DNA from: Sedimenticola sp.
GTDB taxonomy: Bacteria > Pseudomonadota > Gammaproteobacteria > Chromatiales > Chromatiaceae
Length of the DNA: 41,626 nt
Reading direction: 5' to 3'
Assembly: GCA_026196475.1 (NCBI GenBank)
Contig: JAPHTA010000144.1
Span: forward strand, 1 to 41,626
The notes beneath the pieces are model-generated. The model saw only the letters and a list, made by a program, of their open reading frames with translations, was not told the origin of the DNA and searched no databases. Below are positions 1 to 41,626 of the stretch, piece by piece. A program made the position numbers and the translations under genes. Numbering within the stretch: position 1 is the stretch's first letter; the number at the start of each line of letters is the position of its first letter.

Positions 1-1
1 A

Positions 2-1078
<1,077 letters not shown>

Positions 1079-1120
1079 ATGCCGACTGGCAACGATCAAG
1101 AGAGAAGAGGCTGATCCCCT

Positions 1121-2056
1121 ATTAAGCCGATCTTTACACAAGGCCCGTCGATTGCCGTCCGCGCGCTGCTCGCCGCGGTGCTTTCGCTCGTTCTGATGGT
1201 CATCGACCACCGCCAGCACCACCTGGAATCGGTCAGATCGGTCCTCTCAACCGCGATCTATCCCCTGCAGTACGTGGCCAACCTGCCGCTCTCAACCGGC
1301 CGCTGGCTGTCGGAAACCTTCGCCACCCGCAACCGGCTGCAGGAGGAGAACCGGGAGCTGCGCCGGAGCAACCTGCTGCTGCAGGGACGGCAACAGAAGA
1401 TGGAGGCGCTGGAGGCGGAAAACATGCGCCTGCGGGACCTGCTCGACTCCTCCTTCAAGATCGGCGACCGGGTGCTGATTGCCGAACTGGTGGCGGTCGA
1501 CATGGACCCCTATCGCCAGCTGGTTCTGCTCAACAAGGGCTCCAGCTCCGGCATCTACAAGGGTCAGCCGGTACTGCACGCCAACGCCGTGATGGGCCAG
1601 GTCATCCACGTCAACCGCTTCACCTCCTCGGTACTGATGATCACAGACGCAAGCCACGCCCTGCCGATCCAGGTCAACCGCAACGGCCTGCGCACCGTGG
1701 CCATCGGCACCGGTCGCATCAACGAGCTGGAGCTACCCAATCTGCCCAACAATGCCGACATCAGAGAGGGGGACCTGCTGGTCACCTCCGGCCTCGGGGG
1801 GCGCTTTCCCTCCGGCTACCCGGTGGCCGTGGTCACCTCGGTGGTACGCGAACCGGGTGAGCCCTTCGCCCGCATCAAGGCGCAACCCAGTGCACACCTG
1901 GAACGGGCCCGGGAGGCGCTGCTGGTGTGGACCCTGAATCCGCCGCTGACCGACGAGGAACCTGCCCGGCCGGAGACACCGGCGCGCCCCGTAGAGGCAC
2001 CATCGGAAGAGACCGGAGCGCCCCCCGCGGATACCCCTCGGGAGGCGGCACAATGA
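1121..2056 (+). CDS. mreC: Rod shape-determining protein MreC, probable ATT start
   Basis: MreC is a bitopic inner-membrane protein whose periplasmic domain binds and activates PBP2. The ORF track starts at a GTG (1178) inside the membrane segment. Reading upstream in frame, the only codons before an in-frame TGA at 1112 give IKPIFTQGPSIAVRALLAAV, the conserved MreC N-terminus, with ATT at 1121 standing where ATG is expected. A purine-rich AGAAGAGG lies about 10 bases upstream. From 1121 the protein has 311 residues: short cytoplasmic tail, one transmembrane helix (about 15-30), a coiled coil (about 70-110, RLQEENRELRR onward), the MreC beta domain, and a Pro/Glu-rich tail. The stop overlaps mreD (ATGA). 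Identity is secure; the start is inference, and a sequencing error turning ATG into ATT is possible. Confidence 0.93.
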   Translation: MKPIFTQGPSIAVRALLAAVLSLVLMVIDHRQHHLESVRSVLSTAIYPLQYVANLPLSTGRWLSETFATRNRLQEENRELRRSNLLLQGRQQKMEALEAENMRLRDLLDSSFKIGDRVLIAELVAVDMDPYRQLVLLNKGSSSGIYKGQPVLHANAVMGQVIHVNRFTSSVLMITDASHALPIQVNRNGLRTVAIGTGRINELELPNLPNNADIREGDLLVTSGLGGRFPSGYPVAVVTSVVREPGEPFARIKAQPSAHLERAREALLVWTLNPPLTDEEPARPETPARPVEAPSEETGAPPADTPREAAQ

Positions 2057-2541
2057 CCCTCTCCCCCCGTCGCGGCGGCCTGATCATCCTGCTCTCGTTC
2101 GCCATCGCGCTCCTGCTCACCATCCTGCCGCTGCCGGACTGGGCGCAGATGCTCAGGCCCCAGTGGTACACCCTGGTACTGATCTACTGGACCCTGGCGC
2201 TGCCGCAGCGGGTCGGGGTCGGGGTCGGCTGGCTGGTCGGCATCATGGTTGATGTACTGAGTGGCACCCTGCTGGGCCAGCACGCCCTGTCACTGGCACT
2301 GATCGCCTACATCGTGCTGGAACTTCACCTGCGGATCCGGCTCTTTCCACTGTGGCAACAGTCGCTGACCATCCTGGTATTGCTGCTGACGGAGAAGCTG
2401 CTCTCGCTATGGGTGATGGGGGCGCTCAGCCAGCCCACGCCACCTCTATCCTACTGGGCACCGCCACTGGTCGGCATGCTGTTGTGGCCCTGGATCTTCA
2501 TCATCCTGCGCGACCTGCGGCGAAAATTCCAGGTCAGCTGA
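2053..2541 (+). CDS. mreD: Rod shape-determining protein MreD
   Basis: MreD is the small polytopic membrane member of the elongasome that partners MreC. The track ORF begins earlier at 1927, but that part is the mreC reading region. The ATG at 2053 overlaps the mreC stop as ATGA and gives MTLSPRRGGLIILLSF, a typical MreD start. The 162-residue product is almost entirely hydrophobic with about five membrane helices and the characteristic stretch VGWLVGIMVDVLSGTLLGQH. It ends two bases before the PBP2 start, consistent with translational coupling. Confidence 0.95.
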   Translation: MTLSPRRGGLIILLSFAIALLLTILPLPDWAQMLRPQWYTLVLIYWTLALPQRVGVGVGWLVGIMVDVLSGTLLGQHALSLALIAYIVLELHLRIRLFPLWQQSLTILVLLLTEKLLSLWVMGALSQPTPPLSYWAPPLVGMLLWPWIFIILRDLRRKFQVS

Positions 2542-2543
2542 AC

Positions 2544-4388
2544 ATGTACCAGAGCACCCTGAAAGATTACCTGCGCGAGAGCCGCCTGTTCCGGGCACGC
2601 GCCCTCTCCGCGGTAGTGCTGGTGGTGGCGCCACTGCTGCTGCTGGTGTTCCACCTGGCGCAACTGCAGATCATCGATCACGACCACTTCACCACCCTGT
2701 CCCGGGACAACCGGGTCAAGGTGCAGCCACTGCCTCCCACCCGTGGCCTCATCTATGATCGTAACGGGATCATATTGGCGCAGAACCTTCCCACCCACAG
2801 CCTGGAGATTACGCCGGAGCGGGTCAGGGATCTGGAACAGACCATCGAGCAGCTGAAGCAGCTGATCCCGATCAGTGATAACGACCTGAAGCGCTTCAAC
2901 CGCCTGAAAAGTCACCAGCGCCGCTTCGACAGCATACCGATCCGGGTCCAGCTGAGCGAGGCGGAGGTGGCCCGCTTCGCGGTCAACCGGCACCTGTTTC
3001 CGGGCGTGGAGATCGAGGCCAAGCTGCTGCGGGACTACCCGCTGAAAGACGTTACCGCCCACATCCTGGGTTACGTGGGACGCATCAACAAGAAGGAGCT
3101 GCAGACCATCGATGCCTCTGCCTACTCCGGAACCGCCCATATCGGAAAAAACGGCATTGAGAAGTACTACGAAGAGACCCTGCACGGCGAGGTGGGGCTG
3201 CAGCAGGTTGAGGTCAACGCCCTCGGCCGGGTGATCCGTGTCCTGCAGAGCACGCCGCCCTCCCCCGGCATGGACCTGCACCTGACAGTGGATGCCACCC
3301 TGCAGCGTGTCGCCATGGAGGCGTTCGGTGAGGACAACGGGGCTGCGGTGGCAATCGATCCCCGCAACGGGGATATCCTGGCCCTGGTCAGCAAGCCCGG
3401 GTTCGACCCCAATCTGTTCGTGGAGGGGATCTCCACCCAGGACTATAACGCGCTGCAGACCTCCGAGGACAAGCCCCTGTTCAACCGCGCCATTCGCGGC
3501 CAGTACCCACCCGGCTCGACGGTAAAACCGTTTATCGGCCTCGGCGGTCTGGAGGTAGGACTGTTCAACCCGCAGCAGAAAAAATTCTGTCCCGGCTTCT
3601 ACCAGCTCCCCAACCACAGCCACAAGTACCGTGACTGGAAAAAAGGCGGTCACGGCGCGGTCGACATGGCGGATGCCATCATCCAGTCCTGCGACGTCTA
3701 CTTCTACGACCTGGCCCAACAGCTGGGGATCGACCAGATCTCCGCCTACCTGGCCCCGTTCGGCTTCGGCAGCCGTACCGGGATCGATATCACCGGTGAA
3801 CTGGGGGGGCTGTTGCCGACCCGGGAGTGGAAGCGGGAGAGCCGCAACCAACCCTGGTATCCGGGCGAAACATTGATCACCGGTATCGGCCAGGGCTACT
3901 TTCTGATCACCCCGTTGCAACTGGCCAGCGCCACTGCCACCCTGGCCAGCCGTGGCAACCGGATCCGACCACGGATTGTCAGCTCCATACAGCAGGGCAG
4001 TGACGGGCCGCCCCATAACCAGCCAATCACCCCGCTCTCCCCTGTCGAAAAACAGTCTCAGGGCAACTGGGACAGCATCATCGAGGCCATGCTGGAGGTC
4101 ACCGAAGGACTGCGCGGGACCGCCCGGCGAATTCGCAACGATCACTACCGGATCGCCGGCAAGACGGGAACCGCACAGGTATTCACGGTCAAACAGGAGG
4201 AGGAGTACGACGAGGAGAAGATCGACAAGAAGATGCGCGACCACGCCCTGTTTATCGCGTTTGCCCCGGCACTCGAACCGCGTATTGCGGTAGCGGTGAT
4301 TGTCGAGAACGGCGGTCACGGCGGCTCGGTGGCAGCACCCATCGCCAAGGCGATCATGGATCACTACCTGCTCAAGGCAAAGAGCTGA
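2544..4388 (+). CDS. mrdA: Penicillin-binding protein 2, elongation transpeptidase
   Basis: PBP2 is the peptidoglycan DD-transpeptidase of lateral wall growth, working with RodA in the periplasm. The ATG at 2544 gives MYQSTLKDYLRESRLFRARA and a 614-residue protein; the longer track ORF starts inside mreD. There is one N-terminal membrane helix (about 20-45), then the dimerisation/pedestal region (with TRGLIYDRNG), then the transpeptidase domain. Catalytic motifs are visible: PPGSTVKPF (SxxK, serine near 324), SCDVYF (SxD form of SxN, usual for PBP2) and KTGTAQV (KTG). Its stop overlaps the rodA start. Confidence 0.97.
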   Translation: MYQSTLKDYLRESRLFRARALSAVVLVVAPLLLLVFHLAQLQIIDHDHFTTLSRDNRVKVQPLPPTRGLIYDRNGIILAQNLPTHSLEITPERVRDLEQTIEQLKQLIPISDNDLKRFNRLKSHQRRFDSIPIRVQLSEAEVARFAVNRHLFPGVEIEAKLLRDYPLKDVTAHILGYVGRINKKELQTIDASAYSGTAHIGKNGIEKYYEETLHGEVGLQQVEVNALGRVIRVLQSTPPSPGMDLHLTVDATLQRVAMEAFGEDNGAAVAIDPRNGDILALVSKPGFDPNLFVEGISTQDYNALQTSEDKPLFNRAIRGQYPPGSTVKPFIGLGGLEVGLFNPQQKKFCPGFYQLPNHSHKYRDWKKGGHGAVDMADAIIQSCDVYFYDLAQQLGIDQISAYLAPFGFGSRTGIDITGELGGLLPTREWKRESRNQPWYPGETLITGIGQGYFLITPLQLASATATLASRGNRIRPRIVSSIQQGSDGPPHNQPITPLSPVEKQSQGNWDSIIEAMLEVTEGLRGTARRIRNDHYRIAGKTGTAQVFTVKQEEEYDEEKIDKKMRDHALFIAFAPALEPRIAVAVIVENGGHGGSVAAPIAKAIMDHYLLKAKS

Positions 4389-5524
4389 TGGCACACTACC
4401 AGCCAAGCGGACTGCCCGAATCCAACCCGACCAAGGCGGAAGGCCTGCTGGCCGACCTGCACCTGGACCTGCCCCTGCTCACTGGCCTGCTGTTGCTGTG
4501 CGGCTTCGGACTGGTGATCCTCTACAGCGCCAGCGGACAGGACATGGCGGTGATGGAACGCCAGGCGATCCGGCTGGCGGTCGCCTTCGTGGTGATGATT
4601 GCGGTTGCCCAGGTACCCCCCACCACCCTGAGACGCTGGGCGCCCTGGCTGTTCGCCGCTGGGATTCTGATGCTGGTGGCGGTACTGGTCGCCGGGCAGG
4701 TGGGCAAGGGTGCCCAGCGCTGGCTCAATCTCGGTCTGTTCCGCTTCCAGCCATCCGAACTGGTAAAGCTGGCAGTGCCCATGATGATCGCCTGGTTCCT
4801 GGCCGAGAAGTCGCTGCCACCGCGTTGGAACCGCCTGTTGATAGCCGGCATCATGATCCTGGTGCCGGTGCTGCTGATCGCCAAACAGCCGGATCTCGGC
4901 ACCTCCCTTCTGGTCGCCAGCGCCGGTATCTTCGTCCTCTTTCTGGCCGGCCTCAGCTGGCGCTTCATCGGCGGCATGCTGATCACCGCGATCCCGGTCG
5001 CCCTGGCGCTCTGGGAATGGGGCATGCGGGACTACCAGCGCAACCGGGTACTCACCTTCCTCAACCCTGAACGGGACCCCCTGGGCACCGGCTACCACAT
5101 CATCCAGTCCAAGATCGCCATCGGCTCCGGCGGGCTCTACGGCAAAGGCTGGCTCAACGGCACCCAGTCCTACCTCGACTTTCTGCCCGAGGGCACCACG
5201 GATTTTATCTTTGCCGTGCTGGCAGAGGAGTTCGGCTTCACCGGCATCCTGATGCTGCTGGCGATCTACCTGTTCATCATCCTGCGTGGCCTCTATATCG
5301 CCAGCCAGGCACAGGACACCTTCAGCCGACTGCTGGGGGGCGCCGTCACCCTGGTCTTTTTCGTCTACCTGTTTGTCAATACCGGCATGGTCAGCGGGAT
5401 ACTGCCGGTGGTCGGGGTACCACTGCCCCTGGTCAGCTACGGTGGCACGTCACTGGTGACCATCATGGCCGGGTTCGGTATCCTGATGTCAATCCATACA
5501 CACCGGAAGCTGCTGCCCACCTGA
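4388..5524 (+). CDS. rodA: Peptidoglycan glycosyltransferase RodA (SEDS)
   Basis: RodA polymerises lipid II into glycan strands during elongation, paired with PBP2. The 378-residue protein has about ten membrane helices and SEDS signatures: AKQPDLGTSLL, FLNPERDPLGTGYHIIQSK, the LPEGTTDFIFAVLAEE loop that carries the conserved catalytic-site Asp, and PLPLVSYGGTS near the C-terminus. The ATG overlaps the last base of the PBP2 stop (TGATG), which indicates coupled translation of the synthase pair. Confidence 0.98.
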   Translation: MAHYQPSGLPESNPTKAEGLLADLHLDLPLLTGLLLLCGFGLVILYSASGQDMAVMERQAIRLAVAFVVMIAVAQVPPTTLRRWAPWLFAAGILMLVAVLVAGQVGKGAQRWLNLGLFRFQPSELVKLAVPMMIAWFLAEKSLPPRWNRLLIAGIMILVPVLLIAKQPDLGTSLLVASAGIFVLFLAGLSWRFIGGMLITAIPVALALWEWGMRDYQRNRVLTFLNPERDPLGTGYHIIQSKIAIGSGGLYGKGWLNGTQSYLDFLPEGTTDFIFAVLAEEFGFTGILMLLAIYLFIILRGLYIASQAQDTFSRLLGGAVTLVFFVYLFVNTGMVSGILPVVGVPLPLVSYGGTSLVTIMAGFGILMSIHTHRKLLPT

Positions 5525-5551
5525 GACGGGCACTTTAACAAGGAACCAGCC

Positions 5552-6556
5552 ATGCCCAAGCGCATTTTGCTCCTCGCTACACTGGCACTCTCAATGCTCG
5601 CCGTGCCGCTTACCGGCACCACCAGCCAGCAGCCCGAGACAGTCGAACTGGTGCAGGAGCTGGTCGAGGAGCAAGGCTACGACGCCGAAACCCTGCGGCG
5701 GCTGCTGGCCACTGCACAACGTAGTCAGCGGGTGATCGACAGCCTGGACCGACCAGCAGAGACGGTACTCACCTGGAAGACCTACCGCCCGATTTTCCTC
5801 AAGCAGAGCCGTATCGAGGCCGGCGTGGCGTACTGGCGCAAGCATGAGACCACCCTGAAACGGGCCGAGGAGGTCTACGGAGTGGCGCCGGAGATGATCG
5901 TCGCCATTATCGGCGTGGAGACCTTTTACGGCCGTCGCCCGGGAAACATTCCGGTCCTGGACGCCCTCTACACCCAGGCCTACCACTACCCCCGGCGCCA
6001 CAAGTTCGGTCGCTCACAGCTGAAGGCGTTTCTGCAGATCCTGATGGAGGAGGAGATGGAGCCGGGGATGGCGGTGGGTTCCTACGCCGGGGCCATGGGC
6101 ACGCCCCAGTTTATCCCCACCAGCTACCTCCACTTCGCGGTGGATTTCGACCAGGATGGCAAGCGGGATATCTGGAACAACGATGTCGATGTCATCGGCA
6201 GCGTGGCCAACTATTTCAAGCGTCACCAGTGGCAGAAAGGTGCGCCGGTCGCCCTGCCGATCGATCCCCTGGCGGCGGACTCCCCGCACTACGTAGAGCC
6301 GGCCCAACGCACCGCCCGGCCGGAGGTCACCCTGGCCGAACTGAAAGCCGAGGGCGTGGCGCTTCCGGACCACCTGCCGGATGAGTACAAGGCAACGGTT
6401 ATCAACCTGCAGGGAGCGGACGGCAACGAGTTCTGGCTCGGGCTGGATAACTTCTACACCATCACCCGCTACAACCACAGCAATCTCTACGCCATGGCCG
6501 CCTACCAGCTGAGCCAGGAGATCCTGCAGCTGAAGACGAGGACCGATCCAAAGTGA
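5552..6556 (+). CDS. mltB: Membrane-bound lytic murein transglycosylase B
   Basis: MltB-type lytic transglycosylases cleave the MurNAc-GlcNAc bond forming 1,6-anhydroMurNAc. This 334-residue protein has an N-terminal signal sequence (about 1-22) and a family 3 lytic transglycosylase domain. The catalytic glutamate is E123 in IIGVETFYGRRPG; SYAGAMGTPQFIPTSY is the second signature. No lipobox cysteine follows the signal peptide, so unlike E. coli MltB it may be soluble in the periplasm. The gene ends overlapping the GTG start of rlpA (GTGA), and elongation genes precede it, the common Pseudomonas-type order. Confidence 0.95.
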   Translation: MPKRILLLATLALSMLAVPLTGTTSQQPETVELVQELVEEQGYDAETLRRLLATAQRSQRVIDSLDRPAETVLTWKTYRPIFLKQSRIEAGVAYWRKHETTLKRAEEVYGVAPEMIVAIIGVETFYGRRPGNIPVLDALYTQAYHYPRRHKFGRSQLKAFLQILMEEEMEPGMAVGSYAGAMGTPQFIPTSYLHFAVDFDQDGKRDIWNNDVDVIGSVANYFKRHQWQKGAPVALPIDPLAADSPHYVEPAQRTARPEVTLAELKAEGVALPDHLPDEYKATVINLQGADGNEFWLGLDNFYTITRYNHSNLYAMAAYQLSQEILQLKTRTDPK

Positions 6557-7389
6557 ATCCCGGCCGACTTCTGTGCGCACTCTGCCTGGCGACACTGGTC
6601 GCCGGATGCTCCGTACGCCCGCCTGCCCCGCCGGGGGAGATCGGGGATGGCGCACCGGCGCGCCGACTCAACCCGGCACAGATCGCCGATGCCGTCCCCC
6701 GTGCCGAGCCAAGAAGCAAACGAGGCAACCCGGCCTCTTACGTAGTCATGGGACAGCGCTACCACACCCTGGCCAGCAGCCGCGACTACGTTGAGCGCGG
6801 CATCGCCTCCTGGTACGGCACCAAGTTCCATGGCCGCACCACCAGTAGCGGCGAGCCCTACGACATGTATGCCATGACCGCCGCCCACAAGAGCCTGCCA
6901 CTGCCCACCTACGTGCAGGTGACCAACCTGCGCAACGGTCGCAGTGCCGTGGTCAAGGTCAACGACCGGGGACCGTTCCACGACAACCGGCTGATCGACC
7001 TCTCCTACGCCGCCGCCACCAAGCTGGGCATCCTGGCCCAGGGTACCGGCCTGGTCGAGGTACGGGCGATCGATCCCGGGGCGCCCCTGCGCCAGGCCAG
7101 CCTGCCGGCCGGCGACACCACAATTACAACAAGGCCGACGCCCTCTGCGGTGGAGCCCGGCCTGTTTATCCAGGTCGGCGCCTTCAGTAACCGCATCAAT
7201 GCCGACCGCCTGCAGCAGAAGCTTGCCCGCTCCCTTGGCGAGCGGATCCGGATCCAACAGGCCGACCACCAGGGACAGGCCATCTTCCGGGTGCAGATCG
7301 GCCCTCTGGCCAGTGTCGACCAGGTAGACAACCTGACCCTCGACCTGCCACGCCTTGGTATCCTGGAGACCCAGGTGGTGATTGACTAG
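6553..7389 (+). CDS. rlpA: RlpA septal-ring lipoprotein, DPBB plus SPOR
   Basis: RlpA is an outer-membrane lipoprotein; in Pseudomonas it is a lytic transglycosylase acting on peptide-free (denuded) glycans. The GTG start at 6553 overlaps the mltB stop. The 278-residue precursor has a lipobox LVAGC with the lipidated Cys at 19, a double-psi beta-barrel domain (about 75-170; GIASWYGTKFHGRTTSSGE and VVKVNDRGPF with the conserved Asp), and a C-terminal SPOR domain (about 198-278; GLFIQVGAFSN) that binds denuded septal glycan. Last gene of the mre-rlpA block. Confidence 0.96.
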   Translation: MNPGRLLCALCLATLVAGCSVRPPAPPGEIGDGAPARRLNPAQIADAVPRAEPRSKRGNPASYVVMGQRYHTLASSRDYVERGIASWYGTKFHGRTTSSGEPYDMYAMTAAHKSLPLPTYVQVTNLRNGRSAVVKVNDRGPFHDNRLIDLSYAAATKLGILAQGTGLVEVRAIDPGAPLRQASLPAGDTTITTRPTPSAVEPGLFIQVGAFSNRINADRLQQKLARSLGERIRIQQADHQGQAIFRVQIGPLASVDQVDNLTLDLPRLGILETQVVID

Positions 7390-7436
7390 AAGTCCCGGCA
7401 ACGCCCCACGCTTCAAAACACCCACAGCATGGCGCG

Positions 7437-7455
7437 TGAAGCCCGCTTCAGTTTT
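7437..7455 (+). terminator. Weak possible terminator after rlpA
   Basis: TGAAG-CCCG-CTTCA forms a 5-bp stem with a 4-base loop, followed by GTTTT. It lies 48 bases after the rlpA stop and just before a candidate dacC promoter. The short stem and T-tract make it weak. Confidence 0.25.
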
Positions 7456-7471
7456 CCAGCTGCATTCAGGT

Positions 7472-7477
7472 TAGAAT
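7472..7477 (+). promoter_or_regulatory. Candidate -10 element for dacC
   Basis: TAGAAT followed by the GC-rich stretch GGCCGC lies 80 bases upstream of the dacC ATG. The same TAGAAT(T/G)GCCG pattern occurs upstream of apaG and of the gnnA-like gene in this window. No good -35 hexamer is visible at 16-18 bases, so this is a motif-based suggestion only. Confidence 0.35.
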
Positions 7478-7556
7478 GGCCGCACACCGGACCGAACCAC
7501 ACCGGTGCCAGGCTGTCTCAAGCTGCTCAGATACCAGCAACGGAATAAGGAATAAA

Positions 7557-8708
7557 ATGTTCGTACGTGCCATCCGACCACCTGTTCTCCTGCTCCTCGC
7601 TCTTGTCGCCCTGTGCCTGCCGTGGCTTGTCGCGGCAGCCCCGATACCGGCTCCGCCCAGTATCGCCGCCAGCGGCCATCTGCTGATCGATTTCGACAGC
7701 GGCCAGGTGCTCTCCGAATCCAATGCCGAGCAACCCCTTGAACCGGCCAGCCTGACCAAGATCATGACCGCCTACGTGGTGATGCGGGAATTGAAAGCCG
7801 GTAACGTGAAGCTGCAGGACCAGGTGCATGTGAGCAAGAAGGCGTGGCGCACTCCGGGGTCCCGGATGTTCATCGAGGTGGACACCAGAGTGACCCTGGA
7901 GGATCTGCTCAAGGGAATGATCATCCAGTCCGGAAACGATGCCAGCGTGGCCCTGGCGGAACATATCGCCGGTAGCGAGGAGACCTTCGCCAACCTGATG
8001 AACGAGCACGCCAGACGCCTGGGCATGAGCAACACCCACTTCGCCAACAGCACCGGCCTGCCTGCCGAGGGCCACCTGACCACGGCGCGGGATATCGCCC
8101 GGGTGACCCGGGCCACGATCCACGAGTTTCCCGAGCTTTACCGCTGGTATGCGGTACGCGAGTTTACCTACAACGACATCAAGCAGCACAATCGGAACAA
8201 ACTGCTGTGGCGGGACGACGCGGTGGACGGCGTCAAGACCGGACATACCGAGGCCGCCGGTTTCTGCCTGGTAGCATCGGCACAGAAAGAGGGCATGCGC
8301 CTGATCTCGGTGGTGATGGGAACCAGCAGCGAAGACGCCCGTGCCAGGGAGAGCCAGGCACTGCTCAATTACGGATTCCGCTTTTTCGAAACCCACCGCC
8401 TCTACGGCGCCGGGGACAAGCTGGCCGACAGCCGGGTCTGGAAAGGCGAGCGTGAGCAACTGGCGCTGGGCCTGTCCCAGGACCTGCATATCACCATACC
8501 GCGCCGTCAATACAAGAACCTGAAAGCCAACATGACCATCAAGCCCAGGATCATGGCCCCGGTCAGCCAGGGCGAACTGCTGGGCAAGGTGACCATCGAG
8601 CTGGAGGGCGACACGGTGGCCGAGAGTGACCTGGTGGCACTGCAATCGATCGCTGAGGGAGGGATCCTGCAGAATATCAAGGACACCGTGCTGCTGTGGC
8701 TGGAGTAG
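7557..8708 (+). CDS. dacC: D-alanyl-D-alanine carboxypeptidase (PBP5/6 type)
   Basis: This low-molecular-mass PBP trims the terminal D-Ala of muropeptide stems in the periplasm. The ATG at 7557 follows AAGGAATAAA and gives a signal peptide ending near VAAA (residues 1-28); the track start at 7476 adds an implausible non-signal leader. The 383-residue protein shows the three penicilloyl-serine motifs: SLTK (S65, K68), SGN (125-127) and KTG (227-229). Then comes the PBP5 C-terminal beta domain and an amphipathic C-terminal helix (ILQNIKDTVLLWLE) that anchors it to the inner-membrane surface. dacA/dacC naming within the family cannot be settled from sequence alone. Confidence 0.95.
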   Translation: MFVRAIRPPVLLLLALVALCLPWLVAAAPIPAPPSIAASGHLLIDFDSGQVLSESNAEQPLEPASLTKIMTAYVVMRELKAGNVKLQDQVHVSKKAWRTPGSRMFIEVDTRVTLEDLLKGMIIQSGNDASVALAEHIAGSEETFANLMNEHARRLGMSNTHFANSTGLPAEGHLTTARDIARVTRATIHEFPELYRWYAVREFTYNDIKQHNRNKLLWRDDAVDGVKTGHTEAAGFCLVASAQKEGMRLISVVMGTSSEDARARESQALLNYGFRFFETHRLYGAGDKLADSRVWKGEREQLALGLSQDLHITIPRRQYKNLKANMTIKPRIMAPVSQGELLGKVTIELEGDTVAESDLVALQSIAEGGILQNIKDTVLLWLE

Positions 8709-8724
8709 GGAGACGACAGGCACC

Positions 8725-9606
8725 ATGTCCGATGCAACCCTGCCTCTTGTCTACCTGAACGGCCGGTTCCTCCCGCCCGACGAGGCCAGAATCCCGGTCA
8801 TGGACCGGGGGTTCCTGTTTGGCGACGGGGTCTATGAAGTGATCCCCTGTTACGGCGGCAGGCTGTTCCGCCTGCAACACCACCTACAGCGGCTGGACAG
8901 CAGCTTGCGGGCAATCCGTATGCAAAACCCCCTGGCCCACGACCAATGGCAGGCGCTCCTCGAGAAGCTGGTGCAGCAGTTACCGGGTGCTGACCAGTCG
9001 GTCTACCTGCAGGTGACCCGGGGCAGCACCGGGCAGCGCGACCAGGCGATACCGGCCGGGGTCGCACCAACCCTGTTCTGCATGACCCAGCCAGCGGTCT
9101 ACCCGGACCCCGATACCCTGGTCCGGGGCGTCAGCGCGGTAACCCGGCCGGACATCCGCTGGCAACGCTGCGATATCAAGGCGATCACCCTGCTGGCCAA
9201 TGTCCTGCTACGCAGCGAGGCCACCGAGCTGGGCGCGGCGGAGGCGATCCTGATTCGTGACGGCAACGCTCTCGAGGGCGCTGCCAGCAACCTGTTCATG
9301 GTGCGCGACGGCACCATCACCACGCCACCGAAAAGCGCTCACCTGCTGCCGGGCATCACCCGGGACCTGGTAATCGAACTGGCCGCGGCCCATCACCTGC
9401 CCTTCCGGGAGGCGGATATCCCGGTAGCGGAACTGCAGCAGGCGGAGGAGATCTGGATCACCAGCTCCAGCAGGGAGGTGACCGCAGTGGTGGAACTGGA
9501 CAGCCGGCCGGTTGGAAACGGCACACCCGGCCCCATCTACAGGCGCATGACCGGGCTCTACGGAGACTACAAACAGCGCCTGCAAACCCCTGACGACGTT
9601 ACCTGA
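8725..9606 (+). CDS. dat: Class IV PLP aminotransferase, probable D-amino acid type
   Basis: Fold-type IV aminotransferase (BCAT/Dat/PabC group), cytoplasmic. The 293-residue protein begins MSDATLPLVYLNGRF at an ATG 16 bases after dacC. Seen: the MDRGFLFGDGVYEV motif, the PLP lysine in DIKAITLLANV (K152), and the EGAASNLFMV cofactor-phosphate region. Homologues in this neighbourhood are usually called D-alanine/D-amino acid transaminase. A plausible link is that DacC releases D-Ala, which Dat could convert to D-Glu for wall precursors; this is inference. Aminodeoxychorismate lyase or branched-chain aminotransferase are alternatives within the fold. Confidence 0.83.
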   Translation: MSDATLPLVYLNGRFLPPDEARIPVMDRGFLFGDGVYEVIPCYGGRLFRLQHHLQRLDSSLRAIRMQNPLAHDQWQALLEKLVQQLPGADQSVYLQVTRGSTGQRDQAIPAGVAPTLFCMTQPAVYPDPDTLVRGVSAVTRPDIRWQRCDIKAITLLANVLLRSEATELGAAEAILIRDGNALEGAASNLFMVRDGTITTPPKSAHLLPGITRDLVIELAAAHHLPFREADIPVAELQQAEEIWITSSSREVTAVVELDSRPVGNGTPGPIYRRMTGLYGDYKQRLQTPDDVT

Positions 9607-9607
9607 G

Positions 9608-9880
9608 ATGAACAGCGATAACGAAACCCTGATGCAGTTCCCCTGCCACTTCTCGGTCAAGGCAATGGGGCTGGCATCCCACGACGACTTCGAAGCCCTT
9701 GTGGTGGAGATCGTCTCCACCCATGTTCCGGACCTGGAGCAGGACGCCAGTCGCGCCCGGGCCAGCAAAAACGGCAAATACTTGTCGGTCACGGTCACCT
9801 TCCAGGCCACCAGCAAGGCGCAGCTGGACGCCATCTACTACGCCCTGACCGAGCACCGGGATGTGCTCATGAGCCTGTAA
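9608..9880 (+). CDS. ybeD: DUF493 protein YbeD
   Basis: Small ACT-like (ferredoxin-fold) protein of the DUF493/YbeD family, typically found between dacA/dacC and lipB. The 90-residue protein contains [11 protein letters not shown] and ends with the conserved [14 protein letters not shown]. Its molecular role is not firmly established; a regulatory role near lipoate synthesis has been suggested because of its position. It starts one base after the dat stop and its TAA overlaps the lipB ATG (TAATG). Confidence 0.93.
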
Positions 9881-10548
9881 TGGCGGGCCGCCCGCCAGCC
9901 CCTCGCATCCGCCGGCTCGGCACCCGGGACTACGAACCCGTGTGGCACGAGATGCAGCACTTCACGGACCACCGCAACGACTCCACACCGGACGAAATCT
10001 GGCTGCTGCAGCATCCGCCTGTATTCACCCTGGGCCAGGCCGGCAAACCGGAACACCTGCTCGACCCCGGTGACATACCGGTGGTCCGCAGCGACCGCGG
10101 TGGCCAGGTCACCTACCATGGCCCGGGACAGCTGGTGGCCTACCTGCTGCTCAACCTGCGCCGCCACCGGCTCGGAGTGCGGCAACTGGTGAACCTGATC
10201 GAACAGGGCCTGGTCGACCTCCTTGCCGACTACCGGATCGAGGCTGCGGCACGGCCCGACGCCCCGGGAGTCTACGTGGAGGGGCGCAAGATCGCCTCCC
10301 TCGGCCTGCGGGTGCGGCGTGGTTGCAGCTTTCACGGCCTGGCGCTGAACGTGGACATGGATCTTGAACCGTTCAGCCGCATCAACCCCTGCGGTTATCC
10401 CGACCTGGAAGTGACCCAACTGAAAGAGCTTGCCGGCGCAGTCAGCATCGACAAGGTGGCCGAGCAGCTGACTGACCACATCCTGCGGCGTCTCGGCTAC
10501 AATCAGGACCAACAGGCCAGGCATAACAACGAGACATCCACCCCATGA
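9880..10548 (+). CDS. lipB: Octanoyltransferase LipB
   Basis: LipB moves octanoyl from octanoyl-ACP to lipoyl-carrying E2/GcvH domains, the first step of lipoate synthesis. The 222-residue protein has the [16 protein letters not shown] signature, the catalytic lysine in GRKIASLG (K137) and the acyl-carrying cysteine in [14 protein letters not shown] (C171). Overlaps with ybeD upstream and with lipA downstream (ATGA) show tight coupling of the three genes. Confidence 0.97.
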
Positions 10549-11531
10549 GCAAAGCAGACGACCATACCGCGCCCTCCCGTCTCACCCCGGAGACCCACCA
10601 GCGTGGCAGCGAGAAGCTGTCCCGCATCCCGGTCAAGGTGGAACAGACCCGGGAGATGCCGCGCAAGCCGGCCTGGATCCGGGCCAGGATGCCCACCGGC
10701 GAACGAGTCGGGCAGATCAAGAAGATCCTGCGCCAGAGCCATCTCAGCTCGGTGTGCGAGGAGGCCGCCTGCCCCAACCTGGGTGAATGCTTCAGCCACG
10801 GCACCGCCACCTTCATGATCATGGGTGATATCTGCACCCGGCGCTGTCCGTTCTGCGACGTGGCCCACGGCAAGCCGCTGCCACTGGATCCGAACGAGCC
10901 GGAGGAGTTGGCCCAGGCGGTGAAGGCGATGCAGCTGCGCTACGTGGTGGTCACCTCGGTGGACCGGGACGACCTGCGGGACGGCGGCGCAGGCCACTTC
11001 GTGGCCTGCATCGAGGCCCTGCGCCGACTCAACCCGGAGACCCGGGTGGAGATCCTGGTACCCGACTTCCGGGGCCGCATGCAGCCGGCCCTGGCTGCTT
11101 TTGAAGAAACCCGGCCCGACGTCTTCAACCACAATCTCGAAACCGTACCCCGGCTCTACCGCCAAGCCCGACCCGGAGCCGATTACCAAGGATCGCTCGA
11201 CCTGCTGGACCGGTTCAAGACGGCCCACCCCGAGGTGCAGACCAAATCCGGGCTGATGCTGGGTCTGGGGGAGGAGATCGACGAGGTGCTGCAGGTGATG
11301 CGGGACCTGCGCCGGCACCAGGTCAACATGCTGACCCTGGGCCAGTACCTGCAGCCGAGCCGGGACCACCTGCCGGTGGCCCGCTTTGTCACCCCGCAGG
11401 AGTTTGACCAGCTACGCCAGGCCGGCGAGGAGATGGGCTTCTCCAACGTCGCCAGCGGCCCCATGGTACGCTCCTCCTACCACGCCGACCTGCAGGCCAA
11501 CCCCCTGCTCGACACCCATCTCGAGGAGTGA
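10545..11531 (+). CDS. lipA: Lipoyl synthase LipA (radical SAM)
   Basis: LipA inserts two sulfur atoms into the octanoyl chain using SAM radical chemistry and a sacrificial auxiliary 4Fe-4S cluster. The 328-residue protein has both cluster motifs: auxiliary [12 protein letters not shown] (C71, C76, C82) and radical-SAM CTRRCPFC (C97, C101, C104). The conserved RSSYHAD near the C-terminus carries the serine ligand of the auxiliary cluster. The start overlaps the lipB stop. Confidence 0.98.
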
Positions 11532-11534
11532 ACC

Positions 11535-12293
11535 ATGCCCCAGGAGATCGTCTGGACCCTGAAAACCCTGATCCTGCCCCCGGGCATCCTGATTCTGCTC
11601 GGCCTGCTCGGGCTGTTCATGGCCCGACGCCTGCTGGGCCGGCTCCTGGTCCTGGTGACCCTGGCGGCGCTCTATCTCTTCTCGACCCCCTTTTTCGCCC
11701 AGCAATTGATGGGTTCCCTGCAGGTGGTGGGGGCCCTGACCGAGGCGCAGATCGGTGCCAGTGACGCCCAGGCGATCGTGGTACTGGGTGCGGGGCGGCG
11801 TGAGGCGGCACCGGAGTTCGGCGATCGGGACACGGTCAATGCCCTGGCCCTGGAGCGACTGCGTTACGCCGCCTGGCTATCGAGAAAGAGCGGGCTGCCG
11901 GTAATTCCCAGCGGCGGCAAGCCGATGAGCGACGGCCCGAGCGAGGCCGCCATGGGACGACAGATCCTGGAGCAGGAGTTCGGAGTCAAGGTCCTGGCAA
12001 TCGAGGATAGGAGTCGCACCACCCGGGAGCAGGCGCTGCTGCTGGCGGACCTCCTGGAGAAGCGCGGCATTCGCCGGATCATGCTGGTAACCCACGCATG
12101 GCACATGCTGCGCGCGCTGGACGTATTCGAGGGCGCCGGGATCGATACCCAGCCGGCGCCAACCGGGTTTGTCCCGTCCGGCTCAAGCCGTTCAGCTTAC
12201 AGCGACTGGCTGCCAGATGCGGGGGCCCTGAGAAACAGCTACTTCGCCCTGCATGAGCACCTGGGACGCTGGTGGTACCGGCTACTGGGATAA
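11535..12293 (+). CDS. DUF218 / YdcF-ElyC family envelope protein
   Basis: The 252-residue protein has two N-terminal membrane helices (about 10-28 and 36-52) followed by a DUF218 domain: AIVVLGAGRREAAPE, SGGKPMSDGPSEAAMGR, EDRSRTTREQ, LVTHAWHMLRA. This matches ElyC/SanA/YdcF proteins. ElyC is linked in E. coli to undecaprenyl-phosphate use and wall integrity; the biochemical activity is not certain. It starts three bases after lipA and converges with fxsA. I leave the symbol blank because ElyC, SanA and YdcF cannot be separated with confidence. Confidence 0.88.
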   Translation: MPQEIVWTLKTLILPPGILILLGLLGLFMARRLLGRLLVLVTLAALYLFSTPFFAQQLMGSLQVVGALTEAQIGASDAQAIVVLGAGRREAAPEFGDRDTVNALALERLRYAAWLSRKSGLPVIPSGGKPMSDGPSEAAMGRQILEQEFGVKVLAIEDRSRTTREQALLLADLLEKRGIRRIMLVTHAWHMLRALDVFEGAGIDTQPAPTGFVPSGSSRSAYSDWLPDAGALRNSYFALHEHLGRWWYRLLG

Positions 12294-12315
12294 ACCCAAC
12301 CGCAAGCCGCGGAGA

Positions 12316-12771
12316 TCAGGTCCGATCTTCGTCGTCGCGGTGAAACTCCCCCTCAATGGTACGCTGCTCACCGGAACGTGGCCGCTCACCGGGCGGAGGC
12401 GCCGGATGCAGGGCACCGGCACGCTTCAGAAAACCAACGATCAGGGTTCGCCGTATTGGCGGCACCAGGCAGAGGAAACCGAACAGATCGGTGAAGAAAC
12501 CCGGCAGCAGCAGCAGGATACCGCTCACCAGCAACACCACCCCCTCCAGCATCTCCACCGCCGGCACCTCTCCCCGCTCCATTCCCGCACGCACCCGCAG
12601 GGCCGTGGAAAAACCCTGTAGCCGTACCAGAAACCCGCCCAGCAGGGCGGTAAAAATGGTCAGCAGAATGGTCGGCATGGCGCCGATTACGGAGCCAACC
12701 TCGATCAGGAAATAGAGTTCGACCAGAGGGACACCAACAAACAACAACAGGAGCAGGACCAGGGGATTCAT
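12316..12771 (-). CDS. fxsA: FxsA family membrane protein
   Basis: FxsA is an inner-membrane protein named for relief of F exclusion of phage T7 when overproduced; its cellular role is unknown. The protein has the hallmark N-terminus MNPLVLLLLLFVGVPLVELYFLIEVG, four hydrophobic segments, and LLLLPGFFTDLFGFLCLVPPIRR. I chose the ATG at 12771 (151 residues) over the track GTG at 12792, because family members start at this methionine; neither has a clear ribosome site. The charged C-terminus (GEFHRDDEDRT) is typical. In E. coli fxsA sits by groESL; here it is divergent from cutA with no groESL between. Confidence 0.92.
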   Translation of the reverse strand: MNPLVLLLLLFVGVPLVELYFLIEVGSVIGAMPTILLTIFTALLGGFLVRLQGFSTALRVRAGMERGEVPAVEMLEGVVLLVSGILLLLPGFFTDLFGFLCLVPPIRRTLIVGFLKRAGALHPAPPPGERPRSGEQRTIEGEFHRDDEDRT

Positions 12772-12868
12772 GGGGGCAGAGCTTACGCCCACCCCGCGGG
12801 CGATTCAAGGCGCCGGATGGCTGTTTTCCTGCTTTGCGTGAAACCGGGCAATCCTGTATCTTCCCGCA

Positions 12869-13198
12869 ATGCCTGTGGACAAGCTTGTGATCTATTGCAC
12901 CTGCCCGGACCGGTCCATTGCCGAACGGATTGCCGGCAAACTGGTCGAGGCACACCTTGCGGCCTGCGTCAGCATCATGGCGCCGGTCTCCTCGGTGTAC
13001 AGCTGGCAGGGGAAGATCGAGACGGAGGAGGAGTGTCTGCTCATGATCAAGACCCGGCAAAGCCGGTATCCTGACCTGGAACAGACCCTTACCTCACTCC
13101 ATCCCTATGAACTTCCGGAGATCATCGCGGTCCCTGTAGTGCGCGGACTGCCGGCCTATCTCCACTGGATTGACGAATGTACACAACAACAAGACTGA
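12869..13198 (+). CDS. cutA: Divalent-cation tolerance protein CutA
   Basis: CutA is a trimeric, PII-like small protein historically linked to copper tolerance. The 109-residue protein contains LVIYCTCPDRSIAERIAG, LAACVSIMAPVSSVYSWQGKI and the conserved HPYELPEIIAVPV. It is the first gene of a cutA-dsbD-tlpA-like run, as in E. coli (cutA-dipZ), and its end overlaps the dsbD start by 22 bases. A possible -10 (TGTATC) lies very close upstream of the ATG, so its promoter is uncertain. Confidence 0.95.
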   Translation: MPVDKLVIYCTCPDRSIAERIAGKLVEAHLAACVSIMAPVSSVYSWQGKIETEEECLLMIKTRQSRYPDLEQTLTSLHPYELPEIIAVPVVRGLPAYLHWIDECTQQQD

Positions 13199-15504
13199 AC
13201 CGGTTTCTCCTGCTCATCCTGCTGCTATGGATCCCGTTCTCCGGCCAGGCCCAATCCCAGGAGGAGGAGTACCTGCTGCCGCAGCAGGCTTTCCGGCTCT
13301 CCGCCCAGCCTCTCGACAGCGACACCCTCCAGGTCACCTGGGACATCGCCCCGGATTACTACCTCTACCGCAGCAAGATCCGACTCGACAGCCAGACCCC
13401 CGGCATCGATCTGGGCGAGGCCCGCTTCCCTGCGGGGAAGATCAAGCAGGACCCCTATTTCGGTGATCAGGAGGTATACCGCAACAAGGTCAACATCGAG
13501 GTGCCGCTCAGGCGCTCGGCGGACGCCGGAGAGAGCCTCACCCTGGCCACGGTCTCCCAGGGCTGTGCCGATGCCGGACTCTGCTACCCGCCGCAGAAGG
13601 AGTCGGTTACGATCCAACTGGCAGCCCTTAGCACGGCAGCTCCACCGGCAGCCAAGACCAACGGTCTGGCTGCACTGGGCAACCTGGGCCAGGCACTGGG
13701 ACTGCAACAGCAGGACGATATCCCGACCCCGGAGCAGGCCTACCAGTTGAGCGCCCGGGTCGAGCAGCCCGACCGCCTGCTGCTGGAGTGGAAGATCGCC
13801 CCGGGCACTTACCTCTACCAGGACAAGCTCAAGGTGGCACTGGCAGAGGGCGAAGAGGTGCAACTGGGCCCCATCCAGCTGCCCCCGGCCGAGATCAAAC
13901 AGGATGCGCTGCGACCGGATGGCACCCTGGGCGACCTGCCGGTCTACCACGACCGGATCTCGCTACCGGTCCCTCTGTTGCGGGGACGCCAGGCCGGTGG
14001 ACCGATCACCCTGCAGGTCAACTACCAGGGCTGCGCCGAGGTCGGCGTCTGCTACCCGCCGATCAGCAAGCGGGTGAGCCTCGACCTGCCGCCGCTGGCC
14101 AGCGCCCCCTCTCCCCTGCAGCAGGCCCAGCAGGCGGTGATCGCCAGTGAATCCGCTCTGCCTCCGGAGCCGGCGGAACCGGCGTCCAACGCGCCGGTCT
14201 CCGAACTGGACCAGATCACCTCCACCCTGGCCGGGGGCGACACCTGGCTGATCATCCTGCTCTTCTTCGGCCTTGGGCTTGCGCTCTCCCTGACGCCCTG
14301 CGTGTTCCCGATGATACCGATCCTCTCCGGCATCATCGCCGGGCAGGGCAGCAGCATCACCACCCGCCGCGCCTTCACGCTCTCCCTGGTCTACGTGCTG
14401 GCGATGTCGATCACCTACACCGCCGCCGGAGTTCTCGCCGGCATCTTCGGGCAGAACCTGCAGGCCGCTTTCCAGAACCCCTGGATCCTCAGCTTTTTTG
14501 CCCTGGTCTTCGTCCTGCTGGCGCTCTCCATGTTCGGCTTCTACGAGCTACAGTTGCCGAGCCGATGGCAGAGCCGGCTGGCCGAGACCAGCAACCGGCA
14601 GCGCGGCGGCAGCCTGACCGGCGTTGCGGTGATGGGCTTCCTGTCGGCACTGATCGTCGGCCCCTGCGTGGCACCGCCCCTGGCCGGGGCCCTGATCTAT
14701 ATCGGCCAGACCGGTGACGCCGTGCTCGGTGGGGTGGCGCTGTTCACCCTGGCCATGGGCATGGGCGCACCGCTTATCCTGATCGGCACCTCCGCCGGCA
14801 AATACCTGCCCCGGGCCGGCAGCTGGATGGACAAGGTCAAGGCGGTATTCGGCGTCGGCATGCTGGCCGTTGCCATCATCCTGCTGGAACGGATCCTGCC
14901 GGCAGCGATCTCCATGCTGCTGTGGGGCGTTCTGATGGTGGTCAGCGCCATCTACCTCGGCGCCCTGAAGGAGCTGGAGGTGGAAGCCTCCGGCTGGGAC
15001 CGGCTGTGGAAAGGCCTTGGCGTGGTGATCCTGATCTACGGCACCCTGATGCTGGTGGGGGCCGCCGCCGGCGGCAAGGACACGGTGCAGCCCCTGCGCG
15101 GCCTGATCGCCGCCAGCGGCGGCAGCGAGGCGGCTCACCTGCAGTTCAAGCGGATAAAGAGCGTCGATGACCTGCAACGGGAGGTGACCGCGGCGAGCGC
15201 CGCCGGCAAGCCGGTGATGCTGGACTTCTACGCCGACTGGTGTGTCTCCTGCAAGGAGATGGAGCGCTACACCTTCAGCGATCCCAAGGTGATCAGCGCG
15301 CTCTCCGGCGCCGTCCTGCTGCAGGCCGACGTCACCGCCAACGACGAGCAGGACATTGCCCTTCTGCAGGGACACTTCGGGCTGCCCGGCCCACCCAGCA
15401 TCATGTTCTACGGCCGCGACGGGGTGGAACGCAAGGGCTACCGGGTGGTCGGCTTCAAGGGCCCGGATGAGTTTGCACAACACGTGAGGAGCGCCCTGCA
15501 ATGA
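13177..15504 (+). CDS. dsbD: DsbD thiol:disulfide interchange protein with duplicated N-terminal domain
   Basis: DsbD passes electrons from cytoplasmic thioredoxin across the inner membrane to periplasmic acceptors. E. coli DsbD is about 565 residues; this one is 775. After a signal peptide (about 1-26) there are two successive nDsbD (Ig-like) domains, about 32-150 and 183-305. Each has its own redox pair: QGCADAGLCYPP (C130, C136) and QGCAEVGVCYPP (C286, C292). Then follows the eight-helix transmembrane domain with C375 (LTPCVFPMIP) and C497 (VGPCVAPPL), and a C-terminal thioredoxin domain with DWCVSCKE (C689, C692). All catalytic cysteines are intact. The start overlaps cutA; the stop overlaps the next gene (ATGA). 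Confidence 0.96.
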   Translation: MYTTTRLNRFLLLILLLWIPFSGQAQSQEEEYLLPQQAFRLSAQPLDSDTLQVTWDIAPDYYLYRSKIRLDSQTPGIDLGEARFPAGKIKQDPYFGDQEVYRNKVNIEVPLRRSADAGESLTLATVSQGCADAGLCYPPQKESVTIQLAALSTAAPPAAKTNGLAALGNLGQALGLQQQDDIPTPEQAYQLSARVEQPDRLLLEWKIAPGTYLYQDKLKVALAEGEEVQLGPIQLPPAEIKQDALRPDGTLGDLPVYHDRISLPVPLLRGRQAGGPITLQVNYQGCAEVGVCYPPISKRVSLDLPPLASAPSPLQQAQQAVIASESALPPEPAEPASNAPVSELDQITSTLAGGDTWLIILLFFGLGLALSLTPCVFPMIPILSGIIAGQGSSITTRRAFTLSLVYVLAMSITYTAAGVLAGIFGQNLQAAFQNPWILSFFALVFVLLALSMFGFYELQLPSRWQSRLAETSNRQRGGSLTGVAVMGFLSALIVGPCVAPPLAGALIYIGQTGDAVLGGVALFTLAMGMGAPLILIGTSAGKYLPRAGSWMDKVKAVFGVGMLAVAIILLERILPAAISMLLWGVLMVVSAIYLGALKELEVEASGWDRLWKGLGVVILIYGTLMLVGAAAGGKDTVQPLRGLIAASGGSEAAHLQFKRIKSVDDLQREVTAASAAGKPVMLDFYADWCVSCKEMERYTFSDPKVISALSGAVLLQADVTANDEQDIALLQGHFGLPGPPSIMFYGRDGVERKGYRVVGFKGPDEFAQHVRSALQ

Positions 15505-16019
15505 AAGCCCGCCTAGCGAAACTCTCCCTTCTGCTCCTGCTGCTTCTGCCGCTGGCAGGCTGTGAACAGGAACCGGCCGGTCCGCAACTGACCGGTGGCG
15601 CGGAAGCCACCCTGCCGGCATTTCAGTTTCCAGACCTGGAGGGGGAGATCCGCCAAAGCAGCGACTGGCAAGGCAAGGTGCTGGTGGTCAACTACTGGGC
15701 CACCTGGTGCCCACCCTGTCGCAAGGAGATGCCACTCTTTGTCGAGACCCAGAAACGCCTTCAGGAGCGGGGCCTGCAGTTTGTCGGTATCGCCATCGAT
15801 GACCTGCACCTGGTACAGGATTTCGTGGACGTGTACAACATCAACTTTCCGATTCTGATCGGCAACGCGGAAGCCGTGAGACTCTCCACCCGGATGGGAA
15901 ACCGCTTCGAATCGCTCCCCTTCACCGCCATCTTCGACCGCGAGGGTAACACCCGCTACATTCAGGCCGGCGAGGTGACCGCCGAGGTACTGGAGCGGGA
16001 ACTGGAGCCCCTGCTGTAA
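15501..16019 (+). CDS. TlpA-like thioredoxin-fold lipoprotein
   Basis: The 172-residue precursor has a lipobox LPLAGC (lipid Cys at 21), so it is probably membrane-anchored and faces the periplasm. The mature part is a TlpA/ResA-type thioredoxin domain with the active site WATWCPPC (C70, C73) and the cis-proline region ESLPFTAIF. It overlaps the dsbD stop, so DsbD is the likely electron donor. Substrates of such proteins include apocytochrome c and other periplasmic thiols; the target here is unknown. Confidence 0.9.
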   Translation: MKARLAKLSLLLLLLLPLAGCEQEPAGPQLTGGAEATLPAFQFPDLEGEIRQSSDWQGKVLVVNYWATWCPPCRKEMPLFVETQKRLQERGLQFVGIAIDDLHLVQDFVDVYNINFPILIGNAEAVRLSTRMGNRFESLPFTAIFDREGNTRYIQAGEVTAEVLERELEPLL

Positions 16020-16025
16020 CGCAGA

Positions 16026-16041
16026 GTGCGCAGCAGCGCAC
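16026..16041 (+). terminator. Hairpin after the dsbD-tlpA-like run
   Basis: GTGCGC-AGCA-GCGCAC is a perfect 6-bp stem with a 4-base loop, seven bases past the stop, followed by AGAATTTG. The T-run is short, so termination is only probable. The remaining AT-richer intergenic part up to 16231 may hold the aroQ-accBC promoter, but I see no convincing hexamer pair. Confidence 0.4.
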
Positions 16042-16231
16042 AGAATTTGCTCCTGAATCATTTAATTCTTGTTGAATTTTCGCCGATAATGAGGTGATCT
16101 TGCGTAAAATCTGGACATAGACACCGCGTTCCTTCAAAATTGGCCGATAAAGCGTAGAACAGCACCAGCCGGCCGAGCGCCGTCAAAACCTGCGCCGCAA
16201 CAGCGCAAACCATCTGTCGGGACACGAGATC

Positions 16232-16672
16232 ATGGCAACCATCCTGGTATTGAACGGACCCAACCTCAACCTGCTGGGCACCCGCGAGCCGGACAAGTAT
16301 GGCCACGACACCCTGCAGGAGATCGAGCAGCGACTGCAGCAGCTGACCCAGGGTGCGGGGCACGGCCTTGCCTTCACCCAGAGCAACGCCGAACACGAAC
16401 TGATCGACCGTATCCACCAGGCCCGGGAAGAGGGCATCGCCTTCATACTCTTCAACCCGGCCGCCTTCACCCACACCAGCGTAGCCCTGCGGGATGCCCT
16501 GCTGGCGGTGGAGATACCCTTTATCGAGGTTCACCTGTCCAACGTCCATGCGCGTGAGACGTTCCGCAGGCACTCCTATTTTTCCGATATCGCTGAAGGT
16601 GTTATCAGCGGCCTCGGGGTGCAGAGCTACGAGCTCGCCCTCGCGGCTGCCCTGAAACGCCTCAGTCTCTAG
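16232..16672 (+). CDS. aroQ: 3-dehydroquinate dehydratase, type II
   Basis: Catalyses the third step of the shikimate pathway, 3-dehydroquinate to 3-dehydroshikimate. The 146-residue protein is of normal type II length. Visible active-site segments are [18 protein letters not shown] (with the catalytic Tyr region), [17 protein letters not shown], and [17 protein letters not shown] with the catalytic His. The aroQ-accB-accC order is common in gammaproteobacteria. Confidence 0.97.
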
Positions 16673-16698
16673 CCACCAAACCAGGATCTGCAAGCACA

Positions 16699-17148
16699 AT
16701 GGATATCCGTAAAGTAAAAAAACTGATTGAGCTGATCGAAGAGTCCGACGTCGCGGAAATCGAAATACACGAGGGCGAGGAGTCGGTCCGGATCAGTCGT
16801 ACCAGTTCCGTCGCCCCTGCCGTTCAGATGGCCGCCGCACCGGCCCCGGTCGCCACCGCGCCGGCCGCACCTTCCCAGGAGCCCGCAGCCGTTGAGGCGA
16901 AACCGGAGATCAGCGGCCATTCAGTCAACTCGCCGATGGTGGGCACCTTCTACCGCGCCCCCACGCCGACCTCGAAACCGTTCGTGGAGATCGGTCAGCA
17001 TGTCAGTGTCGGCGAGACCCTCTGTATCATCGAGGCGATGAAGATCCTGAACCAGATCGAGAGCGACAAGTCGGGTGTCATCAGCCAGGTCCTGGTGGAG
17101 AACGGCCAACCGGTGGAATACAACGAACCCCTGTTCGTGATCGAGTAA
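16699..17148 (+). CDS. accB: Biotin carboxyl carrier protein of acetyl-CoA carboxylase
   Basis: BCCP carries the biotin of acetyl-CoA carboxylase, the committed step of fatty-acid synthesis. The 149-residue protein has an N-terminal helical region, an Ala/Pro-rich linker (about 38-68), and a biotinyl domain (about 73-149). The biotin lysine is K115 in [13 protein letters not shown], and the thumb region ([13 protein letters not shown]) is present. It lies 12 bases upstream of accC, its enzymatic partner. Confidence 0.98.
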
Positions 17149-17160
17149 AGGCGACCCCTA

Positions 17161-18504
17161 ATGATTGAGAAGATCGTAATCGCCAACCGCGGCGAAATCG
17201 CACTCCGCATTCTCCGCGCCTGCCGCGAGCTGGGCATCAAGACCGTGGCCGTCCACTCCGAGGCGGATCGCGACCTGAAACACGTCCGGCTGGCCGACGA
17301 GACGGTCTGCATCGGGCCGGCCCCGTCCGCCGAGAGCTATCTCCAGGTGCACTCCATCATCAGTGCCGCCGAGGTGACCGACGCGGTGGCCATCCACCCC
17401 GGATACGGCTTCCTCTCCGAAAACGCCGACTTCGCCGAGCGGGTCGAGGAGAGCGGATTCATCTTCATCGGGCCAAAGCCGGAGACCATTCGCATGATGG
17501 GTGACAAGATCACCGCCATCGAGGCGATGAAGGCGGCCGGCGTCCCCTGTGTACCGGGCTCTGACGGCCCGCTGGACAGCGACGAGCGGCGAACCCTGGC
17601 GATGGCCAGGGAGATCGGCTACCCGGTGATTATCAAGGCCGCCGGTGGCGGTGGTGGTCGTGGAATGCGGGTGGTGCACTCGGAGGCGACCCTGCTCAAC
17701 GCCATCTCCCTGACCCGGGCCGAGGCCGGCTCGGCATTCGGCAACGACACCGTGTACATGGAGAAGTACCTGGAGAATCCGCGCCACGTGGAGTTCCAGG
17801 TACTGGCCGACACCCACGGCAACGCGATCCACCTGGGCGAACGTGACTGTTCCATGCAGCGCCGCCACCAGAAGGTGGTGGAAGAGGCTCCGGCGCCGGG
17901 CATCGACGAGGAGACACGACAGCGGCTGGGCGAGCGCTGTGCCGAGGCGTGCCGCCGGATCGGTTACCGGGGAGCCGGTACCTTCGAGTTCCTGTACGAA
18001 AACGGCGAGTTCTACTTTATCGAGATGAATACCCGGATCCAGGTGGAGCATCCGGTTACCGAGATGATTACCGGCGTGGATATCGTCAAGGAGCAGTTGC
18101 GGATCGCCTCCGGCGAGGCGCTTGCCTACCAGCAAAGTGACATCGAGGTGCGCGGTCATGCCATCGAGTGCCGTATAAACGCCGAGGACCCGGACACTTT
18201 CATGCCCTGTCCGGGTGACATCACTCACCTGCATATTCCGGGAGGCCCGGGCATCCGGGTCGACACCCACATCTACGACGGCTACCGGGTACCGCCTCAC
18301 TACGACTCCATGATCGGCAAGCTGATCGCCCACGGCGAAACACGCCACTCGGCGCTGATGAGGATGAAAACCGCGCTTTCCGAGATGGTGATCGATGGAA
18401 TTCGGACCAATATTCCGCTGCAGATGCGAATCATGCAGGACGAGGCCTTTGCCAAGGGTGGTGCCAACATCCACTACCTGGAGAAGAAGCTGGGTATCAA
18501 CTAA
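17161..18504 (+). CDS. accC: Biotin carboxylase subunit of acetyl-CoA carboxylase
   Basis: AccC carboxylates the biotin on AccB using ATP and bicarbonate. The 447-residue protein is full length: N-terminal domain ([22 protein letters not shown]), ATP-grasp domain with the glycine-rich loop [12 protein letters not shown], the [16 protein letters not shown] segment, [16 protein letters not shown] active-site segment, and the C-terminal domain. It forms a pair with accB. Confidence 0.98.
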
Positions 18505-18527
18505 CCGCCCTGACAAAGGATCACGGC

Positions 18528-19406
18528 ATGCCCTGGATACAGGCCCACCTCACCACCGGCAAGCAACAGGCACCGCTGATCGAGCTGCTGTTTGAGAACC
18601 TTGGTGCTCTTTCCACCTCGCTGGCGGACGCCGAGGATGAGCCCCTGCTGGAGCCTGCACCCGGCGAGCTGCCGATCTGGCAGCGGACCCGGGTCAGCGG
18701 CCTGTTCGAGGGCAGCACCGACAGTGACGACCTGCGCCAGCGTATCAACCAGGCCCTGAACCGGGATGTGACCCGCAACCTGCAAATGGAGGTACTGCAG
18801 GACCAGGCCTGGGAGCGGGCCTGGCTGGACAATTTTCACGCCATGCGGTTCGGCCAGCGCCTCTGGATCTGCCCGAACGGGAAACGGCCGCGGCAGCGCG
18901 ACGCGGTGATTATCGAGCTCGACCCCGGTCTCGCCTTCGGTACCGGCACCCACCCTACCACCGCCCTCTGCCTGGAGTGGCTTGATCGGCACCCCCCCGG
19001 GGGACTCAGGGTGATCGACTTCGGCAGCGGCTCCGGCGTGCTCTCGCTGGCCGCCCTGAAGCTGGGCGCAGAGAGGGTGTATGCCACCGACCACGACCCG
19101 CAGGCGATGCAGGCCAGTGCCGACAATGCCGACCGCAACGACGTCAGTGAACGGCTCGAACTGTGCCGGGGCGAACAACTCCCGCAACAACCGGTCGACC
19201 TGTTGATGGCCAACATCCTGGCCGGCACCCTGATCGAACTTCAACCTCTGCTGACCCGCCTGGTCCGCCGCGGCGGCAGCCTGATCCTCTCCGGCATCCT
19301 GGAGGAACAGGCAACCCGGGTGGCGGACGCCTATACCGGCCCGTTCCGGGTGGCTCCGCCCCGGCAGCGGGAGGAGTGGATACTGCTGGAAGCCGTGCGA
19401 TGCTGA
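18528..19406 (+). CDS. prmA: Ribosomal protein L11 methyltransferase PrmA
   Basis: PrmA trimethylates ribosomal protein L11 using SAM. The 292-residue protein has the N-terminal substrate-recognition domain (MPWIQAHLTT onward), the FGTGTHPTTALCLEWL motif, the SAM-binding VIDFGSGSGVLSLAALKLGA, and the NPPY-like MANILAGTLIEL motif. Located 23 bases after accC, as in many gammaproteobacteria. Confidence 0.97.
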   Translation: MPWIQAHLTTGKQQAPLIELLFENLGALSTSLADAEDEPLLEPAPGELPIWQRTRVSGLFEGSTDSDDLRQRINQALNRDVTRNLQMEVLQDQAWERAWLDNFHAMRFGQRLWICPNGKRPRQRDAVIIELDPGLAFGTGTHPTTALCLEWLDRHPPGGLRVIDFGSGSGVLSLAALKLGAERVYATDHDPQAMQASADNADRNDVSERLELCRGEQLPQQPVDLLMANILAGTLIELQPLLTRLVRRGGSLILSGILEEQATRVADAYTGPFRVAPPRQREEWILLEAVRC

Positions 19407-19423
19407 ACGGGGCCCCCTGACCG

Positions 19424-20590
19424 ATGTATACCCAGTGCCCCCACTGCCAGACCCTGTTCCGGATCAGTGCCGAACAGCTCAAGGCCGCCGCCGGAAAAGC
19501 ACACTGCTGTCGCTGCGATCAGGTGTTCAGCGCCCTGGAAAACCTGCGGGAACCCGAACAGGAGGAGACCTGGCCGGAGTCCCGTCTGATTGACGATTAT
19601 CCAGAACCACAAAACCTGGAGCTGCCGTTCGACCTGCCGGAGCGGGACAACGGGCCGGCAGACGACGAACAGGATATCAGCGACCTGCTCCAGAGCCTTA
19701 CGTTCGAAGCCGGGCCCAACACCCCGCCGGAAGATGAAGGGAATCAATCACCCGCGCTGGCAAGCGACGACATGCGGGACCCGTTCGAGCCGATTTACGA
19801 CCTCAGCGACACCGGCATGGACAGCATCCAGATCGGCCTCGACTCCCGCCTCCACGAGCTCCCACCAGACCCGCTCAGCAGCCAGCCGGCAGCGGGACCT
19901 GTCGAGCAACCTGACACTCCGTTGCAGACGACCGACCCCGAGTCGCTGGACCCTGACACGGAACCGGGAGGCACGGAACCGGGAGGAGATGAAGCAGATA
20001 ATATTGAACCCGCCAGCCCGGATCCGGCGCCACCCCCGTTCCCGATCCCGGACAACCTGCCGGCACTGGAGCCCACCGAGCAGGAGCCGTTGGCCCCGGA
20101 GGAGGCACTGGCAGCTGCTGCTGAGGAGAGAAAGGGGATTGTCGGCTGGTCACTGGCGATCCTGCTGCTCCTGCTGCTGGCCGGCACCCAGCTGGCCTGG
20201 TTCGGACGCGATCACCTGCTACCCTACCCGGCAGGCCGGGCCCTGCTGGAGCACGCCTGCGAGCTGCTGCCATGCACCCTCCCGGTACGTCACAGCCCGC
20301 AAGATATCAGGGTGGTCTCCCGCTCCATAAGTAGTCACCCGGAGCAGGATGGCGCCCTGCTGGTACTGCTCACGATGCGCAACCAGGCGACTTTCGAGCA
20401 GGCCTACCCGACACTGGAACTGAGCCTGCTGGACGCCCGGGGAGAGGTACTGGCGAGACGCAGTTTCAGTCCCGATCTTTACCGTGGGGACGGCCGGGAC
20501 CTGCTGCAGCCCGGGGTACCGGTATCCGTGCGCCTGGAACTGACCGATCCCGGTGAAGAGGTTGTCGGTTTCCGTTTCGACTTCTACTAG
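19424..20590 (+). CDS. Zinc-ribbon DUF3426 membrane protein
   Basis: The 388-residue protein begins with an MJ0042-type zinc finger: MYTQCPHCQTLF and HCCRCDQVF supply the two cysteine pairs. A long low-complexity acidic Pro/Glu/Asp region follows (about 45-235), then one membrane helix (about 241-262, GWSLAILLLLLLAGTQLAWF), and a C-terminal DUF3426 domain, probably periplasmic. Genes of this type often sit between prmA and dusB. Function is unknown; the layout suggests a cytoplasmic metal- or nucleic-acid-binding head tethered to a periplasmic sensor-like domain. Confidence 0.85.
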   Translation: MYTQCPHCQTLFRISAEQLKAAAGKAHCCRCDQVFSALENLREPEQEETWPESRLIDDYPEPQNLELPFDLPERDNGPADDEQDISDLLQSLTFEAGPNTPPEDEGNQSPALASDDMRDPFEPIYDLSDTGMDSIQIGLDSRLHELPPDPLSSQPAAGPVEQPDTPLQTTDPESLDPDTEPGGTEPGGDEADNIEPASPDPAPPPFPIPDNLPALEPTEQEPLAPEEALAAAAEERKGIVGWSLAILLLLLLAGTQLAWFGRDHLLPYPAGRALLEHACELLPCTLPVRHSPQDIRVVSRSISSHPEQDGALLVLLTMRNQATFEQAYPTLELSLLDARGEVLARRSFSPDLYRGDGRDLLQPGVPVSVRLELTDPGEEVVGFRFDFY

Positions 20591-20670
20591 GGCCTGTCAG
20601 CCCACCCGGCCGGAATTGGGGCATTTCACACACTCCGCATCGAACCCGCCACCGACAGGCCTCCGGCTGC

Positions 20671-20699
20671 TTGTCGCCTGCTGGAGAACGTCGTACCAT
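20671..20699 (+). promoter_or_regulatory. Candidate sigma-70 promoter of dusB-fis
   Basis: TTGTCG and TACCAT are separated by exactly 17 bases, each matching consensus at four of six positions, followed by a GC-rich stretch (AACCGCC). The -10 is 50 bases upstream of the dusB ATG. In E. coli the dusB-fis promoter has a GC-rich discriminator and is under stringent and growth-rate control. Confidence 0.45.
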
Positions 20700-20749
20700 A
20701 ACCGCCTCTTTTCGAGACCGCTCCTTAATCTGTCCGGCATGGAACGACT

Positions 20750-21736
20750 ATGCGCATCGGCCCGTTGCAACTGGAAAACAATCTGCTGCTCGCTCCGATG
20801 GCAGGCGTGACCGACCGGCCTTTTCGCCAGCTATGCCGCGACCTCGGCGCCGCTATGGCGGTCTCCGAGATGATCTCATCCAACAGCGCCCTGCGCGCCA
20901 GCCGCAAGACCCTGCGCCGACTCGACTTCGAGGGTGAGAGCGGCCCGGTCTCGGTACAGATCATGGGCGCCGACCCGGCAACCATGGCCGATGCGGCCCG
21001 GGTCAACGTGGAAAACGGTGCCCATATCATCGACATCAACATGGGCTGCCCGGCGAAAAAGGTATGCAAGGTGGCGGCAGGTTCGGCCCTGCTGATGGAT
21101 CCACCGCTGGTAGGTCGAATCCTGGAGGCCGTGGTGAAGGCGGTCGAGGTACCGGTCACCCTGAAGATCCGGACCGGATGGGATCCGCAGCACCGAAACG
21201 GGGTGGAGATCGCCCGTATCGCTGAGGCGAGCGGCGTCCAGGCCCTGGCGGTACACGGGCGCACCCGGGCCTGTGGCTACGCCGGCAACGCAGAGTACGA
21301 GACCATCCGCCAGATCAAGCAGGTGGCGGGAATACCGGTGATCGCAAACGGCGACATCGACTCGCCGGAGAAGGCGAGGCTGGTACTGGAGCAGACCGGG
21401 GCGGACGCCCTGATGATCGGTCGCGCGGCCCAGGGCAGGCCCTGGATTTTCCGCGAAATCCTCCACTTTTTGCGTACCGGGGAAAAACATTCCGCTCCCC
21501 AACCGGGGCGGATTCGCGCTATTCTATTGGGGCATCTGGAGAACCTGTACGAATTCTATGGCGAGTTTCAGGGGGTGCGGGTCGCACGCAAACATATCGC
21601 CTGGTACAGCAGAACCCAGCCGGGAGGGGCGCTGTTCAGACAGCGTATCAATAACACCGACTCAGCGGAAAAACAAAAAGCCCTGATTGACGAGTTCTTC
21701 GATCAGCTGGCAATAAACAAGGAGCGGGCAGCATGA
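20750..21736 (+). CDS. dusB: tRNA-dihydrouridine synthase DusB
   Basis: DusB is an FMN enzyme reducing specific uridines in tRNA to dihydrouridine. The 328-residue protein has the TIM-barrel start (LLAPMAGVTDRPFRQLC), the catalytic segment MGCPAKKVCKVAAGSALL with the conserved Cys, the HGRTRACGY motif and the FMN phosphate site ADALMIGRAAQGRPW. Its stop overlaps the fis start, preserving the classical dusB-fis operon. Confidence 0.97.
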   Translation: MRIGPLQLENNLLLAPMAGVTDRPFRQLCRDLGAAMAVSEMISSNSALRASRKTLRRLDFEGESGPVSVQIMGADPATMADAARVNVENGAHIIDINMGCPAKKVCKVAAGSALLMDPPLVGRILEAVVKAVEVPVTLKIRTGWDPQHRNGVEIARIAEASGVQALAVHGRTRACGYAGNAEYETIRQIKQVAGIPVIANGDIDSPEKARLVLEQTGADALMIGRAAQGRPWIFREILHFLRTGEKHSAPQPGRIRAILLGHLENLYEFYGEFQGVRVARKHIAWYSRTQPGGALFRQRINNTDSAEKQKALIDEFFDQLAINKERAA

Positions 21737-22029
21737 CAATGGAAGCCTTACTGGGCCAGGAACCGAACCAGCCACACTTCAGCGTAGCAAAGAACAAGAC
21801 AACGGAACCCCTGCGGGAGTGCGTGAGGTCAGCCCTCTCCGGCTACTTCCGCCAACTGGACGGGCACAGCGCCGCCAATATCTACCAGATGGTGCTGGCC
21901 GAGGTGGAGCAGCCGCTGCTGGAGACGGTGATGGCGCACACCCAGGGCAACCAGACCCGTGCCGCGGAGATCCTTGGCATCAGCCGCAGCACCCTCAGGA
22001 AGAAACTCGCGCTCTACGACCTTGACTGA
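21733..22029 (+). CDS. fis: Nucleoid-associated regulator Fis
   Basis: Fis bends DNA and regulates rRNA and many growth-phase genes. The 98-residue protein has the usual length and a C-terminal helix-turn-helix: GNQTRAAEILGISRSTLRKKL. The ATG at 21733 overlaps the dusB stop (ATGA). An alternative ATG two codons later is possible. Two hairpins follow the gene. Confidence 0.96.
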   Translation: MTMEALLGQEPNQPHFSVAKNKTTEPLRECVRSALSGYFRQLDGHSAANIYQMVLAEVEQPLLETVMAHTQGNQTRAAEILGISRSTLRKKLALYDLD

Positions 22030-22032
22030 GGC

Positions 22033-22056
22033 GCCGGCCAACAACCGGCATTTTTA
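22033..22056 (+). terminator. Rho-independent terminator after fis
   Basis: GCCGG-CCAACAA-CCGGC forms a 5-bp GC stem, followed by ATTTTTAA. It begins three bases after the fis stop. Confidence 0.6.
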
Positions 22057-22066
22057 ATAATACCTG

Positions 22067-22090
22067 ACGCGGCCGGTTGGCCGCGTTTCC
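22067..22090 (+). terminator. Second hairpin between fis and purH
   Basis: ACGCGGCC-GGTT-GGCCGCGT is a perfect 8-bp stem followed by TTCC. Its arms also pair with the first fis terminator (CGGCCAAC with GTTGGCCG, and CAACCGGC with GCCGGTTG), so the two structures could be mutually exclusive. It could be a back-up terminator or part of a purH leader. Confidence 0.4.
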
Positions 22091-22122
22091 ATTAATCATC
22101 CAGCAGAAGCAGGATCAGGATA

Positions 22123-23682
22123 ATGACAGCAATCAGTCGCGCCCTCATCAGCGTCTCCGACAAGACCGGCATCGTGGAGCTTGCCCAGTCCCTCAACCAG
22201 CGTGGAGTGGAGATTCTCTCCACCGGCGGCACCGCCAGGCTCCTGGCCGACAAAGGGATACCGGTCACAGAGGTCTCGGCCCACACCGGTTTTCCAGAGA
22301 TGATGGACGGCAGGGTCAAGACCCTGCATCCGAAGATCCATGGCGGCATACTGGGTCGTCGTGGCACTGACGACCAGGTGATGGCGGACAACGATATCGC
22401 CCCGATCGACATGATCGTGGTCAACCTTTACCCGTTCGAACAGACCGTGGCCAACCCCGATTGTGACCTGGCCACCGCGATCGAGAACATCGATATCGGC
22501 GGCCCAACCATGCTGCGGGCCGCAGCCAAGAATCACCGCGACGTAACCGTGGTGGTGGACGCGGCGGACTACCCCCGGGTGCTGCAGGAGATGGATGACA
22601 ACAATGGCGCGGTAAGCGACGCCACCCGCTTCGACCTGGCGGTAAAGACATTCGAACACACCGCCGGTTATGACGGCGCCATCGCCAACTATCTGGGAGC
22701 CAGACTGGAGAGTGAGCTGGCAGACTTTCCACGCACCATCAACCTCCAGTACCGCCAGGTGCAAACCATGCGCTACGGTGAAAACCCGCACCAGAAGGCG
22801 GCCTTCTTTGTCGAGCGCGAGCAGGCTGAGGCCTGCATCTCCACCGCCCGGCAGCTGCAGGGCAAGGAGCTCTCCTACAACAACATCGCGGATACCGATT
22901 CCGCCCTGGAGTGCGTCAAGCAGTTTGACGAGGGCCCGACCTGCGTCATCGTGAAGCACGCCAACCCCTGCGGCGTGGCACTCGGCAGCAACCTGACCGA
23001 GGCTTACGAACGCGCCTTCAGCACCGACCCGGAGTCCGCCTTCGGCGGCATCATCGCGGTCAACCGGGAGTTGGACGGCGACACCGCCAGGGCGATCGTG
23101 GAGCGGCAGTTTGTCGAGGTGATCATCGCCCCCAGCGTCTCCGATGAGGCAGTTGAGGTTGTGGCGGCAAAGAAGAACGTGCGTCTCCTGACCTGCGGCG
23201 CCTGGGACAAGGAGTCGATCCACCGCCTCGACCTGAAGCGGGTCAACGGCGGCCTGCTGGTGCAGGATGCGGATCTGCAGCTGAACAACGAACTCAAGGT
23301 GGTGACCCGGCGGACACCCAGCGAGCAGGAGATGCAGGACCTGCTGTTCACCTGGCGGGTGGCCAAGTTCGTCAAGTCCAACGCCATCGTCTACGGCCGC
23401 GACGGCATGACCATCGGAGTCGGCGCCGGCCAGATGAGCCGGGTCAACTCGGCACGCATCGCCGGCATCAAGGCGGAACACGCCGGCCTGGAGGTCCCGG
23501 GTTCGGTAATGGCCTCGGACGCCTTCTTCCCGTTCCGTGACGGACTGGACAATGCAGCGAAAGCCGGCATCCGGGCTGTCATCCAGCCGGGTGGCTCGAT
23601 GCGCGACGAGGAGGTGATCGCCGCTGCCGACGAGCACGACATCGCCATGGTGTTCACCGGCATGCGCCACTTCCGCCATTGA
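22123..23682 (+). CDS. purH: Bifunctional AICAR transformylase/IMP cyclohydrolase
   Basis: PurH catalyses the last two steps of IMP synthesis. The 519-residue protein is full length. The N-terminal IMP cyclohydrolase domain shows [18 protein letters not shown] and [14 protein letters not shown]-like [19 protein letters not shown]. The transformylase domain shows [16 protein letters not shown] with the catalytic Lys-His, and [15 protein letters not shown] near the C-terminus. ATG follows a purine-rich AGCAGGAT site. purD follows after one inserted gene. Confidence 0.98.
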
Positions 23683-23735
23683 TCCTGCCGGGCGGGCCCT
23701 GTTGTAACGAGTGCCCGCCCGGCCGCCAATAACCA

Positions 23736-24512
23736 ATGAGCATCCATCCCACCGCCCTGGTCGACCCGTCCGCCTCGCTGCACCCCAGCGTCGAGGTCGG
23801 CCCCTACTCCATTATCGAGTCCGACGTGGTGATCGGCGCCGGCTGCGTTATCGAGAGTGGCGTGCGAATCTTTGCCGGAACCCGCATGGGATGCGACAAC
23901 CGGGTCTGCCACGGGGCGGTTCTGGGGGCCGAACCCCAGGACCTGGGGTTCAACCCGGAGAACAGTCGACCACTGCTGATCGGCGACCACAACCGGTTTC
24001 GCGAAGGGGTCAACATCAGCCGGGGGGTAAAGACCGAGGGCGGCACCCAGATCGGGGACCACAACTACTTCATGTGCGGCTTTCACGCTGGCCACGACTG
24101 CCGCCTCGGCAGTCACAACGTATTCGGACCCAACAGCACGGTGGCCGGGCACGTCGAGCTGGGCGAGCATATCTTCATATCCGGCCTGGTGGCGATACAC
24201 CAGTTCTGCTTCATCGGCGACCACGCCATGATCGCCGGCTGCGCCAAGGTGGTAAAGGATATCCCCCCCTACGTCACCTGCGACGGCAACCCGGCGCGGG
24301 TAGTGGGACTCAACTCGATCGGCCTGCGCCGGGCCGAGTTCCCGGGAGCAACCCGGGCCGCCATCAAGCGCGCTTACAAGATAATCTATCACCAGCAGCT
24401 CAACACCCGCCAGGCTCTGGAACAACTGGCCGAAACGCCGGCCGATGAAGAGACGAGGCGGATAATCGATTTTTTCCAGCAGAGCGAACGGGGAGTTACC
24501 ACCCATCGCTGA
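23736..24512 (+). CDS. lpxA: LpxA-like UDP-sugar acyltransferase (Leptospira-like subtype)
   Basis: LpxA proteins transfer a 3-hydroxyacyl chain from ACP to a UDP-amino sugar, the first step of lipid A synthesis. The 258-residue protein has left-handed beta-helix hexapeptide repeats (about 1-190) and a helical C-terminus. The catalytic His is H120 in [17 protein letters not shown] is also conserved. Compared with what I recall of E. coli LpxA, segments such as [28 protein letters not shown] and RGVTTHR look more like the Leptospira enzyme. Q68, H120 and K171 fall at positions I remember being discussed for that enzyme, which prefers UDP-GlcNAc3N. The location between purH and purD is not the usual lpxD-fabZ-lpxA-lpxB cluster, so this may be a second or replacing LpxA. 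Substrate is inference. Confidence 0.88.
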
Positions 24513-24566
24513 TCCCGGCTCTGCGGCGAAGCGAGATTTTGAACCTGAACAAGCAAGGTTGAACAG

Positions 24567-25856
24567 ATGAACATCCTGATAATCGGCGGCGGTGGCCGCG
24601 AACACGCCCTGGCCTGGAAAGCGGCCCAGTCCCCCCTGGTGGAGAAGATCTACCTGGCCCCCGGCAACGCCGGCACCGCCCTGGAACCGAACATGGAGAA
24701 CGTGGCGATCGGCGTCGAGGAGATCCCGGCCCTGGTCGAATTCGCCCGGGAGCAGAACATCGGCCTCACCATCGTCGGTCCTGAAGCCCCCCTGGTGCTG
24801 GGCGTGGTGGACGCCTTCAAAGAGGCCGGCCTGAAATGCTTCGGTCCGAGCAGGGGTGCCGCGCAACTGGAAGGTTCAAAGGCCTTCACCAAGGACTTTC
24901 TGGCGCGCCACAAAATTCCCACCGCCGCCTACGGCAACTTCACCGATATCGATCAGGCGATGGAGTACCTGCACCACGTGGGGGTACCGATCGTGATCAA
25001 GGCCGACGGCCTGGCCGCCGGCAAGGGGGTGATACTGGCCCACGATATGGAGACCGCCGAGGCGACGGTGCGCGATATGCTGGCGGGCAACAGCTTCGGC
25101 GAAGCCGGGCACCGGGTGGTGATCGAGGAGTTCCTGAGCGGCGAGGAGGCAAGCTTCATCGTCATGGTCGACGGCGAACACATCCTGCCGATGGCCAGCT
25201 CCCAGGACCACAAGGCGCGGGACAATGGCGACCAGGGACCCAACACCGGCGGCATGGGCGCCTACTCACCGGCGCCGGTTGTCACCCCGGAGATGCACGA
25301 GCACATCATGCAGCAGGTGATCCGGCCGACGGTGCAGGGCATGGCCGACGAGGGTCTGCCCTACACCGGCTTTCTGTATGCCGGGGTGATGATCGACAGC
25401 GAGGGCGTGCCCAAGGTACTGGAATACAACTGCCGTTTCGGTGACCCGGAGACCCAGCCGATCATGCTGCGCATGCGCTCCGACCTGGTGGCCCACTGCC
25501 TGGCCGCACTCGAGGGCAACCTGGACCGGGAAAAGGCGGAGTGGGATCCCCGGGCCTCCCTCGGCGTGGTGCTGGCCGCAGGCGGCTATCCCGACAGCTA
25601 CCGCAAGGGCGACCCGATCAGCGGCCTACCGAAGGGTGAGCAGGAGGGGCGCAAGGTGTTTCATGCCGGAACTGCGTCCAGGAATGGCCAGGTGGTGACC
25701 GCCGGTGGCCGGGTCCTGTGCGCCACCGCCCTGGGCGAAAGCGTGGTCGAGGCGCAACGCAACGCCTACGCTTTGGCCCACAGAATCCAGTGGGACAACG
25801 TCTACTATCGCACTGACATCGGTTATCGGGCGGTGGCCCGGGAACAGGCCGGCTGA
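24567..25856 (+). CDS. purD: Phosphoribosylamine-glycine ligase (GAR synthetase)
   Basis: PurD ligates glycine to phosphoribosylamine with ATP, the second step of purine synthesis. The 429-residue ATP-grasp protein starts [20 protein letters not shown] and has GPEAPLVLG, the ATP-binding [37 protein letters not shown], and [14 protein letters not shown]. The ATG lies 54 bases after the lpxA-like gene. It converges with amgK. Confidence 0.98.
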
Positions 25857-25905
25857 TCGCGAGGCACCGGCCTATAGGCAGGATCCCGCCTTACCGTGCC
25901 CGTGG

Positions 25906-26889
25906 CTACAGGCGGGGCAGTACCCGGTCCCGGACCAACCGGCCCAGCCCCTCCAGCTCCGGGTAGCGCCCCGCAACCTCGACGATATAGCCCAGGGTCC
26001 GTGGAATATCCGCCAGGTAGGCCGACTTGTGGTCACGGTGCTTGAGGCGAGCGAAGATCCCGCTCGCCTTGAGGTGACGCTGCACCCCCATCAGGTCGAA
26101 CCAGCGCAGGAAGCGCTCCTCCTGCACGGACTGCAGCACCCCCGACTGCAGCGCCAGCTCAAAATAGCCCAGCGCCCAGTCGTGAACCCGCTGCAGCGGC
26201 CACTCGACGTAGCAGTCCTTGAGCAGAGAGACCAGGTCGTAGGTGACCGGCCCCAGCACCGCGTCCTGGAAATCGATAATGCCTGGTGAGGGTGAGTCGG
26301 TGACCAGCAGGTTGCGGCTGTGATAATCCCGGTGCACGCATACCCGGGGCTGCTCCAGGGCACACTCCACCAGCAGGCCCATGACCTGCGACAGTATCCG
26401 TGATTCCGCGTCATCCAGGCTCAACCCGAGGTGCCGGGCCAGCAACCACTCCGGGAACAGCGCCATCTCCTGGCGCAGCAGGGCTTCGTCATATGGCGGC
26501 AACCCCTCCCGCGGACCGACCGACTGCAGAATCACCAGCGCTGCCAGGGCGTCGCCGTACAGGCGGTCGGCGGTAGCCGGACTCAGCACGTCCAGGTAGT
26601 GGGTGCTGCCGAGATCCTCCAGCAGGAGGAAACCCCGGGCCGGATCGGCCGCATATACCCGCGGCACGTGCAGGCCAAGCACGGAGAACCGCTGCGCCAG
26701 GTCGAGAAAGGGTCCGCAATCCTCGCGCCCGGGTGGAGCATCCATGGCGATACGGCTCTCGCCACCAGGCAGGGTCACGCGGAAATAGCGCCGGAAACTG
26801 GCGTCATCCGAGGCCGGCTCGATTGAGAAGCCGCCCCCCCCGATAAGCCCTTTCAGCCATTCCTGCAGTACCTGCTCCCGTTCCGCCAT
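25906..26889 (-). CDS. amgK: N-acetylmuramate/N-acetylglucosamine kinase AmgK
   Basis: AmgK phosphorylates MurNAc (and GlcNAc) at the anomeric carbon in the recycling route that bypasses UDP-MurNAc synthesis; MurU then makes UDP-MurNAc. The ATG at 26889 has a strong GGAGAGAGG upstream, giving 327 residues; the track start at 26940 is rejected. The protein has the phosphotransferase fold with VHRDYHSRNLLV (catalytic loop) and GIIDFQDAVLGP (metal site). In Pseudomonas murU and amgK sit beside lptD; here amgK is divergent from lptD and no murU is seen in the window. Confidence 0.9.
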   Translation of the reverse strand: MAEREQVLQEWLKGLIGGGGFSIEPASDDASFRRYFRVTLPGGESRIAMDAPPGREDCGPFLDLAQRFSVLGLHVPRVYAADPARGFLLLEDLGSTHYLDVLSPATADRLYGDALAALVILQSVGPREGLPPYDEALLRQEMALFPEWLLARHLGLSLDDAESRILSQVMGLLVECALEQPRVCVHRDYHSRNLLVTDSPSPGIIDFQDAVLGPVTYDLVSLLKDCYVEWPLQRVHDWALGYFELALQSGVLQSVQEERFLRWFDLMGVQRHLKASGIFARLKHRDHKSAYLADIPRTLGYIVEVAGRYPELEGLGRLVRDRVLPRL

Positions 26890-27233
26890 ACCTCTCTCCG
26901 GATTGGTGGCCGCGCCACTCTGGCAAGCGCCCTGAAGCACAGGAAACGCCCTCTCAAAAGTGCGACGGCCATTGAAGAAATGCCGATTCTATGCGATTTT
27001 ATGCGGTTCGTGCCACGGCTTCTCCGGTAAGCCTGTCAAGTAACGGCCGATCCCGCGACGGGGAGCGAAAAGGGGTCCCACCGGGACCACCCGTCCCAGG
27101 GACTGAACGCCGTGCAGACAGGTGTCCCGTAAACGAGCTTCCGGGGCAGGCCGCCACAGGGGAGCGGCACAGGGTGGGCCCGGCCGGTGCGGTCTCACCA
27201 ACCCGACAAACCAGAATAATTCAGAGATATGTC
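26890..27233 (+). other. amgK-lptD divergent intergenic region
   Basis: 344 bases without a supported gene. The ORF track runs an 81-residue extension of LptD through it, but that peptide (rich in Pro, Gly, Arg) is not signal-like. The region must hold the promoters of both genes. TTGAAG and TTTTAT-type AT-rich stretches occur near 26973-26996, without a clear consensus pair. A nested stem structure lies at 27057-27103. Confidence 0.6.
27057..27103 (+). promoter_or_regulatory. Structured leader upstream of lptD
   Basis: An outer stem GACGGG/CCCGTC (27057-27062 with 27090-27095) encloses an inner hairpin GGTCCC-ACC-GGGACC (27074-27088). An overlapping short palindrome GTCCC-A-GGGAC (27093-27103) could compete with the outer stem. 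It lies 130 bases upstream of the proposed lptD start and could be a 5' UTR structure. No known riboswitch is recognised. Confidence 0.35.
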
Positions 27234-30200
27234 GTGCCTGGAATAAGAAGGATTCTACCGCTTGCCATCAGTGGACTGCTGCTGATTCCGAACGTCCACG
27301 CCGCTGCCAAGTGGGATTGCCGGGCCACTGTCAGCGGCGAATGGGAATGCCTGAAAGACGGCATTCCGGTCGCCGCTGAAAGCGGGCCGGGCGGCACGAT
27401 CACTCCCGAACGACAGGCGGACGAACCCGCCGAAGAGCAGCCGACCAGCCGCGAAGAGTCCATGGCCCTGCCTGGCCCGACCCCGCTGGTTGCCGCCGAC
27501 CCCACTGCCGAAGCGGATAGCCAGGCAGATGCGGACGTTCCCTCGCCACCCCCGGGCGGGACCGGCAACAGCGATACACCAACTGCTGACACCACGGCCC
27601 AGCCGGCCACCGAAGCGTCCCTGACGGCACAGGAGACCGGCGAAGCCGCCACCGGAACGGAGACAGAAGCGCCGACCGAAACGCTGACGCCAGCCGCGTC
27701 GACAGATCGTGCCGGGCCCGGGAAGCGCGACACTTCAGACAACAGCGCATCCGTCAAAGCCGCCCGGGAAGCCCCAGCTCAACCCACCGCCGATGCAGGG
27801 GCAATCGAAAACGCGAAGCGAAGGGCTGAGCCGGAGATGACAGCCCCAACGCAGGCAACAATGCCCGAGTCGTCGACACTCCGGGCAGAGAACAAGAGTA
27901 GCGATACCACCGATGGCGGCGCGGCCGCCTCAACCACTCCGGCCGTCTCCAGCCAACCCGCCGCCGATGCCCCGTCAGCGGCCGTGGAAACCGGCAACCG
28001 GTCCGCCAAGGCGGCGAGCGAAACAGTGCCGCCTGCCATCGCAGCGCCGGCCAGCCCGGTCCTGCCTGAAGCCACTGCGGCCGATCCACGTCTCGACCGC
28101 GGCCTGAACTGGAACCAGTGCAGCGGCGGGCGCCTGCCGCTGATCGCACGGCCGGCACCGGCTGACGACGACAGCACTCGCATCGAGGCCGATGCCGCCG
28201 ACCTCTACCGCAACGAGAACCGGGCCGAGTTTGCCGGTAACGTCCGGATCGAGCACGCCAACGAACGCCTCGAGGCCGACCGCGTCGACTACGACCGGAA
28301 CAGCAATACCCTGGACGCCGAGGGCAGGGTCTACCTGGAGCAGCCGGGGCTGCGGATCAGCGGCGACCGGCTCCACTACCAGTTGGACCAGCGGTCGGGC
28401 AACACGCAGCAGGCCGAGTTCCGGCTCACCGACGCCGCGGCACGGGGCACCGCCGCCAGCGCCGAAATGCTCAACGCGGAGCAGTCCCGTTACAGCCAGG
28501 TCACCTACACCACCTGCCCGCCCGGCAACAGCGACTGGCTGATCAACGCCGGAGAGCTGGAGATCGACCAGGAGACCGGGGTCGGCGTCGCCCGCGACGC
28601 CAGCGTCAGCTTCAAGGGGGTACCGTTCATCTACCTCCCCTATGCCACCTTCCCGATCGATGACCGCCGGAAATCGGGCTTCCTGCCACCCTCGATCGGC
28701 ACCTCCGAGAATACCGGTGCCGACATCTCGATCCCCTACTACCTCAACATCGCCCCGGCCATGGACGCCACCCTGACCCCGCGCATCATGAGCAAGCGGG
28801 GGCTGATGCTGGGCGGCGAGTTCCGCTACCTGACCGAGAAGAGCAAGGGGGTCGTCCAGGCCGAACTGCTGCCCAATGACAGCGAGCGGGCCACGGGTCA
28901 AAGCAGCAGCCGGGGCGCGCTCAATATCAAGACCGACGGCAGGCCGGGAGACCGCTGGTACTACGACGTCGATCTAAACTATGTTTCGGACGATGACTAC
29001 CTGGACGATCTGGGCAACAGCCTGGCCGCCACCAGCGCCAGGCACCAGGAGCGGCGGGGCGACATCCGCTACCAGGGGGATGGATGGAGCCTGCTTGGCC
29101 GCGCCCAGCACTTCCAGACCATTGACCGCTCAATCGCCATCACAGACCGTCCCTACTACCGGCTGCCGCAGCTGCTGCTGAACCTGGAGAAGCCGGACCA
29201 GGCCATGGGACTGACCTACCACCTGCAGTCCGAGTACGTGCAGTTCGATCACAGCTCGGAGAGCAAGGTGAAGGGACGTCGCCTGGACCTGCAGCCCGGG
29301 ATCAGCCTGCCACTGCGACAGCCATGGGGTTTCATCACGCCCAAGCTGAGCCTGCGCCATACTCGCTACGACCTGGAGAACCAGACACCCGGACTGGACA
29401 GCAGCCCGAGCCGCACCCTGCCGACCCTGAGCCTGGACGGCGGGCTCTACTTCGACCGCCCGGCGAACTGGTTCGGTAACGCCATCACCCAGACCCTGGA
29501 GCCGCGCCTGTTCTACCTCTACACCCCATACGAGGACCAGAACGCGATCCCCGACCTGGACACCAGCGAGCTCGGCTTCAGCTTTGCCAACCTGTTCCGC
29601 GAAAACCGATTCAGCGGTGGCGACAAGGTCGGCGACGCCAACCAGCTGACCACCGCCCTCACCACCCGCAGCCTGGACCGCGCGAGCGGCGAGGAACTCT
29701 TGCGCGCCAGTATCGGTCAGATCTTCTATTTCAGGGACCGGGACGTACAGCTGCAGTCCACGGGAGCGGCCGTTAACGACGACAGTTCGGCCATCGTCGC
29801 CGAAGCATCAGCCCGGCTGAGCCGGAGCTGGCGACTGCAGGGCGGACTTCAATGGAATCCCCACGAACTGGGCGGCAGGACCGAGCGGAGCGCCCTCGGT
29901 TTGCACTACGACGACCGCAAGGGGCGTATCCTGAACCTGACCTACCGCTACACCGAGAGCTCGATCGAGCAGACCGACCTTTCGGCGCGCTGGCCGGTCA
30001 GTTCCCGGGTACACCTGGTGGGACGCTGGAACTACTCACTGCTGCATGAGAAATCCATGGAGCGCTTTGCCGGCATCGAGTACGACAGCTGCTGCTGGAT
30101 CACCCGTTTCGTGGTCAGGGACTACCGCTCTGATGCCAACAGCGAGGGCAACCTGGCGCTGTTCCTGCAGCTGGAGCTGAAGGGACTGACCAGCCTGGGC

Positions 30201-30257
30201 GACAAGATTGACCAGCTCCTTGAGCGCGGCATCCTCGGCTATCGCAGCGACGACTGA
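27234..30257 (+). CDS. lptD: LPS-assembly protein LptD with long disordered N-terminal insert
   Basis: LptD is the outer-membrane barrel that, with LptE, inserts LPS into the outer leaflet. I choose the GTG at 27234, which gives a clean signal peptide (MPGIRRILPLAISGLLLIPNVHA); the track ATG at 26991 adds a non-signal leader. The 1007-residue precursor is well above the E. coli length (784). After AAKWDC and WECLKDG comes a low-complexity Ala/Thr/Glu/Pro segment of about 230 residues (about 47-280), then an LptA-like domain (IEADAADLYRNENRAEFAGN onward, about 305-450), then the barrel. The CC pair in YDSCCWITRFVVRDY corresponds to the conserved disulfide cysteines; partners are probably WDC/WEC and downstream cysteines. 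Followed by surA, which helps fold LptD. Confidence 0.93.
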   Translation: MPGIRRILPLAISGLLLIPNVHAAAKWDCRATVSGEWECLKDGIPVAAESGPGGTITPERQADEPAEEQPTSREESMALPGPTPLVAADPTAEADSQADADVPSPPPGGTGNSDTPTADTTAQPATEASLTAQETGEAATGTETEAPTETLTPAASTDRAGPGKRDTSDNSASVKAAREAPAQPTADAGAIENAKRRAEPEMTAPTQATMPESSTLRAENKSSDTTDGGAAASTTPAVSSQPAADAPSAAVETGNRSAKAASETVPPAIAAPASPVLPEATAADPRLDRGLNWNQCSGGRLPLIARPAPADDDSTRIEADAADLYRNENRAEFAGNVRIEHANERLEADRVDYDRNSNTLDAEGRVYLEQPGLRISGDRLHYQLDQRSGNTQQAEFRLTDAAARGTAASAEMLNAEQSRYSQVTYTTCPPGNSDWLINAGELEIDQETGVGVARDASVSFKGVPFIYLPYATFPIDDRRKSGFLPPSIGTSENTGADISIPYYLNIAPAMDATLTPRIMSKRGLMLGGEFRYLTEKSKGVVQAELLPNDSERATGQSSSRGALNIKTDGRPGDRWYYDVDLNYVSDDDYLDDLGNSLAATSARHQERRGDIRYQGDGWSLLGRAQHFQTIDRSIAITDRPYYRLPQLLLNLEKPDQAMGLTYHLQSEYVQFDHSSESKVKGRRLDLQPGISLPLRQPWGFITPKLSLRHTRYDLENQTPGLDSSPSRTLPTLSLDGGLYFDRPANWFGNAITQTLEPRLFYLYTPYEDQNAIPDLDTSELGFSFANLFRENRFSGGDKVGDANQLTTALTTRSLDRASGEELLRASIGQIFYFRDRDVQLQSTGAAVNDDSSAIVAEASARLSRSWRLQGGLQWNPHELGGRTERSALGLHYDDRKGRILNLTYRYTESSIEQTDLSARWPVSSRVHLVGRWNYSLLHEKSMERFAGIEYDSCCWITRFVVRDYRSDANSEGNLALFLQLELKGLTSLGDKIDQLLERGILGYRSDD

Positions 30258-30316
30258 TTCGCGGTGCCTGTGAACACCATGCAGCCATCAACTGACAGAG
30301 ACCAATCCAGAACTCC

Positions 30317-31633
30317 ATGACCATCCGACTTCTACTGGCCAAAGCTTTCACTACCCTGCTTGCCGGCCTCATCCTTGTGCAAGGCCCCGCACTCGCCCAG
30401 TCCACAGCGGTAGAGCCGGTGGACGAGATCATCGCAGTGGTGGATGAGGATATTATTGTGCGCAGCGAACTGGAGAGCGCGATAATCAAGATCGTGACCC
30501 AGCTGCGCCAGCAGGGCCAACAGCTGCCACCGCGCACGATTCTCGAAAAACAGGTACTCGGCCGGCTGATCCTGAGAAAACTGCAGATGGCCGCGGCGGC
30601 ACGGGCCGGTATCACCGTGGGCGAGGAGATCGTCGCCCAGGCGATCAACAATATCGCCCAGAACAACAACCTGAGCCTGTCCGAATTCCGCCAGACCCTG
30701 GAGCAGAGCGGCATCAGCTTCAAGCATTTCCGCGAGGACATACGGGAAGAGATCACCATGCAGCGCCTGCAGGACCAGGAGGTGCGCCGACGTATCCGGG
30801 TCACCGACCAGGAAGTGGACACCTACCTGGCACGCCAGGCCGGGGAGCTGGGCAAACGCTCCGCCTACCATCTGCAACACATTCTGATCGCCACCCCCGA
30901 AGCCGCCTCACCGGAGCAGGCGGAAGAGGCCCGGCAGCGGGCGGAATCGATTGTTCGCTCCCTGCGTGAAGGAGCCGACTTCGCCAGCACCGCAATTGCC
31001 GAGTCTGACGGTCGCCAGGCGCTGGAGGGTGGCGACCTGGGCTGGCGACCCGCCGACCAGCTACCGACCCTGTTTGCCGACCTGGTGATCAGCATGGAAC
31101 GGGGCCAGATCAGTGACCCGATTCGCACTGCCAGCGGCTTCCACATCATCAGGCTCGACGACTTCAAGGGGGGTGAGCGCCAGATCATCACCCAGAGCCA
31201 CGTGCGCCATATCCTGATCAGCACCAACGAGGTCACCTCCAACCAGGATGCCCGGACCCGGCTGGAGCAGCTTCGCCAGCGCATCGAGGGAGGCGACGAC
31301 TTTGCCGCACTGGCCCGCTCCCACTCCGACGACAAGTCATCGGCCATCAAAGGCGGAGACCTGGGCTGGATCACACCCGGTGCCCTGCTGCCGCGCTTCG
31401 AGGAGGAGATCGACAAGCTGGCTCCCGGCGAGCTGACCCAACCGTTCCGCACCGAGTTCGGCTGGCACCTCGCCCAGCTGCTGGAACGGCGGGACCATGA
31501 CAGCACCGACGAGGTACGCCGGGCCGAGGCCCGCAAGGCGATCAGCGACCGCAAGGTAGCCGAAGAGAGCGAGCTCTACCTGCGCCGCCTGCGGGACGAG
31601 GCATATATCGATATCCGCCTCTCCGACTCCTGA
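30317..31633 (+). CDS. surA: Periplasmic chaperone/peptidyl-prolyl isomerase SurA
   Basis: SurA escorts outer-membrane proteins, including LptD, through the periplasm. The 438-residue precursor has a signal peptide (about 1-27, ending ALA), an N-terminal chaperone domain ([19 protein letters not shown]), and two parvulin domains (about 185-285, [10 protein letters not shown]...; about 296-395, [11 protein letters not shown]...) each ending in the FHIIRL / [10 protein letters not shown] type motif, then the C-terminal helix. It is 59 bases after lptD and 13 before pdxA. Confidence 0.97.
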
Positions 31634-31646
31634 GGCCACCCGATCG

Positions 31647-32630
31647 ATGGACATCATGCCGGCACCACTGGCACTGACCCCCGGCGAACCGGCTGGAGTC
31701 GGGCCCGACCTGTGCATCGAACTGGCCCTGTCTGACCGTGACTACCCGGTTGTCGCCGTCGCCTCTCCCGACCTGCTGGAACAGCGGGCCGCCCTGCTCG
31801 GGCAACGCATCGAGCTCCTTGTCTACAACGGCGAAAACCCCGTAACCACCCGCGCCGGCAGCCTGAGCGTACTCCCGGTGGAGATGGCAGCGACGGCCGA
31901 ACCCGGCAGGCTGGATCCGCGAAACGCCCACTACGTCCTGGAGTGCCTGAGCCGCGCGACAGAAGGGTGCCTCTCGAAGCAGTTCGGTGCACTGGTCACC
32001 GGCCCCATTCACAAGGGAATTATCAACGACGCCGGGATCGGATTCTCCGGCCACACCGAGTTTCTTGCCACAATCACCGGTGGCTACCCGGTCATGATGC
32101 TGGCCTGTCCCGGGCTTCGGGTAGCGCTGGCCACCACCCACCTGCCATTGCGGGAAGTCAGTGACGCCATTACCCGGGAGACGCTGGAACGGGTGCTTCG
32201 CATCCTGCAGCAGGACCTGCGCGACCGCTTCGCCATCGCCAGACCAAGAATCCTGGTCTGCGGACTCAATCCCCATGCCGGCGAAGGGGGTCACCTCGGC
32301 CGGGAAGAGATCGAGGTAATCACTCCGGTTCTGCAGCGCCTGAGGCAGGAGGGGATGCACCTGGAGGGGCCACTGCCGGCCGACACCCTGTTCACGCCGC
32401 CCCATCTCGAACGGGCTGATGCGGTCCTGGCCATGTATCACGACCAGGGCCTGCCGGTGCTCAAGCACCTGGGCTTTGGCAAAGCGGTGAACATCACCCT
32501 GGGCCTGCCGATCATTCGCACCTCGGTCGATCACGGCACCGCCCTGGATCTGGCCGGTAGTGGGCGCGCCAGCAGCGGGAGCCTGCATGCCGCGTTGGAA
32601 TGTGCCCGCCAGCTGGCCGGCAACGGGTAA
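31647..32630 (+). CDS. pdxA: 4-hydroxythreonine-4-phosphate dehydrogenase PdxA
   Basis: PdxA oxidises 4-phosphohydroxy-L-threonine in the DXP-dependent pyridoxal-phosphate pathway. The 327-residue protein shows [13 protein letters not shown] at the N-terminus, [20 protein letters not shown], the metal-ligand His regions [17 protein letters not shown] and [21 protein letters not shown], and [13 protein letters not shown]. An alternative start is the ATG at 31656. In most relatives rsmA (ksgA) and apaG follow; here a gap with repeats follows and rsmA is missing. Confidence 0.97.
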
Positions 32631-32669
32631 TCGTCCGCGCCTATGCCTACTCCGGACCACCGGATCCGC

Positions 32670-32692
32670 GTGGGCACAAAAAACGTGCCCAC
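32670..32692. repeat. REP-like hairpin 1
   Basis: GTGGGCAC-AAAAAAC-GTGCCCAC is a perfect 8-bp inverted repeat followed by CCCACC. The arrangement resembles extragenic REP elements of proteobacteria, where the hairpin is flanked by a CTAC/GTAG-like tetranucleotide; here that flank is degenerate. Orientation is opposite to the next hairpin. Confidence 0.55.
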
Positions 32693-32718
32693 CCCACCTG
32701 GCCTGGACCCAGGGGTTT

Positions 32719-32750
32719 CGCAGGTTGGGGTGAATGAAACGAACCCCAAC
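32719..32750. repeat. REP-like hairpin 2
   Basis: GTTGGGGT-GAATGAAACGA-ACCCCAAC is a perfect 8-bp inverted repeat preceded by CGCAG, close to the GTAG-like head of REP elements. Together with hairpin 1 it forms an inverted pair about 30 bases apart, a BIME-like layout. The flanking CACCTGG and CCAGGT are also complementary. Confidence 0.55.
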
Positions 32751-32881
32751 GGACCAGGTAGAGAGGCAAAACCAGATGCCTCATTATTCCAGTCCCACCC
32801 CAGCCTGTGGACTGTTCTACTTACCCGTATTCAAGGCACGGCTGGACAGACTCCGGCCAAGGCCGGCACCCGCAATGAGAT

Positions 32882-32906
32882 AAAAAAAAGCCCGGACGAA
32901 CCGGGC
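32882..32906 (-). terminator. Strong rho-independent terminator of the DsrC-family gene
   Basis: On the reverse strand GCCCGG-TTCGT-CCGGGC is followed by eight T residues. It is 95 bases downstream of the stop at 33002 and is the clearest intrinsic terminator in the window. Its direction supports the reverse-strand gene as a single transcription unit. Confidence 0.85.
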
Positions 32907-33001
32907 AAAGGGAGGTATAACTCGGTAAAGGGCAGTGCCCTGAAACTGTCTCTGCCTTGCGGCAGTCGGCTCACGCTGCTGGGCGGAACCGGATTATTCA
33001 A

Positions 33002-33355
33002 TCAGGCCATGTAGGCCTTGGCTTCCTCACCGGGATTGGGCAGGCCGGCAATCCTCCAGACCTGGAGGCAGCCACCAAACAGGGTCCTGGCCTCCTCGGC
33101 CGAGAGTTCGCTGCTGCGGCAGATACTGCGTATCGGCGGTATCGCCCGCAGGCGATCGTAATGCCCGCGCACGAAATCGATAACCCGCCAGTGCGCGGCA
33201 CCCAGTGGCGAAACCCCCTCCTGCGCGGCCAGCGTCTCCGCCAGCTGCCGGTTCCAGTCCTCCGGATCAAGCAGGAAGCCATCCTCGTCGAATACCACGC
33301 CACCCCGGGGGATCGACTGTTGATGGAACGTGTAACCGGTCTCTAGTGCACTCAT
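33002..33355 (-). CDS. DsrC/TusE-family protein lacking both redox cysteines (RspA-like)
   Basis: DsrC and TusE carry sulfur on a conserved penultimate Cys and a second Cys about 11 residues before it (KQACRFAGLPKPTGC in purple sulfur bacteria, from memory). This 117-residue protein has the family fold signature: FDEDGFLLDPEDWN, HWRVIDFVRGHYDRLRAIPPIR, and WRIAGLPNPGEE. In the C-terminal arm the first Cys is W100 and the second is E111, and six further residues follow, so the sulfur-carrying site is gone. Two other cysteines (C79, C96) are not at family positions. Such homologues have been called RspA and suspected to be regulatory. The start at 33355 follows AGGAAATATAGCG; the track start at 33454 is rejected. 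It is divergent from cysB and has its own promoter and terminator. Confidence 0.87.
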   Translation of the reverse strand: MSALETGYTFHQQSIPRGGVVFDEDGFLLDPEDWNRQLAETLAAQEGVSPLGAAHWRVIDFVRGHYDRLRAIPPIRSICRSSELSAEEARTLFGGCLQVWRIAGLPNPGEEAKAYMA

Positions 33356-33434
33356 CGCTATATTTCCTACAATCTCCAAGAGTGGCCACCCCGAAGGAAT
33401 GCTGCATGTATTTCGAAGGATGGAGTTGCAAAGA

Positions 33435-33462
33435 ACTATAGCGGGGCGTGACAATACATCAA
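33435..33462 (-). promoter_or_regulatory. Promoter of the DsrC-family gene
   Basis: On the reverse strand TTGATG, a 16-base spacer and TATAGT form a good sigma-70 promoter. It leaves a 5' leader of about 75 bases before the ATG at 33355. Confidence 0.55.
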
Positions 33463-33493
33463 AATAACTTTTCCGTCTATAGAAATAGTTGAT

Positions 33494-33524
33494 TGTTATA
33501 AAGGTAATGAGAATTATTCTTTAT
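33494..33524 (+). promoter_or_regulatory. cysB promoter with Fur-box-like operator
   Basis: TGTTATAAA (33494-33502) is an extended -10 element. Directly after it, AATGAGAATTATTCTTTAT (33506-33524) contains the perfect palindrome AGAAT-T-ATTCT and resembles Fur boxes of the GAGAATTATTCTC kind, strong in the left half and weaker in the right. It would cover the expected transcription start, a repressing position. An alternative -10, TATACT (33522-33527), would leave almost no leader. Confidence 0.4.
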
Positions 33525-33537
33525 ACTGGCAGGCCAT

Positions 33538-34512
33538 ATGAAACTACAACAGCTGCGCTTTCTTCTGGCGGTCGCCCAGAACGACCTCAACATCACCGCC
33601 GCTGCCGAGCGCCTGTTCACCTCGCAACCCGGGGTCAGCAAGCAGATCCGCCTGCTGGAGGAGGAGCTGGGCGTTACCATCTTCGAGCGCACCGGGCGCC
33701 AGTTGACCGGGGTTACCGACGCTGGCAAGGCAATACTGGAGCGGGCCGAGGCGGTTCTCAGGGAGGTTGACTCGATCCGGGACGTGGCCAGCGAGTTCAG
33801 CGATCCGAGTGCCGGCAGCCTGTCGATCGCCACCACCCATACCCAGGCAAGGTACGTGCTACCCACGGTAATCAAGGCGTTTCGCGCCCGCTACCCCGCC
33901 GTGGACCTGCAGATGCACCAGGGCAACCCGGAACAGATCTCCGAAATGGCCGCCGGCGGAGCGGTCGATTTCGCAATCGCCACCGAGGCCACTGCCGATT
34001 TCGGCAATCTCATCATGATGCCCTGCTACCACTGGAACCGGACCATCATCACTCCATGCGATCACCCTTTGCGAGAGGTCCGGCCCCTGACCCTGGAGGC
34101 GGTCAACGAGCATCCCATCGTCACCTACGTGTTCGGCTTCACCGGCCGATCCCAGCTGGACAAGACCTTTCGCCGCCGCGGACTGGAGCCCAACGTGGTG
34201 TTTACCGCCACCGATGCGGACGTCATCAAGACCTACGTCCGGCTTGGGGTAGGGATCGGGATTCTTGCCCGCATGGCCTACGACCCGGCACTCGATCCCG
34301 ACCTGTGTGCACTCGATGCGACCCGGCTGTTCCCTCCCAGCACCACCCGCCTCGGGTTCCGACCCGGGCTGTTCCTGCGTAGCTACCATTACGATTTCAT
34401 CGAACTGTTTGCCAGCCACCTTACCCGGGAGGTGGTACAGAGCGCCGTCGAGGCCGCCTCTGAGCAGGAGCGCAACGCTCTTTTCAGCGACCTGGAACTG
34501 CTCGAATACTGA
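33538..34512 (+). CDS. cysB: LysR-type sulfur regulator CysB
   Basis: CysB activates sulfate assimilation genes in response to N-acetylserine / O-acetylserine. The 324-residue protein matches CysB along its length: MKLQQLRFLLAVAQN, the winged HTH (LFTSQPGVSKQIRLLEEELG), IATTHTQARYVLP, MPCYHWNR, TYVFGFTGRSQLDKTF, VFTATDADVIKTYVRLGVGIG and FLRSYHYDFIELFA. It is divergent from the DsrC-family gene (182-bp shared intergenic region), suggesting that one regulates the other. Confidence 0.95.
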   Translation: MKLQQLRFLLAVAQNDLNITAAAERLFTSQPGVSKQIRLLEEELGVTIFERTGRQLTGVTDAGKAILERAEAVLREVDSIRDVASEFSDPSAGSLSIATTHTQARYVLPTVIKAFRARYPAVDLQMHQGNPEQISEMAAGGAVDFAIATEATADFGNLIMMPCYHWNRTIITPCDHPLREVRPLTLEAVNEHPIVTYVFGFTGRSQLDKTFRRRGLEPNVVFTATDADVIKTYVRLGVGIGILARMAYDPALDPDLCALDATRLFPPSTTRLGFRPGLFLRSYHYDFIELFASHLTREVVQSAVEAASEQERNALFSDLELLEY

Positions 34513-34582
34513 CTCTGCCAGCCACCGGGTATGGCCACGTCGCCAGCTCAAGCCACCCACTCTCAAATGCCCGCAACCGGGG

Positions 34583-34612
34583 TTGATCAGGCTATTGTCG
34601 AAAGAATATTTT
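34583..34612 (+). promoter_or_regulatory. Candidate promoter of the Asp-rich protein gene
   Basis: TTGATC, an 18-base spacer and TATTTT lie in the AT-richest part of the 225-base intergenic region. A perfect palindrome CGTTCGAACG follows at 34639-34648. Both would lie in a leader of about 120 bases, so this is tentative. Confidence 0.3.
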
Positions 34613-34737
34613 TAAAATAAGATCAGGCCGTCTCAAGTCGTTCGAACGGCGGCTGAAGCGGGCCTCTCGAACGCCTCTTCCGCGCTTGCCGGAGCCGGCT
34701 CGTTGATTAACTTTTTTCGCTGACGTGTGTGGATAAA

Positions 34738-35130
34738 ATGGCCAAAAAAAACTACTGGCACGGTTACCTGGAGGCCGGGAAAAAGAGCTCCCCGGTGTTG
34801 CGTGACCTGAACCTGGAGACGGGCAGTGACGACACCATCTACCTCTACTCGCTGAACCGGGACAGGATCCTGGAGTACCAGATCGCGATTGTCGAATCGA
34901 AGCTGCGCGAGCTGAGGGAGGACGAGGCCGATCTGGTATCCTCCCTCAACAAGAGCTACACCAAGGCGAAGAAGGATTTCACACCGCGTGGTTCGTTGCC
35001 GTTAAAACAGGTGGAGATCACGCCCCAGGCGAGCGGCGACAAGGAGCCGGACCTGTCCGATCTGGATGATGACGATATCGACGACGACCTGGACACGGAC
35101 CTGGATATCAGCATCGATGATGACGACTGA
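34738..35130 (+). CDS. Unknown acidic protein with Asp-rich tail
   Basis: I do not recognise this family. The 130-residue protein (ATG at 34738; the track uses a GTG three codons earlier) has a basic-aromatic head (MAKKNYWHGYLEAGKKSS), a helical middle likely to form a coiled coil (about 45-75, RILEYQIAIVESKLRELREDE), a short basic stretch (TKAKKDFTPRG), and an extremely acidic tail (about 98-130) of repeated Asp-Leu/Ile units (DDDDIDDDLDTDLDISIDDDD). No signal peptide or membrane helix. Acidic tails of this kind occur in nucleic-acid-mimic, histone-binding-like or metal-binding proteins; no function is claimed. Codon use looks like its neighbours, and it ends at a strong hairpin. Confidence 0.75.
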   Translation: MAKKNYWHGYLEAGKKSSPVLRDLNLETGSDDTIYLYSLNRDRILEYQIAIVESKLRELREDEADLVSSLNKSYTKAKKDFTPRGSLPLKQVEITPQASGDKEPDLSDLDDDDIDDDLDTDLDISIDDDD

Positions 35131-35132
35131 GT

Positions 35133-35160
35133 GAAGCGGCCGCTGACGGCCGCTTCCCTT
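35133..35160 (+). terminator. Hairpin between convergent genes
   Basis: GAAGCGGCCG-CTGA-CGGCCGCTTC is a perfect 10-bp stem, followed on the forward strand by CCTT. It starts three bases after the Asp-rich gene and lies against the stop of the reverse-strand aminotransferase, so it may serve both genes; the T-tract is poor. Confidence 0.6.
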
Positions 35161-36275
35161 CAAACCGAAGCGACCAGTTCACACACCCGTGCCACCTGCT
35201 GTTCGCTGATGGCGGGATAGATCGGCAGCGAAAGCGTCTCTCCACAAATACGGTCAACCACCGGCAGATCCCCGGGGACATAGCCCAGCGACGCAAAAAC
35301 CGCCTGCAGATGCAGCCCCAGGGGGTAACACTGGCTGTTGCCGACCTTGTGCTCGTTGAGGCAGGCACGCAGGGCGTCCCGGCGCGGATGCCTGACGGTG
35401 TAGAGATTGAACGCATGGCGCCCGCTTTCCGGTCTCTCCGGCAGGGCCAGATCGAGCCCCTCAAGGCGCTTGTCGTACCAGCCGGCGACCCGGTTGCGTG
35501 CCGCCACGTCCTGCTCCAGTTTCTCCAGCTTGAGCCTCAGCAGGGCTGCCTGGATCTCGTCCAGACGGCTGTTATAGCCGAGTTCATCATGGGTAAAGGG
35601 GGCCGTCGCACCATGGTTGCGCAACTTGAGGAGTCGCTCATACAGGTCATCATCGCTGGTGGTCACCAATCCCCCGTCACCGTAACAGCCCAGGACCTTT
35701 GTGGGGTAGAAACTGAAACAGCCTGTATCCCCGAGACTGCCCACCACCGCCTCGCCACAGCGAGCGCCGAAGGCCTGGGCAGCGTCCTCGACCAGCTTCA
35801 GTCCGTGATGATCGGCCAGGCTGCGCAGACTTTCCATTGGCGCCGGGTTACCGAAAATATGCACCGGCAGCAGCGCCCGGGTACGCTCACCGATACGCTG
35901 CTCCACGCTATCCGGGTCGAGGTTGAAACTGGCCTCGTCGATATCAGCGAACACCGGCGTTGCGCCAACGATCGATATCGCCTCGGCGGTGGCGAAGAAG
36001 GTAAACGGAGAGGTGATCACCTCGTCGCCGGGACCGATATCCAGTGCCCGCAGCGACAGGACCAGTGCGTCGGTTCCATTGGCCACTGCCACCGCATGCC
36101 GGGTGCCCACATAGGCCGCCGCCTCCTGCTCAAAGGCGCGAACGTTGGGACCCAGAATGAAGGCGCCCGAGGCCCCGATCTCCTCAATACGGCTGAACCA
36201 CGCCTGCTGCAACGAGTGAAACTCCTCCTGCAGACTGAGGTAGGGTACGCCTTCCAGGGGTTTTGGTTGTGTCAT
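35160..36275 (-). CDS. gnnB: DegT/DnrJ/EryC1 aminotransferase, GnnB-like
   Basis: PLP-dependent sugar aminotransferase. The ATG at 36275 gives MTQPKPLEGVPYLSLQEEFHSL and 371 residues, the family length; the track start at 36503 adds a non-homologous leader. Signatures: NGTDALVLSLRALDIGPGDEV, SPFTFFATAEAI, EDAAQAFGA, the PLP lysine K193 in SFYPTKVLGCYGDGG, and RLDEIQAALL. It is 73 bases after an oxidoreductase that would make the 3-keto sugar substrate. Together they match the GnnA/GnnB pair that makes UDP-GlcNAc3N for lipid A in Acidithiobacillus and Leptospira. WlbC/WbpE-type or other sugar aminotransferases are alternatives. Confidence 0.75.
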   Translation of the reverse strand: MTQPKPLEGVPYLSLQEEFHSLQQAWFSRIEEIGASGAFILGPNVRAFEQEAAAYVGTRHAVAVANGTDALVLSLRALDIGPGDEVITSPFTFFATAEAISIVGATPVFADIDEASFNLDPDSVEQRIGERTRALLPVHIFGNPAPMESLRSLADHHGLKLVEDAAQAFGARCGEAVVGSLGDTGCFSFYPTKVLGCYGDGGLVTTSDDDLYERLLKLRNHGATAPFTHDELGYNSRLDEIQAALLRLKLEKLEQDVAARNRVAGWYDKRLEGLDLALPERPESGRHAFNLYTVRHPRRDALRACLNEHKVGNSQCYPLGLHLQAVFASLGYVPGDLPVVDRICGETLSLPIYPAISEQQVARVCELVASV

Positions 36276-36348
36276 GACTATCCAGAATTTCCCAACAATT
36301 CGGTGACGGCGCGAGTGCTTCGCGCCGGTATCGGAGACAAAAAGGCCC

Positions 36349-37296
36349 TCAGGACTCCAGCCGCTGCATGATCTCCCGCTTGACCCGCATGGCAACCTGC
36401 AGCGCCTCCTGACCGACCCGCCCGTCAACCAGTGGTGGAGTACCGGTGGCAACGGAATCGACAAAGGCGGCCAACTCCGCATCCAGCGGCTTGACCGGCT
36501 CAATATCCAGTGTCTCCATCACCACCTCGGGCCAGGTTTCACCGGGGCGCGGTTTGGGGTAGGCGGTTTCGATACGCTGATCGATGAAATCGAGCGACTC
36601 GTAGCGATTCTGCTCGAACACCCGGATCCGGCGCATCTTCTTTTCCGACACCCGGCTGGCGATCACGTTGGCGACGGTGCCGTTGGCGAACTCCAGCCGC
36701 GCATTGGCGATATCCACGTGCTCGGTCAGGACCGGCGTGCCCACCGCGGAGATGGCGGTGATATCCGACTTCACCAGGGAGAGGATGATGTCTATATCGT
36801 GGATCATCAGATCCGACACCACGTCCACATCGGTGGCCCGCTCCACGAATCCACCCATCCGATGGGCTTCAATGAAGCGCGGTTTTCGAATCCGCTCGGC
36901 CAGCGCCATCACACCGGCATTGAACCGCTCCAGGTGCCCCACCTGCAGGATCACTCCTGCCTCATCAGCCAGCCTGACGATCTCCTCACCATCCTCTACA
37001 GTGGAGGCAATCGGCTTCTCCAGTAGCATGTGGACACCGGCCCGCAGAAAGGGGCGTGACTCATCCAGGTGCGCACTGGTCGGTACCACGATGCTGACCG
37101 CGTCCACCTTGCCCAGCAGCTGGCCGGCCTGCTCAAGGCCTTCACAGCCACACTCTCCAGCCACCCGCAGAGCGGTTTCACGGTTGCTATCCACCACACC
37201 AACCAATTCCACGTTCGGCATGCGGGAGTAGATCAGGGCATGGAAGCGACCCAGGTAGCCGACCCCCACCACGCCCACTCGAATTTTTTTACTCAT
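36349..37296 (-). CDS. gnnA: Gfo/Idh/MocA oxidoreductase, GnnA-like
   Basis: NAD-dependent sugar dehydrogenase. The 315-residue protein begins MSKKIRVGVVGVGYLGRFHA (Rossmann glycine motif), has the EKP motif (HMLLEKPIAST, 93-95), and the catalytic region DLMIHDIDIILSLV with the conserved Asp/His. The next gene is a sugar aminotransferase, the arrangement expected for oxidation of the 3-OH of UDP-GlcNAc followed by amination. An lpxA-like gene of the matching subtype is in the same window. Alternatives include WlbA/WbpB, which act on UDP-GlcNAcA and are usually longer. Confidence 0.75.
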   Translation of the reverse strand: MSKKIRVGVVGVGYLGRFHALIYSRMPNVELVGVVDSNRETALRVAGECGCEGLEQAGQLLGKVDAVSIVVPTSAHLDESRPFLRAGVHMLLEKPIASTVEDGEEIVRLADEAGVILQVGHLERFNAGVMALAERIRKPRFIEAHRMGGFVERATDVDVVSDLMIHDIDIILSLVKSDITAISAVGTPVLTEHVDIANARLEFANGTVANVIASRVSEKKMRRIRVFEQNRYESLDFIDQRIETAYPKPRPGETWPEVVMETLDIEPVKPLDAELAAFVDSVATGTPPLVDGRVGQEALQVAMRVKREIMQRLES

Positions 37297-37356
37297 TGGC
37301 CACCCGGCTTCAATTGTCCGCCCCCGCGCTGGGGAGCGAAGCGAAAAAACCCGGCA

Positions 37357-37386
37357 ATTCTAAACCATCTTGGCACCCGGTGGCAG
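37357..37386 (-). promoter_or_regulatory. Candidate promoter of the gnnA-gnnB pair
   Basis: On the reverse strand CTGCCA, an 18-base spacer and TAGAAT, followed by TGCCGG, precede the gnnA start by about 60 bases. The same architecture, including TAGAATTGCCG, is found upstream of apaG. Confidence 0.45.
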
Positions 37387-37400
37387 CCGCAAGGGGTGAA

Positions 37401-37562
37401 TCAGAAGCGCTGTTCGCTCAGCAGCTGATGCGGGTCAACTCCTGCTGGCTGGTCCAGCAGATGGAAATGGACGCTCAGGGTCGCCAGCAGGGCAACACCG
37501 ACCAGGGCGAACAGGATGGAAAGCAGGTCAGGCCGACGCCGGCCATGGGAAAGTTTCAACAC
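37401..37562 (-). CDS. Small single-pass membrane protein (53 aa), not in ORF track
   Basis: A GTG at 37562 lies just downstream of a very strong ribosome site, GGGAGGAGG, with a seven-base spacer. The 53-residue product has a basic head (MLKLSHGRRRPD), one membrane helix (about 13-31, LLSILFALVGVALLATLS), and a polar tail ending HQLLSEQRF, probably periplasmic by the positive-inside rule. I recognise no family. It lies about 100 bases upstream of gnnA on the same strand, so it may be co-transcribed, although a candidate gnnA promoter lies in the gap. The TTG codon next to the GTG could also start. Confidence 0.6.
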   Translation of the reverse strand: MLKLSHGRRRPDLLSILFALVGVALLATLSVHFHLLDQPAGVDPHQLLSEQRF

Positions 37563-37751
37563 TTGACACCTCCTCCCGCTGCAGAACCGGGGCGAGAGAA
37601 CAAAAGGGGATGATCACCGGCTGAATAATGGCCTACCTGAAACGCTCCGGACCGGACTTGATTCACACTGCACGTTGCGCCTCCCGCGCCGCACCTGAAA
37701 ACGAGAGCCCGGCCACAGACGGGCCAAACCTGGCGCACACCCGCGGCGACA

Positions 37752-38234
37752 TCACTCAGCCGCTTCCTCCGTGGCCCCGGCCTCCTCCAGCAGTTTCGCC
37801 ACCCCGGCATGGCGCCCCAGGTTGGCCCGCTTCAGGGCGCCGAGACCCGCCTGGTTCTTCAGGTTGACATCGGCACCGGCCCTGATCAGCGCCTCCACCG
37901 CCCCGCCATGCCCGAAGGCAGCCGCCTCCATCAGGGCCGTGTTGCCGACACCATCCGCTCCGTTGACATCGGCCCCGGCCGCCAGCAACGCCTTTACCGT
38001 GCGCTCGTTTCCGTTGAAGGCCGCCATTACCAGGGCCGGTCGACCGGCCGTATTCCTGGCATTGGCATCGACACCCTGGGCCAGCAGAGCCTTGACCTGC
38101 TCCACCTGCCCCAGGCTGGCAGCGGAGAGCAGCATCTGCTCGGAACCGGCAGCCGGCAGGGCGATGCTGGACAGGACAAACAGCAGAATTCCCACGCGCA
38201 TTGTCATCGGCATCTTCACTCTATTCGTTCTCAT
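37752..38234 (-). CDS. Secreted ankyrin-repeat protein
   Basis: The ATG at 38234 follows AGGATCAGCA and gives 160 residues; later in-frame ATGs at 38213 and 38207 are alternatives. A hydrophobic signal sequence (about 15-30, VGILLFVLSSIALPAAGS) precedes about four ankyrin repeats (about 33-150): LLSAASLGQVEQVKALLAQGVDAN, ALVMAAFNGNERTVKALLAAGADVN, ALMEAAAFGHGGAVEALIRAGADVN, and a degenerate last unit. It should act in the periplasm as a protein-binding module. Similar small ankyrin proteins (AnkB type) pair with catalase in Pseudomonas, but no catalase is nearby. Target unknown. Confidence 0.82.
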   Translation of the reverse strand: MRTNRVKMPMTMRVGILLFVLSSIALPAAGSEQMLLSAASLGQVEQVKALLAQGVDANARNTAGRPALVMAAFNGNERTVKALLAAGADVNGADGVGNTALMEAAAFGHGGAVEALIRAGADVNLKNQAGLGALKRANLGRHAGVAKLLEEAGATEEAAE

Positions 38235-38291
38235 TGCTGATCCTATCCTAATTGCAGCGACCGGCCCGGGCAAAGCTGAAGCAAACAGGCC

Positions 38292-38340
38292 GTGCCACTG
38301 CGATCCGGATTCAGCTAGAATTGCCGCTGTTTTTTCTAGC
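38292..38340 (+). promoter_or_regulatory. Candidate apaG promoter with inverted repeat
   Basis: GTGCCA (38292-38297), an 18-base spacer and TAGAAT (38316-38321) form a candidate promoter, followed by TGCCGC. A perfect inverted repeat GCTAGAA-N13-TTCTAGC (38314-38320 and 38334-38340) overlaps the -10 and would span the transcription start; its half-sites are about two helical turns apart. A second hairpin CCGCT/AGCGG overlaps it. Confidence 0.4.
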
Positions 38341-38356
38341 GGGCAGAATACACGTC

Positions 38357-38734
38357 ATGAGCGACCAGAACCGTATCCAGGTGGACGTGGAGACAACCTA
38401 CGTGGAATCACAATCCGATCCGGCAGAGGATCACTACGTCTTCGCGTATACGATCACTATCCGCAATACCGGCAAAACGGCCGCACGACTGATCAGCCGG
38501 CACTGGCTGATCACCGATGCCAACGGTGATGTACAGGAGGTATTCGGTGAGGGCGTGGTCGGGCAGCAGCCCTTCCTGCAACCGGGGGAGGATTTCAGCT
38601 ACACCAGCGGAACCACCCTGCCCACGCCTGTAGGAACCATGCAGGGCAGCTACCAGATGCGCAACGAGGCGGGGGTCCATTTCGACGCCACCATCGAGCC
38701 CTTCTCGCTGGCCATCCCCGGCATGCTGCACTGA
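38357..38734 (+). CDS. apaG: ApaG/CorD family protein
   Basis: ApaG is a small fibronectin-III-like protein found beside apaH; its exact role is unclear (linked to Co2+/Mg2+ phenotypes). The ATG at 38357 gives 125 residues, the usual length: VETTYVESQSDPAEDHYVFAYTITIRNTG, SRHWLITDANGDVQEVFGEGVVGQQP, FSYTSGTTLPTPVGTMQGSYQM. The track start at 38252 is rejected as too far upstream. Confidence 0.96.
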   Translation: MSDQNRIQVDVETTYVESQSDPAEDHYVFAYTITIRNTGKTAARLISRHWLITDANGDVQEVFGEGVVGQQPFLQPGEDFSYTSGTTLPTPVGTMQGSYQMRNEAGVHFDATIEPFSLAIPGMLH

Positions 38735-38746
38735 GCGGGAGGCCCC

Positions 38747-39370
38747 ATCAATTCCGTCACCCGCTCCCCGTCGGAACCCGCACTGCTGCTGGCGGCAGTC
38801 ACCCTGATGCTCCTCCTGAGCGCCATCGACCCGGTCGCCGACCGCTACACCTGGTTTCTCGAGACCGCCCCGGTGATGATCGGCATCGGCCTGCTACTGT
38901 GGAGTCGTACCCGTTTCCCCCTTACCCCCCTGCTCTACCGCCTGTTGGCACTGCACGGAGTGATCCTGATCATCGGCGGCCACTACACCTATGCCGAGGT
39001 CCCCCTGTTCAACTGGTTGCGCGATACGCTCGAACTGTCGCGCAACCACTACGATCGGGTCGGTCACCTGGCTCAGGGCTTCATCCCGGCCATCCTGGCC
39101 CGGGAGATCCTTCTGCGCCGCTCCCCACTCACCCGGGGCGGCTGGCTGACGCTCTGCGTAACCAGCATCTGCCTTGCCTTCTCCGCCTTCTATGAGATGA
39201 TCGAGTGGTGGACCGCACTGCTCAGCGAAGAGGCCGCGGCGGCATTCCTCGGCACCCAGGGAGACGCATGGGATACCCAGTGGGACATGTTCCTGGCCCT
39301 TCTCGGTGCCCTGTCGTCACAGTGGCTGCTGGGCCGCATCCACGACAGACAACTGACCGCGTACAGATGA
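38747..39370 (+). CDS. DUF2238 (YjdF family) membrane protein, possible ATC start
   Basis: Polytopic inner-membrane protein of the DUF2238/YjdF family, function unknown. Signatures: AIDPVADRYTWFLETAPVMIG, LHGVILIIGGHYTYAEVPLFNW, RNHYDRVGHLAQGFIPAILARE, FYEMIEWWTA, and QGDAWDTQWDMFLALLGA. The only ATG (38807) falls inside the first membrane helix. Upstream in frame, up to the apaG stop, the best position is an ATC at 38747 just after GCGGGAGG, giving INSVTRSPSEPALLLAAVTL and a complete first helix (207 residues). No ATG, GTG or TTG is available there. The start is inference; a base error is also possible. Confidence 0.82.
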   Translation: MNSVTRSPSEPALLLAAVTLMLLLSAIDPVADRYTWFLETAPVMIGIGLLLWSRTRFPLTPLLYRLLALHGVILIIGGHYTYAEVPLFNWLRDTLELSRNHYDRVGHLAQGFIPAILAREILLRRSPLTRGGWLTLCVTSICLAFSAFYEMIEWWTALLSEEAAAAFLGTQGDAWDTQWDMFLALLGALSSQWLLGRIHDRQLTAYR

Positions 39371-39386
39371 ACCAGAGGATCCGAAG

Positions 39387-40220
39387 ATGGCCGTCTACGC
39401 CATAGGAGACGTCCAGGGCTGTTACCGTGAACTGTTGCAGCTGCTGAAAAAGCTCAACTACAAGCCCGACCGGGACCGGCTCTGGTTCGCCGGCGATCTG
39501 GTCAACCGGGGACCGGAATCGCTGCAGACCCTGCGCTTCGTCAAGGGACTGGGGGATGGCGCCACTGTGGTACTGGGCAACCACGACCTGCACCTTCTGG
39601 CAATGTCCCAAGGCAACCTCAAGCACGCCGACAAGGACCACACCCTGGACGATATCCTGCAGGCCCCGGACCGGGATGAGCTGCTGGAGTGGCTGCGACA
39701 ACAGCCCCTGATGCACCACTGTACGGAACGTAACTTCAGCATGATTCACGCCGGACTGCCGCCCCAATGGGACCTGCAGAAGGCGCTGGACTGCGCCGCC
39801 GAGGTGGAAGCGGTACTGCGCGGCGACCAGCTGCACGGATTCTGCATGGCCATGTACGGTAACCAGCCGGAGCGCTGGTCCGAGTCGCTGCAGGGGATGG
39901 ACCGGCTGCGCTTCATCACCAACTGCTTCACCCGGCTGCGCTACTGTGACCAGGAGGGCAACCTGCTGCTGAAGGCGAAGCAGGCGCCGGGGCAGCACGA
40001 TCCGGCCTGCCAGCCCTGGTTTTCCCTGCCGCAGCGGGCCAGCCGGGACCAGCGCATCGTCTTCGGGCACTGGTCCACCCTCGGTTACCACGTCAGTCAC
40101 AATACCTGGTGCCTGGATACCGGCTGCCTGTGGGGGGGGCAGCTGAGCGCGCTGCAGATCCGCCGGGAGAAACCGCCCCGGGAGACCCACGTGGATTGCG
40201 CCGGACACCGGCAACCGTAG
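39387..40220 (+). CDS. apaH: Diadenosine tetraphosphatase (symmetrical) ApaH
   Basis: ApaH hydrolyses Ap4A to ADP and removes Np4 caps from RNA. The 277-residue protein is a calcineurin-type phosphoesterase with the metal motifs YAIGDVQGCY (GDxxG), FAGDLVNRGPESL (GDxxDRG-like) and LGNHDLHLLA (GNHD), plus MIHAGLPPQWDL and FGHWSTLGY. It converges with folA; CCCC-N8-GGGG in the gap is too weak to call a terminator. Confidence 0.97.
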   Translation: MAVYAIGDVQGCYRELLQLLKKLNYKPDRDRLWFAGDLVNRGPESLQTLRFVKGLGDGATVVLGNHDLHLLAMSQGNLKHADKDHTLDDILQAPDRDELLEWLRQQPLMHHCTERNFSMIHAGLPPQWDLQKALDCAAEVEAVLRGDQLHGFCMAMYGNQPERWSESLQGMDRLRFITNCFTRLRYCDQEGNLLLKAKQAPGQHDPACQPWFSLPQRASRDQRIVFGHWSTLGYHVSHNTWCLDTGCLWGGQLSALQIRREKPPRETHVDCAGHRQP

Positions 40221-40286
40221 TGCCCCGAACAGAAGGGGACCGGGCAAGCGCCGCCACGAAGTGACTACCGGACAGACGAAATCGAC

Positions 40287-40790
40287 TCAGCGAACCCGCT
40301 CGTAGGTCAGGAAGCTGTAGTCGAACGGGTTGCGCTCATCCGCAGGATGGTCACTGCGCGCGACCTCCTGCCACTCGCTCCGGTCAAACGCCGGGAATCG
40401 GGTATCACCACCCTCAACCCGGGTGCACACCCGGGTCAGGTAGAGCCGGTCGGCCAGCGGCAGCAACTGGGCATAAAGGTTGGCGCCGCCCACGATCATC
40501 ACCTCGTCCACATCCCCTGCCGCGGCCAGCGCCGCCTCCACCGAGGAGACCACCCGACAGCCGGGCGCCCGGTATTCCGGATTGGCGCTGATCACGATAT
40601 GCGGCCGGTCCGGCAACAGGCCGGGCAGGGACTCCCAGGTCTTGCGCCCCATGATGATCGGCTTGCCCAGAGTGAGTCGCTTGAAGTGCTGCAGGTCCGC
40701 CGGCAGGCGCCAGGGCAGCCGATTGTCAACACCGATCACCCGCTCCTCGTCCATCGCGGCGATCAGTGAAATAGTGGCTCTGTGGGTCAT
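40287..40790 (-). CDS. folA: Dihydrofolate reductase
   Basis: Reduces dihydrofolate to tetrahydrofolate with NADPH. The ATG at 40790 follows AGAGGTGCC and gives 167 residues (MTHRATISLIAAMDEERVIGV); the track start at 40904 lies inside thyA. Key segments: NRLPWRLPADLQHFK (with the catalytic Asp), PIIMGRKTWESL, and VMIVGGANLYAQLL. It lies 22 bases after thyA, its metabolic partner. Confidence 0.97.
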   Translation of the reverse strand: MTHRATISLIAAMDEERVIGVDNRLPWRLPADLQHFKRLTLGKPIIMGRKTWESLPGLLPDRPHIVISANPEYRAPGCRVVSSVEAALAAAGDVDEVMIVGGANLYAQLLPLADRLYLTRVCTRVEGGDTRFPAFDRSEWQEVARSDHPADERNPFDYSFLTYERVR

Positions 40791-40812
40791 GGCTGGCACC
40801 TCTGGACCTGCC

Positions 40813-41607
40813 TCATACCGCCACCGGCGCCTTGATGTGGGGGTGCGACTGGTACTCCTCAAGGGTGAAGTCATCGTAGACGAAATCGAACAAAGAGGTG
40901 ACATCCGGGTTCAGCTTCATCCGGGGTAGCGGGAACGGCTCACGGGCCAGCTGGGTCTCTACCTGCTGCATGTGATTGCTGTACAGGTGGGCGTCACCAA
41001 AGGTGTGAATGAACTCTCCCGGCTGCAGCCCGGTGACCTGGGCGATCATCAGGGTCAGCAGGGCGTAGGAGGCGATGTTGAACGGCACCCCGAGAAAGAT
41101 GTCAGCGCTGCGCTGGTAGAGTTGGCAGGAGAGCCGCCCATCGGCCACGTAGAACTGGAACAGGCAGTGGCAGGGTGGCAATGCCATCCGCTCCACTTCA
41201 GCCGGGTTCCAGGCCGAGACCAGCAGGCGGCGTGAATCGGGATTGTTTTTGATCTGTTCGATCAGCCCGCTGATCTGGTCAATACTCCCACCCCGGGGGT
41301 CGGGCCAGGAGCGCCACTGCGCACCATACACCGGTCCCAGGTCACCGTTCTCATCCGCCCACTCGTCCCAGATACTGACCCCGTTCTCCTTCAGGTAGCG
41401 GATATTGGTATCCCCCTTCAGGAACCACAACAACTCGTGAATGATCGAGCGCAGGTGAACCTTTTTGGTGGTGACCAGGGGAAAGCCCACGGCCAGATCG
41501 AACCGCATCTGGTAACCGAAAACACTGCTGGTTCCGGTACCGGTCCGGTCCTCCTTGCGAATACCGTATTCCTGTACGTGGCGCATGAGATCGAGATATT
41601 GGCGCAT
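40813..41607 (-). CDS. thyA: Thymidylate synthase ThyA
   Basis: Methylates dUMP to dTMP with methylene-THF, producing dihydrofolate that FolA recycles. The 264-residue protein is the standard short ThyA length. Motifs: [18 protein letters not shown], the catalytic Cys in [13 protein letters not shown] (C146), [20 protein letters not shown], and [12 protein letters not shown]. The ATG at 41607 follows AAAGGACAGG. Its promoter is beyond the window. Confidence 0.98.
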
Positions 41608-41626
41608 GATTCAGCCTGTCCTTTCG

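Follow-up and report, generated by a model that had tools for sequence, protein, structure and literature searches.

What does a DsbD protein do with two copies of the domain through which its electrons leave? In Escherichia coli, electrons pass from cytoplasmic thioredoxin to the membrane domain of DsbD, then to cDsbD, and finally to nDsbD, and what is known of the DsbD mechanism comes from E. coli and Neisseria, whose proteins have one outlet. In the 41,626-nucleotide stretch of Sedimenticola sp. DNA analyzed here (contig JAPHTA010000144.1; hereafter, the window), the dsbD open reading frame on the forward strand (13177-15504) was stop-free, and its translation yielded a protein of 775 amino acids with two nDsbD domains. 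The whole protein scored 734.8 bits against the NCBIfam model NF001419 (protein-disulfide reductase DsbD), for which the cut-off is 330. Judged by the defining features tested in the sequence (NF001419, the nDsbD cysteine pair in duplicate, the cysteines of the membrane domain, and a CxxC thioredoxin domain), the protein is a DsbD. The features of the locus, all on the forward strand, are as follows.

12869-13198, forward strand: cutA (CutA1; PF03091, 6.7e-39), overlapping the start of dsbD, with conserved synteny
13177-15504, forward strand: dsbD, encoding a 775-aa protein-disulfide reductase with nDsbD in two copies (NF001419 DsbD)
13264-13617, forward strand: nDsbD copy 1, residues 30-147 (E 2.9e-33), with a canonical cap loop; AlphaFold pLDDT mostly 94-98
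13450-13464, forward strand: cap loop of copy 1, D92-P-Y-F-G96, corresponding in the alignment to E. coli D68-E-F-Y-G72, with its D and G unchanged in 61/61
13564-13584, forward strand: redox pair of copy 1, C130...C136 (E. coli C103/C109)
13618-13713, forward strand: linker joining the nDsbD copies, poorly conserved; model pLDDT down to ~40-55
13714-14094, forward strand: nDsbD copy 2, residues 180-306, membrane-proximal (E 5.3e-26); corresponds to the nDsbD of bacteria that have just one, as judged by tree and AU tests
13903-13932, forward strand: cap loop of copy 2, D243-AL-RPDGT-LG252, with a 5-residue insertion at 246-250 (13912-13926)
14032-14052, forward strand: redox pair of copy 2, C286...C292
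14245-14898, forward strand: DsbD_TM membrane domain (PF02683, 3.8e-104) with invariant C375 and C497
15145-15495, forward strand: cDsbD thioredoxin domain, C689-V-S-C692 (C689/C692 invariant), matching cDsbD structures (E 8e-35)
15501-16019, forward strand: tlpA, TlpA/ResA-like lipoprotein with WCPPC, its start overlapping the dsbD stop by 4 bases (ATGA)

Because of this 4-base overlap of stop and start, dsbD and tlpA are probably co-translated. The gene order of the locus, lipA ... fxsA(-) cutA dsbD tlpA aroQ accB accC, was kept in many relatives, with one nDsbD copy or with two alike, and its cutA-dsbD part is like that of E. coli.

A preliminary description of the sequence had proposed that nDsbD is present twice in complete form, with a separate CxxxxxC pair in each copy, ahead of the usual membrane and thioredoxin domains. 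The first part was confirmed to the residue (C130/C136 and C286/C292), and the downstream domains were found as described. The Pfam analysis identified DsbD_N twice, DsbD_TM at residues 357-574, and Thioredoxin_7 at residues 664-745, and the profile search of the genome placed DsbD_N at 13264-13614 (E 2.9e-33) and 13714-14082 (E 5.3e-26), with no other DsbD_N match in the genome. The name "input domains" given to these copies was mistaken, as nDsbD is the domain through which electrons exit. Each copy alone matched the solved nDsbD structures of E. coli and Neisseria, copy 1 with a best E of 1.2e-20 and copy 2 with one of 6.5e-15, so the presence of two nDsbD domains is far beyond chance. The AlphaFold model of the tandem module had a mean pLDDT of 90.3 (both domains mostly >90, linker ~55) with a pTM of 0.53, and that of the full chain had a mean pLDDT of 86.2 with a pTM of 0.58; no confident mutual placement of the domains was obtained in either model, and the two nDsbD domains are predicted to be flexible beads on a string.

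The conservation of the two copies was then compared. All four nDsbD cysteine columns were invariant in the alignments of 61 full-length and 76 tandem-module homologues, and in 106/106 tandem proteins neither copy had lost its CxxxxxC pair. Seven of these proteins escaped the regular expression and were found on inspection to hold the pair (as CxxxxxCF, with an RGC motif, or with additional spacing). The mean column entropy was 2.00 bits for copy 1 and 1.96 bits for copy 2, that is, the copies were equally conserved. Since the pairs are kept throughout and conservation is equal, the alignments support the view that neither copy is a spacer and that both would be redox-competent outlets. The copies also differed consistently in certain residues, for example S/Y versus Y/F ahead of QGC and, following the cap loop, R versus H.

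A larger difference was found in the cap loop. In E. coli nDsbD, the loop D68-E-F-Y-G72 covers the active site and opens for partners, and in a survey of 134 genera, F or Y occupied position 71 in 85% (PMC7347389). The aromatic cap, formed in E. coli by F70/Y71, has its equivalent in the DPYFG of copy 1, whereas the D-AL-RPDGT-LG of copy 2 contains no aromatic residue. The PDG insertion of the copy 2 loop was present in 16/61 aligned homologues, and its P and G were invariant in those 16. In the Sedimenticola/Chromatiaceae-like group, copy 2 followed the pattern D..[RK]PDG[ST]xGD, which is five residues longer and mostly lacks the aromatic; outside this group, the copy 2 loop had the canonical length, the insertion being found mainly within it. 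Loss of the redox pair or of the cap loop from one copy in relatives had been named beforehand as the sign of a non-catalytic spacer. The pair was never lost, and the copy 2 loop proved to be remodeled, not lost, in one clade.

The preliminary description had also called for a domain search and a phylogeny to tell a recent duplication from an ancient one, and these identified the two nDsbD domains and pointed to an ancient event. Within one protein, copies 1 and 2 shared a mean identity of 37% (range, 26-50%; 38% in the window), which was about the identity of the same copy between species, and the between-species identity was similar for both copies. A recent duplication is ruled out by these values. 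In the domain tree, the copy-1 domains clustered, and the single nDsbDs fell among the copy-2 domains. With copy 1 constrained to one clade, the likelihood was 5.28 above that of the unconstrained search (AU p = 0.56). A tree in which the copy-2 domains had to form a clade of their own, without the singles, was worse by 72.8 log units (AU p = 0.069). Three single-domain proteins of Sedimenticola-like bacteria (L019, L020, and L022) nested within the Sedimenticola copy-2 clade and carried its PDG-type insertion, which marks them as losses of copy 1. In the tree of the DsbD membrane domain, the tandem and single states required 18 changes, at least 5 of them on well-supported branches. Because the single nDsbDs fall among the copy-2 domains, the trees indicate that the duplication is ancient and that the membrane-proximal copy 2 is the E. 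coli-type counterpart; we read the history as one ancient duplication followed by repeated loss of the outer copy (copy 1). As the root of the tree is not known, some single DsbDs may predate the duplication.

The tandem form was widely distributed. In the search of named genomes, it was found in Sedimenticola, Chromatiaceae, Methylococcales, Thiomicrospira, and other Gammaproteobacteria, as well as in a few assemblies labeled Betaproteobacteria. Tandem proteins made up 85/110 fetched homologue ORFs, a set biased by similarity. When the GTDB class was sampled evenly, DsbD_N was present in 168/185 genomes. Among the stronger matches, which were those listed, 103 genomes had a long dsbD ORF, and 55 of them were scored as tandem: for 37 the listing showed two matches, and for 18 the score rested on the length of the ORF. 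Retrieval of the sequence for 40 of the tandem calls showed that two were in fact single. Thus, among the matches listed, approximately half of the sampled genomes have the tandem form, and in Gammaproteobacteria the doubling is both ancient and frequent, not rare. If about half of the sampled genomes use a two-outlet DsbD whose active sites are both strictly conserved, the textbook picture covers just part of the family. Two of the sampled genomes had two dsbD genes each (G055, L136 and L168; G072, L118 and L173), and in G055, one of them was tandem and the other single.

The reading that we prefer, and hold to be somewhat probable, is that the two copies are parallel redox-competent outlets on one hub, duplicated once long ago, with copy 1 as the accessory outlet, and that they differ in their clients. 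Electrons would flow as in E. coli from cytoplasmic thioredoxin to the membrane domain (C375/C497) and on to cDsbD (C689/C692). From there, we infer direct transfer to either nDsbD copy, both of which are carried on flexible linkers, and each nDsbD would in turn reduce periplasmic thioredoxin-fold proteins (DsbC, CcmG, and TlpA/ResA-like proteins). Copy 1 would be the added outlet, and copy 2 the copy retained in at least one lineage after the other was lost. In the Sedimenticola/Chromatiaceae-like proteins, the gating and partner choice of copy 2 are probably unlike those of copy 1, because its cap loop is enlarged and the aromatic shield mostly absent. The consistent differences between the copies, together with the clade-specific insertion in the copy 2 loop, make it plausible that the copies serve different acceptors. 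The preferred reading is also favored by the larger number of TlpA/CcmG-like proteins in tandem genomes, for which the figures are given below. Having both copies in one protein offers a clean internal test of the role of the cap loop in partner choice.

The electrons might instead be relayed in series, from cDsbD to copy 2 only and then from copy 2 to copy 1, which would serve clients far from the membrane (or in the reverse order). Copy 1 does sit one domain further from the membrane, the linkers are long, and the copy kept in L019, L020, and L022 is the membrane-proximal one, as the first member of a relay would be. However, we know of no exchange between one nDsbD and another, and copy 1 has lost nothing of the canonical cap loop or of the active site, as expected if it meets cDsbD directly. 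In addition, the cap loop of reduced nDsbD has been described as opening for legitimate partners (PMC7347389). We consider a series relay unlikely.

Similarly low is the probability we give to redundant outlets, in which the duplication raises throughput and the clients are identical. The equal conservation of the copies would suit this explanation, as would the higher numbers of TlpA/CcmG-like proteins and of c-type cytochromes in tandem genomes. Tandem genomes encoded 7.2 TlpA/CcmG-like proteins per genome, compared with 4.15 in single genomes (MWU p = 2e-8). In a phylogenetic regression with genome size, for which the tree was the poorly resolved DsbD gene tree, the tandem effect on this count had p = 0.0005 (p = 0.004 under full Brownian motion), and p = 0.0009 when cytochrome c and glutaredoxin counts were added. 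Higher counts in tandem genomes were also obtained for cytochrome c (PGLS p = 0.04) and for glutaredoxin, a cytoplasmic family chosen as the negative control (PGLS p = 0.01). An independent-pairs test of client number, with just 5 well-supported pairs, was not significant. It is suggestive that client number tracks the tandem form, the correlation being observational and the glutaredoxin control not clean. No link with the tandem form was seen for the presence of CcmG (strong matches were lacking in 16/80 genomes, which fell 8 and 8 into the two original groups), and none is claimed for DsbC (39/40 vs 33/40, p = 0.057). In the genome of the window, DsbD, a DsbC_N protein, and CcmG were each encoded once, and TlpA/CcmG-like proteins numbered seven (E<=1e-5). 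This genome also contained a second, short DsbD_TM/CcdA-like protein (G000:C217:6440-6967, L202; 277 aa frame, 35.6 bits). Identical clients are harder to reconcile with the copy-specific residues and the clade-specific insertion, which point to divergence, and with an old duplication whose copies stayed distinct and were not homogenized. Parallel outlets with differing clients remain our preferred reading, and it could be carried further: a branched hub in which one cDsbD feeds two outlets with different cap-loop gating and separate client sets, and in which outlet number would have followed client number as the outer copy was repeatedly lost. We regard this extension as possible but doubtful.

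The co-encoded TlpA-like lipoprotein had been named as a candidate partner of one copy, and copy 1 might be dedicated to it. The tlpA start codon overlaps the dsbD stop, and in the close relatives carrying L019, L020, and L022, copy 1 and the adjacent tlpA were both missing while fxsA-cutA-dsbD-aroQ-accBC was kept. However, the relatives with L006 and L009 have a tandem DsbD without an adjacent tlpA, and tlpA adjoined single dsbD genes about as often as tandem ones (29/38 tandem vs 25/42 single, p = 0.15; in named genomes, 44/62 vs 8/12, p = 0.74). With no significant association, the partnership was unsupported as a rule, a specific link between the tandem form and tlpA was rejected, and a dedicated copy 1 appears very improbable.

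For one copy to be a purely structural spacer, devoid of redox function, would have a possible parallel in an Ig-fold part of the N-terminal region of ScsB. This reading is refuted at the sequence level by the cysteines in both copies of every tandem protein examined and can practically be dismissed, although Foldseek weakly placed ScsB 6c29 over both copies (TM 0.30/0.35; the best matches were nDsbD structures).

Proteus mirabilis ScsB (6c29) was reportedly described by Furlong and colleagues in 2018 as having a tandem immunoglobulin-fold N-terminal domain. Of the ScsB Ig domains, just one is known to be redox active. The window protein is like ScsB in having two Ig-fold domains ahead of a DsbD-like membrane domain and unlike it in that both are DsbD_N by sequence and carry a redox pair. 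The profile search with the tandem module identified DsbD nDsbD chains only and did not match the ScsB N-terminal domain. Compared with E. coli and Neisseria meningitidis DsbD (nDsbD-TM-cDsbD), the protein has all three modules and all catalytic cysteines but differs in its second, tandem nDsbD, its enlarged copy 2 cap loop, and a length greater by ~200 aa. It shares its architecture with the tandem DsbDs of Sedimenticola, Chromatiaceae, Methylococcales, Thiomicrospira, and others, the closest homologue in the named-genome search being that of Sedimenticola selenatireducens (79% identity), and among these proteins the copy 2 PDG insertion is mainly a feature of the Sedimenticola/Chromatiaceae-like group. 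No paper discussing a DsbD with tandem nDsbDs was found in the open-access literature searched. The tandem form is presumably visible in domain databases, so the architecture is not categorically new, and it is its function that is undescribed in the open-access literature.

Two further observations were made. On plasmids, at least 2000 records matched DsbD by tblastn, mostly from Escherichia and Klebsiella, and only 68 covered 80% of the query; we take these matches to be probably the dsbD fragment known beside blaNDM. Elsewhere in the window, the LptD ORF (26991-30257, forward strand; 1088 aa) has an LptD_N domain that starts only at about residue 398, preceded by a long, apparently disordered stretch rich in Ala, Pro, Thr, and Glu that comes after what is likely a signal peptide (approximately residues 85-105). 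The true start of LptD is probably internal, near residue 80, which would still leave an insert of ~280 aa.
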